From: Mycobacterium pseudokansasii
Lineage (GTDB): Bacteria > Actinomycetota > Actinomycetes > Mycobacteriales > Mycobacteriaceae
Reading direction: 5' to 3'
Length of the DNA stretch: 64,000 bases
Assembly: GCF_900566075.1 (NCBI RefSeq)
Contig: NZ_UPHU01000001.1
Coordinates: 2,232,001-2,296,000 of the forward strand
Position 1 is the stretch's first letter. Every line of letters begins with the position of its first letter. This document shows positions 1 to 64,000 of the stretch, one piece after another. The position numbers were made by a program, and so were the translations under genes. The notes under the pieces are model-generated. The model searched no databases. It was given only the letters and a program-made list of their open reading frames with translations, and had not been told where the DNA came from.

Positions 1-1512
1 TGGAAGTCCGCCAACAAGCTGCGGGGGTCTATAGGGGCGAGCCAATACAAAGACGTGATCCTTGGCCTGCTGTTCCTCAAGTACTTGTCGGACGCTGATA
101 CCGAGCAGCGCACCGCAATCGGGGCGACGTTGTCGGCGGGCGGCACGGACGGCGGTGCGTTCACGGTGCCGCCGAACGCCCGATGGGAGTTCCTGGCCGC
201 ACATGCCGAAGGCAAGTCGGTGATCGCCGGTGAACCAGAGAAGAGCATCGGTGCGCTGATCGACGAGGCGATGGACGCAGTGATGCAAGCTAATCCGGCG
301 CTTGCCGTGAGCCTGCCTCGGATGTACAACCGGGACAACATCGACCAGCGCCGGCTCGGTGAGCTGCTCGGACTGTTCAGCACGGCACGTTTCAGCCGCC
401 AGGGTGAGCATCGCGCGCGGGACCTGATGGGGGAGGTGTACGAGTACTTCATCGGCAACTTCGCTCGCGCGGAGGGAAAGCGGGGAGGGGAGTTCTTCAC
501 TCCCGCGAGCGTGGTCAAGGTGATCGTGGAGGTGCTGGAGCCGTCACGCGGTCGGGTCTATGACCCGTGCTGCGGCTCCGGCGGCATGTTTGTGCAGACG
601 GAGAAGTTCGCTTACGAGCACAGCGGCGACGTGAATGATATTTGTATCTACGGCCAGGAGAGCGTTGAGGAGACCTGGCGAATGGCCAAGATGAACCTCG
701 CCGTCCACGGTATCGACAACAACGGGCTCGGTACCCGGTGGGGTGACACGTTCGTCTGCGACCAGCATGCGGGCGTCCTGATGGACTGCGTGATGGCCAA
801 TCCGCCCTTCAACATCAAAGACTGGGCGCGTGACGAGAAAGATCCACGGTGGCGTTTCGGCGTTCCGCCCGCCAACAACGCGAACTACGCTTGGATTCAA
901 CACATCTTGTTCAAGCTTGCACCGGGTGGCAGGGCCGGGGTGGTGATGGCGAACGGCTCGATGTCGTCGAACTCTGGCGGCGAAGGCATAATTCGCGGCC
1001 ATATCGTCGAGGCAGATCTGGTTGCCTGCATGGTCGCACTGCCGGTTCAGCTGTTCCGCAGCACCGGGATTCCGGTATGTCTATGGTTCTTCGCCATGGA
1101 TAAGAAAGCGGGTCGTCAAGGCACGATCGACCGCTCCGGCCAGGTGCTGTTCATTGACGCGCGCGAATTCGGCCATCTGGTCGACCGAACCGAGCGGGCA
1201 TTGGCCGCCGAAGAAATCACGCTTATCGGCGATACCTACCACGCGTGGCGCGGAACGCGTTCGGCTGACTCGAAAAGAATTGCTTACCAAGATATTTCCG
1301 GATTCTGCAAATCTGTGACGTTGGCGGAGATAAGAGCGGCCAACTATGCACTCACCCCGGGCCGGTACGTGGACGCACCCGAAACCGAGTGCGGGCGTGA
1401 GTCGATCGGTGGCGAAATCACACGGTTGACGGAGGAGCTGTTGACGGCGCTGGACGAGTCGGCGCGTCTGGAGGCGGTGTTGCGCAAGCAGTTGAAGCGG
1501 CTCGATGCGTGA
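1..1512 (+). CDS. hsdM: Type I restriction-modification DNA methyltransferase subunit HsdM (5' end outside window)
   Basis: The frame is open from base 1 and reads WKSANKLRGSIGASQYKDVILGL, a conserved HsdM N-terminal region, so the true start lies upstream of the window and the GTG at 55 is internal. The protein would methylate adenine using SAM as part of an HsdM/HsdS complex. Visible motifs are the SAM-binding DPCCGSGG (about residue 190 of the visible part) and the catalytic ANPPF, typical of N6-adenine methylases. The helical N-terminal domain (FFTPASVVKVIVEVL just before motif I) is also typical. The C-terminus is intact. It matches M. tuberculosis Rv2756c. No intact specificity subunit follows, so activity would need an HsdS encoded elsewhere. 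Confidence 0.93.
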   Translation, partial: WKSANKLRGSIGASQYKDVILGLLFLKYLSDADTEQRTAIGATLSAGGTDGGAFTVPPNARWEFLAAHAEGKSVIAGEPEKSIGALIDEAMDAVMQANPALAVSLPRMYNRDNIDQRRLGELLGLFSTARFSRQGEHRARDLMGEVYEYFIGNFARAEGKRGGEFFTPASVVKVIVEVLEPSRGRVYDPCCGSGGMFVQTEKFAYEHSGDVNDICIYGQESVEETWRMAKMNLAVHGIDNNGLGTRWGDTFVCDQHAGVLMDCVMANPPFNIKDWARDEKDPRWRFGVPPANNANYAWIQHILFKLAPGGRAGVVMANGSMSSNSGGEGIIRGHIVEADLVACMVALPVQLFRSTGIPVCLWFFAMDKKAGRQGTIDRSGQVLFIDAREFGHLVDRTERALAAEEITLIGDTYHAWRGTRSADSKRIAYQDISGFCKSVTLAEIRAANYALTPGRYVDAPETECGRESIGGEITRLTEELLTALDESARLEAVLRKQLKRLDA

Positions 1513-1544
1513 GTGAGCTCGGCGCCGTGATCAGCGGTTTGTGA
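1509..1544 (+). pseudogene. Probable remnant of hsdS (specificity subunit) start
   Basis: A GTG start overlaps the hsdM stop (GTGA), the usual coupling for hsdS. It opens a frame of only 11 codons (VSELGAVISGL) before TGA at 1542. LGxVISG resembles the beginning of many HsdS proteins, which often start with a W/L-x-x-LG-x-x-x-x-x-x-G pattern. I see no further HsdS-like sequence before the permease gene at 1763. M. tuberculosis also carries only a shortened hsdS' here (Rv2755c). The assignment is an inference from position, coupling and eleven residues. Confidence 0.4.
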
Positions 1545-1580
1545 AGAAAGGTGAAACGCCGCCGCGGCATCCGGGCTCCA

Positions 1581-1607
1581 TAACGCCGGCCGTGATAATC
1601 GGCGTTT
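1581..1607 (+). terminator. Hairpin downstream of hsdM
   Basis: Arms AACGCCG (1582-1588) and CGGCGTT (1600-1606) form a 7-bp stem with an 11-base loop, followed by TTATC. It sits in the 218-base gap between the hsdS stub and the permease gene, where I see no coding sequence. It is a weak intrinsic-terminator candidate because there is no real T-tract. Confidence 0.3.
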
Positions 1608-1762
1608 ATCTATCAAGCGGCAACAGGTCTTGGACAGCGAGCTCCGCGGCGCGAAGAGTTATCAGTTGCCATGAATCACTCCGGGCGCAGGGATAAGAGG
1701 TCGCTGTTGGTTCTCGTTTACATCGGCGATCACGGTGTTGAGCCGACAGGAATTGCGCGCTG

Positions 1763-3085
1763 ATGGGGCTCCTCACTCAGTTTCGCAGTTTCAATTACCC
1801 CAGTCGTGTGCTGATGATCAACCATTTCGGCATCAACATCGGCTCCTTCATGCTGATGCCGTACTTGGCGGGGTATTTGACCGGGCCACTCGGGTTGCCT
1901 ACGTGGGCCGTGGGTTTGTTGATGGGCGTCCGCACCTTGTCCAACCAGGGCATGTTTTTGGTGGGTGGCACGTGGGCGGACCGACTTGGCTACAAGCCGC
2001 CGATCGCGGCCGGTTGCCTGCTGCAGACCGTCGCCTACACCATGCTGGCCGTCGCGCATTCGCTGCCGATGTTGGTGATCGCGGCCGCCGGAACGGGGAT
2101 TGCCGGGGCGCTGTTCACCCCCGCGGTGCGCGCCTATCTTGCCGTTGACTCCGGTGACCGCGGGGTTGAGGCGTTCGCGCTGTACAGCGTCTTCTACCAG
2201 GCGGGAGTCTTGTTGGGTCCGTTGGTGGGATTGGCGCTGCTGACGATGAATTTCAGGATCGTCGTTCTCGGCGCCGCCGGTGTCTTCGCCGCGCTTACTG
2301 TCGCGCAGCTGCTGGCACTGCCCCACCACCGGGCCGATCCACCCCAGTTGGCCCCCGAGTTGGGCCCCCAGTCGAGCCCCCGGTCGGGCCCCCAGTCGGG
2401 AAATGTGAAGCCTTCCATCCTGCAGGACTGGCGCATGATCGTGAGCAACCGGTCGTTCCTGTGGTTTGCCGCCTGTATGACCGGCCGCTATCTGCTGACT
2501 TTCCAGATATACCTTGCACTTCCGATTCAGGCCTCGGCCTTGGCTCCGCATCAGCAATCACTGTTGGTCGCAGCCATGTTCGCGGTATCGGGTCTGCTCT
2601 CGATCGTCGGCCAACAACACATCACCCGCTGGCTGGCGTCCCGATGGGAGCCGGGGCGCAGCCTATTGGTCGGGGCGGTGGTGATGGCTGCATCGTTCGT
2701 ACCGCTTGCGCTCGTTCCCACCGCCCACGAGCTAGGTACCGCGGCCGCCGTAGCGGCATTGTTGATGTCGACGCTGCTGCTGTCCATCGCTTCGACGGTG
2801 ATGTTTCCGTTCGAGATGCGCGCCGTCGTCCAATTATCCGGTGAACGGCTGGTGGCGACTCACTACGGGTTCTACAGCACCATAATCGGGTTTGGAGTCC
2901 TCGTCGGCAATCTCGGTATCGGATCACTGATGAGCTCCGCACGTCGCTGGAATGCCCACGAACTTCCTTGGATCGTAATGGTTCTCGTCGGGATGGTGGC
3001 CGCTTATGGGCTGCGCCGGCTAGACAGCCGCGCCCGTGAATCGATTTCGCCATCCGTCCCGTTGCGGCAGAAGTTGTTGCGTTAG
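1763..3085 (+). CDS. Major facilitator superfamily (MFS) transporter
   Basis: A 440-residue integral membrane protein with about 12 hydrophobic segments in two halves. The loop after segment 2 reads GGTWADRLGYKPP, the MFS motif A (G-x-x-x-D-R-x-G-x-[KR]), identifying a proton-coupled secondary transporter of the drug-efflux type. The central cytoplasmic loop is hydrophilic and carries a short tandem repeat (2342-2401). The ATG at 1763 is the first good start. The substrate cannot be told. I do not recall an ortholog at this position in M. tuberculosis, so with the neighbouring proline-rich gene it looks like an accessory insertion between hsdM and thyX. Confidence 0.85.
   Translation: MGLLTQFRSFNYPSRVLMINHFGINIGSFMLMPYLAGYLTGPLGLPTWAVGLLMGVRTLSNQGMFLVGGTWADRLGYKPPIAAGCLLQTVAYTMLAVAHSLPMLVIAAAGTGIAGALFTPAVRAYLAVDSGDRGVEAFALYSVFYQAGVLLGPLVGLALLTMNFRIVVLGAAGVFAALTVAQLLALPHHRADPPQLAPELGPQSSPRSGPQSGNVKPSILQDWRMIVSNRSFLWFAACMTGRYLLTFQIYLALPIQASALAPHQQSLLVAAMFAVSGLLSIVGQQHITRWLASRWEPGRSLLVGAVVMAASFVPLALVPTAHELGTAAAVAALLMSTLLLSIASTVMFPFEMRAVVQLSGERLVATHYGFYSTIIGFGVLVGNLGIGSLMSSARRWNAHELPWIVMVLVGMVAAYGLRRLDSRARESISPSVPLRQKLLR
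2342..2401 (+). repeat. In-frame 12-bp tandem repeat coding P-x-x-x tetrapeptides
   Basis: Five 12-base units encode PQLA-PELG-PQSS-PRSG-PQSG in the central loop of the MFS permease. The units differ by one or a few bases, which suggests replication slippage. The length is a multiple of three, so gain or loss of units would not break the frame. Confidence 0.7.
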
Positions 3086-3226
3086 CGGCAGCGTGATTTA
3101 TTGATTGCCGCAAGTGGGGAGGGAGGCGGATCGGAAGCCTCGCGAAGAAGCGACTGGGCTGGTCAATCTCGCACAATTGTCACGACCGATCGATGAGGTT
3201 GTGGATGACGTGAAAGGAATTTCGCA

Positions 3227-3688
3227 TTGAAGTTGAAGCAGAAATTGGCCAAATTCTGCGTCGCGGGCGCGCTCGGCGTCGCTGCGCTCGGCATTGGCGT
3301 CGTGGTGGCACACGCCGATCCGCCGCCAACGGAACCGGCAACGCCATCGGAATCGGCAACGCCAACACCGTCGCCGCCAGATTCACCCCCGCCATCAGAC
3401 CCGCCGCCACCGCAATCGTGGCCACCATGCGGATTGGGCGGTCAGTGTTCGCCGCGGTGTTGGCCGCCATGGGAACCGCCACCGGCACCGGGTGAACCGA
3501 CTCCCACATTCCCGGAACCGTGGCCACCCTTCGGCTTGGGTGGTACAAAGTTTTCGCCATGCCCGGCGCCCCCGCCTCCGCCCCCGGGCCAACCGTACCC
3601 ATCGCCGCCTCCCGCACCGCCGGCGTGGCCACCATGCGGCACCGGCGGTGAATGTTTTCCGGGCGGATTGCCACCTGGCTGGTACTAG
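3227..3688 (+). CDS. Secreted proline-rich protein with WPPxGxGG repeats
   Basis: A 153-residue protein starting at TTG, with a good ribosome site GAAAGGAA seven bases upstream. Residues 1-29 form a classical Sec signal peptide (KLKQK basic end, hydrophobic core, VVAHA-D cleavage), so it is probably exported. The mature part is about one third proline, with S/T-P stretches followed by three spaced modules, WPPCGLGGQC, WPPFGLGGTKFSPC and WPPCGTGGEC, and ends PPGWY. Six cysteines, all in or next to the modules, could form disulfides outside the cell. I do not recognise a named family. A cell-wall-spanning or surface role is an inference from composition. It is not part of the M. tuberculosis synteny here. 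Confidence 0.75.
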   Translation: MKLKQKLAKFCVAGALGVAALGIGVVVAHADPPPTEPATPSESATPTPSPPDSPPPSDPPPPQSWPPCGLGGQCSPRCWPPWEPPPAPGEPTPTFPEPWPPFGLGGTKFSPCPAPPPPPPGQPYPSPPPAPPAWPPCGTGGECFPGGLPPGWY

Positions 3689-3757
3689 GAGGTAACGACC
3701 CTTAATGGTCACGCGGCCTGCTGGGATGTCCCGGGTCGCCCCGCTAGGGTGAGCGCC

Positions 3758-4510
3758 GTGGCCCACACCGCCCCGCTACGCGTGCACCTGATCGCCAAGA
3801 CCGAGTTCTGGGCGCCGTCCGACGTGCCGTGGACCACCGACGCCGACGGCGGCTCGGCGTTGGTGGAGTTTGCCGGCCGGGCGTGCTACCAGAGCTGGTC
3901 CAAGCCCAACCCCAGGACCGCGACCAATGCCGGCTACCTCAAGCACATCATCGACGTCGGCCATTTCTCGGTGCTCGAGCACGCGAGCGTGTCCTTCTAC
4001 ATCACCGGGATCTCGCGGTCGTGCACCCATGAGTTGATCCGGCACCGCCACTTCTCTTATTCGCAGCTGTCGCAACGCTACGTGCCGGAAGGCGACTCGC
4101 AGGTCGTCGTGCCCCCGGGAATGGAGGACGACCCCGAATTGCAGCAGATCCTGACCGCCGCCGCCGACGCCAGCCGCGCCACCTACACCGAGTTGCTGAC
4201 CAAGCTGGAGGCCAAGTTCGCCGACCAGCCCAACGCTGTGCTACGACGCAAACAGGCACGCCAGGCCGCCCGTGCCGTGCTGCCCAACGCCACCGAGACC
4301 CGCATCGTCGTCACCGGCAACTACCGGGCGTGGCGGCACTTCATCGCCATGCGGGCCAGCGAGCACGCTGACATGGAGATCCGGCGGCTGGCCATCGAGT
4401 GCCTGCGTCAGCTCGCCGACGTCGCACCCGCGGCGTTCGCCGACTTCGAGGTCACGACCCTGGCCGACGGCAGCGAGGTTGCGACGAGTCCGTTGGCGAC
4501 CGAAGCCTGA
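3758..4510 (+). CDS. thyX: Flavin-dependent thymidylate synthase ThyX
   Basis: Makes dTMP from dUMP using methylene-tetrahydrofolate and FAD/NADPH. The ThyX signature RHRxxSxxxxSxR is present as [13 protein letters not shown] near residue 100, and the whole 250-residue chain closely resembles M. tuberculosis Rv2754c. I chose GTG 3758 ([15 protein letters not shown]) because it gives the M. tuberculosis length. A GTG at 3749 would add three residues. It is followed by dapA and rnj in the same direction, a conserved mycobacterial cluster. The AGGAGG at 3687-3692 lies well upstream and does not fit either start. Confidence 0.95.
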
Positions 4511-5482
<972 letters not shown>

Positions 5483-5501
5483 GTCGTAGGGCGAGCCACC
5501 C

Positions 5502-7178
5502 GTGAACGAAGACCTCCCGCCACCAGCTCCGTTGGCCGCGGGCGGATTACGGGTCACTGCGCTGGGCGGCGTCGGCGAAATCGGCCGCAACATGACGGTT
5601 TTCGAGCATCTGGGGCGGCTGCTGATCATCGATTGCGGGGTGCTGTTCCCCACCCACGACGAGCCGGGCGTCGATTTGATCCTGCCCGATCTGCGTCATA
5701 TCGAAGACCGCCTCGACGACATCGAGGCGCTGGTGTTGACGCACGCGCACGAGGACCACATCGGGGCCATTCCCTTCCTGCTCAAGCTGCGTCCCGACAT
5801 TCCCGTCGTGGGCTCCAGGTTCACCCTGGCGCTGGTCGCCGCCAAATGCCGTGAACACCGCATCAAACCGGTGTTCATCGAAGTCAAAGAGGGCCAGAGC
5901 AGCAGGCACGGAGTCTTCGAATGCGAATACTTCGCGGTCAACCACTCTATCCCCGACGCACTGGCCATCGCGGTCTACACAGGTGCGGGCACCGTCCTGC
6001 ACACCGGCGACATCAAGCTCGATCAACTACCGCTCGACGGACGTCCCACCGACCTGCCCGGCATGTCCCGGCTCGGCGACGCCGGCGTGGACCTGTTCTT
6101 GTGCGACTCGACAAACGCCGAGATCCCAGGCGTCGGACCATCGGAAAGCGAGGTGGGCCCAACGCTGCACCGGTTGATCCGGGGTGCCGAGGGCCGGGTC
6201 ATCGTGGCATGCTTTGCCTCCAATGTGGACCGGGTGCAGCAAATCATCGACGCCGCAGTGGCTTTGGGCCGGCGGGTGTCATTCGTGGGCCGGTCGATGG
6301 TGCGCAACATGGGTATCGCAAGGGAATTGGGTTTCCTGCGGGTGGCCGATTCGGACCTCATCGACATCGCTGCCGCGGAGATGATGCCGGCCGAACAGGT
6401 GGTGCTGATCACCACCGGCACGCAGGGCGAACCGATGTCGGCGCTGTCTCGAATGTCGCGCGGCGAACATCGCAGTATCACTTTGACTTCGGGTGATCTC
6501 ATCGTGTTGTCGTCGTCGCTGATCCCCGGAAACGAGGAGGCGGTCTACGGCGTCATCGACGAGCTCTCCAAGATCGGAGCTCGCGTTGTCACCAATGCCC
6601 AAGCGCGGGTGCATGTTTCCGGACACGCATACAGTGGCGAACTGCTGTTTCTGTACAACGGGGTACGGCCGCGCCATGTGATGCCGGTACACGGGACCTG
6701 GCGAATGCTGCGCGCCAACGCCAAGCTCGCGGCCGGCACCGGAGTTCCGGAAGAATCGATACTGTTGGCCGAGAACGGGGTCAGCGTCGATCTGGTTGGC
6801 GGCAGAGCATCGGTCGCCGGTGCCGTGCCGGTCGGAAAGATGTTCGTCGACGGGCTGATCACCGGCGACGTCGGCGAAATCACCCTGGGTGAACGGCTGA
6901 TCCTGTCGTCGGGTTTTGTCGCGGTGACCGTGGTGGTCAAGCGTGGCACCGGGCGCCCGGTGGCGGCGCCGCATCTGTATTCGCGCGGCTTTTCCGAAGA
7001 TCCCAAGGCGCTGGAACCCGCCGTGCGCAAGGTCGAAGCGGAGCTGGAATCGCTGGTCGCCGCCAGCGTCACCGATCCCACCCGGATCGCGCAGGGCGTG
7101 CGTCGCACGGTCGGCAAGTGGGTGGGCGAAACCTACCGCCGCCAGCCGATGATCGTGCCCACGGTGATCGAGGTCTGA
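5502..7178 (+). CDS. rnj: Ribonuclease J (metallo-beta-lactamase / beta-CASP RNase)
   Basis: A 558-residue bifunctional endo/5'-exoribonuclease acting in rRNA maturation and mRNA decay, the same length as Rv2752c. The zinc motif HxHxDH appears as THAHEDHIGAIPF (M. tuberculosis has G in place of the middle A). Further metal ligands lie in NHSIPD and HTGDIK, and the beta-CASP domain has ITTGTQGEP and VSGHAYSGE, followed by PVHGTWRM. It starts at GTG 5502, 19 bases after dapA, so the genes are probably co-transcribed. Confidence 0.95.
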   Translation: MNEDLPPPAPLAAGGLRVTALGGVGEIGRNMTVFEHLGRLLIIDCGVLFPTHDEPGVDLILPDLRHIEDRLDDIEALVLTHAHEDHIGAIPFLLKLRPDIPVVGSRFTLALVAAKCREHRIKPVFIEVKEGQSSRHGVFECEYFAVNHSIPDALAIAVYTGAGTVLHTGDIKLDQLPLDGRPTDLPGMSRLGDAGVDLFLCDSTNAEIPGVGPSESEVGPTLHRLIRGAEGRVIVACFASNVDRVQQIIDAAVALGRRVSFVGRSMVRNMGIARELGFLRVADSDLIDIAAAEMMPAEQVVLITTGTQGEPMSALSRMSRGEHRSITLTSGDLIVLSSSLIPGNEEAVYGVIDELSKIGARVVTNAQARVHVSGHAYSGELLFLYNGVRPRHVMPVHGTWRMLRANAKLAAGTGVPEESILLAENGVSVDLVGGRASVAGAVPVGKMFVDGLITGDVGEITLGERLILSSGFVAVTVVVKRGTGRPVAAPHLYSRGFSEDPKALEPAVRKVEAELESLVAASVTDPTRIAQGVRRTVGKWVGETYRRQPMIVPTVIEV

Positions 7179-7493
7179 CACTCGAACCGCGCCGTACGAG
7201 GTGGCCGTTCGAGCGCCCAACTGCCCCGGGCTTGCCCGCGCACAGTCGATCGAGGAGCAGGCGAACGCACCCGCCGCCTCGGCGATGCCCGCACGATGAT
7301 GTGACGACGGGCTGCTCAACGCCCGACATCGATTGGCGTTTCCCACCCGCTTAGCGTGCAGCCGCAGGAAAAGCTACAATGACTACTGTTGCCAGCAATT
7401 ACAGTTTGGATCCCCGGACTGATGACATTGTGCCGGAAGACTTTGCAGTTTCACGTCCTATTTTCATGCCGTAGTTCCACGCCGAGGAGAGAT
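7179..7493. other. Intergenic stretch without a convincing gene
   Basis: This is the first part of a 572-base gap between rnj and the condensation-like gene; the rest holds the possible small gene at 7494 and about 160 further bases without other structure. A 31-codon ORF at 7379-7474 has an AGGAA eight bases before its ATG, but roughly half of its third codon positions are A or T, unlike mycobacterial genes. No RNA gene was recognised. Confidence 0.5.
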
Positions 7494-7589
7494 ATGTTCC
7501 GCAACACGGTCTGCTGTCAGGAGTCCCTCTTCCAGCAAGTGGAAACCGCGTACTCGAGCCCGGTCTTCGTGGCTGACGCCATCGGTTAG
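7494..7589 (+). CDS. Possible small peptide gene (31 aa)
   Basis: ATG 7494 is preceded by GAGGAGA (7484-7490), three bases away, and opens a 31-codon frame starting MFRNTVCCQE and ending VADAIG. By my count 26 of the 31 codons end in G or C, the bias expected of a real mycobacterial gene and clearly higher than in the flanking DNA. The peptide has an adjacent Cys-Cys pair, is otherwise polar, and has no signal peptide. I know no family. It lies 161 bases before the condensation/acyltransferase-like gene in the same direction, so a peptide substrate or a leader peptide are both conceivable. Both are speculation. Confidence 0.35.
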   Translation: MFRNTVCCQESLFQQVETAYSSPVFVADAIG

Positions 7590-7750
7590 CAAGAACGCCG
7601 CCGGTTAGCGGGGGGCAGCTATGGCGCCTTCATTGCATGGCGTAGCGGGATGCATGCACTCGCTACGTCCGGTGTCTGATTCCAGAGCCGGCAAGGGGCC
7701 TCGATCTGCCGGCGTTGCGCCGGCGACGCGTGACATCAGATGAATTCCGT

Positions 7751-9076
7751 ATGCCGCTAGACAATCGACTCGCGTTCGATGATCAAGCGAGGTTTCTGGC
7801 ACTGCGCGCGACCGGTCTGGCACCGGTGGCTCAGTGGGTGTGGGTTTACCAGCGCCCGGTCGACCTGGATGGTCTGAGGCGTTTTCAGCGCAATCTTGGT
7901 CGTGGGCTGTTGGGACGGCGGATCGAGCGTTCTCCGCTGCCATTCGCCCGGCATCGGTGGATCTCACCAGGGGGCTCGTCGGACAGTGATGTCGCCCGGC
8001 ACTCCCGTCCGCGTGCGGAGTTAGTCGACTGGGCCGACGGACGGGCGCAACTGCCTGTCGATCCGGAATGGGGCCCTGGCTGGCATCTCGGCGTGCAATC
8101 GTTTTCCGACGGCTCGACGGGCGTCAGCTTGGTGGCTTCGCACTGCCTGGTAGACGGGGTCGGTGGCGGACTCGCGATTGCCGATGCGATCAAGGGCGGT
8201 GTGGGCGATCTCGGCTATCCGCCACCGCGTTCAGGTACTCGACTGGCCGCAGCGCTGTCCGATGCCCGCCAAACCTTGCAGGGCTTACCCGAGAGTGCCC
8301 GCGCACTGGTGGCGGCGACCAAGCTTGCCCGGCGTCGCACGCGACACAAGGCGCCGTCCGGGTCATCGCGGCCGCTCGTCATCGATGCGGGCAAGGGTGA
8401 CGCCGTTGCGATGCCGGCTATCGTCGTCTTTGTTGATCTTGACGATTGGGATTCCCGCGCGAAAGCTCTTGGCGGCACGAGTAATTCGCTGTTCACAGCG
8501 TTTGCCGCGAAACTTGCCGAGCGAGTGGGATGTCCACGTGCCGACGACGGCCGGATCCAGGTGGGCATCACCGTCAACGACCGCTTCGAGGGCGATATGC
8601 GTGCGAACGCATTCTCGCTCGCGACCGTCGATGTCGACCCGACCGGCCTCACAACGGATTTGTCCGGTTTGCGGACCAGCATCAAACACGCTCTCGCTGC
8701 TGTGCCTGGGGCAGTTGCCGAGTCGGCGCAGCTCCAACCGTTGATCCCGATGACGCCCGAGTGGCTGGCGAGACGAATGACCGGCGCATTGTTGGCGACC
8801 CCAGCGGTGGGCTGCTCCTACCTTGGCGACGTCGACCCGATGATTGGCCGGCCCGACGGCAGCGATGCGGATTCATTCTTCGTGCGAGGGGTCACGCAGC
8901 ACGTAACGCGACAGATCGTCGAGCAGGTGCGTGGCATGACCGCCGTATCGGGCGGGCGCATCGGCGACAAGGTTTCTATTGCCGTCATCGTCTACGACCT
9001 AAATTCCAAGTCTGACCTGCGTGAGCTGGCCGCAGAAGCACTGACGGAGTTCGGCCTGAGCGGCGCGATCGTCTAG
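7751..9076 (+). CDS. Condensation / acyltransferase-superfamily protein (PapA / WS-DGAT-like)
   Basis: About 441 residues. Near residue 130 it has SHCLVDGVGGG, the HxxxDG active-site motif of CoA-dependent acyltransferases (NRPS condensation domains, PapA, wax-ester synthases) with the first His replaced by Ser. Later it has NDRFEGDMRANAFSL, resembling the second structural motif (N-R) before the DFGWG-like region, which is not obvious here. The family joins acyl chains to alcohols or amines. There is no carrier-protein or adenylation domain, so it would act as a stand-alone enzyme. ATG 7751 is taken as the start; GTG 7730 and TTG 7715 are in frame, and no strong ribosome site decides. I do not recall an ortholog at this place in M. 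tuberculosis. Confidence 0.65.
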   Translation: MPLDNRLAFDDQARFLALRATGLAPVAQWVWVYQRPVDLDGLRRFQRNLGRGLLGRRIERSPLPFARHRWISPGGSSDSDVARHSRPRAELVDWADGRAQLPVDPEWGPGWHLGVQSFSDGSTGVSLVASHCLVDGVGGGLAIADAIKGGVGDLGYPPPRSGTRLAAALSDARQTLQGLPESARALVAATKLARRRTRHKAPSGSSRPLVIDAGKGDAVAMPAIVVFVDLDDWDSRAKALGGTSNSLFTAFAAKLAERVGCPRADDGRIQVGITVNDRFEGDMRANAFSLATVDVDPTGLTTDLSGLRTSIKHALAAVPGAVAESAQLQPLIPMTPEWLARRMTGALLATPAVGCSYLGDVDPMIGRPDGSDADSFFVRGVTQHVTRQIVEQVRGMTAVSGGRIGDKVSIAVIVYDLNSKSDLRELAAEALTEFGLSGAIV

Positions 9077-9106
9077 CGGCCGGCTCCACTGCTGACAAGG
9101 CAGAAT

Positions 9107-9979
9107 CTAGATCTTCTCCGCATAGGCCGACCACTCGATCTGCGAGGCCTTGAGTTTGCGGCCGGTGGGCGCGACATAGCGCTGGACGAGTTCATCAGGA
9201 CCGGCCTGTTCCACCAGCCGCCATCCGTACTCGGCGAGAAAATCGGCCACCTGCTCGGGCAGCAGGCCGAAATGCCACAGCTGACGTCGCTGCCGGACGG
9301 CGCGGTACAGCGTCCGGGTGCCGTAGCGGTTAGTCCCGTCGATGAAGTCGCGGCGCACGTAGGTGAACACCAAGCGGCTACCCGGTGCGGTGGCGCGCAG
9401 TCCGTCCAACATCCGCCGGACGGCGCGTTCGCTCAGGTATTGGGTCACGCCTTCGCAGATGAAGAAGACCCGGTAATCGGTGCGGTAGCCGTGCTCGGCC
9501 AGTGCAGTGAGCAGATCGTCGTGCTCGAAATCCAAGGCTACCAACCGAACGGACAGCGGCAACTCGCCCAGCACCCGCCGTACCGTCTTGGCCTTTCGCG
9601 CGATGTTGACCGGGAGGTCCACTTCGAAGACCGGGATGCGTACCTGTCGGGTCAACCGATAAGCGCGGGTGTCCAATCCGGCGCCGAGAATCACGACCGC
9701 GTCGACGTCGTCGATTGCGGCGGCAAGCTTGTCACCGATGAATCGTTTGCGGCACACCAGGTTGGCCCACAGCCCGCGGCCCGACCACTCCGACCCCGCG
9801 ATGAACAGGCGCCGGAGCGTCGTCGGCCGGGTGGCGCTGACGAGCCAGCGCAGCGGCCTGGGTAAGAACAGGTCCGCGAGGTCGTCGTCCACCAGCCGGT
9901 GCTCGGGTGGCTCGTTTTGTTCGACGGCCGATAGGACCATCGGGCCGAATGCAGTTTGCGCAGCGGGATTTCGGGCCAT
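9107..9979 (-). CDS. SAM-dependent methyltransferase, leucine carboxyl methyltransferase-like family
   Basis: A 290-residue class I methyltransferase. Motif I is VVILGAGLDTRAYRL (about residues 94-108), with the acidic ribose ligand in VFEVDLP and a later FICEGVTQYLSE typical of the LCMT/PPM1-like family that mycobacteria carry in many copies. It resembles Rv2751. The substrate is unknown. It is the last gene of a three-gene operon, with three bases between the SDR stop and its ATG, so it may modify a product of the preceding oxidoreductases. Confidence 0.85.
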   Translation of the reverse strand: MARNPAAQTAFGPMVLSAVEQNEPPEHRLVDDDLADLFLPRPLRWLVSATRPTTLRRLFIAGSEWSGRGLWANLVCRKRFIGDKLAAAIDDVDAVVILGAGLDTRAYRLTRQVRIPVFEVDLPVNIARKAKTVRRVLGELPLSVRLVALDFEHDDLLTALAEHGYRTDYRVFFICEGVTQYLSERAVRRMLDGLRATAPGSRLVFTYVRRDFIDGTNRYGTRTLYRAVRQRRQLWHFGLLPEQVADFLAEYGWRLVEQAGPDELVQRYVAPTGRKLKASQIEWSAYAEKI

Positions 9980-9982
9980 CAG

Positions 9983-10816
9983 CTACCTCTTGTTCACACA
10001 ACCCGCGTCGACTGGCAACGCCACGCCGGTAATGTATCGGGCTTCGTCGGACACCAGCCACGCCACGGCATTGGCGACGTCCTCTGCTTGCAGAATCTTG
10101 ACCGGCAACGCGTTGCCCGCGCCCGACGCCGAAGCGGACTGAGCAGCCAGGTCGGCAAGCCACTGCGCGGTGAACTCGTTGTCGATCATCGGTGTGCCGA
10201 CCGCGGACGGATGCACGGAGTTGACTCTAATATTATGGGGCGCAAGCAAATTGGCGTATAGCCGCATCAACCCCACCAGTCCGTGTTTGGCCGCGGTATA
10301 GCCGATGGAGCCGGCATCGGCGCTGCCGAAGCCGGCCAGCCCCGCCGCCGAACTGATCAGCACGATCGAGCCCCCGGCCCCTTGAGAGATCATGGCGGGT
10401 ATCGCGACATCCACGGTGTGATAGACGCCGGTGAGGTTGACGTCGATGACGTCGCGCCAGCCGTCGGCGCCGGACTGCATCGGCGCGATCCCGGCATTGG
10501 CGACGACGATATCGAGCCGGCCGAACTCGTCGAGACCCGCCCGCAGCGCAGCGGCCAGCGACGCGCGATCGCGGACATCGGCTTGGTGTGCCACGATGCG
10601 TGCGCCGGTCTCCTCGACGAGCTTGACGGTGTGTGCCAGGTCGTCGGCGGTGCCCAGCGGGTAGGGCACGCTGGCGATCTGCCCGCACAAGTCGATCGCG
10701 ATCACGTTCGCGCCGTCGGCCGCCAGCCGAACCGCATGGGCGCGACCCTGACCGCGCGCGGCTCCGGTGACGAAGGCGACCCGGCCGCTCAGCGGCCCTT
10801 GCGACGACCGTGCCAT
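9983..10816 (-). CDS. Short-chain dehydrogenase/reductase, mycofactocin-coupled type
   Basis: A 277-residue Rossmann enzyme. It has the nucleotide-binding [23 protein letters not shown] at the end of strand 4, and the catalytic set S...YTAAK ([14 protein letters not shown]). The ARGQGRAHA motif and the [11 protein letters not shown] insertion are characteristic of the SDR subfamily whose NAD is thought to stay bound and be reoxidised by mycofactocin. It resembles Rv2750. Its ATG overlaps the stop of the ABM gene (ATGA), which indicates translational coupling. The substrate is probably an alcohol or hydroxylated lipid, but that is inferred from the subfamily. Confidence 0.88.
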
Positions 10817-11130
10817 CAGGGCCGAATCTGCCCTTTGCCCGGATCGCCCGCAGGGATGGGCTGCAACATCTTGATGTCGGGGGCGCCGACCAAGTGGTCA
10901 CCGGCCGCCTTGAACATCTTGGCGACCGCGGGAGCGGTGCTGTGGACTGTGAGTGCGTCGGCGTCGGCCCATTGCTCGACGAAGACGAACGTCTCACCCG
11001 TTTGGTGCAGGGAGTACAGCTCGCAGCCGGGTTCGCCGTGCACCTCTTCGACCGCGGTGGTCAAGATGTCGCGGACGGTGTCCACCGACTCGGGCTTGAC
11101 GGTCAGCGTGGCGACGACGACGACGGGCAT
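10816..11130 (-). CDS. Antibiotic biosynthesis monooxygenase (ABM) domain protein
   Basis: A 104-residue single-domain protein ([16 protein letters not shown]...[10 protein letters not shown]...FVFVEQWAD) of the dimeric alpha/beta-barrel ABM fold, resembling Rv2749. The start at 11130 is set by AGGAGG eight bases upstream. A longer frame would begin at 11181 without support. Members are cofactor-free monooxygenases, haem degraders or simply structural relatives, so the reaction is uncertain. It heads the operon with the SDR and the methyltransferase and may hydroxylate or process the same small molecule. Confidence 0.85.
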
Positions 11131-11317
11131 GCTGGGGCCTCCTGGGAACTGTGGCGGATTATCGGCGGCGTGACGCGGCATGACCGCGGATGACCATTGT
11201 CACCTCTGGACACCCTACTCACGCCCGCCGGTCACGAGGTGAGCACGGGTGGGAGAAGCATGCGTTACCAGTGTGGCATGTGGTGCAGAAGATGTATTTG
11301 CGACTAGGCTTGCCGGC

Positions 11318-13837
11318 ATGGCGAATCGGACCGTTGCCCGCTCCGGAAGCAGAACGAGCAGGTCAAAAGCCACTTCGCGGGGGGCGACGCGCAGCGCACG
11401 GTCGGCTGCGCCCAGGGCGGGCAGGAAGAGCCCGACCAGGTCGGTCAAGCGGGTGAGCCGGCCCGCCCGGCGGCGCAACCAATCCCTGCTGGCATCGACC
11501 GGGCTGGCCTGCGGCCGGGCCCTGCGCGCGACCTGGCTGATGGCGGCCAGGGGCACCGGGGGAGCGGCGCGGTCGATCGGGCGCGCGCGCGACATCGAAC
11601 CCGGACATCGCCGCGACGGTGTGGCGCTGGTCTTGCTGGGCCTTGCCGTGGTCGTCGCCGCCGGTTCGTGGTTCCACGCCGCCCGGCCCGTCGGGGCGTG
11701 GGTCGACACGGTGCTGCGGATACTCATCGGCTCGGCCGTCGTGTTGCTGCCCATCGTCCTCGTCGCCACGGCGATAGTGCTGATGCGGACCCAGCCCAAT
11801 CCCGACACCCGCCCGCGGCTGATTCTGGGATCCAGCCTGATCGCATCGTCTTTCCTGGGATTACGGCACTTGTGGGCCGGTTCGCCCGGAACTCCGGCGT
11901 TGCGCGGGCACGCGGCCGGGTTCATCGGTTTTGCGATCGGCGGGCCGTTGTCGGATGGGCTGACGGCGTGGATCGCCGCGCCACTGTTGTTCATCGGCGC
12001 GCTGTTCGGGCTGCTACTGCTCACCGGAACCACGGTCCGCGAGGTGCCCGACGCCCTGCGCCGCATCTTCGGCACGCGGCTATTCCAGCGTGACTACTTC
12101 GAGGACCACGAATACGACCACGAATACGACCAGGGCTGTGACGATTTCGCGGGTGACGACGCGGACACCGTCGAGGTCGCGCGTGAGGATTTCTCCGACG
12201 GCTACTACGACGAAGTCCCGCTGAGGCCTGAGAGCTGCCCACCGGCTGACGACGTACCGACTGTTCCCGAACCGGCGGTCGGGCGCGGCCGGAAGCGCAG
12301 CTCCAAGAAGCAGGACACCCAAGCACTGGATCGCGTCGTCGAAGGTCCCTACACGCTGCCCTCGGTGGACCTGCTGGTGGCCGGCGATCCGCCCAAGAAG
12401 CGAAGCGCGGCCAACAACCACATGGCCGCCGCCATCGGTGAGGTGCTCATCCAGTTCAAGGTCGACGCGGCCGTCACCGGCTGCACCCGCGGGCCGACCG
12501 TCACCCGATACGAGGTCGAACTGGGGCCCGGCGTCAAGGTGGAGAAGATCACCGCGCTGCAGAAGAACATCGCGTATGCGGTGGCCACCGAGAGCGTGCG
12601 GATGCTGGCCCCGATCCCCGGCAAGTCCGCTGTCGGCATCGAGGTGCCCAACACCGACCGGGAAATGGTGCGGCTGGCCGACGTGCTGACGGCGCCGCCG
12701 ACCCGTCGCGACCACCATCCGCTGGTGATCGGGCTGGGCAAGGACATCGAAGGCGACTTCATCTCGGCCAACCTGGCCAAGATGCCGCATCTGCTGGTCG
12801 CCGGCTCGACCGGCTCCGGCAAGTCCAGCTTCGTCAACTCGATGCTGATATCGCTGTTGACCCGGGCCACTCCGGAAGAGGTCAGGATGATCCTGATCGA
12901 CCCGAAGATGGTGGAACTGACGCCCTATGAAGGCATCCCGCACCTGATCACGCCGATCATCACCCAGCCGAAGAAGGCGGCGGCCGCGCTGGCGTGGCTG
13001 GTCGAGGAGATGGAGCAGCGCTACCAGGACATGCAGGCCTCCCGGGTGCGCCACATCGACGACTTCAACGACAAGGTTCGGTCCGGCGCGATCAGCGCGC
13101 CGCTGGGCAGCCAGCGGGTGTACCGGCCCTACCCCTACGTCGTGGCGATCGTCGACGAGCTGGCCGACCTGATGATGACCGCCCCGCGGGACGTCGAGGA
13201 CGCCATTGTGCGGATCACCCAGAAGGCCCGCGCCGCCGGAATCCATTTGGTTTTGGCCACCCAGCGCCCGTCGGTCGACGTGGTCACCGGGCTCATCAAG
13301 ACCAATGTGCCGTCGCGGCTGGCATTTGCGACGTCGTCGCTCACCGACAGCCGGGTGATCCTGGATCAGGCGGGCGCGGAAAAGCTGATCGGCATGGGCG
13401 ATGGCCTATTCCTGCCGATGGGCGCCAGCAAGCCGATCCGGCTGCAGGGCGCCTACATCACCGACGAGGAGATCCACGCCGTCGTCACCGCCTGCAAGGA
13501 CCAGGCCGAACCCGAATACACCGAGGGCGTCACGACCGCGAAGCCCACCGGCGAGCGCACCGATGTCGACCCCGACATCGGCGACGACATGGATGTCTTC
13601 CTGCAGGCCGTGGAGCTGGTGGTGTCCAGTCAGTTCGGCTCCACCTCGATGTTGCAGCGCAAACTACGGGTGGGTTTTGCCAAGGCCGGCCGGTTGATGG
13701 ACCTGATGGAGACTCGCGGCATCGTCGGACCCAGCGAAGGCTCCAAGGCCCGCGAGGTGCTGATCAAACCCGACGAGCTGGCGGGAACGCTGGCATTGAT
13801 CCGGGGCGGGAGCGACGCCGACGGCGAGCCCGCGTAA
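11318..13837 (+). CDS. ftsK: DNA translocase FtsK
   Basis: Septum-located DNA pump that clears chromosome ends and activates dimer resolution during division. The product is 839 residues, close to M. tuberculosis Rv2748c. A basic N-terminus (TVARSGSRTSRSKATSR) is followed by about four membrane spans in residues 95-250, an acidic linker (EDHEYDHEYDQG), then the RecA-like motor with Walker A GSTGSGKSS near residue 495, Walker B-like VAIVDELADLMM, and a winged-helix gamma domain at the end (SSQFGSTSMLQRKLRVGFAKAGRLMD). ATG 11318 gives the conserved MANRTVARS start. An in-frame upstream extension to 11249 is not supported. Confidence 0.95.
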   Translation: MANRTVARSGSRTSRSKATSRGATRSARSAAPRAGRKSPTRSVKRVSRPARRRNQSLLASTGLACGRALRATWLMAARGTGGAARSIGRARDIEPGHRRDGVALVLLGLAVVVAAGSWFHAARPVGAWVDTVLRILIGSAVVLLPIVLVATAIVLMRTQPNPDTRPRLILGSSLIASSFLGLRHLWAGSPGTPALRGHAAGFIGFAIGGPLSDGLTAWIAAPLLFIGALFGLLLLTGTTVREVPDALRRIFGTRLFQRDYFEDHEYDHEYDQGCDDFAGDDADTVEVAREDFSDGYYDEVPLRPESCPPADDVPTVPEPAVGRGRKRSSKKQDTQALDRVVEGPYTLPSVDLLVAGDPPKKRSAANNHMAAAIGEVLIQFKVDAAVTGCTRGPTVTRYEVELGPGVKVEKITALQKNIAYAVATESVRMLAPIPGKSAVGIEVPNTDREMVRLADVLTAPPTRRDHHPLVIGLGKDIEGDFISANLAKMPHLLVAGSTGSGKSSFVNSMLISLLTRATPEEVRMILIDPKMVELTPYEGIPHLITPIITQPKKAAAALAWLVEEMEQRYQDMQASRVRHIDDFNDKVRSGAISAPLGSQRVYRPYPYVVAIVDELADLMMTAPRDVEDAIVRITQKARAAGIHLVLATQRPSVDVVTGLIKTNVPSRLAFATSSLTDSRVILDQAGAEKLIGMGDGLFLPMGASKPIRLQGAYITDEEIHAVVTACKDQAEPEYTEGVTTAKPTGERTDVDPDIGDDMDVFLQAVELVVSSQFGSTSMLQRKLRVGFAKAGRLMDLMETRGIVGPSEGSKAREVLIKPDELAGTLALIRGGSDADGEPA

Positions 13838-13840
13838 CGC

Positions 13841-13898
13841 CGAGCAGACACAGAATCGCACTTCGCGGGTACCGCGCGTGCGATTCTGTGTCTGCTCG
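13841..13898. terminator. Long hairpin between convergent ftsK and argA
   Basis: Arms at 13841-13860 and 13879-13898 are perfect 20-base complements; the inner part reads GAGCAGACACAGAATCGCA. The 18-base loop itself contains CGCGG/CCGCG. It lies four bases after the ftsK stop and six before the argA stop, so it can serve as a bidirectional terminator. There is no T-tract, as is usual in mycobacteria. Confidence 0.7.
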
Positions 13899-13903
13899 CC
13901 CGG

Positions 13904-14428
13904 TCACAGGACCAGCAGCATCCGGGAATTGCCCAGGATGTTGGGCTTGACGTAGCTCAAATCCAGGAATTCGGCGACCCCGATGTCATAGGACCGGCAC
14001 ATCTCCTCGAACACCTCGGCGGTGACCGGCGTGCCCTCGATCTCGGTAAATCCGTGCCGGGCAAAGAATTCGGTCTCGAAAGTCAACACGAACAGCCGCT
14101 CCAGCCGAAGTTCGCGGGCAACCTCGAGCAACCGGTCGACGATCGCGTGGCCGATGCCGCGCCCCGTCATGGCGGGGTCGACCGCGACAGTACGGATTTC
14201 ACCGAGATCGGCCCACAACACGTGCAGCGCCCCGCAACCGACGACTTTGCCCTGGATGCCGGGGTGTTCGGCCACCCAGAATTCTTGAATCGCTTCGTAG
14301 AGCGTTACCAGGTTCTTTTCCAGCAGGATCTTTCCCGCATAGGTGTCGACGAGTTTCTTGATCGAAGGGACGTCCGACGTGCGGGCGCGCCGGACTACCG
14401 GTCGGAAATCCCGTCGATTTTCGGTCAC
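13904..14428 (-). CDS. argA: Amino-acid N-acetyltransferase (N-acetylglutamate synthase) ArgA, GNAT family
   Basis: Acetylates glutamate (or glutamine) for arginine biosynthesis. The 174-residue GNAT protein has the acetyl-CoA loop at AMTGRGIGHAIVDRLL (Q/R-x-x-G-x-G/A pattern) after the strand EIRTVAVDP, and FFARHGFTEIEG near the end. Length and sequence match Rv2747. The start is the GTG at 14428 (VTENRRDFRPVVRRA); the frame runs open far upstream but that part overlaps pgsA3 antisense. It is divergent from pgsA3 with 57 bases between the starts. Confidence 0.92.
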   Translation of the reverse strand: MTENRRDFRPVVRRARTSDVPSIKKLVDTYAGKILLEKNLVTLYEAIQEFWVAEHPGIQGKVVGCGALHVLWADLGEIRTVAVDPAMTGRGIGHAIVDRLLEVARELRLERLFVLTFETEFFARHGFTEIEGTPVTAEVFEEMCRSYDIGVAEFLDLSYVKPNILGNSRMLLVL

Positions 14429-14485
14429 GGGAGAACAGTATCGACATCGAAGACGGGTGAGCTGGTCAACCGTTATTCTGTTGCC

Positions 14486-15085
14486 GTGCCCGGGCAGCCG
14501 CAAACAGGTCAGATGCCAGGAACCGCCCGTATTGCCAACCTCGCCAATATTCTGACCGGCCTGCGGCTGGTGTTGGTGCCGATTTTCTTGTACGCACTGT
14601 TCTATGACGGCGGCCACCAAACGCCCGCCCGAGTCGCAGCATGGGCGATATTTGCCGTCGCCAGCATTACCGATCGGTTCGATGGCTTGCTTGCCCGCAA
14701 CTACGGCATGGCGACCGAATTCGGCGCATTCGTCGATCCCATCGCCGACAAGACCCTGATCGGGGCTGCGCTGATCGGCCTGTCGATGTTGGGCGACTTG
14801 CCCTGGTGGGTCACGGTGTTGATCCTGGCCCGCGAGATCGGGGTTACTGTGTTGCGGCTGGCTGTGATTCGCCGCGGTGTCATTCCCGCCAGTTGGGGCG
14901 GCAAACTCAAGACCGTGGTCCAGGCGGTGGCGATCGGCCTGTTCGTGTTGCCGCTTTCGGGCGCGTTGCACACGGCGGCGGTGGTGGTAATGGCCGCTGC
15001 CATCGTGCTGACCGTGGTGACCGGTGTCGATTACGTGGCATCCACAGTCCGGGAGATTCGCGCGGGGAGCCCCGGGGCCAAGTAA
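14486..15085 (+). CDS. pgsA3: CDP-alcohol phosphatidyltransferase PgsA3 (phosphatidylglycerophosphate synthase-like)
   Basis: Membrane enzyme joining CDP-diacylglycerol to glycerol-3-phosphate or a related alcohol. The signature DG-x2-AR-x8-G-x3-D-x3-D is complete in [23 protein letters not shown]. Around it are about five hydrophobic spans. It resembles Rv2746c. I took the GTG at 14486 (VPGQPQTGQ), giving 199 residues. The 5' end is uncertain because no clear ribosome site is seen. It lies just upstream of clgR, as in M. tuberculosis. Confidence 0.9.
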
Positions 15086-15142
15086 TCGGGGTTATCGGGT
15101 ACTTCGGGATCCTTCCGAGCGTCCGTGTTCCTGCGGCGCCCC

Positions 15143-15170
15143 GGGAACCGCATCAGCCTGCTCGGCGTTG
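15143..15170 (+). promoter_or_regulatory. SigE/SigH-type promoter before clgR
   Basis: GGAAC at 15144-15148 and CGTT at 15166-15169 are separated by 17 bases, matching the -35/-10 consensus of mycobacterial ECF sigma factors SigE and SigH. It is about 80 bases upstream of clgR. The M. tuberculosis clgR-psp operon is known to be SigE-dependent. Confidence 0.6.
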
Positions 15171-15248
15171 ACGAAAGGACCATTGCGATCGGGTTGCGAT
15201 CGGATGTGGTTGAGATATCGGTGCGTGACCCGGATGAAGGAGAGCACG

Positions 15249-15578
15249 ATGGCGTCATTGGTGCGCGAGGTCATTGGCGACGTGTTGCGCGGGGCTCGGA
15301 CTTCGCAGGGCCGGACGCTGCGCGAGGTGTCCGATTCGGCGCGGGTGAGCCTCGGATACCTCTCTGAAGTGGAACGCGGCCGCAAGGAGCCTTCCAGTGA
15401 GCTGCTCAACGCGATTTGCGAGGCGTTGGAGGTCCCGCTGTCGGAGGTCCTCATCGTCGCCGGCGAGCGGTTGGCCGTCGAGGATCGTGCGACACGTGCC
15501 CCATCGGTGGCTGGTGCCAGCATCGACGTCAGCACCAAGGTGGTCATCCCTGCGGTCGCGTCACTGGCGGTGGCCTGA
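15249..15578 (+). CDS. clgR: Transcriptional regulator ClgR (XRE family)
   Basis: A 109-residue activator of clp protease genes and of the adjacent envelope-stress genes. Residues about 10-65 form the helix-turn-helix ([41 protein letters not shown]). The start at ATG 15249 has AAGGAG eight bases before it. The C-terminus is hydrophobic (VASLAVA), resembling the Ala-rich tail that makes ClgR itself a ClpP substrate. It heads an apparent clgR-pspA-pspM operon under the ECF-type promoter at 15143. Confidence 0.95.
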
Positions 15579-15726
15579 GCATCACCTGGGCGGAAGTCTG
15601 GTGTCGGCCAGTTATGCAACCACGGGTGGGGAGATCGAGCCCGACCGGATAAATTGAGCGGCAGGGTAAGCGGTGGGCGATGCAGGGCCCATCCGGCACA
15701 CAAGAAAGCGAAGGCGGAGCTAACCG

Positions 15727-16548
15727 ATGGCCAATCCGTTCGTCAAGGCGTGGAAGTACCTGATGGCGCTGTTCAGCTCCAAGATTGACGAGTACGCCGA
15801 CCCCAAGGTGCAGATCCAGCAGGCCATCGAGGAAGCGCAGCGCACTCATCAAGCGCTGACTCAGCAGGCGGCGCAGGTGATTGGCAACCAGCGGCAGCTG
15901 GAGATGCGGCTCAATCGGCAGCTGGCCGACATCGAAAAGCTTCAGGTCAACGTCCGTCAGGCGCTGACGCTGGCCGACCAGGCCACCGCGGCCGGTGACG
16001 CTGCCAAAGCAGCTGAGTACAACAACGCCGCCGAGGCCTTCGCCGCGCAGCTGGTGACCGCCGAGCAGAGCGTCGAAGACCTCAAGACCCTGCATGACCA
16101 GGCGCTCAACGCGGCCGCTCAGGCCAAGAAGGCCGTCGAGCAGAATTCCATGGTGCTGCAGCAGAAGATCGCCGAACGCACCAAGCTGCTCAGCCAGCTC
16201 GAGCAGGCGAAGATGCAGGAGCAGGTCAGCGCATCGCTGCGGTCGATGAGCGAGCTCGCGGCCCCGGGCAATGTGCCCAGCCTCGACGAGGTACGCGACA
16301 AGATCGAACGCCGCTACGCCACCGCGCTTGGTCAGGCCGAGCTTGCGCAATCGTCGGTGCAGGGCCGCATGCTCGAGGTCCAGCAGGCCGGCATCCAGAT
16401 GGCCGGTCATTCCCGGCTGGAGCAGATCCGGGCGTCGATGCGCGGAGAAGCATTGCCGGCCGGGGGTGCCGCCGGACCGGGCGCCACCCCGGCCACGCCT
16501 GCCGCCGAGGGCGGCGGGCAGATCGCCGAGAAACCGTTCGGCCAGTAA
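15727..16548 (+). CDS. pspA: PspA/IM30-family envelope-stress protein (35-kDa antigen)
   Basis: A 273-residue PspA homologue matching Rv2744c. The N-terminus ([28 protein letters not shown]) is the membrane-binding amphipathic helix of the family. Residues 25-200 are almost entirely heptad-rich coiled coil ([23 protein letters not shown]). The tail is Gly/Ala/Pro-rich. PspA oligomers bind and stabilise a leaking inner membrane and also restrain ClgR. It lies between clgR and pspM on the same strand, nine bases before pspM. Confidence 0.93.
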
Positions 16549-16557
16549 GGGCATCAG

Positions 16558-17373
16558 ATGGCGGTCAAGTCGGCTCAGCGTGGGCGGCGGCGTGCGTCGC
16601 TGCAGCGCTGGCTCGACATGATCGCCGAGATCTTCGACTTCGCCGCGCGGAAGATCAGCGCCGCCACCGACCCGCGGGCCCGATTGCTTCGCCGCCGTCG
16701 CCGTGCGCTGCGCTGGGCGTTGATATTCAGCGCCGGATGCGTGTTCTGGGCTGCGGTGACGGCGGTGCTGGCGGCGTGGGGCTGGTTCGCGCTGCTGCTG
16801 CAGATCACCGGAGCGATCGCGGTGGTTCAGGTCATCCCCGCGACGCTGCTGTTCTTCCGCTACCGCTGGTTGCGGGCGGAGCCGCTGCCGACGCCGCGGC
16901 CGGCTACCACCCGCCGGTTACCCCCGCCCGGTTCGGCGGCCCGGCCCGCGATGTCGGCGTTGGGTGCCTCCGAACGCGGGTTCTTCTCGTTGTTGGGTGT
17001 AATCGAGCGGGGCGCGATGTTGCCGGCCGACGAGATCGCTGACTTGACGGCCGCTGCCAACCAGACGTCGGCGGCGATGGCGGCGACAGCGGCCGAAGTG
17101 GTGTCGATGGAGCGGGCGGCGCAGTATTCGCAATCGTCGCGGTCGCATCTGGTGCCGACCATCAACGCGTTCACCGCGCAGCTCAGCGCCGGCGTCCGTC
17201 AATACAACGAAATGGTCACCGCCGCAGCGCAATTGGTCTCGTCGGCCAATGGCGGCGCGGTGGGTGAGCCGGGATCGCAACAGCGCTACCGCGAGGAACT
17301 GGCCGGTGCCACCGATCGTCTGGTCGGTTGGGCGCAGGCGTTCGACGAACTCGGCGGGCTGCCCCGCCGGTAG
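16558..17373 (+). CDS. pspM: PspM, membrane partner of the mycobacterial Psp system
   Basis: A 271-residue protein resembling Rv2743c. A basic stretch (SAQRGRRRASLQRW, LLRRRRRALRW) precedes two hydrophobic helices (about residues 58-105, LIFSAGCVFWAAVTAVLAAW and ALLLQITGAIAVVQVIP). The second half is helical and polar. In M. tuberculosis it localises PspA at the membrane. The fourth M. tuberculosis gene of this operon, pspN (Rv2742c), is not here: the ephG gene ends 14 bases after the pspM stop. Confidence 0.85.
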   Translation: MAVKSAQRGRRRASLQRWLDMIAEIFDFAARKISAATDPRARLLRRRRRALRWALIFSAGCVFWAAVTAVLAAWGWFALLLQITGAIAVVQVIPATLLFFRYRWLRAEPLPTPRPATTRRLPPPGSAARPAMSALGASERGFFSLLGVIERGAMLPADEIADLTAAANQTSAAMAATAAEVVSMERAAQYSQSSRSHLVPTINAFTAQLSAGVRQYNEMVTAAAQLVSSANGGAVGEPGSQQRYREELAGATDRLVGWAQAFDELGGLPRR

Positions 17374-17386
17374 CGCTTGCCGCTGC

Positions 17387-17827
17387 CTACAACGTCGTCC
17401 TGAGCCGGGGGATCACTAGTGCGGCCAGACCGCGTAGCAGCGCCTTCGTCATGTCGAATACGTCTACGTAGTCGCGCCAGAGCGTGATCTTCCCGTCGTG
17501 CACTTCGAACACGCCGCAGACCCAGAATTGCAGCCGCAGCGGCCCGAGGATCAGCGCATCGGTCCGTTCGGTGAGTACCGCTGCGCCGTCGGCGGCAATG
17601 CGGTGGATCTTGACTTCGAACCCGAGGCGCCCTTCCATCTTGCGGAGCAGCTTCACCGTCCGGCGGCCGCCGCGGATCCTTGAGAATCCGACGTTCTCGT
17701 AGACGAGGTTGTCGTCGAATGCCGCCGCTACTGCGTCGAAATCCTCGTTCTGCAGGGCGCTCAGGAAACCCTCGACCGTTCGGATGTTGTCTACAGTTTC
17801 GGGGGTGGTCTGGGTCGGCTCGGTCAT
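17387..17827 (-). CDS. ephG: Limonene-1,2-epoxide hydrolase-like epoxide hydrolase EphG
   Basis: A 146-residue NTF2-like (LEH family) protein resembling Rv2740. The family catalyses epoxide opening with an Asp-Arg-Asp triad; candidates are in TERTDAL and LWRDYVDVFD. ATG 17827 (MTEPTQTTPETVDN) gives the normal length, whereas the longer frame to 17938 would run into the divergent glycosyltransferase promoter. Substrates of the M. tuberculosis enzyme include steroid or fatty-acid epoxides, so the physiological role here is inferred. Confidence 0.9.
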   Translation of the reverse strand: MTEPTQTTPETVDNIRTVEGFLSALQNEDFDAVAAAFDDNLVYENVGFSRIRGGRRTVKLLRKMEGRLGFEVKIHRIAADGAAVLTERTDALILGPLRLQFWVCGVFEVHDGKITLWRDYVDVFDMTKALLRGLAALVIPRLRTTL

Positions 17828-17899
17828 GGTTGCCAGCCTAGGCGAGGCGGACGAGCGTGGGCGAGCGTGGTGGCCGGCCGCTATGGCAGGGTAGGGCCG

Positions 17900-19054
17900 A
17901 TGCACGTCGCCGTGGTCGCCGGGCCGGATCCCGGGCACTCATTTCCCGCGATTGCGCTGTGCCAACGCTTTCAGGCTGCCGGGGACACACCCACGCTGTT
18001 CACCGGCGTGGAATGGCTGGACGCCGCACACGCAGTCGGGATCGACGCCGTCGAATTGGACGGATTGACGGCCACCGACGAGGACCTGGACGCCGGGGCG
18101 AGGATCCATCGAAGAGCCGCAGAGATGGCGGTGCTCAATGCGCCGGCGTTGCGCGAGCTGGCGCCCGATCTGGTGGTCTCTGATGTGATCACCGCCTGCG
18201 GGGGCCTGGCCGCCGAGCTGGTGGGCATTCCCTGGATCGAACTCAACCCGCATCCGCTGTACCTGCCCTCGAAAGGTCTGCCGCCGATCGGCAGCGGGCT
18301 GGCACCGGGCACGGGAATCCGTGGCCGGCTGCGCGATGCCGCGATGCGGGCCCTGACGGGACGGTCCTGGCGTGCGGGTCTGCGACAGCGCGCCGCCGTC
18401 CGGGTCGAGATCGGGTTGCCGGCACCCGATCCCGGGCCGCTGCGGCGGCTGATCGCCACGCTTCCTGCGCTGGAGGTGCCGCGGCCGGACTGGCCGGCCG
18501 AGGCCGTCGTGGTGGGCCCCTTGCATTTCGAGCCGACCGATCGGGTGCTATCGGTTCCTCCGGGGTCGGGGCCGGTGGTCGTCATCGCACCGTCCACCGC
18601 GGTGACCGGAACCGCCGGACTGGTCGAGGTCGCGCTGGGATGCCTGACGCCGGATGACACGCTGCCGGAGGGTTCGAGGGTGGTGGTCTCCCGGCTGGGT
18701 GGCGAGGATCTGCCGGTGCCGGCCTGGGCGGTGGTCGGACTGGGAAACCAGGCCGAGCTGTTGACGCATGCCGACCTGGTAATCTGCGGCGGCGGTCATG
18801 GGATGGTGGCCAAGACGCTGCTGGCCGGGGTTCCCCTGGTGGTGGTACCCGGCGGCGGGGACCAGTGGGAGATCGCTAACCGGGTGGTGCGTCAGGGCAG
18901 CGGCCGGTTGGTCCGGCCGTTAACCGCCGAGGCGCTGGTGGCCGCGGTGAATGAGGTGCTGTCCTCGCCCGGGTACCGGCAAGCCGCGCAGCAGGCTGCC
19001 GGCGGCATCGCCGAGGTCGCCGATCCGGTCCAGGTGTGCCATGAGGCGCTTTAG
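17900..19054 (+). CDS. UDP-glycosyltransferase-like protein (GT-B fold)
   Basis: A 384-residue protein resembling Rv2739c. The N-terminus GPDPGHSFPAIALCQRFQAAGD is the acceptor-side start of GT1/MurG-like enzymes. The donor-side motif ICGGGHGMVAKTLLAGVPLVVVPGGGDQWEIANRV (about residues 290-330) corresponds to the GHG...P...DQ nucleotide-sugar site. It probably glycosylates a lipid or small molecule; donor and acceptor are unknown. It starts at ATG 17900, divergent from ephG with 72 bases between, and is followed by a DUF3046 gene 30 bases on. Confidence 0.85.
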   Translation: MHVAVVAGPDPGHSFPAIALCQRFQAAGDTPTLFTGVEWLDAAHAVGIDAVELDGLTATDEDLDAGARIHRRAAEMAVLNAPALRELAPDLVVSDVITACGGLAAELVGIPWIELNPHPLYLPSKGLPPIGSGLAPGTGIRGRLRDAAMRALTGRSWRAGLRQRAAVRVEIGLPAPDPGPLRRLIATLPALEVPRPDWPAEAVVVGPLHFEPTDRVLSVPPGSGPVVVIAPSTAVTGTAGLVEVALGCLTPDDTLPEGSRVVVSRLGGEDLPVPAWAVVGLGNQAELLTHADLVICGGGHGMVAKTLLAGVPLVVVPGGGDQWEIANRVVRQGSGRLVRPLTAEALVAAVNEVLSSPGYRQAAQQAAGGIAEVADPVQVCHEAL

Positions 19055-19084
19055 CGCGGTGATCCGCTGGGTATCTTGACTGGC

Positions 19085-19279
19085 GTGCGGTTGACGGAGT
19101 TCCACGAGCGGGTCACCCTGCGATTCGGTGCCGCCTATGGGGCATCCGTGTTGGTGGACCATGTGCTGACCGGCTTCGGGGGTCGTACCGCTGCTCAGGC
19201 GATCGAGGACGGTGTCGAGCCCCGCGACGTGTGGCGGGCGCTGTGCGCCGACTTCGACGTTCCCCGCGACCAGTGGTGA
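19085..19279 (+). CDS. DUF3046 family small protein
   Basis: A 64-residue protein (VRLTEFHERV...DHVLTGFGGRTAAQAIEDGVEPRDVWRALCADFDVP) conserved in actinobacteria next to recA and matching Rv2738c. GTG 19085 gives the conserved start; a TTG nine bases earlier is in frame. The function is unknown. Its fixed position near recA/recX is the only contextual clue. Confidence 0.88.
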   Translation: MRLTEFHERVTLRFGAAYGASVLVDHVLTGFGGRTAAQAIEDGVEPRDVWRALCADFDVPRDQW

Positions 19280-19334
19280 GCTTCTGGGTTTCGAGTCTGC
19301 GTTCCGCGCGTCCGAGGGCCCGAACAGCGCGCGC

Positions 19335-20051
19335 TCACCGCAGGTTCGATGCGCTGGACGCGGACTCGCCACGCTGAAGCGGGCAATCGCCGCATGTGCC
19401 CCCACCCGGCACGCGGTAGAAGAGGCAGCAGCTGCGCCGCCTGAAGTCGAGCCCGGTGAGCACGCCGGTTCCGGCCAGAACGCCGGTGTCCAGTAGGCGG
19501 CTGGTGGTCTCGACGATCGTCTGACGCAAGTCGGGCCGTGCCGAGAGCAACGCCCGCGAGGCTCCGACGAGGGCTGATGCGATATTGCCGGACAGCAGGG
19601 CGGGTGCAACCTTGACCCGCAGGCCGGCCGCTGACGGTTCCATGTGGTCGCGCACGACAACGCGGTACAACGTCTCCGGTAGCTCCCGGTGAGCCGGAAC
19701 AGGCGCTCCCACGGGCTCGGGGAGTCTGAGGTGCGCTCCGTCGTTGGCGCGTTGCAGATTGCTCAGGTCCGGCAGCACGCCGTGGGCCAACGCGCAGGCG
19801 AGAACGGGTGACCACAGCCGGGCGGCGTGACCGAGGTGAACCAGCGAGGCGCCGATCCGCAACTCCGTGGTGTGGTAGCGCCGGGCGGTTGCCTCGACCA
19901 AGTCGGCGAACCCGTCGGAGTAAGACTGGACGACGGGATGCCATCCGGTAGCGTCCCCGCCCGCGCCCAATGCGAAAAAGCCGCCATACGTAGCGATTTC
20001 GGCGAGCTCCGCGGAGATGTTCATGTCGTTTTCAACGGCTGATATCGCCAT
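19335..20051 (-). CDS. FhuF-like (2Fe-2S)-binding protein, possible ferric-siderophore reductase
   Basis: A 238-residue protein. Near the C-terminus it reads RRSCCLFYRVPGGGTCGDCPL, i.e. C-C-x10-C-x2-C, the diagnostic [2Fe-2S] motif of FhuF ferric-siderophore reductases. The upstream part (ATARRYHTTELRIGASLVHLGHAARLWSPVLA) fits the helical FhuF domain. The role would be reduction and release of iron from siderophores in the cytosol. In M. tuberculosis this position holds only a small cysteine-rich ORF (Rv2737A), which I suspect is a leftover of this gene. ATG 20051 is taken; an internal ATG at 20024 is possible. No IdeR box was recognised upstream. Confidence 0.75.
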   Translation of the reverse strand: MAISAVENDMNISAELAEIATYGGFFALGAGGDATGWHPVVQSYSDGFADLVEATARRYHTTELRIGASLVHLGHAARLWSPVLACALAHGVLPDLSNLQRANDGAHLRLPEPVGAPVPAHRELPETLYRVVVRDHMEPSAAGLRVKVAPALLSGNIASALVGASRALLSARPDLRQTIVETTSRLLDTGVLAGTGVLTGLDFRRRSCCLFYRVPGGGTCGDCPLQRGESASSASNLR

Positions 20052-20072
20052 GTTCGGCGTGTCAACTTGAGT

Positions 20073-20088
20073 CGAACAGATGTTCGGC
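20073..20088 (+). promoter_or_regulatory. LexA box upstream of recA
   Basis: TCGAACAGATGTTCGG differs in one position from the mycobacterial LexA consensus TCGAAC-N4-GTTCGA. It lies about 110 bases before the recA start and 22 bases upstream of the divergent FhuF-like start, so it could affect both. Confidence 0.85.
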
Positions 20089-20120
20089 TACTGTGGTGGG
20101 CATTGGCGAAGATGTCGACT

Positions 20121-20142
20121 TGTCGGTGGCCTTCTCTAGTGT
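20121..20142 (+). promoter_or_regulatory. PafBC-type (RecA-NDp) promoter of recA
   Basis: TGTCGGTG-N8-TAGTGT fits the LexA-independent damage promoter consensus TGTCRGTG-N8-TAnnnT exactly. It is 55 bases before the recA ATG and downstream of the LexA box, as in M. tuberculosis where recA has two damage-inducible promoters. Confidence 0.8.
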
Positions 20143-20196
20143 CACGGCCAACCGACCGATACCGGTCAACCGAACACCGACTATAGGAGAGGCACC

Positions 20197-22341
20197 ATGG
20201 CGCAAGCCCCCGACCGTGAGAAAGCTCTCGAACTGGCGATGGCCCAGATCGAGAAGAGTTATGGCAAAGGCTCGGTGATGCGCCTCGGTGACGAGGTGCG
20301 TCAGCCAATTTCGGTCATTCCGACCGGATCCATCGCCCTGGACGTCGCCCTGGGCATCGGCGGCCTGCCGCGTGGCCGGGTGGTGGAGATATACGGCCCG
20401 GAGTCCTCGGGCAAGACCACCGTCGCATTGCACGCGGTGGCCAATGCGCAGGCCGCCGGCGGCGTCGCGGCGTTCATCGACGCCGAGCACGCGCTGGATC
20501 CCGAGTACGCCAAGAAACTCGGTGTCGACACCGATTCCTTGCTGGTCAGCCAGCCGGACACCGGTGAACAGGCACTCGAGATCGCCGACATGCTGATCCG
20601 CTCGGGCGCGCTCGACATCGTGGTCATCGACTCGGTGGCGGCGCTGGTGCCGCGCGCGGAACTCGAAGGTGAGATGGGGGATAGCCATGTCGGACTGCAG
20701 GCCCGGCTGATGAGCCAGGCGTTGCGGAAAATGACTGGCGCACTGAACAATTCGGGAACCACGGCGATCTTCATCAACCAGCTCCGCGACAAGATCGGAG
20801 TCATGTTCGGATGTATGAACTATTCGACTCGAGTGATGCTTGCCGACGGCACCACCGAAAAGATCGGCAAGATCGTCAACGGCAAGATGGATGTAGAGGT
20901 GCTGTCCTATGACTCGGAGACAGATCGGATTGTGCCTCGCAAAGTCGTGAACTGGTTCAATAACGGCCCGGCCGATCAATTCCTCCAGTTCACCGTCGAG
21001 AAGTCCGGCGGCAACGGCAAGTCGCAGTTCGCGGCGACGCCTAATCACCTCATCCGTACACCGGGAGGCTGGACGGAAGCCGGTGATCTCATTGCCGGGG
21101 ACCGGGTGCTGGCTGCGGAACCGCATCTGCTCAGCGACCAGCAGTTTCAGGTGGTGTTGGGTTCGCTGATGGGTGACGGAAACTTGTCTGCTAGCCGGCG
21201 AGACCGCAATGGCGTCCGATTCAGGCTCGGGCATGGCGCTAAGCAGGTCGACTACCTCCGGTGGAAGGCGGCGATGTTGGGCAATATTAAGCACTCGCTG
21301 AGGGAAAACGCCAAAGGCGCACAGTTCATCGATTTCTCTCCCCTGGTCGAGCTAGCCGAACTGCAGCGCGCCGTATACCTCGGAGATGGCAAGAAGTTCT
21401 TCGCTGAGGAGTATCTGAAGGCGCTGACGCCGCTTGCCCTGGCCATTTGGTACATGGATGACGGATCATTCACCTTGCGCTCCAAGGGGTTGCAGGAACG
21501 TACCACCGGTGGGAGTGGGCGTATTGAGATATGTGTCGAGGCAATGACAGAGGGCACACGCCTGCGATTGCGTGACTACTTGTGCGATACCCATGGATTG
21601 GATGTGCGCTTGCGGCAAGCTGGCTCCGCCGATAAGGCGGCGCTGGTGTTCTCCACCGAGGCGACAACGAAGTTCCAAGAGTTGGTGGCCCCCTACATGG
21701 CGCCGTCCATGGAGTACAAGCTACTGCCTCGATTCCGCGGTCGGAGTCAGGTGACACCGCAATTCGTTGAGCCGACTCAACGGCTGGTGCCGGCCCGGGT
21801 TCTCGATGTGTACGTTAAACCGCACATTCGCTCGATGAATCGGTTCGATATTGAGGTAGAAGGCAACCACAATTACTTCGTCGACGGAGTGATGGTGCAC
21901 AATTCACCCGAGACGACAACCGGCGGAAAGGCGCTGAAGTTCTACGCGTCGGTGCGCATGGACGTGCGACGAATCGAGACGCTCAAGGACGGCACCAACG
22001 CGGTCGGCAACCGCACCCGGGTCAAGATCGTCAAGAACAAGGTGTCGCCGCCGTTCAAGCAGGCCGAGTTCGACATCCTCTACGGCAAGGGCATCAGCAG
22101 AGAGGGCTCGCTGATTGATATGGGCGTGGACCAGGGCTTTATCCGCAAGTCCGGGGCTTGGTTCACCTACGAGGGCGAGCAGCTCGGCCAGGGTAAGGAG
22201 AATGCCCGCAACTTCCTGATGGAGAACGCCGACGTGGCCAACGAGATCGAGAAGAAGATCAAGGAAAAGCTTGGCATTGGCGCAGTGGTGACCGATGACC
22301 TCTCAAATGACGACGTCTTGCCCGCCCCCGTCGACTTCTGA
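20197..22341 (+). CDS. recA: RecA recombinase precursor interrupted by an intein
   Basis: Central recombination and SOS co-protease. The 714-codon precursor consists of N-extein 1-205, intein 206-569 and C-extein 570-714, giving a 350-residue mature RecA after splicing. Walker A is GPESSGKTT (67-75) and Walker [12 protein letters not shown]. The intein interrupts the DNA-binding loop L2 between KIGVMFG and SPETTTGG, so unspliced protein should be inactive. ATG 20197 follows GGAGAGGCACC. Expression is probably controlled by the LexA box and PafBC promoter upstream. recX overlaps its 3' end. Confidence 0.97.
20812..21903 (+). mobile_element. RecA intein with LAGLIDADG homing endonuclease (M. 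leprae type)
   Basis: A 364-residue intein starting at Cys206 ([13 protein letters not shown]) and ending VHN (His568-Asn569) before Ser570. The splicing residues are present: N-terminal Cys, block B TPNH, penultimate His, terminal Asn, and Ser as +1. Two LAGLIDADG motifs are seen as [11 protein letters not shown] and [11 protein letters not shown], with both acidic residues kept, so the endonuclease may be active. Sequence and insertion point match the M. leprae RecA intein, not the M. tuberculosis one, which is of a different sequence and sits further downstream at KNK|C. Confidence 0.95.
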
Positions 22342-22828
22342 GCCATCCCGCGAAGAGCAGGCGCGGGCGTTGTGCCTGCGCCTGCTCACCGCGCGATCGA
22401 GAACTCGCGCCGAGTTATCCGGCCAGCTGGCCAAGCGCGGATACCCCGACGACATCAGCAACCGGGTCTTGGATCGGCTGGCCGCTGTTGGTCTGGTGGA
22501 TGATATCGACTTCGCCGAACAATGGGTGCAGTCCCGGCGAGCCAACGCGGGAAAAAGCAAGCGCGCGTTGGCAGCTGAGCTGCACACCAAGGGCGTCGAC
22601 AGCGACGTGATCACCACGGTGCTGGCCGGGATCGATTCAGCCGCCGAACGCGAACGGGCCGAGCACCTGGTACGGGCCCGGCTGCGGCGGGAGACGCTGG
22701 GCGACGATGAAACGCGGGTCAGCCGCCGGCTGGTGGCTATGCTGGCCCGCCGCGGCTACAGCCAGACGGTGGCGTGCGAGGTGGTGGCCACCGAGCTGGC
22801 CGCCGAACGAGAGCGCCGGCGCGTCTAG
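22307..22828 (+). CDS. recX: RecX, regulatory inhibitor of RecA
   Basis: A 173-residue all-helical protein of three-helix repeats ([43 protein letters not shown]...) that caps RecA filaments. It matches Rv2736c. ATG 22307 gives [12 protein letters not shown] like M. tuberculosis [12 protein letters not shown] and overlaps recA by 35 bases, so expression is translationally tied to recA. An ATG at 22295 would add four residues. Confidence 0.93.
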
Positions 22829-22918
22829 GGGCCGCCGCCGAGTCCCGATGCGCCCTCCTAGGCGTGGGGCCGCGCATCCGGCCCGGCGAGAACCGGCCGG
22901 TCGCCGTACCATGACCCC

Positions 22919-24511
22919 GTGACTTCGACGGTGGCGCAGCGGGCCGATGCTGCGAATGTGGCGGGCAACGCTGCGCCCCCTGCCGCACGCACCTACCAGG
23001 TCCGCACCTACGGCTGTCAGATGAACGTCCACGACTCCGAGCGTTTGGCGGGTCTCCTCGAAGCTGCCGGCTACCAGCGTGCAGCCGACGGCTCAGATTT
23101 TGGAGACGCCGACGTCGTGGTGTTCAACACCTGCGCCGTTCGCGAGAACGCCGACAACAAGCTGTACGGCAACCTCAGCCATCTGGCCCCGCGCAAGCGC
23201 ACCAATCCAGACATGCAGATCGCGGTCGGCGGTTGCCTGGCCCAGAAAGATCGCGACGTGGTGCTGCGCAGGGCGCCGTGGGTCGACGTCGTCTTCGGTA
23301 CCCACAACATCGGATCGCTGCCGACATTGCTCGACCGGGCCCGGCACAACAAGGTCGCCCAAGTCGAAATTGCCGAGGCGCTGCAGCAGTTCCCGTCATC
23401 GCTACCGAGTGCTCGCGAATCCGCTTATGCCGCTTGGGTTTCCATCTCCGTAGGATGCAACAACAGCTGCACGTTTTGCATCGTGCCGTCGCTGCGGGGC
23501 AAGGAAATCGACCGCAGCCCCGCCGACATCCTGGCCGAGGCGCAGTCGCTGGTGGACACGGGTGTGCTCGAAATCACTCTTCTTGGACAAAATGTCAACG
23601 CCTACGGCGTCTCGTTCGCCGACCCCGCATTGCCGCGCAACCGGGGCGCGTTCGCCGAATTGCTGCGCGCTTGCGGCCGTATACCGGGCTTGGAGCGCGT
23701 CCGCTTCACCTCCCCGCATCCCGCCGAGTTCACCGACGACGTGATCGAGGCGATGGCGCAGACACCCAATGTCTGCCCCGCGCTGCACATGCCGCTGCAA
23801 TCCGGGTCGGACCGGGTGTTGCGGGCCATGCGGCGGTCCTACCGGGCCGAACGCTATCTCGGCATCGTTGAACGGGTTCGTGCCGCGATGCCGCACGCCG
23901 CCATCACCACCGACCTGATCGTGGGCTTTCCCGGAGAGACGGAGGAGGACTTCGCGGCCACCCTCGATGTGGTGCGCCAGGCCCGATTCGCGGCGGCGTT
24001 CACCTTCCAGTACTCCAGGCGCCCCGGCACTCCGGCCGCCGACTTCGACGAACAACTACCGAAAGACGTCGTGCAGCAACGCTATGAGCGGCTCATCGAG
24101 TTGCAGGAGCAGATCTCGCTCGAGGGCAACAGAGATGTCGTCGGGCAGAGCGTCGAGGTGTTGGTGGCCACCGGTGAAGGACGCAAGGACAGCCGCACCT
24201 CCCGCATGAGCGGCCGGGCACGCGACGGACGACTGGTCCATTTCCGAGCGGGCGATCAGCATGTGCGTCCCGGCGACATCATCACCACACAGATCACCGG
24301 CGCCGCGCCGCACCATCTCATCGCCGATGCGGGCATCATTAATCACCGCCGCACCCGCGCCGGCGACGCCTACGCCTCCGGACAGCGATCACCCGGCGTC
24401 GGGCTCGGCATGCCCGGTGTCGGAGGGCCCGTGGCCGCTGTGGGTTGCGGGGCCGGGTGCGGCCCGACCGACGATCCGGGTAACGGGTCTTGCGATGAAC
24501 GGAGCAGTTGA
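22919..24511 (+). CDS. miaB: tRNA-2-methylthio-N6-isopentenyladenosine synthase MiaB
   Basis: Radical-SAM methylthiotransferase acting on isopentenyl-A37 of tRNA. The 530-residue product has the N-terminal UPF0004 cluster ([27 protein letters not shown]), the radical-SAM site [15 protein letters not shown] (CxxxCxxC) and a C-terminal TRAM domain ([13 protein letters not shown]...[19 protein letters not shown]). A Gly/Pro-rich tail extends it somewhat past the usual end. It starts at GTG 22919. Its partner miaA, which makes the substrate, lies at 32145. Confidence 0.94.
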
Positions 24512-24512
24512 C

Positions 24513-25109
24513 GTGGCCGACTTCGATGCCTACCGGTCCGAAATCGAGGCGGCAGAGCGCCGGGTAGCAGGTGAGATCGAGCCTGGCGCAAGGGGTTTCG
24601 TGGTAGCGATCCTGGTGTTCGTGTTGGTGGGATCGTTCATCTTGCCGCACACCGGCAGCGTGCGGGGATGGGACGTGCTGTTCAGCAGCCACGGTGCCGC
24701 CGCCGCTGCGGTGGCGTTACCGTCACGGGTCTTTGCCTGGTTGGCGCTAATTTTCGGGGTGGGTTTCTCGATGCTCGCCTTGATGACGAGGCGCTGGGCG
24801 CTGGCCTGGATCGCGCTCGTGGGGTCGGCACTGGCCAGTGCCACCGGCCTGTTGGCGGTGTGGTCGCGCCAAACTGTCGCCGCGGGTCACCCCGGACCGG
24901 GTATCGGGCTGATCGTGTCGTGGATCACCGTGATGCTTCTGACGTTTCACTGGGCGCGGGTGGTATGGCAGCGAACCATCGTGCAACTCGCCGCCGAAGA
25001 ACAGCGTCGCCGCTTGGCGGCAGAGCAACAATCCAAAACGCTGTTGGACAGCCTGGACGAGCCCGACTATCCCGGTGACGGAACCGCCGCCAACGGCAGG
25101 GACCGCTAG
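24513..25109 (+). CDS. Conserved membrane protein (Rv2732c-like)
   Basis: About 198 residues with four hydrophobic helices ([70 protein letters not shown]) and a charged, possibly coiled tail ([17 protein letters not shown]). GTG 24513 has GGAG nine bases upstream. An ATG at 24495, inside miaB, would give about 204 residues and is also plausible. The function is unknown; it is probably co-transcribed with miaB. The stop codon shares CTAG with the stop of the convergent DUF349 gene. Confidence 0.85.
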
Positions 25110-26464
25110 GACCTGCGGCTCAGTGCGTCGGCGGCAGCTTCGGCCCACTGCCGCCACTGTTCGGCGTTCGCCTTGGCCTCTTCAGCTTCCTTAGTCCTGC
25201 CAGCGGCGGCAGCTTTGGCGGCCTGCCGTTCGAACTGCTCGGCGCGGGCGCGGAATTGCTCGGCGCGTGCCTGGGCCTGCGGGTCCGCCCAATCCGATTC
25301 GCCGGCGTCGCGCACCTTTTTCTCCACCGCGCGCAAGCGGCGCTCTAGCTCGGCTGATCGCTCACGCGGCACTCGGCCGATTGCGTCCCACTTGTCGGTA
25401 ATGGTCCGCAGCGCCGCCCGGGCCGCGTCGAGGTTGCTGGTGTCGAGCTTTTCGGCTTGGGCCAGCAGTGCTTCTTTGGCCTTAGCGTTAACGTGCAGCT
25501 CGGCATCTTTTTCCGCGGTCGCGGCGTTGCGGGCGGTGAAGAACGCATCCTGGGCGGCCTTGAAACGCCGCCACAACGCGTCGTCGACCTCCTTGCTGGC
25601 CCGTCCGGCGGCTTTCCATTCGGTGAGCAGCTTGCGGAATTCCGCGCTGGTGGCGGTCCAGTCCGTCGAGCCGGACAACTCCTCGGCGCGCTCGCAGAGC
25701 CGTTCCTTGGCCTGACGGACACCGGAACGCTCCCGGTCGAGTTCGGCGAAGTGGGATCCGCGCCGGCGGTTGAACGTCTCGCGGGCCGCCGAATACCGCT
25801 TCCACAGTGCGTCGTCGACTTTGCGATCCAGACCGGTGATCGTCTTCCACTCGTCGAGGATCGCCCGCATCCGATCACCGGCGGCCTTCCACTGGGTGGA
25901 GTTAGTCGCCAACTCCTCGGCTTCGGCGGCCAGTGCCTCCTTGCGCGCGGTCTGTGTGGCACGGTGCTCATCGCGTCTGGAGCGGTCCGCTGCGACGACG
26001 GCCTCGGCCCGCTCGCGAAGGGAGTTCAGCCTTTCCGCAAGGGCCTCGACATCGCCCAAAACGCTTGCCGTGGGCAAGGTCTCGGCCACTGCCACGGCGT
26101 TGGCCCGGATTTTGCGGGCGTCCCCGGTGCCCGAGGCCAGCCGCTCTTCCATCAGCGTGACCTCGGTGCTCAGGTCGTCGAACCGCCTGCCGAAATGCGC
26201 AAATGCAGCTTCCGGATCGCCCGCCTGCCAGGTGCCGACGACGCGCTCGCCGGCGGCGGTGATCAGCCACACCGTGCCGTCGTCGTCGACACGCCCGAAG
26301 CGGTGCGGATCGCTGTGCGGGGCTGCTGCCACCGGGTGCCGGACGGGCCGCGACAGCGGACCCGGGCGCGGTCCCGGACGTGGTGCGGGACCTGGAACCG
26401 GCCTCGAAACCGGCCCCGGCACCGGCGGGTGCGGATCGCTGCTGCGAGGCTCGTCTGCCGTCAT
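25106..26464 (-). CDS. DUF349 coiled-coil protein (Rv2731-like)
   Basis: A 452-residue protein. The first 55 residues are Pro/Arg/Gly-rich with repeated PGP and RP units. The rest is highly charged and helical with DUF349 repeats, seen as [27 protein letters not shown] and [26 protein letters not shown]. The family is widespread in actinobacteria with no established reaction; a structural or nucleic-acid role is possible. ATG 26464 follows AGGTGA. It is in tail-to-tail overlap with the Rv2732c-like gene. Confidence 0.88.
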
Positions 26465-26662
26465 GTGCTCGTCACCTACCCTTTGCACCCTTTCGCGCGT
26501 TGGATACCCGCGCATCGGCCGCGCGAAGCGGCACCTTACAGCCGGCAGGTCTGATGGGCCCTTATGCGTCACCAGGGTTTCCGACCGGCTCCAACAGTAT
26601 TGAAGCAGCTTGCCGGGCCGTGCGCCGCCACCTCACTCGGTGTCGCGGTACGGGCCGTCCGG

Positions 26663-28468
26663 TCACCAGTGCTTTTTCCACCAGGCGTAGAGCTGGTCGA
26701 GGTTGGGTCCCTCGGGATCCCCCTGGGCGAGGAAGATCATCAGTTGGGCCTCGTTGGTCCATACCACGGTCGGACTGCTTTCCTGGACCGCGCAGAAGAC
26801 CATGCCGCCGACTTGTGGGCTCTCGGGGCGATGCCAACCCGTCGGCGACTTGGATTCCCCGGGACAGTTGACCATGATGTCGGTTCGCAGCAGTCCGTCG
26901 AAGAATTGGCGCAAGGTGGCGGTTTCCCCGAACAATGTGTAAATCGCCCGGGATGGTCCGCCGGCGTCGACGTTCTTGTCGCAGATGACCCTGGCCAGTG
27001 CGTCTTTGGGCGGCAGAAAAGGCCTGCAGGTGCCTGGTGCGTACCCCAACGGCAGCAGGCTGAGCAGCCGGGCCAACGCGTCTGCGGATGCCGTCGAGGC
27101 GGGAGATGTCGGTGACGGTGAGGCAGTGACCGTCCGCGGACCCGACGCCGTGTTCGGCCGAACGGTAAGCCAGATCCCCTGCGCCGCGAACACCAGCAGT
27201 ACCGCCAGAGCGGCGGTCGCCAGCAGTATCCACGGATTGCGCAGCCGCCCGGAAAGCGACGGCTCGTGCCGGCCGGAAGGTGCTGTGGCATCCGTTTTTT
27301 GCGGTGGTGGCGACGGCGACGGCTGCGGTGGTGGCGACGGCGGTGGTGGTGGTTGCGGTGGTGGGGTGCTGGCCACGCCGGGCCAGGAGCTGGCCTCCGG
27401 GTTGGACGACGAAACGTTCACCTCCGACGTCGGAAGTGACGGAAGTGGCAGCGGCGCGGACACATCGAGGTCCGGCTGCGGCGTCGCCGCTACCGGGGTG
27501 GGCGCCGATGGGGTGGAGGTCGAAAGACTCCCGTAGGTGACGCCGGTGATGCCTTCAGCCAGGACGTCGCCGTACAGGCCGCCGGCCTCCTCACTGCGCT
27601 TGAGGATGCGAAACTCCTGGGCTTGGTGTGGCCCACTGAGCGCTTGATGAGCCGCCAGCGCCAAGTCGCCCGCGCTTGCGTAACGGTCCTCCGGCCGTTT
27701 GGCCATCCCTCGTGCGATCACCGCGTCGAAAGCGGCGGGGATCCCGGGGCGCAACTGGCTGGGGCGCGGAATGGGGGCCATCAGGTGGGCGGTGATCAGC
27801 ATGCCGGCGCTGTCGGCCCGATACGGCGGCGTGCCGGTCAAGCACTCGTGCAGCACGCAGGTCAAGGAATAGATGTCGGCGCGGTGCGTCACCTCGGCAT
27901 CGGAAAATCGTTCCGGGGCCATATACCGCCAGGTTCCTACCGCGCTGCCGAGTTGGGTCAGCTTCTCGTCGGTTGCCGCGCTGGCGATCCCGAAGTCCAC
28001 CAGGTACACGAAGTCGTCGCGGGTGACCAGGATGTTTTCCGGCTTGACATCGCGGTGCATCACCCCGGCCGCATGGGCGGCGTCCAACGCCGAAGCCACC
28101 TGATGCACCAGGGCCACCGCCCACGGCGGTGTGACCGGGCCGAACCGTTCCAGCAGCAGCGCCAGGTGGGTGCCCTCGATCAAGCGCATGTCCAAGTACA
28201 GTTGCCCGTCGATTTCCCCGTAATCGTGGATGGGCACCACGTGCGGTTCCTGCAGCCTGCCGGCGTTGCGGGCTTCGCGCTGCATCCGCATGCGGAACAC
28301 CGGATCGTGGCTCAGCGACTCCGACATCAGCTTCAGCGCCACCACCCGCTGCCTGACGGTGTCGACGGCCTCGTAAACCTCGCCCATCCCACCGGTACCC
28401 AGCAGCCGCTTGAGGTAGTAGGGCCCGAACCGGGTACCCACTCGCGAACCTCGCGTGGAGGCACTCAT
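26663..28468 (-). CDS. Receptor-type serine/threonine protein kinase
   Basis: A 601-residue membrane kinase. The catalytic domain spans residues about 18-280, with a Gly loop GTGGMGEVY, catalytic Lys46, HRD as MHRDVKPEN (Asp140), DFG at 158-160, and an activation loop ending GTWRYMAPE. A juxtamembrane linker with a long Pro/Ser run (about 365-390) leads to one transmembrane helix (412-434). The extracytoplasmic domain (about 435-601) contains several cysteines, possibly disulfide-bonded, and ends YAWWKKHW. This layout resembles PknF/PknJ-type sensors. ATG 28468 has GAGGAG seven bases before it. I do not recall a kinase at this site in M. tuberculosis, so it appears lineage-specific. The ligand is unknown. 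Confidence 0.9.
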   Translation of the reverse strand: MSASTRGSRVGTRFGPYYLKRLLGTGGMGEVYEAVDTVRQRVVALKLMSESLSHDPVFRMRMQREARNAGRLQEPHVVPIHDYGEIDGQLYLDMRLIEGTHLALLLERFGPVTPPWAVALVHQVASALDAAHAAGVMHRDVKPENILVTRDDFVYLVDFGIASAATDEKLTQLGSAVGTWRYMAPERFSDAEVTHRADIYSLTCVLHECLTGTPPYRADSAGMLITAHLMAPIPRPSQLRPGIPAAFDAVIARGMAKRPEDRYASAGDLALAAHQALSGPHQAQEFRILKRSEEAGGLYGDVLAEGITGVTYGSLSTSTPSAPTPVAATPQPDLDVSAPLPLPSLPTSEVNVSSSNPEASSWPGVASTPPPQPPPPPSPPPQPSPSPPPQKTDATAPSGRHEPSLSGRLRNPWILLATAALAVLLVFAAQGIWLTVRPNTASGPRTVTASPSPTSPASTASADALARLLSLLPLGYAPGTCRPFLPPKDALARVICDKNVDAGGPSRAIYTLFGETATLRQFFDGLLRTDIMVNCPGESKSPTGWHRPESPQVGGMVFCAVQESSPTVVWTNEAQLMIFLAQGDPEGPNLDQLYAWWKKHW

Positions 28469-29054
28469 CGCCGACTCCTCAAACCAACGGGTAATCGCAC
28501 CAGCAAGCCACACTCACCGGCCGACCTGCTGACCGCACACCCCGGCCTAGCAATCATGACGGTAATTGCTTGCTATAGCGGGCGCACCAAAAATGAAGCA
28601 TCCGTCCCACAGCTGCAATCGTTCCGTTAGCTGGGGTGGTCCAGCTGCGGTAGCGGATCGACAAGGGTGATCGGGCCCGCCGGTGCCGCAACCCGACCGT
28701 GCGGTCTCTGCGCGCAGCACGATTGACTCCCGATTTGTGGTGTTCGACGGAGATCGCTGCGGGACCCCGATCACTGCTGTCAGCGCCGTTGCTCACCGTC
28801 GGTGCTGACCGCAGGTCGCTTTGCTGCTTCACGCGGATCTTCGGCCGCGGAGCGAGGCGGGAAATGACCGCACCGTGATTCGCATCGCGAACATCGGTGC
28901 CTTGTCGTCCGCAAAGTGCGACGCCGGCGGCAAATGATCTATTTCGAACAGAAAGTCCCGATGTGATGCTTAACCGGCGCACAAGAGTCATTATTGAACA
29001 ACTGTGTGGCAGACGTTCGTCTGAGCGCTTCCGGCCGTTCGCAGGGAGGTCACC
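28469..29054. other. 586-base intergenic region, divergent promoters expected
   Basis: Lies between the kinase (minus strand) and the first DMT permease (plus strand). I see no open frame with mycobacterial codon bias and no RNA gene. The stretch around 28540-28630 is noticeably less GC-rich than its surroundings. A good ribosome site (GGGAGG) stands just before 29055. Confidence 0.5.
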
Positions 29055-29957
29055 TTGGCCAACGTCGAGTTCGCGACGTTGCTCGCGCTGGGCGCTGCCT
29101 TGCTGGCCGGCGTCGGATATGTGACCCTTCAGCGGTCCGCTCAGCAGGTCACCGACGAGGAAGTCGGCCACTTCACGCTGTTCCATCTCTCGCTGCGCCA
29201 CACCCTGTGGTGGCTGGGTAGCCTGGCCGCCTTGGGCAGTTTCGGTCTGCAGGCGGTGGCACTGACCATGGGGTCGGTGGTGTTGGTGCAGTCCCTGCAG
29301 GCTACGGCGTTGCTGTTCGCCTTGCCGATCGACGCTCGGATGGCCCACCACCGGTGCACCGCCAGGGAGTGGATGTGGGCGGTGTTGCTGGCCGGCGCGG
29401 TGGCCGTCATTGTTCTGGCGGGCGATCCGACGGCGGGCCACGCCCGTGCTCCGCTGTCGGACTGGGCAGTGGTCGCGATCGTGATCGTTCCGGTGGTGCT
29501 GCTGTGTGTGGTCGGCGCGCGTATGTGGCCGGGTCCGGCGGCGGCGGTGTTGCTGGCGCTTGCGTCGTCGGCGGCTTTGGCGGTGTTCACCGTGCTGACC
29601 AAGGGAGTTGTCGCCGCACTTGCGCACGGGTTCGAGGCGATGTTTCGGACTCCCGAGTTCTATGGCTGGATGTTGGTCCTGCCGATCGGGCTGATGCTGC
29701 AGCAATCGTCGCTGAGGGCGGGTTCGCTGACGGCATCACTGCCGACGATCACGGTGGCCAGACCGGTGATCGCGTCAGTGCTGGGAATCACCGTGCTCGA
29801 CGAGGTGGTCCACTCGGGTGAGGGGCAGCTGCTCACGCTGGCCGTTGCGGTGGCGGTGGTGGTTGTCGCGACGGTGGCGCTGGCCCGCGACGAGGCGGCC
29901 ATGATGGCTGCACCGGTCGGTGATCTGAAGGTGCCAGGCCAGCTTGCGGTCCCGTAA
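29055..29957 (+). CDS. DMT-superfamily (EamA-like) membrane protein, paralog 1
   Basis: A 300-residue protein with about nine or ten hydrophobic helices in two halves. It is close to the gene at 30394: both contain QRSAQ, WWLG, ATALLFALPI/VTALLFALPI, EWMWAV, GDP-x-AGH-x-RAPL, VLTKGVV, TASLPTITVA and VALAR. The TTG start at 29055 is supported by GGGAGG five bases upstream. M. tuberculosis has one gene of this kind here (Rv2729c), so one copy is an extra. The substrate is unknown; the family exports small metabolites. Confidence 0.8.
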   Translation: MANVEFATLLALGAALLAGVGYVTLQRSAQQVTDEEVGHFTLFHLSLRHTLWWLGSLAALGSFGLQAVALTMGSVVLVQSLQATALLFALPIDARMAHHRCTAREWMWAVLLAGAVAVIVLAGDPTAGHARAPLSDWAVVAIVIVPVVLLCVVGARMWPGPAAAVLLALASSAALAVFTVLTKGVVAALAHGFEAMFRTPEFYGWMLVLPIGLMLQQSSLRAGSLTASLPTITVARPVIASVLGITVLDEVVHSGEGQLLTLAVAVAVVVVATVALARDEAAMMAAPVGDLKVPGQLAVP

Positions 29958-30393
29958 AGGCTTTTGCCACCCCGATTTTCACGTCATCGGCCAGGAGTCC
30001 GGTAACAGTTCGGTTGCCCTTGGGCGGGTACGCGTGACGAACTTCCCATGGGCGGTAACCTGGCGCAGAACATCGGCGAATCGGCGGCATGGGGGCCGCC
30101 TGGGCCGAACCAGCAGGTGTCAGCGGTGGGGTATGGGCGCCTCGTCCAACGCTAACGCCCGGGGCCGAAATATCGGGTGCGTTCGATCATGGGGGTTTCA
30201 CAGCTGCCGCATAGCTGATGACAGGTTGCGCATAGGTCGTTGCGCAAGTATGCGGAGGCGAACAACAAGCAACCAGCACCAGGAAATGTGAGCGGCGCCA
30301 TAGGATTTTCAGTGAACTGCTAGCGAACAACGGGTGTACGTGCAGCTGACCGGGGGAACGCTGGTAGCCGAGCGAAGAGGTGGAGGGTCGGCC
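29958..30393. other. 436-base intergenic region between the two DMT paralogs
   Basis: No convincing gene is present: frames are short and lack codon bias. The presence of a full spacer suggests the second permease has its own promoter rather than being in an operon with the first. No RNA or repeat was recognised. Confidence 0.45.
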
Positions 30394-31383
30394 ATGTCCA
30401 AGGTTGAGGTTGCCGCGCTGATCGCATTGTGCGCGGCGCTGGCATCGGCGGTGGGCGACGTAATTCGCCAACGATCCGCCCAGGAGATCACCGACAAGCA
30501 GGTAGGTCACCTCAGGCTGTTCGGCCTGTCGCTCCGCGACCGCCGGTGGTGGCTGGGCGGCGCGGCCGCGGTTCTCAATTACAGCCTGCAGGCTTTGGCA
30601 CTGGCGTGGGCGTCGGTGATGCTGGTGACCGCGTTGCAGGTGACCGCGCTGCTGTTCGCCCTGCCTATCTATGCGCGGTTCGCGCATCACCGGATCACCC
30701 GCTGGGAGTGGATGTGGGCGGTGGCCTTGGCGGCGGCGTTGGCGGTGGTCATCATCGTCGGGGACCCGGCGGCCGGCCACCAGCGCGCCCCGCTGCACAC
30801 CTGGGTCATCGTCGGCGTGGTCCTGGGCCCGATTTTGGTGTCGTGCGTTCTCGCGGCCCGGTTGTGCGTCGGTCGCCCCCAAGCGGCGGTGTTGCTTGCG
30901 GTGGTGTCGGGTGCATCGCTGGCATTGTTCGCCGTACTGACCAAGGGAGTGGTCGAGGTTGCCGAAGACGGCCTGGGCGCGGTGCTGCGCGCACCGGAGT
31001 TCTATCCCTGGCTCTTGGCGGCATTGGCCGGCATGATTTTCCAGCAGTCCGCTTTTCGCGCTGGTGCGCTGACCGCCTCGCTACCCACGATCACCGTCGC
31101 CAAGCCCGTGGTGGCGGCGGTTCTGGGCGTTACCGTGCTCGGTGAAACCTTGGAAGCCGGCGGCCCGGAGGCGATTGTGCTGGTGCTCGCGGTGGTGGCG
31201 GTGATCGCGGCGACCGTGGCGCTGGCCCGTGGCGAGGCCGCGACCATGGTTGCTCAGACCGGGCGCGACAGGATACTGGCAACGCCGCCGACGTCGTCGG
31301 CCAAGCGCGATGCAAGCCTTGGTCAGATAGCCGATCCCGTCGTGGTCGTCGACGGTCCGGTCTGGGGATCCTCCTCCGTGTAA
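30394..31383 (+). CDS. DMT-superfamily (EamA-like) membrane protein, paralog 2 (Rv2729c-like)
   Basis: A 329-residue integral membrane protein, alanine/valine/leucine-rich, resembling Rv2729c and paralogous to the preceding gene, but with a 40-residue hydrophilic C-terminal extension (TGRDRILATPPTSSAKRD...). ATG 30394 has GGTGGAGG upstream. A gene of the Rv2728c family follows 69 bases later. Transport substrate unknown. Confidence 0.82.
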   Translation: MSKVEVAALIALCAALASAVGDVIRQRSAQEITDKQVGHLRLFGLSLRDRRWWLGGAAAVLNYSLQALALAWASVMLVTALQVTALLFALPIYARFAHHRITRWEWMWAVALAAALAVVIIVGDPAAGHQRAPLHTWVIVGVVLGPILVSCVLAARLCVGRPQAAVLLAVVSGASLALFAVLTKGVVEVAEDGLGAVLRAPEFYPWLLAALAGMIFQQSAFRAGALTASLPTITVAKPVVAAVLGVTVLGETLEAGGPEAIVLVLAVVAVIAATVALARGEAATMVAQTGRDRILATPPTSSAKRDASLGQIADPVVVVDGPVWGSSSV

Positions 31384-31452
31384 TTCGCGCGATGGGTTGC
31401 CAGGGGCCCGCGTGCCCGCCTGGACATCCGCTGGACAAGTTAGTTTGGTGGC

Positions 31453-32148
31453 GTGCTGGGCGCCATCGCGATCGTTCCGTCCGCACCGGTGCTCGTTGCC
31501 GAACTCGCCGACACGGCGGCTGACGAGGTGGCCGACATCCGTGCGGCGGTGACCGCGGCGGCGGCCATGTTGCCGCCGCGGTGGGTTGCCGTTGGGGTAG
31601 GCGCCGCCGACGGGGTTGTGGACCGCGACGCCGTCGGTTCGTTCGCGGGTTTCGGCACCGACTTCCGCGTCCGGCTCTCGCCGCTGCGTGACGACGAGCC
31701 GGGACCGCCGGCCGACCTGCCGCTGTGCGCGCTGATGACGGCCTGGGTGCGGGGCCGGGCACGGCCGGAGGCGACCGCCCAGGTCCGCGTCTATGCCGGC
31801 GACCACGATGTCGACGCGGCGCTGGCGCGCGGCAGAGACCTGCGGGCCGAGATCGACCGAGTGCCCGATCTGATCGGAGTACTGGTCGTGGCCGACGGCG
31901 TCAACACCCTGACGCCCCAGGCCCCGGGCGGTTACGATCCCGGCGGCGCCGTCGTCCAGCTGGCCCTCGATGACGCGCTGGCAGCCGGTGACGTGGCGGC
32001 GCTGCGGACGTTGCCACCGCGGGTCCTCGGGCGGGCGGCGTTTCAGGTATTGGCGGGCCTGACCGGATCCGGGCCGCAATCGGCCAAGGAGCTGTACCGC
32101 GGGGCGCCCTACGGGGTGGGGTACTTCGTCGGCGTTTGGCTGCCATGA
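31453..32148 (+). CDS. Conserved alanine-rich protein (Rv2728c-like)
   Basis: A 231-residue soluble protein ([25 protein letters not shown]...[19 protein letters not shown]...[22 protein letters not shown]). The start and end resemble class III extradiol dioxygenase-like (LigB/AmmeMemoRadiSam B) proteins, but I cannot see a full metal site, so the function is left open. It is translationally coupled to miaA: the miaA ATG overlaps its TGA. GTG 31453 is the start. Confidence 0.82.
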
Positions 32149-33074
32149 GGCCGCTGGCGATCATCGGGCCGACGGGGACCGGCAAATCGCAGCTGGCGCT
32201 CGATCTCGCCGACCGGCTCACCGGCGAGGTGGGCGCGGAAATCGTCAACGCCGACGCTATGCAGCTCTACCGCGGCATGGACATCGGGACCGCGAAGCTA
32301 TCCCTCGAAGACCGCCGCGGCATCCCGCATCATCAACTCGACGTCCTCGACGTCACCCAAACGGCGACCGTCGCGCGCTACCAACAGGCCGCCGCAGCCG
32401 ACATCGCGGACATCCTGGGCAGGGGTGCGCTGCCGATCGTGGTGGGCGGCTCGATGCTCTATGTCCAGTCGCTGCTCGACGACTGGACGTTTCCGGCCAC
32501 CGACCCCTCGGTGCGAGCGCGATGGGAACAGCGCCTTGCCGAAGTCGGGGTGGGCGTGCTGCACGCCGAGTTGGCTCGCCGCGACCCGGCCGCGGCCGCG
32601 GTGATCCTGCCGACCGATGCGCGCCGAACCGTGCGGGCGCTCGAGGTGATGGAACTCACCGGGCAGCCGTTCGCCGCGTCCGCGCCGCGCATCCGGGAGC
32701 CCCGGTGGGGCGCCGTTATAGTCGGATTAGACTGTGCCACAACGATTCTCGATGAGAGATTACAGCACCGAACCGACGCGATGTTCGAACAGGGCCTGGT
32801 TGCCGAAGTTCGCGCGCTGCTCGGTGAGGGCCTGCGGGACGGCGTCACGGCAGCACGGGCGCTGGGTTATGCCCAGGTGATCGCGGCGCTGGACGCCGGC
32901 GGGACCGCTGCCCAGCTGCGTGACGCGCGCGAGCAGACCTACGTGGGCACCCGTCGCTACGTGCGACGGCAGCGGTCCTGGTTCCGCCGCGACCACCGGG
33001 TGCGCTGGCTGGATGTCAACTCGGCTGACAGCCTGGTCGACCACGCGATCCGCGCCTGGCGGGACGTACCCTGA
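32145..33074 (+). CDS. miaA: tRNA dimethylallyltransferase MiaA
   Basis: Adds the isopentenyl group to A37 of tRNAs reading codons that begin with U. The 309-residue product has the P-loop GPTGTGKS (residues 7-14), then [30 protein letters not shown], and the C-terminal [14 protein letters not shown] that binds the anticodon loop. It starts at ATG 32145 inside the stop of the preceding gene (ATGA). It works upstream of MiaB (22919). Confidence 0.95.
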
Positions 33075-33078
33075 TCTG

Positions 33079-33951
33079 GTGATGTTCGCCAAGGGCCACG
33101 GCACCGAGAACGACTTCGTACTGTTGCCCGACATCAAGGCGCAGCTGTCGCTCGGCGCCGGCCAGATTGCCGCCTTGTGTGACCGCCGCCGGGGACTGGG
33201 CGCCGACGGGGTGCTGCGGGTCACTACCGCCGACGCCGCGGTGGTGGCCGGTGTGCTCGACCGGCTACCTGACGGCGTCGGTGCGGCCGACTGGTACATG
33301 GACTACCGCAATGCGGACGGGTCGGTAGCGCAGATGTGCGGCAACGGCGTGCGGGTGTTCGCCCACTACCTGCGTGCCAGTGGTCTGGAGCGCCGGGACG
33401 AGTTCGTCGTCGGATCATTGGCCGGCCCGCGGCCGGTCACCGTACACAGCGTCGATGCGACCAACGCCGACGTCACCGTCGATATGGGCAAGGCCAACCG
33501 GATCGGCACGGGGACCGCCGTCGTCGGGGGTCGCCGGTTTCGCGGCCTGGCCGTCGACGTGGGCAATCCCCACCTGGCGTGCCTCGACCCCCGGTTGACC
33601 GGTGCGGAACTCGCGGCTTTGGACGTTGCGGCGCCGGTGAGTTTCGACCCGGAGCAGTTCCCCGACGGGGTCAACGTCGAGGTGTTGACGGCTCCGGTCG
33701 GCGGCGTGCTCAGCATGCGGGTCCATGAGCGAGGGGTGGGTGAGACCCGTTCGTGCGGCACCGGGACGGTCGCAGCCGCCGTCGCCGCGCTGGCCGGCGC
33801 CGGGGACGAGACCGGCACGCTCACCGTGCGGGTGCCCGGCGGAGTTGTCACGGTGACCGTCACCGATGCCACCAGCTTCCTGCGTGGGCCGTCGGTGCTG
33901 GTGGCCAAGGGTGAGGTCAGCGGGGAATGGTGGCGCGCCCAACAGCGTTAA
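33079..33951 (+). CDS. dapF: Diaminopimelate epimerase DapF
   Basis: Converts LL- to meso-diaminopimelate for lysine and peptidoglycan. The 290-residue product has both catalytic cysteines, in AQMCGNGVR (Cys87) and TRSCGTGT near residue 227, within the two mirror-image halves. GTG 33079 is directly followed by an ATG, so either may be used. It starts four bases after miaA, so the two are probably in one operon. Confidence 0.95.
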
Positions 33952-33997
33952 TCGAGGTGCGCGAGACCGATTCAGCGTGCACTATTGCTAATTGCCT

Positions 33998-35440
33998 ATG
34001 ACATATCCCAAATTTCCCCATCAAGATCCGTTGGAGCCCAGCACCGGCGAACTTGCCCTCGAGGACAGGTCGGCGCTGCGCCGGGTCGCAGGGTTGTCGA
34101 CCGAGTTGGCCGACATCTCCGAGGTCGAGTACCGCCAGCTGCGCCTGGAGCGCGTGGTGTTGGTGGGCGTCTGGACCGCGGGTAGCGCCGCCGACGCCGA
34201 GGCCAGCATGGCTGAGTTGGCCGCGCTTGCGGAAACCGCCGGCTCCCAGGTACTGGAAGGGATCATCCAGCGCCGGGACCGCCCGGACCCGTCGACCTAT
34301 ATCGGCTCCGGCAAGGCGGCCGAACTCCGCGAGATCGTCGTGGCGACCGGAGCCGATACCGTTATCTGCGACGGAGAGCTTTCTCCTGCCCAGCTGACCG
34401 CGCTGGAGAAGGCGGTCAAGGTCAAGGTGATCGACCGCACCGCGCTGATCCTCGACATCTTCGCCCAGCACGCCACCAGCCGGGAGGGCAAGGCCCAGGT
34501 GTCGTTGGCCCAGATGGAGTACATGCTGCCGCGGCTTCGGGGCTGGGGCGAGTCGATGTCGCGGCAGGCCGGTGGCCGCGCCGGCGGCAGCGGCGGCGGA
34601 GTGGGTCTGCGTGGTCCCGGTGAAACCAAGATCGAGACCGATCGTCGCCGCATCCGCGAGCGGATGGCCAAGCTGCGACGCGACATCAAGGACATGAAGC
34701 AGGCCCGCGACACTCGGCGCAGCCGTCGGGTCCGCAGCGACCTGCCGTCGATCGCCATCGTGGGCTACACCAATGCCGGCAAGTCCAGCCTGCTCAACGC
34801 GCTGACCGGAGCCGGGGTGCTGGTGCAGGACGCGCTGTTCGCGACGCTGGAACCCACCAGCCGGCGCGCGGAGTTCTCGGGCGGTTCGGGCCGGCCGGAC
34901 CGTTTCGTGCTCACCGACACCGTCGGGTTCGTCCGGCATCTGCCCACCCAGCTGGTGGAAGCGTTCCGCTCCACCTTGGAAGAGGTCGTCGACGCGGATC
35001 TGCTGGTGCATGTCGTCGATGGCGCTGACGTGAACCCGCTGGCCCAGATCAACGCGGTGCGTCAGGTGATCTCCGACGTGATCGCCGACCACGGGGCTGA
35101 CGGCAAGGACCCGCCGCAGGAACTGCTGGTGGTCAACAAGGTCGACGCCGCCAGCGACCTGGCGTTGGCCAAACTGCGTCACGCGCTGCCCGGCGCGGTA
35201 TTCGTCTCGGCCCGCACGGGAGATGGCATCGATGCGCTTCGACGGCGGATGGCCGAGCTGGCCGTTCCCGCCGATGCCGCCGTGGACGTCGTGATCCCCT
35301 ACGACCGTGGCGATCTGGTGGCCCGCCTGCACTCCGACGGGCGCGTGCAGTACGAGGAGCACGGCGCCCACGGCACCCGGATCAAGGCGCGGGTTCCGGT
35401 GACGTTGGCCGGGCGCCTGCAGGAGTTCGCCTTCCGCTGA
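33998..35440 (+). CDS. hflX: GTPase HflX (ribosome-associated)
   Basis: A 480-residue GTPase that binds and splits stalled or hibernating ribosomes under stress. The N-terminal HflX domain includes QRRDRPDPSTYIGSGKAAELREIV and the helical GRAGGSGGGVGLRGPGETKIETDRR segment. The G domain has GYTNAGKSS (G1), DTVGF (G3) and NKVD (G4). ATG 33998 is preferred; TTG 33992 is in frame. It lies 46 bases downstream of dapF. Confidence 0.93.
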   Translation: MTYPKFPHQDPLEPSTGELALEDRSALRRVAGLSTELADISEVEYRQLRLERVVLVGVWTAGSAADAEASMAELAALAETAGSQVLEGIIQRRDRPDPSTYIGSGKAAELREIVVATGADTVICDGELSPAQLTALEKAVKVKVIDRTALILDIFAQHATSREGKAQVSLAQMEYMLPRLRGWGESMSRQAGGRAGGSGGGVGLRGPGETKIETDRRRIRERMAKLRRDIKDMKQARDTRRSRRVRSDLPSIAIVGYTNAGKSSLLNALTGAGVLVQDALFATLEPTSRRAEFSGGSGRPDRFVLTDTVGFVRHLPTQLVEAFRSTLEEVVDADLLVHVVDGADVNPLAQINAVRQVISDVIADHGADGKDPPQELLVVNKVDAASDLALAKLRHALPGAVFVSARTGDGIDALRRRMAELAVPADAAVDVVIPYDRGDLVARLHSDGRVQYEEHGAHGTRIKARVPVTLAGRLQEFAFR

Positions 35441-35547
35441 GTTGCGCCGAGACTGCCACGGTGTGTCGCATTCGCGGTGGCCAAGTCGCGCAACCGGACC
35501 ACTGACCTGCCGCGCCGACTGCGGCACCAGACCGTCGGCGGCTGCCG

Positions 35548-35565
35548 ACCAACCGGCTGGTTGGT
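35548..35565 (+). promoter_or_regulatory. Palindrome, likely TetR-family operator before fadE20
   Basis: ACCAACCGGCTGGTTGGT has perfect 7-base arms ACCAACC/GGTTGGT around four bases. It is 40 bases before the fadE20 start and is directly followed by TATATG, a plausible -10. Such arms are typical of TetR-type regulators of fatty-acid and lipid genes. The regulator is not identifiable in the window. Confidence 0.5.
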
Positions 35566-35605
35566 ATATGTTGGGCAGCAGAGTTCGCTTCGCCGGAGGT
35601 TATTC

Positions 35606-36766
35606 ATGGGCAGTGCCATCAAATACCAGCGCACGCTTTTCGAACCCGAGCACGACTTGTTTCGCGAGTCCTACCGGGCCTTTCTGGATCGCCACGTGGC
35701 GCCTTACCACGATGAATGGGAAAAGGCCAAGATCGTCGATCGTGGGGTGTGGCAGGAGGCCGGCAAACAGGGTTTCCTCGGCATGGCGGTGCCCGAGGAG
35801 TACGGCGGCGGCGGTAACCCGGACTTCCGGTACAACACGATCATCACCGAGGAGACCAGCGCCGGACGCTACAGCGGCATCGGCTTCGGGCTGCACAACG
35901 ACGTCGTGGCCCCCTATCTGCTGGCGCTGACGACCGAAGAGCAGAAGCAGCGCTGGTTGCCGAAATTCTGCAGCGGCGAGTTGATCACGGCGATCGCGAT
36001 GACCGAGCCGGGAACCGGTAGTGACCTGCAGGGCATCAAGACTCGCGCGGTCAAGCACGGCGATCACTACGTGCTGAACGGCTCGAAGACATTCATCACC
36101 AACGGGATCAACTCCGACCTGGTGATCGTGGTCGCCCAGACCGACCCCGAGAAAGGCGCGCAGGGGTTTTCGCTGCTCGTGGTCGAGCGCGGGATGCCGG
36201 GGTTCGAACGCGGCCGCCATCTGGACAAGATCGGGTTGGACGCGCAAGACACCGCCGAACTGTCGTTCACCGATGTGAAAGTTCCGGCCGAGAATCTTCT
36301 CGGCGAAGAAGGCATGGGATTCATCTATCTGATGCAGAACCTGCCGCAGGAACGCATCTCGATCGCGATCATGGCGGCCGCCGGAATGGAGGCCGTGCTG
36401 GAGCAGACACTCCAATACGTCAGGGAACGCAAGGCTTTCGGCAAACCGATCGGCAGCTTCCAGAACAACCGGTTCGTGCTGGCCGAGCTGGCCACCGAGG
36501 CCACCGTGGTGCGGATCATGGTCGACGAGTTCATCGCCCTGCACCTCGAAGGCAAGCTGACGGTCGAGCAGGCCGCCATGGCCAAGTGGTATTCCACCGA
36601 GAAGCAGGTGTACTTGAACGACCGTTGTCTGCAGCTGCACGGCGGTTACGGCTACATGCGCGAATACCCGGTCGCCCGCGCCTATCTCGATGCGCGGGTG
36701 CAGACCATTTACGGCGGCACCACCGAAATCATGAAGGAGATCATCGGCCGCGGTCTGGGTGTCTAG
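35606..36766 (+). CDS. fadE20: Acyl-CoA dehydrogenase FadE20
   Basis: FAD-dependent alpha,beta-dehydrogenation of acyl-CoA in beta-oxidation. The 386-residue product has ITAIAMTEPGTGSDLQGIKT (FAD/substrate signature 1), SKTFITNG, and the second signature ERKAFGKPIGSFQ, ending QTIYGGTTEIMKEIIGR. It matches Rv2724c. ATG 35606 has CGGAGG nine bases upstream. The upstream palindrome suggests repression by a TetR protein responding to acyl-CoA. Confidence 0.93.
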   Translation: MGSAIKYQRTLFEPEHDLFRESYRAFLDRHVAPYHDEWEKAKIVDRGVWQEAGKQGFLGMAVPEEYGGGGNPDFRYNTIITEETSAGRYSGIGFGLHNDVVAPYLLALTTEEQKQRWLPKFCSGELITAIAMTEPGTGSDLQGIKTRAVKHGDHYVLNGSKTFITNGINSDLVIVVAQTDPEKGAQGFSLLVVERGMPGFERGRHLDKIGLDAQDTAELSFTDVKVPAENLLGEEGMGFIYLMQNLPQERISIAIMAAAGMEAVLEQTLQYVRERKAFGKPIGSFQNNRFVLAELATEATVVRIMVDEFIALHLEGKLTVEQAAMAKWYSTEKQVYLNDRCLQLHGGYGYMREYPVARAYLDARVQTIYGGTTEIMKEIIGRGLGV

Positions 36767-36779
36767 CCGCCCGGGCGGC

Positions 36780-37958
36780 TCACCCGTGGGCTTTGTGCGC
36801 CTCGTGCGCCCGTTGTAGCAGCGCCGTCAACTCTTGCTCCTGCTTGGTCGGTGCGCGATACCTTGTTGAGAGTGAGTCGATCTCGTGTTCGGCGGCCAGC
36901 AGTGCCACGAAGATCTTCTCGCGTTCGGCCGGATCCGCCTCGTAATGCAGGTCGAGATATTCCAGGGCATGCCGGCGTGCCCGGGCGACGGCGTTTTGCC
37001 TGCGCCCGCGGGCCGAGAACAACGACGCCAGGGTGGTGATGAACAGGACGGCGACGATCACCGTCAACGACGTCGCCGTCGTGATCTCTACGATCGGCAC
37101 CGGTCGACCGTCGTTGATGAAGGGAATGTTGTTGTCGTGCAACGCTTCCAGCATCAGCTTCACGCCGATGAAGCCCAGGATCGCGGCCAGCCCGTAGGAC
37201 AGGTAGATCAGCCGGTCCAGCAGATTGTCGATCAGGAAATACAACTGGCGCAGCCCCAACAGCGAGAAAGCGGTTGCGGCGAACACCAGGTAGACATTCT
37301 GGGTCAGTCCGAACAGCGCCGGCACGGAATCGAACGCGAACAGCACGTCACTGCCGCCGATGGCGATCATGACGAGCAGCAGCGGCGTCATCACCCGCTT
37401 GCCGTTTTCGACGACGAACAATCGGTCGCCGTTGTAGTCCGGGGATGTCCGCAAGAATCGGTTGGCAAGCCGCAGGATCAGGTTGTCATTGCGGGTTTCG
37501 GGCTGTTCCGGTTTGGCGAGGTTGCCCGCCATGACCAGCAGACCCAAGCCGAACGCGTAGAACGCCCAGTTGAAGTTGTCGATGAGCGCGGCCCCCAGCA
37601 GGATGAACCCGGTGCGCGCGACGAGCGCGAACGCAATACCGAACAACAGCACCTTCTGCTGAGCGACCCGCGGAACCCCGAAGCTGCTGATGATCACCAG
37701 AAATACGAACAGGTTGTCGACGGACAGTGCCTCGTTGCTCAAGTAGCTCGCGAAGTACTCGATTCCCATGGCAGCGCTGCCGAAGACGGCCACCGCGACA
37801 CCGAACAGCACGGCGATGCCGATGAACATCGCCGACCACAGCGCGGACTCCCGTAGCGTCGGGCCATGCGTATGTCGTACGTGGAAGACGTAATCCACCA
37901 GCATGAGGGCCGTGATCATGACGATCGTGAGGACCCAGACAACTACGGAAACACCCAT
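36780..37958 (-). CDS. TerC-family integral membrane protein
   Basis: A 392-residue protein with about nine membrane helices, resembling Rv2723. Motif-bearing stretches are SNEALSVDNLFVFLVI and IGGSDVLFAFDSVPALFGL, whose intramembrane acidic residues are typical of TerC/Alx transporters now associated with manganese export to metalate secreted enzymes. The cytoplasmic tail is charged. ATG 37958 (MGVSVVVWVL) starts directly with the first helix. It is divergent from the LGFP protein gene, and the leader contains a repeated 14-mer. Confidence 0.88.
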   Translation of the reverse strand: MGVSVVVWVLTIVMITALMLVDYVFHVRHTHGPTLRESALWSAMFIGIAVLFGVAVAVFGSAAMGIEYFASYLSNEALSVDNLFVFLVIISSFGVPRVAQQKVLLFGIAFALVARTGFILLGAALIDNFNWAFYAFGLGLLVMAGNLAKPEQPETRNDNLILRLANRFLRTSPDYNGDRLFVVENGKRVMTPLLLVMIAIGGSDVLFAFDSVPALFGLTQNVYLVFAATAFSLLGLRQLYFLIDNLLDRLIYLSYGLAAILGFIGVKLMLEALHDNNIPFINDGRPVPIVEITTATSLTVIVAVLFITTLASLFSARGRRQNAVARARRHALEYLDLHYEADPAEREKIFVALLAAEHEIDSLSTRYRAPTKQEQELTALLQRAHEAHKAHG

Positions 37959-37959
37959 G

Positions 37960-38094
37960 TCAGCTGGGTATCCTCTCGTTGGGTCAGTCGGGCTGGGCTC
38001 TCGGGCACGGTAGCGTACAACCGGTGCGGACCGAGTTGCGGTTCCTCGCGACACGCACGCGATCCGGCATCATTTCGGAATCAGCTGGGTATCC
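37960..38094. repeat. Directly repeated 14-mer in the terC leader
   Basis: TCAGCTGGGTATCC occurs at 37960-37973 and again at 38081-38094, 121 bases apart, in the 291-base space between terC and the divergent LGFP-protein gene. The first copy abuts the terC start codon. The rest of the space shows no gene. A regulator site or a small duplication are possible. Confidence 0.5.
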
Positions 38095-38249
38095 GTTTTC
38101 GGAATATTTACGATTTGACTTCGCATTTGTCGTTCGCTAGAGCAAAGTTATGCGGGCCCGGCGACGATGCGGAACGTAGCTGGGGGACGGCCCACAGGTG
38201 AGAAATCCGCCAGCTCGCGGCGCGGGCAGGGCATCGGCTGGGAGGCTTG

Positions 38250-40505
38250 GTGAACGGGCAGAGAGGTCAATTGAGCAGGCTGGTCGGGTGTGCGTTGCTC
38301 AGCTTGGCGGCTACGGTGCTGGCTGTCGGGCTGCTGGCGCCTACTGCCGCAGCGTCTCCGATAGGTGATGCGGAAGCCGCCATGATGGCCGCGTGGGAGA
38401 AGGCAGGGGGCGAGACATCGACGCTCGGCGCCCGGAAAGGTGACGTCTATCCCGTCGGGGATGGGTTCGGCCTGGACTTCGACGGCGGCAAGATGTTTTA
38501 CACCACGGATACGGGCGCCAAATATCTGTACGGCCCGGTCCTGGCAAAATACGAGGCGCTGGGCGGGCCGGCCGACAGCGATTTGGGATTTCCCACCATC
38601 AACGAGGTTCCTGGCCTCGCCGGCCCCGACAGTCGGGTCAGCACCTTTTCTGTCAGCGACAATCCGGTGATTTTCTGGACGCCCGACCACGGCGCGTTCG
38701 TGGTGCGCGGCGCGATGAACGCTGCGTGGGACAAACTCGGCAGCTCTGGGGGCGTGCTGGGTGCCCCGGTCGCCGATGAAACCTACGACGGCGACGTCGT
38801 ATCCCAGAAGTTCACCGGCGGCGAAGTCTCCTGGAACAAGAAGACCAAAGATTTCACCACCAACCCGGCGGTATTGGCGGATCAGCTGAAGGGCTTGCAG
38901 GTGGCGCTCGACCCCGCCGCCGCCATCAACATGGCCTGGCGCGCCGCCGGTGGCGCCGCCGGCCCGTTGGGTGCCAAGAAGGGCGCGCCGTACCCGATCG
39001 GCGGTGACGGTATTGCCCAGGACTTTGTCGGCGGCAAGATCTTCTTCAGTCCGGCCACCGGTGCGAACGCCGTGGAGGGCGCGATCCTGGCCAAGTACGA
39101 GTCGCTGGGCGGGCCGGTCAGCAGCGACCTTGGTTTCCCCGTCGCCAACGAGTCCGACGGCGGCATCACGCCGGCCAGCAGGATCGCGGCGTTCTCTGCC
39201 GCGGACAAGCCGGTGATTTTCTGGACCCCGGATCACGGCGCCTTTGTGGTGCGGGGAGCGATGAAGGCCGCCTGGGACAAGCTCAAAGGTGCCACCGGAA
39301 AACTCGGTGCGCCGGTTGCCGACCAGACCGTGGACGGCGATGTGGTGTCGCAGAAGTTCACCGGCGGCAAGGTGTCGTGGAACCGCACGAGCAACACATT
39401 CACCACCGACCCGGCGAACCTGGCGCCGCTGTTATCCGGGCTGCAGGTGTCCGGGCAGAATCAGCCCAGCACGTCGGCGGCTCCATCGCACGGCAAGAAG
39501 TTCACCTGGCACTGGTGGTGGCTGGTGGCCGTGGTCCCGGTCGTGCTGCTGATCGTGATGTTCGTGTTGGTCGTGTTGGGTGTGCGCCGGCGGCGCACCG
39601 GCCAGCCCGCCGCCTACGAGGCATACGAGCACGAGCAGGATCGCGATGTGGAGGCCGGCTATGACGCCGCCGGTGGGCGCTGGCCGCACGACGACATCGA
39701 TTTCGGCTCCGAAGACTTCCCGGTTGACGACCAGCAGCTGCAGGAACATCGCGGTCCGGATGCCGGGGCGGCGTCGCGGGTCAGCTGGCCACGGGGCGCC
39801 GCGACCAGTGCTGGTGTCGACGAATACGCCTCTAGCGGTGGTGAATACGGCGGCGACGCACTACGCGCGTCGGATATGGGCTTCGAGTTTGACGAAGAAA
39901 ATCCCGACGCGGTGGATACCACGCCGACGCCCATCGTGACCCGCGCCGACCTCGCGGAGGCGGCGGTTCCCGAGCCCGACGTTCCAGAAACCGTGACCGG
40001 GGAGCCCGTGGTACCGGAAAGATATGCGCCGGAAGCGGCGGTTCCGGAGGCAGCGGCTCCCGAAGTAGCCGTGCCGGAGACCGCGGTTGCGGATGCCGCC
40101 TTCCCGGATGCTTTCGCCCCGCGCGCTGCCTCCGCCGATGCCGAGCCCGGCTACGGCGAGCCCGGCTACGCGGAGGCGTTCCCGGAAGCCTTCCCGGAGG
40201 TTTCAGCTCCTCAGGGGAGGGCGGGGCGCCACGCTGCCGCAGAGCCTGAGGATGAGCCGCAAGCGCCGGAATCAGCTCTCACGGCCACGGTTGCTTCCGG
40301 GCCGAGCCCGGCTGCGCGGCCGACCATCCACATGCCGCTGGACCACGACCCATACCAGGCACCAGAGGGATATCCGATCAAAGCCAGTGCCCGGTTCGGC
40401 TTGTATTACACGCCCAGCAGCGCGCTCTATTACGACACGCTCGCCGAGATCTGGTTTGCCAGCGAGGACGCCGCCCAAGCCAACGGTTTCATCAAAGCGG
40501 ACTAG
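38250..40505 (+). CDS. LGFP-repeat, single-pass membrane envelope protein (Rv2721c-like)
   Basis: About 751 residues resembling Rv2721c. A signal peptide (LVGCALLSLAATVLAVGLLAPTAAA) leads to an extracytoplasmic part made of a duplicated module of about 165 residues. Each copy has LGA-x-KG, FGLDFDGGK/IAQDFVGGK, LGGPxxSDLGFP, FWTPDHGAFVVRGAM, LGAPVAD, GDVVSQKFTGG and VSWN, i.e. LGFP repeats thought to bind cell wall. A transmembrane helix follows near residue 420, then an acidic cytoplasmic tail with many P/E/V/A repeats and a conserved end (GLYYTPSSALYYDTLAEIWF). GTG 38250 follows GGAGG; a TTG at 38271 is possible. Confidence 0.85.
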   Translation: MNGQRGQLSRLVGCALLSLAATVLAVGLLAPTAAASPIGDAEAAMMAAWEKAGGETSTLGARKGDVYPVGDGFGLDFDGGKMFYTTDTGAKYLYGPVLAKYEALGGPADSDLGFPTINEVPGLAGPDSRVSTFSVSDNPVIFWTPDHGAFVVRGAMNAAWDKLGSSGGVLGAPVADETYDGDVVSQKFTGGEVSWNKKTKDFTTNPAVLADQLKGLQVALDPAAAINMAWRAAGGAAGPLGAKKGAPYPIGGDGIAQDFVGGKIFFSPATGANAVEGAILAKYESLGGPVSSDLGFPVANESDGGITPASRIAAFSAADKPVIFWTPDHGAFVVRGAMKAAWDKLKGATGKLGAPVADQTVDGDVVSQKFTGGKVSWNRTSNTFTTDPANLAPLLSGLQVSGQNQPSTSAAPSHGKKFTWHWWWLVAVVPVVLLIVMFVLVVLGVRRRRTGQPAAYEAYEHEQDRDVEAGYDAAGGRWPHDDIDFGSEDFPVDDQQLQEHRGPDAGAASRVSWPRGAATSAGVDEYASSGGEYGGDALRASDMGFEFDEENPDAVDTTPTPIVTRADLAEAAVPEPDVPETVTGEPVVPERYAPEAAVPEAAAPEVAVPETAVADAAFPDAFAPRAASADAEPGYGEPGYAEAFPEAFPEVSAPQGRAGRHAAAEPEDEPQAPESALTATVASGPSPAARPTIHMPLDHDPYQAPEGYPIKASARFGLYYTPSSALYYDTLAEIWFASEDAAQANGFIKAD

Positions 40506-40546
40506 GAATCCGGCTCCCGGCGATGTCTGCCCGGTGGCGCTGGGCC

Positions 40547-41227
40547 CTATATCTTGCGGATCACCGTGACGACCTTGCCCAGTACCGTTGCGTCGTTGCC
40601 GGGTATCGGGTCGAAGGCCGGATTGTGGGGCATCAGCCACACCTGACCGCCTGCGCGCTTGAAGGTCTTGACGGTGGCATCGCCGTCGATCATGGCCGCG
40701 ACGATGTCGCCGTTGTCGGCAACGTTCTGCTGTCGCACGACCACCCAGTCGCCGTCGCAGATCGCGGCTTCGACCATCGAGTCGCCGACGACCTTGAGCA
40801 GGAAGAGCGTCCCCTCGCCGACCAGCTCGCGCGGCAGCGGGAACACGTCTTCGACCGCTTCCTCGGCAAGTATCGGGCCGCCGGCCGCGATGCGCCCGAG
40901 CACCGGGACAAAGGTGGGCTCGGGCAGGGCGTCGGAGCCGGCGACGTCGGTGACCGCCGCCGGTGTCATGACGTCTTCGGCACCGCGGACGTCCACCGCA
41001 CGCGGGCGGTTCGGGTCACGTCGCAGATAGCCCTTACGCTCCAGAACTCGCAGTTGGTGGGCTACTGACGAAGTCGACGTGAGACCGACGGCATCGCCGA
41101 TTTCGCGGATGCTGGGGGGATATCCGCGGTTGGTGACCGAGGTGCGGATGACGTTCAAGATGGTGCGCTGCCGCTCGGTGAGTGCGGGGTCCACGGAACC
41201 GACTGAGGGGGCGTTGCTGTCGCTCAT
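40547..41227 (-). CDS. lexA: SOS repressor LexA
   Basis: A 226-residue repressor-protease. The N-terminal winged helix includes [22 protein letters not shown]. The autocleavage site is Ala115-Gly116 in GRIAAGGPI, the catalytic Ser150 is in VGDSMVEA, and Lys187 is in ATVKTF. ATG 41227 gives [12 protein letters not shown] LexA box lies 33 bases upstream, giving autoregulation. It is divergent from chiZ, and recA lies 20 kb away in the same window. Confidence 0.97.
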
Positions 41228-41259
41228 GGCACTGAATGTAACCCGACGGCGCCCGAGAA

Positions 41260-41275
41260 TCAAACATGTGTTCGA
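41260..41275 (-). promoter_or_regulatory. LexA box at lexA
   Basis: TCAAACATGTGTTCGA has one mismatch to TCGAAC-N4-GTTCGA (plus-strand reading) and lies 33 bases before the lexA start, so it should mediate autorepression. Confidence 0.85.
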
Positions 41276-41305
41276 CCGGTGTGTCGGAACGGGCTTGACG
41301 TCCGT

Positions 41306-41375
41306 CCTAGCCCGGTCCTAGCCCGGTCCTGCCGCGGCTGACCCGCTCCTGGTCCGGTCCTGCCGCGGCTGACCC
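41306..41375. repeat. Short tandem repeats in the lexA-chiZ intergenic region
   Basis: The sequence starting CCGGTCCTGCCGCGGCTGAC occurs at 41323-41344 and 41354-41375 (31-base period), preceded by further copies of the shorter CCGGTCCTAG unit. This sits in the 357-base gap between lexA and chiZ, away from the regulatory sites, and is a likely variable-number locus. Confidence 0.6.
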
Positions 41376-41459
41376 ACTGAGGTGCTGAATTACAAATGCG
41401 TAACTATTCACGCGATCGGGTATCCGTGCCTCATGGCAGCGATGGCGACCGACCGGCCT

Positions 41460-41481
41460 TGTCGGTGGCACGGTTTAGCGT
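41460..41481 (+). promoter_or_regulatory. PafBC-type promoter of chiZ
   Basis: TGTCGGTG-N8-TAGCGT matches the TGTCRGTG-N8-TAnnnT damage promoter in every fixed position, about 105 bases before chiZ. The spacing is the same as in the recA copy. Confidence 0.75.
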
Positions 41482-41500
41482 TTTGTTCGCGCGACACGCT

Positions 41501-41535
41501 TCGATCAGATGTTCGGCAATCGAACACGTAATCGA
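41501..41535 (+). promoter_or_regulatory. Two weak LexA boxes before chiZ
   Basis: TCGATCAGATGTTCGG (41501-41516) and TCGAACACGTAATCGA (41520-41535) each differ in two positions from the LexA consensus and are almost adjacent, 20-30 bases downstream of the PafBC motif, placed to block its transcript. Confidence 0.65.
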
Positions 41536-41584
41536 CTAGGGTGTCGAACGCATGAGCGACGAATTCTCGGGCGGAGGAACGAAC

Positions 41585-42091
41585 ATGACACTCACGCAGG
41601 CATTCCCGGCGCGTACCCGTGGCGTGCCCCTGCCGGCCAGCAGGCCGGCTAGCAGGCCCGTTCGTGAGCCTCTTGGGGCCCGGGGCGGGACGGCACCGCC
41701 ACGGCGGCCGGGGCCGTGCCGGCCGGGCGGCGCGTCGCTGCGCTACCAGGGTACTGGCCTGGCGATATCGACGGCTCCGCATTGCAGGCGTCCCGTCTCG
41801 GTGGCGACCACGGTGGGTCTGGCGGTGCTTGCCGGGATGATCACGCTATGGCTGGGCCTGATGGCGCATTTCGGAGAGCTGGTCAACGGCACTTCCGCGG
41901 ACTCGTCGGCTCGCGTGCCCGACCGGCTTGCCGTGGTACGAGTGGCGGCCGGCGAGTCGTTGCAGGACGTGGCGGCCCGGGTTGCGCCCGATACGCCGGT
42001 GCGTCGGGTTGTCGAACGGATCCGAGAACTCAACGACCTGGATTCGTCGATGCCTGTCGCCGGGCAGACGTTGATCGCGCCGGTCGGCTGA
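41585..42091 (+). CDS. chiZ: ChiZ, DNA-damage-induced cell-division inhibitor (LysM membrane protein)
   Basis: A 168-residue protein resembling Rv2719c. The N-terminus (about 70 residues) is disordered and Arg/Pro-rich. One transmembrane helix follows ([21 protein letters not shown]), then an extracytoplasmic LysM domain ([34 protein letters not shown]...[10 protein letters not shown]). M. tuberculosis ChiZ arrests septation after damage. ATG 41585 has GGAGG seven bases before it, so I prefer it to ATG 41552. Dual PafBC and LexA sites lie upstream. Confidence 0.85.
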
Positions 42092-42257
42092 CGACACCAT
42101 GCAAGATGGCGGCGAAAACCGCAGCGCGCCAACGTTTCCGAGATGCCGTGGAATCGAACACGCGTGGATGGCGACGGCGTTGGCAGTGTGCGGGAGCGCG
42201 CAGGTAGTCTCGGAGAGGTCTGAAACACCGGGATGCCATGACGGCGAAGGAGCGGCC

Positions 42258-42722
42258 ATGCACTGTCCGTTCTGCCGGCATCCCGACTCGCGGGTGATCG
42301 ACTCACGGGAAACCGATGAGGGCCAGGCGATCCGGCGGCGCCGGTCGTGCCCGGAATGCGGGCGACGTTTCACCACCGTGGAGACGGCGGTCCTGGCTGT
42401 GGTCAAGCGCAGCGGGGTCTCCGAACCGTTCAGCCGGGAAAAGGTCATCAGCGGGGTGCGGCGGGCGTGTCAGGGTCGCCACGTCGACGATGACGCGCTG
42501 AACCTGCTTGCCCAGCAGGTGGAAGACACAGTGCGGGCCGCGGGGTCGCCCGAGGTGCCCAGTCACGACGTCGGTCTGGCCATCCTGGGGCCGCTTCGCG
42601 AACTCGACGAGGTTGCCTATCTGCGTTTCGCATCGGTGTACCGGTCTTTTTCGTCGGCCGAGGATTTCGAGCGGGAGATCGAGGCACTGCGTGCCCACCG
42701 CAACGTATCGACTTCACGCTGA
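42258..42722 (+). CDS. nrdR: Transcriptional repressor NrdR
   Basis: A 154-residue ATP/dATP-sensing repressor of ribonucleotide reductase genes. It has an N-terminal zinc ribbon ([13 protein letters not shown]...[11 protein letters not shown], CxxC...CxxC) and an ATP-cone domain ([27 protein letters not shown]). ATG 42258 follows GAAGGAG. It lies downstream of chiZ as in M. tuberculosis (Rv2718c). Confidence 0.96.
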
Positions 42723-42752
42723 TTCGGGTGCGACGCCGTTAGGATCCCTGTC

Positions 42753-43238
42753 ATGCCTCCGGAGCTGCATCCCGACCTTGGACCCTTGGAGCCATTGCTG
42801 GGCACATGGGTGGGCCGGGGTGCCGGTGAATATCCCACGATCGAGCCGTTCGAGTATTTCGAAGAGGTCGTGTTCTCACATGTCGGCAAGCCGTTTCTCG
42901 TGTACGGGCACAAGACCCGCGCGGCGGACGACGGCAGGCCTTTGCATGCCGAGGCGGGTTACCTGCGTGTTCCCCAGCCGGGGCACGCAGAGTTGGTCTT
43001 GGCGCACCCCAGCGGCATCGCCGAAATCGAGCTAGGCACGTATTCGGCGGGCGACGACGCCGTGCACCTCGAGTTGGCCACCACAACCATCGGATTGACT
43101 CCCACCGCAAAAGAGGTTACGGCGATCACCCGGTCCTTCAGGGTCGCCGGCGACGAGCTCTCGCACTCGTTGCGGATGGCCGCTGTCGGGCAACCCTTAC
43201 AGCATCACGTCGCCGCCATGTTGCACCGTCAGCGTTGA
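42753..43238 (+). CDS. Nitrobindin-like haem/fatty-acid-binding beta-barrel protein
   Basis: A 161-residue protein resembling Rv2717c. The sequence LEPLLGTWVGRGAGEYPTIEPFEYFEEV and RPLHAEAGYLRVP are family hallmarks of the DUF1794/nitrobindin barrel, which binds ferric haem and may scavenge or isomerise peroxynitrite. The penultimate segment (LQHHVAAMLHRQ) carries histidines near the place of the axial ligand. It starts at ATG 42753, 30 bases after nrdR. Confidence 0.88.
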   Translation: MPPELHPDLGPLEPLLGTWVGRGAGEYPTIEPFEYFEEVVFSHVGKPFLVYGHKTRAADDGRPLHAEAGYLRVPQPGHAELVLAHPSGIAEIELGTYSAGDDAVHLELATTTIGLTPTAKEVTAITRSFRVAGDELSHSLRMAAVGQPLQHHVAAMLHRQR

Positions 43239-43240
43239 CG

Positions 43241-43927
43241 TCAAACCAGTTGCATCACACCGTCATCGGCGACCAATCCGGCAACCGTGACCCAGCCCTC
43301 GGCGCTCCATGTCGTCTTGAGCACCGATCCCTTGCCCTGCGTGATGGTCAGGTCGCGGCTTAGGTAGTCGGTGATCCGCATGGCCGCCGAACCGGTTGCT
43401 TCGTCTTCCTCGACCCCCAGATTGGAGGCGAACATCCGGGCCCGCAGGGCGCCGGCAGGCTCGTCGGTCCAGGTCCACAGGTAATGCGAGGTGTCGTCGG
43501 AGAAGTCGTCGGGGTCCGCGGCCGCCAGGGCATCGAGTGAGTCGAGATGATGGATGGCCAATTCGGGTGCCCATTCGGCCCGTGCGCTGATGGCGGTCAC
43601 GTCGTTGGCATAGCTGACCTGCACGAGACCCGCCGGCACGTGCAGTGTCTTGATCGGCATTCCCCGCTCACGCAGCCACCACGACACACCTACGATCGGA
43701 TGTCCGGCGAACGGAAGGCTGGTACGGGGAGTGTGGATGGTGGCGTGGGCGGTGTGCGAGCCGGCGGTCGGGAGGTCGACGAAAATGGTCTCGCTGTAGC
43801 CCAATTGGTTTGCCAGGTGCTGTCGGTCGCGGGGTTGGACCCGGCTCGCATCGACTATGCCGAGCGGGTTGCCGAAGTTGCCCTCGGAGTCGGTGAACAC
43901 CCGCAACACCGTTACCTCGATGCCCAT
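43241..43927 (-). CDS. PhzF-family isomerase/epimerase-like protein
   Basis: A 228-residue protein resembling Rv2716. [17 protein letters not shown] and [15 protein letters not shown] match the PhzF half-domain pattern, and [19 protein letters not shown] the second half. The family performs isomerisations with a catalytic Glu (often E45 after FxGNP); that glutamate is not obvious. The substrate is unknown. It ends two bases after the nitrobindin-like stop, converging with it. Confidence 0.85.
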
Positions 43928-43972
43928 GGCCCGACTGTACGACGCCGCACGAATCGATGACGGCCGGGTTGA

Positions 43973-44998
43973 TCAGGTGGCGCTGCGTTCATCGGAACCC
44001 ATCGCACTGAGCACGGCGATGCGGGTATCGGCCGGGCCGGAAACGGCTCCTTCGCCACCGCCGGTACGAAGCAATGCCCGAAGCGCGGCCTGATCGTATT
44101 CGGCCGGTTCGGTGCTGTCGATGAAGCGTTGCACGGTGTCGATGAAGCGGGCGGGATCGTCATGGAACGGGAAATGCCCGGAGCCCTCGAAGATTTCCAG
44201 GTGCGAGCCGGGCATCGCGGCGTGTGCCAGCCGGGCGTGGCGGACGGGGACCACGACGTCGCGGCTGCCCCAGATGATCTGCACCGGGATGGCCTGGGTC
44301 AAATAGCATCGGTCCAGCATGGTGACGATCTGCCCGCGCCAGTCCACCACGGCGCGCAGTGTGCGCGTGAACGCAGACGAGGCCGTCGGCTCGGGCAGGT
44401 CGTCCAGGATCCGCAGCACGTTGGGCAGGTCGCGGCCCAGGGCGGTTGAGCCGATTGCCAGCCCCAGCGCCCGCCCGACCACCTGAACCGTCGGCCGAAC
44501 CATCGGCAACCGCAGCAATGCCAGCGCCTCGGCACCCATTGGCAGCGAGGCCAACCGGAACACGACGTTGACGTCCTTGGTGACGCCACCGGCGCCGACC
44601 AGGATCAGGCGGTCGACCAGCTGGGGAAACTGGTAGGCGAATTGCATCGCCACGCCGCCCCCGAGCGAATGACCGATGACCGTCACCCGCTCGATGTCGA
44701 GCACGCTGAGCAGGTCGCGCATGCCATTGGCGTAGGCGGCCACCGAGTAGTCGGCGCGCGGCTTATCGGACTTTCCATGACCCAACAGGTCGGGAGCAAT
44801 CACGGTGAACCGCTGCGCAAGTTTGGCGTGGATGCCGGTCCAGGTCGTCGAATTGTCCCCGATGCCGTGGACCAGCAGGATCGCCGGCCCGGATCCGGCG
44901 ATCCGGAACGCGCGCTTGTAACCGTGAATAGTGCGGAACTGCAGCGAAGGTGCCGTTATTTCGCGCACTGGGCGAAGATTGCGCTTCCGCTCGGTCAT
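43973..44998 (-). CDS. Alpha/beta-hydrolase (Rv2715-like)
   Basis: A 341-residue serine hydrolase. It has the oxyanion LVHGIGDNSTTW, the nucleophile elbow GHSLGGG (Ser near residue 115), the acid in IIWGSRDVVVP and the His in FEGSGHFPFHDDP. It has a cap insertion of about 80 residues. Esterase, lipase or C-C hydrolase activity cannot be separated by sequence. It is followed by other minus-strand genes, with the PAC2 gene 56 bases upstream. Confidence 0.88.
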   Translation of the reverse strand: MTERKRNLRPVREITAPSLQFRTIHGYKRAFRIAGSGPAILLVHGIGDNSTTWTGIHAKLAQRFTVIAPDLLGHGKSDKPRADYSVAAYANGMRDLLSVLDIERVTVIGHSLGGGVAMQFAYQFPQLVDRLILVGAGGVTKDVNVVFRLASLPMGAEALALLRLPMVRPTVQVVGRALGLAIGSTALGRDLPNVLRILDDLPEPTASSAFTRTLRAVVDWRGQIVTMLDRCYLTQAIPVQIIWGSRDVVVPVRHARLAHAAMPGSHLEIFEGSGHFPFHDDPARFIDTVQRFIDSTEPAEYDQAALRALLRTGGGEGAVSGPADTRIAVLSAMGSDERSAT

Positions 44999-45054
44999 TC
45001 GCCAACCTCGTTGTCGGGCCGCCTACGGCTTTCTCGGGGGCGGTGTTGGAGGCA

Positions 45055-46029
45055 TCAAGCCTGGTCGTCGTCGCGCTTCTTCTCTGCCTGCTGGGCCAGA
45101 AACCGCTCGAACTCCGCACCCAACTCGTCGCCGCTAGGCAGATCCTCGTCACGCGTGAGTAACGATCTGTTTTCCTGAGCGTCGATGAAGGCATCGTACT
45201 GGCGCTCGAGGGCGGCCACCACTTGGGCGACTTCTGCGCTTGCCTGGACTTGTTCGTCGATCTTGGCCCGGATCTCCGCCGCGGCTTCTGCCAACGTCGC
45301 CAATGGCAGTTCCAACGATCCCGTCTTGGCGACTTGCTCGAGCAGGGACTGCGCGGCCGCCGGGTAGTCGGTCTGCGTCAGGTAGTGCGGGACGTGCACG
45401 GTGAATCCGACGACCTCATGACCATGCTGCGCCATCCGGTATTCCAACAGGTTCGACGCGCTTGCCGGAACCTGGATTTCGGAGATCCACGGCTGGAAGT
45501 CGGCGATCAGTTCCGGATTGTTGGAGTGGGCGGTCATCGTGATCGGGCGGGTATGCGGTACGGCCATGGGAACGGTGCCCAGGCCGATGGTCTGGCGGAC
45601 TCCCAGGCGTTCGGCCAGCAGTCGCACGGCGGTGATGAATCGCTCCCATTTCAGGTCGGGCTCCAAACCGGCCAGCAGCAGAAACGGGGTGCCTACGCTG
45701 TCGCGCAGTGCGTACAGGCTGAGCTCGGGGTCGTCGTAGCTGGTGAAGTGGTCAGTCTTGAAGGTCATCAGCGGCCGTCGGGAGCGGTAGTCCAGTAATT
45801 CGTCGATCGCAAATGACGCGACCAGCTCGGTGTCCAATGACCCCTTCAGGTGGGCAGCGGCCAACCGAATTGCGTGGCCCGCGTCGGAAAAGCCCTCCAA
45901 AGCGTGCACCAACACCGGACCACGGCCATCCGACGTCGACAATTGCGGCGCCGGCAACTCGAGGTCGTACATGCCTGGTTGGCCGGGCTGGTAGTCCTGC
46001 GCCTCATCCCGGTCTTGATCGTGCGTCAT
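45055..46029 (-). CDS. PAC2-family protein (Rv2714-like)
   Basis: A 324-residue protein. GPVLVHALEGFSDAGHAIRLAAAHLKGSL and ELVASFAIDELLDYRSRRP are characteristic of the PAC2 (proteasome assembly chaperone 2-like) fold in actinobacteria. The C-terminal third is charged and helical (EAAAEIRAKIDEQVQASAEVAQVVAALERQ). Function is unknown in mycobacteria. ATG 46029 is taken. A 286-base gap to sthA upstream shows no gene. Confidence 0.87.
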   Translation of the reverse strand: MTHDQDRDEAQDYQPGQPGMYDLELPAPQLSTSDGRGPVLVHALEGFSDAGHAIRLAAAHLKGSLDTELVASFAIDELLDYRSRRPLMTFKTDHFTSYDDPELSLYALRDSVGTPFLLLAGLEPDLKWERFITAVRLLAERLGVRQTIGLGTVPMAVPHTRPITMTAHSNNPELIADFQPWISEIQVPASASNLLEYRMAQHGHEVVGFTVHVPHYLTQTDYPAAAQSLLEQVAKTGSLELPLATLAEAAAEIRAKIDEQVQASAEVAQVVAALERQYDAFIDAQENRSLLTRDEDLPSGDELGAEFERFLAQQAEKKRDDDQA

Positions 46030-46315
46030 GGGTGTTGCCTCCTCTCGGGGGTCTAACCGGGGCGCCCTGATCAGTGTCTCTCAAATCAACAGGCCCCGAT
46101 GAACGAACATCTCACTTATGCGCACATCTTCATAACGCGAAAAGCTCCACGCCGTATTCGCGGCGAACCGCGACCGGCGACCGTGGACGCCCAAGTCGAC
46201 AACCAAACCGCCGCCCGTCGTTCGACAAACACCGTCCCGCGCTACCGGCCCAGACCGAGTCGGCGCCCGGGCGATGCTTGGGCGACCGATTCCGAGGATA
46301 CGGCCTCGCGATGCA

Positions 46316-47722
46316 TTACCGGCGGAACTGATTTAGCGCCCGCACCTTGTTCATCACGTCGAGCGCTGCCACCTTGTAGGCCTCGGAGAATGTCGGGTAG
46401 TTGAAAACCGCGTCGACCAGGTACTCGACGGTGCCTCCGCACCCCATGACGGCCTGTCCGATGTGCACCATCTCGGTGGCACTGGTGCCGAAGATGTGTA
46501 CTCCGAGTAGCTTGAGATCGTCGGTGGACACCAGCAGTTTGAGCATGCCGTAGGAGTCGCCGGCGATCTGGCCGCGGGCCAGTTCACGGTAGCGCGCCAC
46601 GCCCACCTCGTAGGGAATGGATTCCTTGGTCAGTTCCACCTCGGTGGAGCCGACGTAGGAGATCTCGGGGATCGAATAGATGCCGATCGGCTGCAGGTCG
46701 GTGATCCCGTCGGTCGGTTCCCCGAACGCGTGGTAGGCAGCCAGCCGGCCCTGCTCCATCGAGGTCGCGGCCAAGGCCGGAAAGCCGATGACGTCGCCGA
46801 CGGCGTAGATATGGTCCACCTTGGTCTTGAACTGTTCGTCCACCCATATTCGCCCGCGGCGTTCGACCTCCAGGCCGGCATTGGACAGGTCGAGGTGGTC
46901 GGTCTGGCCCTGGCGTCCGGCGGAGTACATCACCGTCTCGGCGGGAATCTGTTTGCCGCTGGCCAGGGTCGTGACGGTGCCCGCCGAGCCGACGTCGACC
47001 GCGGTGACCTCTTCACCGAACCGGAATGTCACCGCCAGGTCGCGCAGATGGAATTTCAGCGCCTCGACGACCTCGGGGTCGCAGAAGTCCAACATGTCTT
47101 CCCGCTTCTCGACGACGGTCACCTTGGTGCCCAGCGCGGCGAACATCGAGGCATACTCGATACCGATCACGCCGGCACCGACCACGACCATCGAGGCCGG
47201 GAGCGACTTGAGGTCCAAGATTCCGTCGGAGTCGAGGACCCTTTCTTCGTCGAATTCGACGCCGGACGGCCGGGCCGGCCTGGTGCCGGTGGCGATCACG
47301 ATGTAATCGCCTGTGACAGTGGTCTTTTCGCGGCGCGTCTGGTCTTCGACCATGATGGTGTGCGGATCGATGAACCGGCCGTGCCCCACCAGCAGGTCGA
47401 CCCGGTTGCGCATCAACTGATTGCGTACCACGTCGACTTCCTTGCCGATCACATGCTGGGTCCGGGCCAGCAAATCGGCCGGGGTGATCCGGTCCTTGAC
47501 GCGGTAGCTCGCCCCGTAAAGTTCGCGCTGATTCATGCCGGTGAGGTAGAGCACCGCCTCTCGCAACGTCTTCGATGGGATGGTGCCGGTGTTGACGCAC
47601 ACGCCGCCCAGCATTCGGCCACGTTCGACGATCGCGACGGATTTGCCCAACTTAGCCGAGGCAATGGCCGCCTTCTGTCCACCAGGCCCAGAGCCGAGAA
47701 CCACCATGTCGTACTCGCGCAT
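46316..47722 (-). CDS. sthA: Soluble pyridine nucleotide transhydrogenase SthA
   Basis: A 468-residue FAD flavoprotein exchanging reducing equivalents between NADPH and [21 protein letters not shown] is the FAD site. [13 protein letters not shown] has Cys-x4-Thr instead of the CxxxxC redox pair of related disulfide reductases, as expected of transhydrogenases. [19 protein letters not shown] is the NAD(P) site and [21 protein letters not shown] the second FAD motif. ATG 47722 gives the Rv2713 length; an ATG nine bases earlier is in frame. Confidence 0.94.
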
Positions 47723-47836
47723 CGACCCCATGAGATAGACAGTAGAACGCACAGTGGCGACTTCGTCCACAGGATGGCGGCCCAGGTGCCGGATGTGCGC
47801 ACCGATTGACGGTGCCGGTCGCCAGCGTTGACGCCT

Positions 47837-48913
47837 ATGACGAAGCATCGACCTGACTTTGAACTGAATCGCCCCGGGGCCCTGATCGCCGCGCTGCCGG
47901 CCATCCTCGGCTTCGTGCCGGAAAAATCGCTGGTCCTGGTCTCGGTGGCCGAGGGTGCACTGGGATCGGTGATGCGCGTTGACCTGTCGGAGGACCTTGG
48001 CCACCGGGTCGAGCAGCTCGCGGAGGTTGCCGCCGCGGCTGACCCCGAGGCCGCGATCGCGGTGATCGTCGATGCGGACGGAGCGCAGTGTCCGGGATGC
48101 AGCGACGAGTACCGGCGGGTGTGCGATGCGCTGACCGGGGCATTGGCGCAGCGTGACATCGTGCTCTGGGCGGCCCACGTGGTCGACCGCATCGCGGTCG
48201 GCGGACGCTGGCATTGTGTCGACGGCTGCGGTTCGGGTGGCGTCATCGACGACCCGGCGGCGTCGCCGCTGGCGGTGGCCGCGGTGCTCGACGGTCGGCG
48301 GCTGTACCCGCGGCGTGCCGATCTCGAGGCCGTCGTCGCGGTGGACGACCGGGCGCGCACCGACGCACTGGCCGTCACCATGAAGCGAGCGGCGGCCGAG
48401 CGTGAGATCGCTCAGCGTGCCGACCCGTTGGACTGTAGCCGTCGCGATGTGGAGAAGGCGATGGCCGCTGCCGCGCGGGTGGCCGACGGGCAACCGCTAT
48501 CAGACGGGGAACTGGCCCAGTTGGGCTGTGCGCTCACCGACGTGCGGGTGCGCGACACGCTCTATGCCCTGGCGGTCGGTGAGAACTCCGGCCCGGCCGA
48601 GTCGTTGTGGGCAGTACTGGCCCGCGCGCTACCCGAGCCGTGGCGGGTGGAGGCGCTGGTATTGCTGGCGTTCAGTGCCTACGCCCGCGGCGACGGTCCG
48701 CTGGCCGGGGTGTCTCTGGAGACCGCGCTACGCTGCACGCCGAGTCATCGGATGGCCGGCATGCTGGACACGGCGCTACAGTCCGGGCTTCGGCCGGAGC
48801 ACATCCGGGAACTGGCGACCACCGGCTATCGGTTGGCTCGGCAACTGGGCGTGCGGCTACCGCCGCGCCGGGCGTTCGGCTCATCCGGCCAATCCGGCCG
48901 ATGTGCGGGGTAG
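47837..48913 (+). CDS. DUF4192 family protein (Rv2712c-like)
   Basis: A 358-residue protein starting [36 protein letters not shown], the DUF4192 signature that is common in actinobacteria. No catalytic motif is recognised. A CPGC pair and a further HCVDGCG occur in the middle. It starts at ATG 47837 and ends just before ideR, which converges with it (stops adjacent). Confidence 0.87.
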
Positions 48914-49606
48914 TCAGACCTTCTCGACCTTCACGGCGTGCGCCATCGCATGGGGCAGGGTGACGTTCTCATGCCCCGGGATGACGATGGTCACGCCGCC
49001 TCCGGGACTGGTTTCGACCGTCACGCGGGCGTTCGGCACGACGCCGGCGTCTTTGAGCCGCGTGATCAAGTCGATGTCGCCCTGAACATGCTCGGTGAGC
49101 TGGCGAACCACTACTGCCACCGGCGGACCGGCCGGCAGCTCGGTCAACCGCACCAAGTTGGCGTCTTCGGCGCCGAATTCCGGCCCCACGCCCAGGTCCA
49201 ACAAGCCCGGAATCGGATTGCCGAACGGAGACGTTGTCGGGTTGTTCAGCACCTTGACCAGACGACGCTCGACATCCTCACTCATCACGTGCTCCCACCG
49301 GCATGCCTCGGCGTGTACCTCTTCCCACGGCAACCCGATCACGTCGACGAGCAGTCGTTCGGCGAGGCGGTGCTTGCGCATCACCGCGATCGCCAGCGCC
49401 CGGCCCTTGTCGGTGAGTTCGAGGTGGCGATCCCCAGCCACCCGAAGCAATCCGTCCCGCTCCATCCGGGAAACGGTTTGGCTGACAGTAGGCCCGCTCT
49501 GCTCCAAGCGCTCGGCTATCCGGGCGCGCAGCGGCGTAACGCCCTCTTCCTCGAGGTCGTAGATCGTCCGCAAGTACATCTCGGTGGTATCAACCAAGTC
49601 GTTCAT
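48914..49606 (-). CDS. ideR: Iron-dependent repressor IdeR (DtxR family)
   Basis: Fe2+-activated regulator of siderophore, uptake and storage genes. The 230-residue product has the winged helix AERLEQSGPTVSQTVSRMERDGLL. Metal ligands are visible at Met10, Cys102, Glu105 and His106 (EACRWEHVM). The C-terminal SH3-like domain is present (VRQLTEHVQGDIDLITRLKDAG). Length and sequence match Rv2711. Its neighbour sigB is the same neighbour as in M. tuberculosis. Confidence 0.97.
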   Translation of the reverse strand: MNDLVDTTEMYLRTIYDLEEEGVTPLRARIAERLEQSGPTVSQTVSRMERDGLLRVAGDRHLELTDKGRALAIAVMRKHRLAERLLVDVIGLPWEEVHAEACRWEHVMSEDVERRLVKVLNNPTTSPFGNPIPGLLDLGVGPEFGAEDANLVRLTELPAGPPVAVVVRQLTEHVQGDIDLITRLKDAGVVPNARVTVETSPGGGVTIVIPGHENVTLPHAMAHAVKVEKV

Positions 49607-49774
49607 TCAGCATCCTCCGTTGCCGCCGAGTCTACTTGGCCAGCTGCGCATGTGGTTGGCCCAAAACGCCCCCGACAGCAGTATGCCCGCCGCTCATCGC
49701 GGCGGGCACACTGTCTTGTACCTAGATTTTCGGCGCTTTTCTCGGCGCTTTTCGACAGGCTTCCGGCCGGTGTC

Positions 49775-50734
49775 TCAACTTGCGTATGACCGCAGCCGAT
49801 CGGCACGTTCGCCATGGCGCAACTTGCACATCACATCCCGCTCGATCTGGCGCACCCGCTCGCGGGACAGACCAAACAGCTTGCCGATTTGATCCAGCGT
49901 GCGCGGCTGACCGTCGTCCAGGCCGAAGCGCAGCCGGATCACCTGATGTTCACGCTCGTCGAGAGTGGCAAGCACACTGCGGATATCGGTGTGCAGCAGT
50001 TCGGCGATGACGGCGTTCTCCGCGGACATGGCTTCCGCGTCCTCGATGAAGTCACCGAGCGGCGCCTCTTCCTCAGCGCCGACCGGCATGTCCAGGCTCA
50101 CCGGGTCCCGGCTGTGTTCGAGCAGGTCGTTGATCTTGTCAACCGGAATTCCGGACTCCTCGGCGAGTTCCTCGTCGGTGGCTTCCCGGCCCAGGTTCTG
50201 GTGCATCTCCCGCTTGATTCGCGCCAGCTTGTTGACCTGCTCGACCAGGTGAACGGGCAGCCGAATGGTACGGCTCTGGTCGGCCATGCCACGGGTGATG
50301 GCTTGGCGGATCCACCAAGTGGCATACGTCGAGAACTTGAATCCCTTTGTGTAGTCGAACTTCTCCATCGCGCGGATCAGGCCCAGGTTGCCCTCCTGGA
50401 TGAGGTCGAGCAGCGGCATTCCGCGGCCCGTGTAGCGCTTGGCCAGTGACACCACCAGCCGAAGGTTGGCTTCGAGGAGGTGTCGGCGCGCTGCCTGGCC
50501 GTCGCGTACCACGGCGGTCAATTCGCGTTTCCGGTTCTCGCCCAACCGCTTTCGGGTTTCGAGCAGATACTCGGCATACAGCCCGGCTTCGATGCGCTTG
50601 GCCAGCTCAACTTCATCGGCGGCGTTGAGCAATGCCGTCTTACCGATGCCGTTCAGATATACGCGCACCAAATCCGCCGCGGGGCTTTGAGCGTCCAGAT
50701 CGCTGTCAGCCCGGCTTGTGGTGGCATGTGCCAT
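49775..50734 (-). CDS. sigB: RNA polymerase sigma factor SigB
   Basis: Principal-like sigma factor for stress and stationary phase. The 319-residue product has region 1.2 [35 protein letters not shown], region 2 ([57 protein letters not shown]) and the region 4 HTH ([22 protein letters not shown]). It lacks the long acidic N-terminus of SigA. ATG 50734 has GGAGGG five bases upstream, so the longer frame to 50764 is not used. Confidence 0.96.
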
Positions 50735-50769
50735 AGCGCCCTCCCGATCGGCTTGTCCTGTCACGGGGT

Positions 50770-50799
50770 TTAACGACAGGCTCGACCACAGAGTTCCCG
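50770..50799 (-). promoter_or_regulatory. SigE/SigH-type promoter of sigB
   Basis: On the minus strand, GGGAAC (-35, 50798-50793) and CGTTAA (-10, 50775-50770) are separated by 17 bases, matching the ECF consensus. In M. tuberculosis sigB is transcribed by SigE and SigH from such a site. Confidence 0.7.
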
Positions 50800-50884
50800 C
50801 CGCGTTGTCATCTCACACACCGTGACGTGCAGAAATGTGCCAGCGACCTGAGAATGTCCTGAGAAGTGGGCCGCGGCAGCCGGT

Positions 50885-51301
50885 TTAACCGGGATTGGAC
50901 CAGCCGTCGAAGTCCGGGGAGTCCGATTGGGGCACAGGGTCTCGTCGAGGCTCCAGCGCCGGACGCGTGGCCGTCGGAAACAGGGGAGTGCGTCGTCGGG
51001 CGTCGTCGAATCGTCGGGGCTCGTCGGCGCTGCGGGGCGGTCTGTCGTTGGCGATGAGCACGGCCATCCATGGCAATGGAATCGAGACAGCCACGATCAG
51101 TAGTGAGACAAGACCGTTGTGCCAGGCCCCGTATGCGACGGCGGCAAGGATGAGCGCCGGAACCCGGAACGCCATCAAGGTCAGATACTTGCGTACCCGC
51201 GCTCGGTGCTGCTCCTCGTAGGACGGTGCGGCAGCGGTGATCAGTACCGGGCGGCCCCGCTCGTCGAAGTCGTCGAAACTCAGCTCGAAGCCGCGCTTCA
51301 T
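50885..51301 (-). CDS. DUF3099 membrane protein (Rv2709-like)
   Basis: A 138-residue protein: a conserved N-terminal VLITAAAPSYEEQHRARVRKYLTLMAFRVPAL, two hydrophobic helices (FRVPALILAAVAYGAW, VSLLIVAVSIPLPWMAVLIAN) and an Arg/Pro-rich cytoplasmic tail. No function is known. ATG 51301 (MKRGFELSFDDF) is preferred to an ATG 18 bases earlier. It is divergent from the DUF3039 gene. Confidence 0.85.
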   Translation of the reverse strand: MKRGFELSFDDFDERGRPVLITAAAPSYEEQHRARVRKYLTLMAFRVPALILAAVAYGAWHNGLVSLLIVAVSIPLPWMAVLIANDRPPRSADEPRRFDDARRRTPLFPTATRPALEPRRDPVPQSDSPDFDGWSNPG

Positions 51302-51355
51302 TTCTCTACTCTCCCACATCCAGTCGATTCCGGCAGGGGCGAGTCAGGGGGCACA

Positions 51356-51604
51356 ATGTCTGGTATGCAGACGCAGACGATCGAACGCACCGACACGGAG
51401 GAACGCGTCGACGACGGGACCGGCAGCGATATCCCGAAGTACTTCCACTATGTCAAGAAGGACAAGATCGCCGAGAGCGCGGTGCTGGGAAGCCATGTGG
51501 TGGCGTTATGCGGCGAGGTGTTTCCCGTGACCCGGGCACCCAAGCCGGGTTCGCCGGTGTGCCCGGACTGCAAGCAGATCTACGAGAAGCTCAAGAAAGA
51601 CTGA
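51356..51604 (+). CDS. DUF3039 family small protein (Rv2708c-like)
   Basis: An 82-residue protein, IPKYFHYVKKDKIAESAVLGSHVVALCGEVFPVTRAPKPGSPVCPDCKQIYEKLKK. The C...CxxC pattern suggests one half of a zinc ribbon. It is conserved in actinobacteria between sigB and sigA; function is unknown. ATG 51356 gives the M. tuberculosis length; ATG 51365 is an alternative. Confidence 0.9.
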   Translation: MSGMQTQTIERTDTEERVDDGTGSDIPKYFHYVKKDKIAESAVLGSHVVALCGEVFPVTRAPKPGSPVCPDCKQIYEKLKKD

Positions 51605-51653
51605 ATTGGCGCGGCAGCTGCGCCGTCGTGGTCTGTGACGCCCAGTCCGACGC

Positions 51654-52586
51654 CTAGTCGGCCGTTCCCGTGATGGTGGCGGTGCGGGTCCTGAGCCAGT
51701 TGCGCAGCCGATGTGCGTGTGTGGCCGGCGCCGGCCATTCCTCTTGGATCGCGGCGTTGAGTTCGGCTCCGATCATGACCGCAAAACCACCGAAGAACGC
51801 GAACAACAGGAACGCGATGGGCGTGGACAGCGCGCCGTAGGTATAGCCCGTACTGGTGATCCACCTGAGATAGAACCGTAGACCCAGTGTCGCGATCAGG
51901 AACACCGCGGTGGCCAGCACTGCGCCGATGACCAGTCGGTGTGTCGGCAGCGGTACCGGCAGAGCGACGCGGTAGAGGATGATCACCCCCACCGTCAGGC
52001 CCGCGATCAGTGCCGGGTAGTAGCCGTAATGCAGGACATTGGCCAAGTTGGCCGGAATGTGGTCGCTCACCTTCCGCGGGCCCACCACCGCCACCGGCGC
52101 CGCGGCCACCAGGAACACCAGCATCACCACGTACAGGAACAGCGCGAAGAACCGTTGCCGCACCGGATGGCGTAACGGAGTCTGGTCATGAGCCTCCACC
52201 ACGGCATCGACGTAGGAAGAGATTGCCGACGATCCTGCCCACAATGAGATCAAGAAGCCCAGCGACACCACCTCGCCGCGAGCGTTGGCGGTGATGTCGC
52301 GGATGGTCGGCTCGATGATCTCGTTGACCACACTGGGTGAGAAGAAGCTGTGGGCGGTCGAAATGATGGTTTTTTCGATCGCGGGCAAGGTGTCCTCGCC
52401 GAATAGCGGAGCCACGTAGGCCAGGCTGCCCAGCATCCCCAAAAGCAAGGGCGGAAGGGACAGTGCCGACCAGAAACCTGCTTGCGCTGACTCGGAGAAG
52501 ATCGAGTCGTCCCAACTCTTGGAGAGCGTCCGAAGGCTGATTCGCCAGATGTGGTGGCGGGACGGCTTTGGCGTTTGGTCGCTCAT
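51654..52586 (-). CDS. YihY/BrkB-family inner membrane protein
   Basis: A 310-residue protein with about six membrane helices. It has family-typical FWSALSLPPLLLGMLGSL, the conserved FLISLWAGSSAISSYVDAVVEAHD and GYTYGALSTPIAFLLFAFFGGFAVMIGAELNAA. It resembles Rv2707. Once called RNase BN, the family is now regarded as transport-like, with no firm substrate. ATG 52586 is chosen; an ATG at 52598 is in frame. Confidence 0.88.
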   Translation of the reverse strand: MSDQTPKPSRHHIWRISLRTLSKSWDDSIFSESAQAGFWSALSLPPLLLGMLGSLAYVAPLFGEDTLPAIEKTIISTAHSFFSPSVVNEIIEPTIRDITANARGEVVSLGFLISLWAGSSAISSYVDAVVEAHDQTPLRHPVRQRFFALFLYVVMLVFLVAAAPVAVVGPRKVSDHIPANLANVLHYGYYPALIAGLTVGVIILYRVALPVPLPTHRLVIGAVLATAVFLIATLGLRFYLRWITSTGYTYGALSTPIAFLLFAFFGGFAVMIGAELNAAIQEEWPAPATHAHRLRNWLRTRTATITGTAD

Positions 52587-52661
52587 CCGGTCCAGCATTA
52601 CCGAAGATCGGTCACACGTGGCACATTGGACCCGACTTTAGGCGAGCGAGTTTCGGCGAAC

Positions 52662-52847
52662 CTAGTTTCCACTGACCTCCAGCACGGCCGACAGCTCGAT
52701 CAGTTTCGCTTCGTGCTCGTTGGCGTGGTGCTGGCAGAAGAGAAGTTCGGCACCGGAAGGCAGCTTGGCGCGCACCCGCGCTGCTGCGCCACAGCGGTCG
52801 CAGCGGTCGGCTCTAGTCAGCTCGGGACTGGTCAACGTTGCGTTCAT
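52662..52847 (-). CDS. Small cysteine-containing conserved protein (DUF7455-like)
   Basis: A 61-residue protein, MNATLTSPELTRADRCDRCGAAARVRAKLPSGAELLFCQHHANEHEAKL. CxxC followed by CxxH indicates a small zinc-binding fold. It is conserved near sigA in actinobacteria. ATG 52847 has GGAG a few bases upstream, so the longer frame to 52937 is rejected. Function unknown. Confidence 0.85.
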   Translation of the reverse strand: MNATLTSPELTRADRCDRCGAAARVRAKLPSGAELLFCQHHANEHEAKLIELSAVLEVSGN

Positions 52848-52972
52848 GACTTCTCCATATCTAGGTAAGTTCACTGTCTCAGACGTTCCCCGCTTTCGCC
52901 TTGTTCCCCGGGTGGTATCAGGTGTGTCCTTTCTCACGGACTTCGGACGATGAGTCGGGCAGACTTGCTAGT

Positions 52973-53341
52973 ATGCCGTCCACTCCTGCGGTGTTGGTGC
53001 ACATGTGTGCGGCCGCCGAATGGTCGTCCGCCCGCCGCCGCGGCGGCTTCCGTCCCGGATCGGCTACCGGGTTCATCCATCTGTCGACGCCTGAGCAGAT
53101 ACATCTGCCGGCCAATCGGCTCTTCCACGGCCGTCGTGACATGGTCCTGCTGTATATCGACCCGGCAGCGCTCGATTCGCCCGTGCGTTGGGAGCCGGGA
53201 ACGGTAGCGGATCCGGACTGGATGCTGTTCCCGCACCTGTACGGCGAGCTTCCGGCACGGGCGGTGATGAGCGTCGTGGCCTACCCCCCGGCGGTCGACG
53301 GCACCTTCTCGCCGATTTCGGGACCTCACGCATCCACATAG
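52973..53341 (+). CDS. DUF952 family protein
   Basis: A 122-residue protein, VLVHMCAAAEWSSARRRGGFRPGSATGFIHLSTPEQIHLPANRLF...MVLLYIDPAALDSPVRWEPG...LFPHLYGELP, the DUF952 pattern (W...G...FIHxS...FPHLYG). It resembles Rv2705c. Distantly related to ADP-ribosyltransferase-like folds, with no proven activity. Its last 16 bases overlap the 3' end of the convergent ridA-like gene. Confidence 0.87.
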   Translation: MPSTPAVLVHMCAAAEWSSARRRGGFRPGSATGFIHLSTPEQIHLPANRLFHGRRDMVLLYIDPAALDSPVRWEPGTVADPDWMLFPHLYGELPARAVMSVVAYPPAVDGTFSPISGPHAST

Positions 53342-53697
53342 GCGTCGGCTTCGATCTCAACCAGCAGCCCGGGTGCGATCAGTGCCGAAACCTCGACCAT
53401 GGTCGCCGCGGGTCGGATTCCGCCGAAAACCTGGGCGTGGACATCGCCCACCTCCCGCCAGCGTGAAATATCGGTCACGTATATGCGGGTGCGGACCACG
53501 TCGGCGAGCCCCGCGCCAGCCTGTCCGAGTGCGGCCTCGATGCGGCGCAGGGCGTCTCTGGTCTGCGCGACGATATCGCTGCCGCTGCCGGTGGTGCCGG
53601 CCACTGCCACATGCGGGCCAACGCGCACCGCGCGCGAATAGCCAACGGCCGATTCGTAGTCGGATCCGGAGGAGATACACCTGCGGGTTGCTGACAT
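53326..53697 (-). CDS. RidA/YjgF/UK114-family protein
   Basis: A 123-residue protein resembling Rv2704. Typical features are GTTGSGSDIVAQTRDALRRIEAALGQAGAGLADVVRTRIYVTDI and the C-terminal ATMVEVSALIAPGLLVEIEADAY. The Arg in VRTRIYVTD is at the place of the catalytic Arg of RidA imine/enamine deaminases. The start is ATG 53697; the open frame to 53934 is not supported. It lies 277 bases downstream of sigA on the same strand, a space with no gene. Confidence 0.9.
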   Translation of the reverse strand: MSATRRCISSGSDYESAVGYSRAVRVGPHVAVAGTTGSGSDIVAQTRDALRRIEAALGQAGAGLADVVRTRIYVTDISRWREVGDVHAQVFGGIRPAATMVEVSALIAPGLLVEIEADAYVDA

Positions 53698-53974
53698 GAG
53701 CGTGACAGTACGACGGCGGCGGCCGATGCGCAGCCGTTGGGTGCGGGTATCTGCTGTTCCGGCCGTCGGGAACCATGTCGTGTCGAGGCATGTGTCTGTA
53801 AGGCAACCCCGAAGGCAACCCCGGTCGTCGCGACTTTTCGCGACTGTGTCACGGACCCGACCGGTTTCGTCGCATGAAATGTGGGGCCGCGCCCGACATG
53901 CACCAGACTCGGGATCAACTTGCAGACGAGACATCAGCGAAAGCCAAAGTGTCCCGCTGCGCCGGCGGGCTCGC

Positions 53975-55537
53975 TCAGTCCAGGTAGTCGCGCAGGACTT
54001 GCGACCGACTGGGGTGGCGCAATTTCGACATGGTCTTGGACTCGATCTGCCGGATGCGCTCCCGCGTCACGCCGTATACCTGCCCGATCTCGTCGAGGGT
54101 GCGCGGCTGGCCATCGGTGAGGCCGAAGCGCAGCCGTACCACGCCGGCCTCGCGCTCGGACAGCGTGTCCAGGACCGACTGCAGCTGGTCTTGCAGCAGC
54201 GTGAACGACACCGCGTCCACGGCTACCACCGCTTCGCTGTCCTCGATGAAATCGCCCAGCTGGCTGTCGCCCTCGTCGCCGATGGTCTGGTCCAGCGAGA
54301 TCGGCTCCCGGGCGTACTGCTGGATCTCGAGCACCTTCTCCGGGGTGATGTCCATCTCTTTGGCGAGTTCCTCGGGAGTGGGCTCGCGGCCCAGGTCCTG
54401 GAGGAGCTCACGCTGGATTCGGCCGAGCTTGTTGATCACCTCGACCATGTGTACCGGGATGCGTATGGTGCGGGCCTGGTCGGCCATGGCGCGGGTGATG
54501 GCTTGGCGGATCCACCAGGTCGCGTAGGTGGAGAACTTGTAACCCTTGGTGTAGTCGAACTTCTCGACCGCCCGGATCAAGCCCAGGTTGCCCTCCTGGA
54601 TCAAGTCCAGGAACGCCATCCCGCGCCCGGTGTAGCGCTTGGCCAGGGAAACCACCAGCCGCAGGTTGGCCTCCAGCAGATGGTTCTTCGCGCGATCGCC
54701 GTCGCGGCAAATCCACATCATGTCGCGACGTTGCGCGGCGGGTAGCTTCTCGCCGCGCTCTGCCATCTCCGCCATCAACTGCGTGGCGTAGAGGCCGGCC
54801 TCGATCCGTTTGGCCAGCTCGACCTCTTCCTCGGCGTTGAGCAGCGCCACCTTGCCGATTTGCTTGAGGTAGGCGCGAACCGAGTCCGCGGACGCGGTGA
54901 GTTCGGCGTCTTTGCGCGCTTGGCGCAACGCTTCCGACTCGTCCTCGTCCCACACGAAATCGCCTGAGGCCTTGTCCTTCTCGGTGGGCTCGGCGATCTC
55001 CTCCTCGTCATCGACGGCGCTGCCGGGCGCTGCAACAGCCGGAGATTCAACCTCGTCGGTGTCCCCGACGTCGGTTGGATCGAGGTCGGCGTCGACGACG
55101 GCGGCGACAACGTCGTCCTCCACGTCGTCTTCAAGGTCGTCTAGGCCGAGACCGGCCTCGAGGTCAAGGTCCTCGACGGGGTCGACGTCAAGGTCTGGCT
55201 CATCGTCGAGGTCTTCGGCGGCATCAAGCGGAACCGCCGGGTCTGTGGCCGCGCCTTCAAGTTCGTCGCCGAACGTGTCGGCGTCGCGGGCCGGCGCCTT
55301 TGCGGCTTTGGCCGCGGTACGGCTTCTCTTCGGGCCAGTCGGCTCGGTGGCCTCGGCGTCGTTGGTGGCATCGGCGGCTTTTGTGGACCGGCCCGCCGCC
55401 TTGGTCGCCCGCTTCGCGGGGGCAGCGCCATTGGCTGTCTTTGCCGCCGGTCGCTTGGCGCCGGCTTTGGCCGGGGACTTGGTGGCGGTGCGCTTCACCG
55501 GCTCACCGGTCGCCTGGCTGGCCCTGGTCGCTGCCAC
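53975..55537 (-). CDS. sigA: Principal RNA polymerase sigma factor SigA
   Basis: A 520-residue housekeeping sigma factor. Residues 1-200 are low-complexity: first Lys/Ala-rich ([20 protein letters not shown]), then strongly acidic (region 1.1-like). The conserved core begins [38 protein letters not shown], with region 2 ([51 protein letters not shown]) and the region 4 HTH ([22 protein letters not shown]). I prefer GTG 55537 (VAATRAS, like M. tuberculosis MAATKAS), with AAGGGG upstream; GTG 55543 is also open. Confidence 0.96.
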
Positions 55538-55715
55538 ATACACCCCTTCGGTGGTACTCGCTTCCGGTATGAGTCTGGGCGTGCTGAACCGAAAGTGTCT
55601 GCTATGTCGAATGTCGGCGTTGATGTCGGCGTGAAAACTCGCGCTTTATCGGTCAGGCGGTCGCCGACGACCATTGTAACTTCACTGCGCGCCCGTACTG
55701 CCCGAGCGGGAAAAT

Positions 55716-56510
55716 TCAGTGGGTCACGTCCGTGGTGGACGCCATTGCTGCACCAACTATCCCGGCGGCGTTCTGCAGGGTTGCCGGCACCACAGGGGTG
55801 CGATTTCCCAGCAGATGCACCCATTTGTCGGCTTTGCGGCTGATGCCGCCGCCGGCGATGAACAGGTCGGGCCACATCGCGTTCTCAATAGCGACCAGAA
55901 CCCGCGTCACCTGCTTGGCCCACTTTTCGTAGCTCCAGCCTTTCCTTTCCTTGACTGATGACGCGGCCCGCTGCTCGGCCTCCTTACCCCCGACCTCGAG
56001 ATGCCCGAACTCCGTGTTGGGTATCAGCTTGCCGTTGTGGATGACCGCAGACCCGATACCGGTTCCGAAAGTGAGCAGGATGACCAGCCCGGAGTTGCCC
56101 TTGCCGGCTCCATAGCGTTCTTCCGCAAGCCCGGCCGCATCGGCGTCGTTGAGAACTGTCACCTGTTGACCGCCCAACTCGGCGCCGATGATTTCGCTGG
56201 CGTTGGTCCCGATCCATGACTTGTCCACATTGGCCGCGGTCTGGGCGACGCCATGCGTGACCACGCCGGGATAGGTCACTCCGAGTGGGCCGGTCCAGCC
56301 GAAGCCGTGAACCACCTCGGCGATGGTCTTGGCGACCGCTGACGGCGTGGCCGGTTGGGGAGTCAGCAGCTTGATCCGGTCCCCGATCAGCTGACCGGTG
56401 TCCAGGTCGACGATTCCGCCCTTGATGCCGCTGCCACCGACATCGATGCCGAACCCGCGACGCTGTTGTGTGGCAGCGGCGGTGGGGGACAGGGGGTCGG
56501 CGCTGGTCAT
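55716..56510 (-). CDS. ppgK: Polyphosphate glucokinase PpgK
   Basis: A 264-residue ROK-family kinase phosphorylating glucose with polyphosphate or ATP. It shows the phosphate loop GIDVGGSGIKGGIVDLDTG, then VTYPGVV, VLNDADAAGLAEERYGAG and LLTFGTGIGSAVIHNG, with the polyphosphate-enzyme-specific LEVGGKEAEQRAASSVKER-like segment. ATG 56510 has AGGAGA upstream. It matches Rv2702. Confidence 0.95.
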   Translation of the reverse strand: MTSADPLSPTAAATQQRRGFGIDVGGSGIKGGIVDLDTGQLIGDRIKLLTPQPATPSAVAKTIAEVVHGFGWTGPLGVTYPGVVTHGVAQTAANVDKSWIGTNASEIIGAELGGQQVTVLNDADAAGLAEERYGAGKGNSGLVILLTFGTGIGSAVIHNGKLIPNTEFGHLEVGGKEAEQRAASSVKERKGWSYEKWAKQVTRVLVAIENAMWPDLFIAGGGISRKADKWVHLLGNRTPVVPATLQNAAGIVGAAMASTTDVTH

Positions 56511-56697
56511 CGGTTCTCCTCGGCGAGACATAAGTGTCCGACTACCTTAGCCCGCCTGCTTGTCAAGCCCGGGCATTCCGGCTCGGCCCGGCAAGGATGC
56601 AGGTTTTGCCTGTTTAGGCCTGTCGAGGAGCTGGGCGGATGTGGCTCGGCCCGGCGACGATGCGCGCTGGTCCGGGCGACTGTGATGCGATAGAGCG

Positions 56698-57567
56698 GTG
56701 ACACGATCCGATAACGAGCCCGCGCGGCTGCGTTCGGTGGCCGAGACTCTCGCCGCGGATGCGGCCGAGTTCGTGCGTGGTCGGCGCGCCGAGATATTCG
56801 GTCTGCATCCGGCCACTGACAGCGGCGACGCGGTGCGGACCAAGACCACCCCGACCGACCCGGTGACCGTCGTCGATACCGATACCGAGCGACTGTTGCG
56901 TGAACGGCTGGTTCAGCTTCGGCCCGGTGACCCGATTTTGGGGGAGGAGGGCGGGGGCCCAGCAGACTCGGCGGCCGCGGCGGCCGACGCCGTGACTTGG
57001 GTGCTTGACCCCATTGACGGCACCGTGAACTTCGTCTACAGCATTCCGGCCTACGCGGTGTCGGTCGGAGCCCAAATCGGCGGCGTGTCGGTGGCCGGCG
57101 CGGTCGCTGATGTCGTCGGCGGCAGGGTGTATTCGGCTGCGGCGGGGCTAGGGGCGCATGTCACCGACCAGCACGGGACTCGCCGGTTGCGCTGCACCGA
57201 TGTCGATAATTTGTCGATGGCCCTGTTGGGCACCGGCTTCGCGTACTCGACGCGGCGCCGCGCTACCCAGGCGGCGCTGCTGGCCCGGATGCTGCCGGTG
57301 GTCCGAGATGTGCGCCGGATCGGTTCTGCGGCCTTGGACTTGTGCATGGTCGCCGCCGGCCAACTGGATGCCTACTACGAGCACGGGCTGCAGGTGTGGG
57401 ACCGCGCGGCGGGCGCCCTGATAGCAGCCGAGGCGGGAGCCCGGGTGCTATTGCCCGCCGCGAATGCCCCGCAAGGGGGCTTGGTGCTCGCCGCCGCGCC
57501 CGGCATTGCCGACGAGCTGTTGGCGGTGCTGACGCGATTCGATGCTCTGGAGCCGATCCCGGACTGA
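56698..57567 (+). CDS. suhB: Inositol-1-monophosphatase family protein SuhB
   Basis: A 289-residue Mg2+/Li+-sensitive phosphatase, probably supplying inositol for phosphatidylinositol and mycothiol. The metal site motifs are GEEGG (residues 81-85), DPIDGTVNFVYSIP and the second signature QVWDRAAGALIAAEAGARV. It starts at GTG 56698 and converges with cei, whose stop is five bases after its own. It matches Rv2701c. Confidence 0.94.
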   Translation: MTRSDNEPARLRSVAETLAADAAEFVRGRRAEIFGLHPATDSGDAVRTKTTPTDPVTVVDTDTERLLRERLVQLRPGDPILGEEGGGPADSAAAAADAVTWVLDPIDGTVNFVYSIPAYAVSVGAQIGGVSVAGAVADVVGGRVYSAAAGLGAHVTDQHGTRRLRCTDVDNLSMALLGTGFAYSTRRRATQAALLARMLPVVRDVRRIGSAALDLCMVAAGQLDAYYEHGLQVWDRAAGALIAAEAGARVLLPAANAPQGGLVLAAAPGIADELLAVLTRFDALEPIPD

Positions 57568-57572
57568 GCTGC

Positions 57573-58226
57573 TCAGCAACTGCTTGCGTGGATCTTGGCC
57601 ACGAGCGTGGGATCGGTCGGCTCGGTGGCGCCGGGCCGCAGGCTCGCGAGCACGGCGTCGATGTCGTCGTTGTGGGCCAATGTGGTGAAGTCCGTGCCGA
57701 GGACGAGGTCGACCGAGTCGTCGGCACGGCCGTCGTGGAATAGCTCGGTACACGGCGCCACCAGCCATACCGCGGCGGCCGCGGCTTGACCTGCGGTGCC
57801 GAACCGGATCTGGCCCTGGCAGCTCAGCCGGGTACCGGCATACACCGGGTCGTTGGCGGCCGTCGGCTGGGCGAAACCGAGATCCTGCATGGCCCCGGCG
57901 ATGTCGCCGGCTTGACCGCCCCGTCCGCTGGCGTTGAGGACGCGCACTTTGGTCTCGCTGAGTTTGGCCGGGGCGACGTCGGTCATTTCGGTTCGCGACA
58001 CCGGCTCACCGAGCCTGGGCGGTGCCGTCGACCCGGCCGGCTGTGGCGGGGGGTTGCACGTCGCGGCCTCGCGGACGTCCGTCGGGCGGGTCAGGGCCAC
58101 CGTCCACGCCACCGCCGTCGCGATCGCCAGCAGGATCACGACGACAATCGCGGGGCGGGGATTGCGCCGCCGAAATGGCCGACCGTGCTTGTCAAAGGCG
58201 GTGCCCTCGGTGATTTGTGCGACCAC
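57573..58226 (-). CDS. cei: Envelope integrity protein Cei (LytR C-terminal-like domain)
   Basis: A 217-residue secreted or membrane-anchored protein matching Rv2700. One hydrophobic helix (AIVVVILLAIATAVAWTVAL, about residues 25-45) follows a basic N-terminus. The outer part contains the LytR_C-like segment VRVLNASGRGGQAGDIAGAMQDLGF and four or five cysteines that may form disulfides. In M. tuberculosis loss of cei weakens the envelope. GTG 58226 gives the M. tuberculosis start (VVAQITEGTAFDKHGRPFRRR). Confidence 0.9.
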   Translation of the reverse strand: MVAQITEGTAFDKHGRPFRRRNPRPAIVVVILLAIATAVAWTVALTRPTDVREAATCNPPPQPAGSTAPPRLGEPVSRTEMTDVAPAKLSETKVRVLNASGRGGQAGDIAGAMQDLGFAQPTAANDPVYAGTRLSCQGQIRFGTAGQAAAAAVWLVAPCTELFHDGRADDSVDLVLGTDFTTLAHNDDIDAVLASLRPGATEPTDPTLVAKIHASSC

Positions 58227-58411
58227 ACGTGCACTGTAGTCCGCGCCTGGATTGCCGCGTTGAGGGCCGATCGCGAGGTCGACGAGGCGGGTGTGACGTA
58301 AATCACAGTCGATTGAGCCGAGTTCTGGGCACGAATCGTTTGGTGGATGCGTTCGACGCTGGTACAAAGCGATGCTTGAACTTATGAAAGGGCATGCGAG
58401 GGGACGGAATA

Positions 58412-58714
58412 ATGCCTACCGACTATGACGCTCCACGGCGCACCGAGGCCGACGATGTGTCGGAGGATTCGCTGGAAGAGCTGAAAGCTCGACGGAACGA
58501 GGCGGCCTCGGCCGTGGTCGACGTGGATGAGTCCGAGTCCGCCGAGTCATTCGAGCTGCCTGGCGCCGACTTGTCCGGTGAAGAGCTGTCGGTGCGTGTT
58601 ATCCCGAAGCAAGCAGACGAGTTCACCTGCTCGAGCTGCTTCCTGGTGCAACACCGCAGTCGACTGGCCAGCGAGAAGAACGGCGTGATGATCTGTACCG
58701 ACTGCGCGGCGTGA
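58412..58714 (+). CDS. DUF4193 zinc-ribbon-like protein (Rv2699c-like)
   Basis: A 100-residue acidic protein (TEADDVSEDSLEELKARRNEAASAVVDVDESESAESFELPG) ending in FTCSSCFLVQHRSRLASEKNGVMICTDCAA, a CxxC...CxxC zinc ribbon. It is highly conserved in actinobacteria and may be an RNA-polymerase- or translation-associated factor, but no function is established. ATG 58412 is taken as the start. Confidence 0.93.
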   Translation: MPTDYDAPRRTEADDVSEDSLEELKARRNEAASAVVDVDESESAESFELPGADLSGEELSVRVIPKQADEFTCSSCFLVQHRSRLASEKNGVMICTDCAA

Positions 58715-58723
58715 TCGCTGCAC

Positions 58724-59200
58724 TCAGCTTGTCAGGGCCGACAACACCCGCTCGGGGTGACGGCAGCTCACCAGCCAGTACGGGGTGGGGTCCTCGGGAT
58801 CGTCGAGCACCAGCAAAACCATGGGGCCGACCCATGCGCGATGCAGTACGAATGCTGCCGGGTCGAGCTGTCGGCCCAGTGCCGCTGACTTCGCGGTGCG
58901 CGCCACTTCGGCCGATCGGGAGACCACCGCGACCGGCAGGTGCGCCGCACCGGCCCACAGCTCGACGCCCGTCTGGTCGGCTGTGACTCGGATCTCCACC
59001 CGACCCAGCCACAGCAGCGTGCCGGCCGCGACGGCGAACAACGTCGCGAACGGCAGCCAGTCGGGCAGAGCGGCGATACCCATGTTGACTTCGAAAGCGA
59101 TGAGCGCCGCCGCCGCAAACCCCAGCGGCCACCACCACCACGGCACCCATAGTCGCTCGCGGTATCGCACACTGTGCGGCGCGACGCGCGTACCCGACAT
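58724..59200 (-). CDS. DUF3093 membrane protein (Rv2698-like)
   Basis: A 158-residue protein with two hydrophobic helices at the start ([39 protein letters not shown]), then a soluble domain ([26 protein letters not shown]...[16 protein letters not shown]). Conserved beside dut in mycobacteria; function unknown. It converges with the DUF4193 gene and diverges from dut. Confidence 0.88.
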
Positions 59201-59225
59201 TCGGTCAAGAGTAGTCTGTGGCCCC

Positions 59226-59690
59226 GTGTCGACCAGTGTGGCCGTTGTCCGTCTAGACCCAGGACTCCCGCTGCCCAGCCGCGCGCATCACGGCGACGCG
59301 GGGGTAGATCTCTACAGTGCGCAAGACGTGGAGCTAGCCCCCGGGCAGCGTGCACTGGTGCCGACGGGCGTCGCGGTCGCCATCCCGTTCGGGATGGTGG
59401 GTCTCGTCCATCCGCGCTCGGGCTTGGCCTCCCGGGTGGGGCTTTCGATCGTCAACAGCCCCGGCACCATCGACGCGGGTTACCGTGGCGAGATCAAGGT
59501 CGCGCTGATCAACCTCGACCCCGCCACTTCGATCGTGGTGCATCGAGGTGACCGTATTGCCCAGCTGCTGGTGCAGCGGGTCGAGTTGGTCGAGCTGGTC
59601 GAGGTCGTGTCATTCGACGAGGCCGGGCTGGCCGAGACATCCCGTGGCGATGGTGGCCACGGTTCCTCCGGCGGACATGCGAGTTTGTGA
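59226..59690 (+). CDS. dut: dUTP pyrophosphatase Dut
   Basis: A 154-residue trimeric dUTPase that removes dUTP and supplies dUMP for ThyX. Motifs in order: DAGVDLYSA (1), HPRSGLA (2), [17 protein letters not shown] (3), RIAQLLVQ (4) and the C-terminal [14 protein letters not shown] arm (5). It starts at GTG 59226. Its TGA overlaps the next ATG (TGATG), coupling it to the DUF3710 gene. It matches Rv2697c. Confidence 0.97.
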
Positions 59691-60451
59691 TGGCATTCGG
59701 TAGACGCACACGCAACAGGGACAGCGGATCGAGTTCGGCCGAGCCGGAAGCACCGGCCGCCGCTGCGCCGAAAGCATCAGAACTGGCCGACGAAGACGGC
59801 GACGAGTTGGTGGGCCCGTTCGACATCGAAGACTTCGACGACCCTTCGGTCGCGGAGTTGGCCAGACTCGACCTGGGTTCGGTGTTGATCCCGATGCCCA
59901 CGGCAGGCCAGGTGCAGGTCGAACTGACCGAGAACGGGGTCCCCAGCGCGGTGTGGATCGTCACGCCCAACGGCCGCTTCACCATCGCGGCCTATGCGGC
60001 GCCCAAGTCCGCCGGCCTGTGGCGTGAGGTGGCCGGCGAGCTGGCAGACTCGCTGCGTAAGGACTCGGCTCAGGTTTCCATCAAAGACGGCCCCTGGGGC
60101 CGGGAAGTGACCGGTACGGCCTCCGGCGTGGTGCGTTTCATCGGTGTCGACGGCTACCGCTGGATGATCCGATGTGTTGTCAACGGCCCGCACGAGACGA
60201 TCGATGCGTTGACCGAGGAGGCTCGCGAGGCATTGGCGGACACCGTTGTGCGCCGCGGAGACACACCCCTGCCGGTACGTACCCCGTTGCCGGTGCAGTT
60301 GCCCGAGCCGATGGTGGAGCAGCTGCGTGAGGCTGCAGCCGCCCAGGCACAGGCGCAGGAGCAGGAGCAAGAGCAATCCAACCCACCGGCGGCCCGACGC
60401 GGTGCGGGCGGGTCGGCGATGCAGCAGTTGCGCAGCAGCACCGGCGGCTAG
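59690..60451 (+). CDS. DUF3710 family protein (Rv2696c-like)
   Basis: A 253-residue soluble protein: a charged, Ala-rich N-terminus, then DLGSVLIPMPTAGQVQVELTENGVPSAVWIVTPNGRFTIAAYAAPKSAGLWREVAGELADSL and WGREVTGTASGVVRFIGVDGYRWMIRCVVNGPH, the DUF3710 core, and a Gln/Glu-rich tail. Function unknown. It is translationally coupled to dut (shared A of TGATG). Confidence 0.9.
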   Translation: MAFGRRTRNRDSGSSSAEPEAPAAAAPKASELADEDGDELVGPFDIEDFDDPSVAELARLDLGSVLIPMPTAGQVQVELTENGVPSAVWIVTPNGRFTIAAYAAPKSAGLWREVAGELADSLRKDSAQVSIKDGPWGREVTGTASGVVRFIGVDGYRWMIRCVVNGPHETIDALTEEAREALADTVVRRGDTPLPVRTPLPVQLPEPMVEQLREAAAAQAQAQEQEQEQSNPPAARRGAGGSAMQQLRSSTGG

Positions 60452-60466
60452 GGCTCGGCGAGCGTT

Positions 60467-61186
60467 CTAGGTCTCGGCCAGCGCTGCCAGGCAGGCGGCT
60501 CCCAGTGCGGCGGGATCCGCGCCGATCTCCTCCAGCGTCACCGTCCGTAGTGCTGCATGCGGCGCCGCGGTCACCCAGTCAACACCGACCTGCAGCGGGT
60601 GAATCGGATCATCGACGGCGGCAGCGACCCCCAACGGCGCGGCCAGCCGCTCCAGGTCGCTGCGGCCAGGCGCGATATAGGCTGCGGCTTCCTCCATGGC
60701 GTCGGGTAATTGCGGCCATTGAACCCGCCAGGATCGGGCCAGCTCGTCGGCCAACCAGGCGGGACTGGATGCCCGCATCTGCGTCGTCGTCGTCGCCAGA
60801 CCGTCACGGCGCAACTGCGATGCCGTGTAGCGAGCCGCATGCGCGGCCGGGGCCGACTCGGGCGGCCCGGTCCACGCAGGTAGCGCCGCCAGGACGGCCA
60901 CGGTCCGGTCGGGATGGGCCAGCGCCCACGCGACGGCGACGGCGGCTCCGATCGAGACGCCGCCGACCACCACGCGACCGCTGCGCGGGGCGTCATCCAG
61001 GGCGGCCAGGTACCCGGTTATCAAGTGCTCCGGTTGGGGCGCAGGTGCCACCAGCACCCCGCCGGCATCGTGCACGGGACCGGAAAACGCCCGGTAGACG
61101 TAGTCTTCGTCGGAACCGGTTCCGGGCAATACCACGGCCGTGACTCCGCGAAAATCGACTGGCATTCCTTGATAGTGCTCTGCCAT
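60467..61186 (-). CDS. Alpha/beta-hydrolase (Rv2695-like)
   Basis: A 239-residue protein with LPGTGSDEDYVYRAF, the nucleophile elbow GGVSIGAAVA (S in G-V-S-I-G) and DPIHPLQVGVDWV near the end, consistent with a serine hydrolase. Substrate unknown. ATG 61186 has GGAG eight bases upstream; ATG 61165 and an extension to 61261 are less likely. It lies antisense between two plus-strand conserved genes, as in M. tuberculosis. Confidence 0.83.
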   Translation of the reverse strand: MAEHYQGMPVDFRGVTAVVLPGTGSDEDYVYRAFSGPVHDAGGVLVAPAPQPEHLITGYLAALDDAPRSGRVVVGGVSIGAAVAVAWALAHPDRTVAVLAALPAWTGPPESAPAAHAARYTASQLRRDGLATTTTQMRASSPAWLADELARSWRVQWPQLPDAMEEAAAYIAPGRSDLERLAAPLGVAAAVDDPIHPLQVGVDWVTAAPHAALRTVTLEEIGADPAALGAACLAALAET

Positions 61187-61323
61187 GGCGGGTACTCCGA
61201 CCCCGGTGCATCGATACGTGTGGCGGAGGGGAACCAACAGGTCTACGGTGACCGTTGGCATAGATGGAATGCTGATCGCAAGAGAAGAGCTTCCGTAGCG
61301 ACGTTGGAGTGTCAGGAGAGGCC

Positions 61324-61692
61324 ATGAGGGCCCAAGGTTATCTGCGCCGGCTGACCCGTCGGTTGACGGAAGACCCCGAGCAGCGCGACGTCGAAGAGTT
61401 GTCGGACGAAGTGCTGACTACCGGCGCGCAGCGCGTCATCGATTGCCAGCGTGGTCAGGAGGTCACGATGGTGGGCACGCTGCGCAGCGTGGAAACAAAC
61501 GGCAAAGGTTGCGCAGGTGGTGTACGTGCCGAGTTGTTCGACGGTAGCGACACGGTGACGTTGGTGTGGTTGGGCCAGCGCCGGATCCCCGGCATCGACT
61601 CGGGCCGTACGCTGCGGGTGCGCGGCCGGCTGGGCAAGCTGGAAAACGGGAGCAAGGCCATCTACAACCCGCACTACGAAATTCAGCGGTGA
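61324..61692 (+). CDS. OB-fold nucleic-acid-binding protein (Rv2694c-like)
   Basis: A 122-residue protein. CQRGQEVTMVGTLRSVETNGKGCAGGVRAELFDGSDTVTLVWLGQRRIPGIDSGRTLRVRGRL is a typical OB-fold strand pattern, and the protein ends NPHYEIQR. It may bind RNA or single-stranded DNA. ATG 61324 is placed by AGGAGA just upstream. The DUF3159 gene follows 24 bases later. Confidence 0.9.
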   Translation: MRAQGYLRRLTRRLTEDPEQRDVEELSDEVLTTGAQRVIDCQRGQEVTMVGTLRSVETNGKGCAGGVRAELFDGSDTVTLVWLGQRRIPGIDSGRTLRVRGRLGKLENGSKAIYNPHYEIQR

Positions 61693-61716
61693 CCATCTGC
61701 ATCATCTGGGTCCGTC

Positions 61717-62388
61717 GTGAGTGCTAACCGCCTCAGCGCCGAGCGCCTGCTGGCCCAAGCAGGTGGCGTGAGCGGTCTGATCTATTCGTCGCTGCCGGTG
61801 GTCGTCTTTGTCGCGGTGTCCAGTGTGGCCGGACTGTTGCCCGCAATCGGGTCTGCCGTGGGCATGGCCGCGTTGGTGTTGCTATTGCGGCTGATTCGGC
61901 GGGAATCCACCCAGCCCGCCGTTTCCGGGTTCTTCGGGGTCGCCGTGTGTGCGCTGATCGCCTACCTGGTGGGTCAGTCCAAGGGCTATTTCTTGTTGGG
62001 CATTTGGATGTCGCTGCTGTGGGCGGTGATTTTCGCCCTGTCGGTGGTGATTCGCCGGCCCGCCGTCGGCGTCCTGTGGAGTTGGGCCGCCGGACGGGAC
62101 CGCAGCTGGCGCGACATAGCCCGGGCCCGCTACGCGTTTGACATCGCCACGCTGGGTTGGACGCTGGTGTTCGCCGCCCGGTTCATCGTCCAGCGGCTTC
62201 TCTACGATGCCGACAAGACCGGCTGGCTGGGTGTCGCGCGCATCGGGATGGGCTGGCCGCTCACCGCGATGGCGGCGCTGGCGACATACGCCGCGATAAA
62301 GGCCGCTCAGCGGGCGATGCCGGTCCTCGAAGGCCCTGCGGTGGCAGGGGTGGTAGAAATCGATACCGACACCGGTCGCGAGCTCTAG
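61717..62388 (+). CDS. DUF3159 integral membrane protein (Rv2693c-like)
   Basis: A 223-residue protein with five or six helices (SSLPVVVFVAVSSVAGLLPAIGSAVGMAALVLLLRL, GVAVCALIAYLVGQS, GYFLLGIWMSLLWAVIFALSVVI) and the DUF3159 hallmark QSKGYFLLGIW. Function unknown. GTG 61717 is the start. It is probably in an operon with the OB-fold gene and converges with ceoC. Confidence 0.88.
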   Translation: MSANRLSAERLLAQAGGVSGLIYSSLPVVVFVAVSSVAGLLPAIGSAVGMAALVLLLRLIRRESTQPAVSGFFGVAVCALIAYLVGQSKGYFLLGIWMSLLWAVIFALSVVIRRPAVGVLWSWAAGRDRSWRDIARARYAFDIATLGWTLVFAARFIVQRLLYDADKTGWLGVARIGMGWPLTAMAALATYAAIKAAQRAMPVLEGPAVAGVVEIDTDTGREL

Positions 62389-62503
62389 CGGCTTGCGGGT
62401 GTGCGCTCGCGGCGTTGACCGTGTGTGACGGCTCTCAATACGCGGGCGCGGCGGGATTGCTGCCGACTGGGCCGGCCCTGGTCGCACCGGGAACAGCGGT
62501 AAC

Positions 62504-63199
62504 TCACACTCGAGGACCGGGCTCACCGGCCGCCGGTGAGGTTGGCGGCAGCAACAGCCGGCTCAGCTCCTCCTCTGCCTCGGTGACCGCGACGAACAGC
62601 AATTCGTCGCCCCCTTCCAGCGGCTCATCGGCTTGCGGCACGATGACTCGCGGTCCGCGCAGGATCGTGACCAGTACCGCATCCCGCGGTAATTGCAACT
62701 TGCGTACGGGCTTGCCGCCCCAGGGTGTGTCGTCGGGCAGTGTGATCTCCACCAGGTTTGCCTGGCCCTTGCGGAATTCCATCAGCCGTACCAGGTCGCC
62801 GACGGCGACGGCCTCCTCGATCAGCGAGGCCAGCATGCGCGGAGTGGAAACCGCCACGTCAACGCCCCAGGCGTCGGTGAACAACCACTCGTTGCGGGGA
62901 TCGTTGACTCGGGCCACCACCCGCGGCACCGCGAATTCGGTCTTGGCCAGCAGGCTGAGTACCACGTTGACCTTGTCGTCGCCGGTAGCGGCAACCACGA
63001 CATCGAAATCCTCGAGGTGCACCGACTCCAGGAGGCTCAGCTCGCAGGCATCCCCCAATTGCCAATGCGCGGTCGGGATGGCATCGGGGTCAAGGTGGTC
63101 GCGATTGCGCTCGATCAGGGTCACATCGTGCCCATTTCCAATGAGTTCGCGGGTCACTGAGCGGCCGACGGCGCCGGCCCCGGCGACGACTACCTTCAT
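62504..63199 (-). CDS. ceoC: TrkA-family potassium uptake regulatory protein CeoC
   Basis: A 231-residue cytoplasmic gating subunit for Trk/Ktr potassium channels. The RCK N-domain binds NAD(H) or nucleotide at VVAGAGAVGRSVTRELIGNGHDVTLIERN, with ATGDDKVNVVLSLLAKTEFAVPRVVARVNDP further on. The RCK C-domain occupies the last 80 residues (VEITLPDDTPWGGKPVRKLQLPRDAVLVTILRG). It matches Rv2692. Its ATG at 63199 is supplied by the last unit of the MIRU-like repeat and overlaps the stop of a mini-ORF (ATGA). Confidence 0.94.
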   Translation of the reverse strand: MKVVVAGAGAVGRSVTRELIGNGHDVTLIERNRDHLDPDAIPTAHWQLGDACELSLLESVHLEDFDVVVAATGDDKVNVVLSLLAKTEFAVPRVVARVNDPRNEWLFTDAWGVDVAVSTPRMLASLIEEAVAVGDLVRLMEFRKGQANLVEITLPDDTPWGGKPVRKLQLPRDAVLVTILRGPRVIVPQADEPLEGGDELLFVAVTEAEEELSRLLLPPTSPAAGEPGPRV

Positions 63200-63267
63200 C
63201 TGCGCCACTCCTTAACCCCGGCTCGAAGCCGGGCCGAGCCGGCGTCTTCGTCGTGGGCGCGCTTCAT
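63196..63267 (-). CDS. MIRU mini-ORF 2 (23 codons), coupled to ceoC
   Basis: Starts at ATG 63267 with GGAG upstream and encodes the same 23-residue peptide as mini-ORF 1 except His for Asp at position 5 (MKRAHDEDAG). Its TGA overlaps the ceoC ATG (ATGA). Ribosomes ending here could restart on ceoC. Confidence 0.5.
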   Translation of the reverse strand: MKRAHDEDAGSARLRAGVKEWRR

Positions 63268-63335
63268 CTGCGCCACTCCTTAACCCCGGCTCGAAGCCGG
63301 GCCGAGCCGGCGTCTTCGTCGTCGGCGCGCTTCAT
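63264..63335 (-). CDS. MIRU mini-ORF 1 (23 codons), coupled to ceoB
   Basis: Starts at ATG 63335, overlapping the ceoB stop (ATGA), and encodes a charged 23-residue peptide beginning MKRADDEDAG and ending KEWRR. Its stop overlaps the start of mini-ORF 2. Probably serves translational coupling rather than making a functional peptide. Confidence 0.5.
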   Translation of the reverse strand: MKRADDEDAGSARLRAGVKEWRR

Positions 63336-64000
63336 TTGCGCGGCCCTGACTCGAAGTCCTCACTGGGCGGCAGGGCCGCAATGGCCACCGCCTCGGCCGC
63401 CCGGCCGGAGATGGCGGCAACGTAGACCTGATCGCCGGCCTGCAGGATCGTCTTCGGCTCGGGCAGCACCCCGGTTCCGAATCGGATCAGGAACGCCGCC
63501 CGAGCGCCGGTGGCCTGCTCCAAGTCTGTGACCCGGTGCCCGATCCAGTCCTCGTGCAAGATGACCTCGGCGACGGCGACGGTACCGGTGGGATCGCGCC
63601 ACTTGGCGGTCTCAGTTTCGCGGAGCAACGCGTTGAGCAGCCGGTCGGTGGTCCAGGGCACCGTGGCGATCGTGGGGATACCCAGGCGTTCGTAGACCTC
63701 GGCGCGCTTGGCGTCATAGATGCGGGCGACCACTCGCGGCACACCGAAGGTTTCCCGGGCCAACCGTGCCGAGATGATGTTGGAGTTGTCTCCAGAGGAC
63801 ACCGCAGCGAATGCGTCGGCACCTTCGATGCCTGCCCGCAGCAGCACATCTCGGTCGAATCCCTGGCCAAGCACCCGCTCACCGGCAAACTCGGGGCTGA
63901 GCCTGTTGAAAGCGGTGCTGTCACGGTCGATGACCGCGACGTCGTGGCCGATGCGGGACAGCGCGTCGGCCACCGACGAGCCGACCCGGCCGCACCCCAT
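63332..64000 (-). CDS. ceoB: TrkA-family potassium uptake regulatory protein CeoB (5' end outside window)
   Basis: The frame is open to base 64000 and begins MGCGRVGSSVADALSRIGHDVAVIDRD; M. tuberculosis Rv2691 has a few residues before this (MRVAV), so a few codons are missing. It is the RCK-type partner of CeoC: nucleotide-binding GCGRVGSS, AVSSGDNSNIISARLARETFGVPRVVARIYDP-like segment, and a C-domain (VAVAEVILHEDWIGHRVTDLEQATGARAAFLIRFG). It is upstream of ceoC in the same operon, separated by the MIRU-like repeat. Confidence 0.94.
   Translation of the reverse strand: MGCGRVGSSVADALSRIGHDVAVIDRDSTAFNRLSPEFAGERVLGQGFDRDVLLRAGIEGADAFAAVSSGDNSNIISARLARETFGVPRVVARIYDAKRAEVYERLGIPTIATVPWTTDRLLNALLRETETAKWRDPTGTVAVAEVILHEDWIGHRVTDLEQATGARAAFLIRFGTGVLPEPKTILQAGDQVYVAAISGRAAEAVAIAALPPSEDFESGPRK

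What the first reader, a model, noticed from the sequence alone, without database searches (positions are those of the whole stretch)
63194..63341. MIRU-like repeat forms a daisy chain of overlapping mini-ORFs between ceoB and ceoC
The 68-base repeat is placed so that every junction is an ATGA: ceoB stop/mini-ORF 1 start, mini-ORF 1 stop/mini-ORF 2 start, mini-ORF 2 stop/ceoC start. Because the period (68) is not a multiple of three, each unit shifts the frame, yet the ATGA joints keep ribosomes passing from ceoB to ceoC for any copy number. This resembles the MIRU described in senX3-regX3. Here copy number could tune the CeoB:CeoC ratio and hence potassium-channel gating. The inverted repeat in each unit could also form an RNA hairpin.
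Basis: partly seen in the sequence, partly recalled or inferred. Interest (0 to 1): 0.7.

Follow-up and report, generated by a model that had tools for sequence, protein, structure and literature searches.

The report
MIRU repeat relaying ribosomes between genes
Between two potassium-uptake genes of a Mycobacterium kansasii-group bacterium sits a doubled member of a known mobile repeat family (MIRU) whose tiny reading frames hand over to each other without a gap; this design is already described, but comparison across the genus suggests that evolution has guarded the reading-frame relay at this junction.

Summary
On the minus strand ceoB, two 23-aa mini-ORFs and ceoC are joined by three ATGA stop/start overlaps made by two 68-nt units that differ at one base. 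The unit belongs to the MIRU family: a profile of ceoB-ceoC units recognises the unit in senX3-regX3 of the same genome, and related units sit at gene junctions elsewhere. The relay architecture is already in print (review passage). New here is a comparative test. Of 80 ceoB-ceoC junctions, 22 are bare 4-nt overlaps and 44 are closed mini-ORF chains of 1 to 8 links. Where ceoB ends in DTGA and sequence intervenes, 44 of 46 are closed, against means of 10.8 (random length) and 27.0 (same-length shuffle), over at least 34 length changes on a tree; in a second set 13 of 16. The peptide shows no sign of conservation. So frame closure, and by inference translational coupling, is kept. Copy number as a tuner of CeoB:CeoC is untested, and nothing found here supports it. 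Ordinary kind, well-supported instance.

The parts
63332..64000 (-). ceoB (TrkA_N + TrkA_C, RCK-type K+ transport regulator), 3' part; its start lies outside the window
63332..63335 (-). ATGA joint 1: ceoB stop / mini-ORF 1 start; no Shine-Dalgarno core upstream
63264..63335 (-). mini-ORF 1, 23 aa
63262..63329 (-). MIRU-type unit 1 (68 nt)
63286..63310 (-). predicted 9-bp hairpin in unit 1; each of the five CCGGC/GCCGG core pairs is kept in 19 or 20 of 20 aligned units
63276..63281 (-). Shine-Dalgarno AAGGAG of unit 1, 8 nt before the mini-ORF 2 start
63264..63267 (-). ATGA joint 2: mini-ORF 1 stop / mini-ORF 2 start
63196..63267 (-). mini-ORF 2, 23 aa (one residue differs from mini-ORF 1)
63194..63261 (-). 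MIRU-type unit 2 (68 nt, one mismatch to unit 1)
63218..63242 (-). predicted hairpin in unit 2
63208..63213 (-). Shine-Dalgarno AAGGAG of unit 2, 8 nt before the ceoC start
63196..63199 (-). ATGA joint 3: mini-ORF 2 stop / ceoC start
62504..63199 (-). ceoC (TrkA_N + TrkA_C), 231 aa

Best explanation
This is a tandem pair of MIRU-family elements at the ATGA stop/start overlap of ceoB-ceoC; one unit probably entered in an ancestor of the M. kansasii complex and doubled in this genome. Each unit regenerates the overlap at its exit: it opens with the upstream ATGA, carries a short stop-free frame, a Shine-Dalgarno AAGGAG and a closing ATGA, and its length is 2 mod 3. Ribosomes ending ceoB would restart at mini-ORF 1, then mini-ORF 2, then ceoC by termination-reinitiation, helped by each unit's Shine-Dalgarno and by unfolding of the hairpin. 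Shown here: anatomy, family kinship, empty and filled sites in relatives, frame closure kept through many length changes. Inferred: the insertion history, that the frames are translated, and that coupling is the reason for the constraint. The peptide itself is probably irrelevant.
For: Anatomy. Kinship: the ceoB-ceoC model R1 hits 9 of 11 sister-subfamily loci of this genome at E < 1e-3, senX3-regX3 among them (alignment). Closed chains at 7 of 16 strong hits of the sister model in this genome and at 14 of 18 fetched R1 loci other than ceoBC in other genomes. Empty site in a near relative (L008, bare ATGA) and single units in 5 named complex members. Of 46 junctions whose ceoB ends in DTGA and that have intervening sequence, 44 are closed; controls in 400 runs: random length and composition mean 10.8 (max 19), 1-2 nt indels mean 2.8 (max 9), same-length shuffles mean 27.0 (max 38). 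At least 34 length changes on the tree. Second set: 13 of 16 closed. Where ceoB ends TAA/TAG, the 12 gaps fall in all three residue classes (6, 2, 4), a weak contrast because 11 of the 12 are one clade. Variable columns by codon position 5, 6, 1 in seven complex units: no sign of peptide conservation. Published reporter work supports reinitiation at an AUGA overlap for an Mtb uORF (PMC11260477 passages). No sigma-70-like site in 63000-64000 and no TANNNT on the gene strand of 63191-63340.
Against: No ribosome or RNA data were examined. Whole-MIRU insertions bring closure with them, so part of the excess reflects the element's own design; short leaders without a clear MIRU argue against that being all. 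Not every unit is closed: 9 of 16 strong hits in this genome are not clearly closed, among them the 76-nt units at 5711740 and 1881719; L009 and L062 are open in the first set (L062 keeps a TGATG overlap), L213 (the same record as L062), L251 and L263 in the second. Each unit has its own Shine-Dalgarno, so ceoC could also start independently. Rows are related, so counts are not independent.
Confidence: 0.78

Rival explanations
1. Copy number is a regulator: each extra link loses a fraction of ribosomes (or adds a Shine-Dalgarno), so unit number sets the CeoB:CeoC ratio.
For: Link number varies between close relatives: 0, 2, 6 and 8 among five M. asiaticum-labelled genomes. The length of a MIRU-VNTR region upstream of Mtb fpg1 is reported to correlate with its mRNA level (PMC2734929 abstract and passages), though the differences are called modest there.
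Against: No expression data here; bare, single and multiple states interchange among near relatives, as expected if number hardly matters; the two units here are nearly identical, which suggests a recent doubling.
Confidence: 0.12
2. The repeat is a transcriptional element: a promoter or mRNA-processing site in it makes ceoC independent of ceoB.
For: The senX3-regX3 intergenic region, which holds MIRUs in Mtb, is reported to have promoter activity (PMC4213456 passages citing Rifat 2014; the 2014 paper itself is not held).
Against: No sigma-70-like site in 63000-64000 (other promoter types are not covered by that scan); no TANNNT on the gene strand of the junction; the frame constraint is unexplained by a promoter.
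Confidence: 0.08
3. Selfish neutral passenger: the element is tolerated because its design does not disturb ceoC; closure is inherited from the element, not selected at this locus.
For: The review passage says the -4 nt layout likely lets the MIRU insert with minimal impact. The family is widespread (R1: 122 of 297 genus genomes at E <= 0.01; R2: 206 of 396 at E <= 1e-6).
Against: Closure also holds for degraded units and short leaders of many different lengths (23 distinct gap lengths, of which only length 38 is never closed), which suggests selection against frame-breaking indels after insertion. As to origin it is compatible with the main explanation.
Confidence: 0.2
4. The mini-ORFs encode a functional 23-aa peptide.
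For: Frames are open and share a general pattern because the DNA is shared.
Against: Third codon positions are the least variable (1 of 12 variable columns, a small sample); link length runs from 6 to 37 aa between relatives; no Pfam match for mini-ORF 1.
Confidence: 0.02

Closest known systems
MIRU of the senX3-regX3 intergenic region (Supply 1997; that paper was not read, only as cited in passages of PMC12548453, PMC4213456, PMC5849605, PMC2734929)
   Same: Short intercistronic unit, small ORF coupled by 4-nt overlaps, tandem copies, place at a stop/start junction, shared ends with the own-genome senX3-regX3 unit; relatives' ceoB-ceoC units also share the optional 24-nt block of sister units
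   Different: Unit of 68 nt with a hairpin-forming middle instead of the 53-nt (this genome) or 77-nt (Mtb, PMC4213456 passage) unit; different host locus; the middle hardly aligns
AUGA-coupled uORF of Mtb ppe2 (PMC11260477, passages)
   Same: Translation of a small frame delivers ribosomes to the next gene across AUGA
   Different: There one uORF behind a riboswitch, tested by reporters; here two repeated small ORFs between two genes, untested
Coupled small ORFs of mycobacterial leaderless transcripts (PMC4633059, passages)
   Same: RTGA joint between small ORF and gene
   Different: There at transcript 5' ends; here inside an operon and made by a repeat

Membership tests
MIRU (mycobacterial interspersed repetitive unit) | Unit length 46-101 bp (as quoted in PMC5849605) | tested here: met
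   68 nt, two copies
[quoted passage not shown]
   Three ATGA joints
MIRU (mycobacterial interspersed repetitive unit) | Sequence kinship with the senX3-regX3 unit | tested here: met
   R1 hits the own senX3-regX3 unit, 29.9 bits, E 7.9e-6 over 33.7 kb; the reverse test with R2 is weak, 9.4 bits, E 0.0026 over 4 kb
MIRU (mycobacterial interspersed repetitive unit) | Interspersed at many loci | tested here: met
   Met for the family, not for the 68-nt subfamily, which occurs only here in the genome. Sister units give 16 hits at E <= 1e-3, and R1-type units lie at other junctions in other genomes
MIRU (mycobacterial interspersed repetitive unit) | Copy number varies among strains | tested here: inconclusive
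   Varies between species (0, 1, 2, 6, 8 links); no second strain of this species was available
MIRU (mycobacterial interspersed repetitive unit) | Matches the Mtb MIRU sequence directly | not tested
   I did not identify an Mtb genome in the unnamed set; the own-genome senX3-regX3 unit was used instead
Translationally coupled gene pair | Downstream translation depends on upstream translation | not testable with these tools
   Needs reporters or ribosome profiling

The most novel reading that the evidence does not exclude
The ceoB-ceoC junction is a natural series of ribosome relays in which selection acts on frame closure alone. Any number of links (0, 1, 2, 6, 8 seen) is allowed, the peptide is free to drift, and link number sets a graded CeoC:CeoB ratio, giving a heritable dial on potassium uptake that evolves by simple repeat slippage.
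Probability: 0.12. Interest if true: 0.6.

Novelty: new member of a known kind. Interest (0 to 1): 0.35.

Why it matters
MIRUs are known mostly as typing markers. The genus-wide frame test here is comparative evidence that their mini-ORFs matter in translation, and it picks one junction where empty, single, double and multiple relay states exist in close relatives: a ready natural series for measuring how much a ribosome loses per stop/start hand-over.

Tried and rejected
Search for more copies of the 68-nt unit in the own genome by DNA similarity: one full match with the 148-nt query; with the 74-nt query 41 matches at E <= 10, of which only the two window units are full length. Pattern GACGAAGACGCCGG with one mismatch: 38 places against 9 in the reversed control; apart from the window only one place (L104) was looked at, and it showed nothing MIRU-like; the rest were not followed. 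RNA structure as the conserved function: of five units folded, four fold better than shuffles (z -2.6 to -5.0, M. celatum best) and M. gastri does not (z -0.83), but only 1 of 6 consensus pairs has two-sided changes, so structure remains open. Rfam: no match at E <= 1 in 62400-64000. The thought that MIRUs mainly supply a Shine-Dalgarno to ceoC: 17 of 22 bare junctions already have a core; pairing energy differs significantly but little (medians -7.3 bare, -8.2 chain kcal/mol, Mann-Whitney p 1e-4). It may hold for the kansasii clade, whose bare relative L008 has no core. M. kansasii VNTR typing paper PMC5849605: loci needed at least 4.5 repeats, so a 2.2-copy locus would not have been chosen (abstract and passages). 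Print searches for this locus (listings only, open-access library): 'mycobacterial interspersed repetitive unit' + ceoB, one paper, unrelated (passages); MIRU + translational coupling, two papers; others (15 of 176 listed; 4 papers) showed no ceoB-ceoC case; of 14 CeoB/CeoC/Trk papers only passages of PMC6375644 and PMC9392950 were seen.

Full report
What is there. The finding's coordinates are exact. Read on the minus strand, ceoB ends at 63332, two 68-nt units follow, and ceoC starts at 63199. Every joint is ATGA, so ceoB overlaps mini-ORF 1 by 4 nt, mini-ORF 1 overlaps mini-ORF 2, and mini-ORF 2 overlaps ceoC. The units differ at one base and form the highest-scoring of 14 tandem-repeat rows of the window. 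Both neighbours are single TrkA modules with TrkA_N and TrkA_C domains; NCBIfam TrkA models match, but below their cut-offs. The genome is 6.43 Mb in two contigs, and the nearest rows of the junction-free tree are M. innocens, M. ostraviense, M. persicum, M. gastri and M. attenuatum, so it is a member of the M. kansasii complex; the exact species was not settled.

Geometry. A frame that starts at one ATGA and stops at the next needs a period of 2 mod 3. The unit's 68 satisfies this, as do 53, 56, 80 and 92, seen in sister units and relatives. Each unit also carries AAGGAG 8 nt before the next start. The first link's start, inside the end of ceoB, has no Shine-Dalgarno core (pairing energy -4.0 against -7.8 kcal/mol at ceoC), so mini-ORF 1 would depend most on ribosomes coming from ceoB. 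This last point is inference.

Family. The 68-nt unit has no further copy in its own genome by similarity. A covariance model built from 20 ceoB-ceoC units of the window and relatives (R1) finds two more places in the genome at E below 1e-3, each at a gene junction. They belong to a sister subfamily with the core GACGATGCAGAGCG or close to it (12 places with at most one mismatch, reversed control 0). One of these is senX3-regX3 of this genome, with a single 53-nt unit and a closed 18-aa link; another looks like argJ-argB (both named from the protein starts by recall). A sequence model of that subfamily (R2, trained on 9 of those units) gives 23 hits at E <= 0.1 and 16 at E <= 1e-3 in the genome. 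Seven of those 16 are closed chains between frames of at least 80 codons; two more chain on by a longer or doubtful route (1881719, 4315008); the other seven are not closed or have no frame of 80 codons beyond. R1, which was not trained on any of them, hits 9 of 11 sister loci at E < 1e-3, the senX3-regX3 unit at 29.9 bits, E 7.9e-6; the other two give E 0.011 and 0.12. The reverse, R2 on the window, is weak (9.4 bits, E 0.0026 over 4 kb). The two subfamilies share both ends, and relatives' ceoB-ceoC units share the optional 24-nt block with sister units. R1 matches 122 of 297 genus genomes at E <= 0.01 and R2 206 of 396 at E <= 1e-6. Of 29 R1 loci fetched from other genomes, 11 are ceoBC (10 closed) and 18 are other places (14 closed); two of the 29, L157 (ceoBC) and L177 (other), were cut short and not properly testable but are counted as not closed. 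I conclude that the unit is a MIRU.

Comparative test of the relay. Protein-guided retrieval found 318 relatives and kept the best 80 named loci. One (L021) lacks ceoB upstream and was dropped; with the window that makes 80 junctions. Twenty-two are bare 4-nt overlaps, 44 are closed chains of 1 to 8 links, 14 are not closed; of the 14, twelve have a ceoB ending in TAA or TAG. Among the 46 junctions whose ceoB ends in DTGA and which have intervening sequence, 44 are closed. In 400 control runs, random length and composition gave a mean of 10.8 (maximum 19), single 1-2 nt indels 2.8 (maximum 9), and same-length shuffles 27.0 (maximum 38). On a quick tree with 19 weakly supported forks the gap length changed at least 34 times among the rows that do not end in TAA/TAG, and only two rows (L009, L062) are open; L062 still has a TGATG overlap. 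Where ceoB ends in TAA/TAG the gap lengths spread over all residue classes (6, 2 and 4 of 12), but 11 of these 12 form one clade, so this contrast is weak. At least two of these 60 (L212, L213) are named rows again, which leaves 12 of 14. Counts are not independent, because relatives share leaders; the tree count is the fairer figure. Gene starts and stops were taken from tblastn matches, not from annotation.

History. Near relatives show the empty site (L008, bare ATGA, labelled M. simiae), one 68-nt unit (M. ostraviense, attenuatum, persicum) or one 92-nt unit (68 + the 24-nt block; M. gastri, innocens). Of these six complex genomes only the window's has two units. M. asiaticum-labelled genomes carry 0, 0, 2, 6 and 8 links, the 6, 8 and one 0 on short neighbouring branches. 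The end of ceoB in the empty site (GCAAATGA) resembles the unit's own end, which may have guided insertion; this is a guess. The tree is unrooted for gain and loss, so insertion in the complex's ancestor is inferred.

What the unit does. Peptide function is unlikely: in seven complex units the variable columns fall 5, 6 and 1 on codon positions 1, 2 and 3, and link lengths run from 6 to 37 codons. A hairpin is predicted, but only one of six consensus pairs shows two-sided change. No sigma-70-like promoter and no TANNNT box was found in the junction; other promoter types were not tested. Reinitiation at AUGA in mycobacteria has reporter support (PMC11260477 passages). The best reading is a ribosome relay that keeps the ancestral ceoB-ceoC coupling in spite of the insertion. 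Tuning by copy number is possible but unsupported.

Known or new. A 2025 review states in a passage that MIRUs appear to be mobile, insert at start codons and couple their ORF to the gene by -4 nt spacing, citing Supply 1997 (PMC12548453). A 2009 paper's passage credits to Supply 1997 the proposal of differential translation within operons (PMC2734929). So mechanism and speculation are both in print. This locus and the frame-closure test did not show up in the listings (open-access library only; Supply 1997 itself was not available to read).

Noticed in passing
G000:C1:741404-741459 (L182, L193): senX3-regX3 (named by recall) of this M. kansasii-complex genome carries one 53-nt MIRU with a closed 18-aa link, although a passage in PMC4213456 says such units exist only in M. 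leprae and the Mtb complex.
   Followed up: partly
G000:C1:1881719-1881789 (L202) and 5711740-5711819 (L198): Two MIRUs of 76 nt with the 24-nt block (the first before a leuB-like start, by recall) do not end in frame at their closing ATGA: natural broken cases for comparison.
   Followed up: partly
L020, L024, L026: M. asiaticum-labelled genomes have ceoB-ceoC arrays of 6 and 8 links (mostly 56-nt units) next to a bare overlap on a short branch.
   Followed up: yes
L057:2945-3004: A MIRU stands at the ceoC start although ceoB ends in TAA, so the element can sit at a start codon without an overlap with the upstream gene.
   Followed up: no
L235 and L248 junctions: A minimal MIRU-like leader begins with a one-base overlap at a CTGA stop (TGATGA) and closes on a TTG start of ceoC.
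   Followed up: no
G000:C1:3051900-3052568: A second CeoC-like protein (53% identity) is encoded elsewhere in the genome.
   Followed up: no
window 41311-41375: A 31-nt unit repeated about twice, second highest tandem-repeat score of the window.
   Followed up: no
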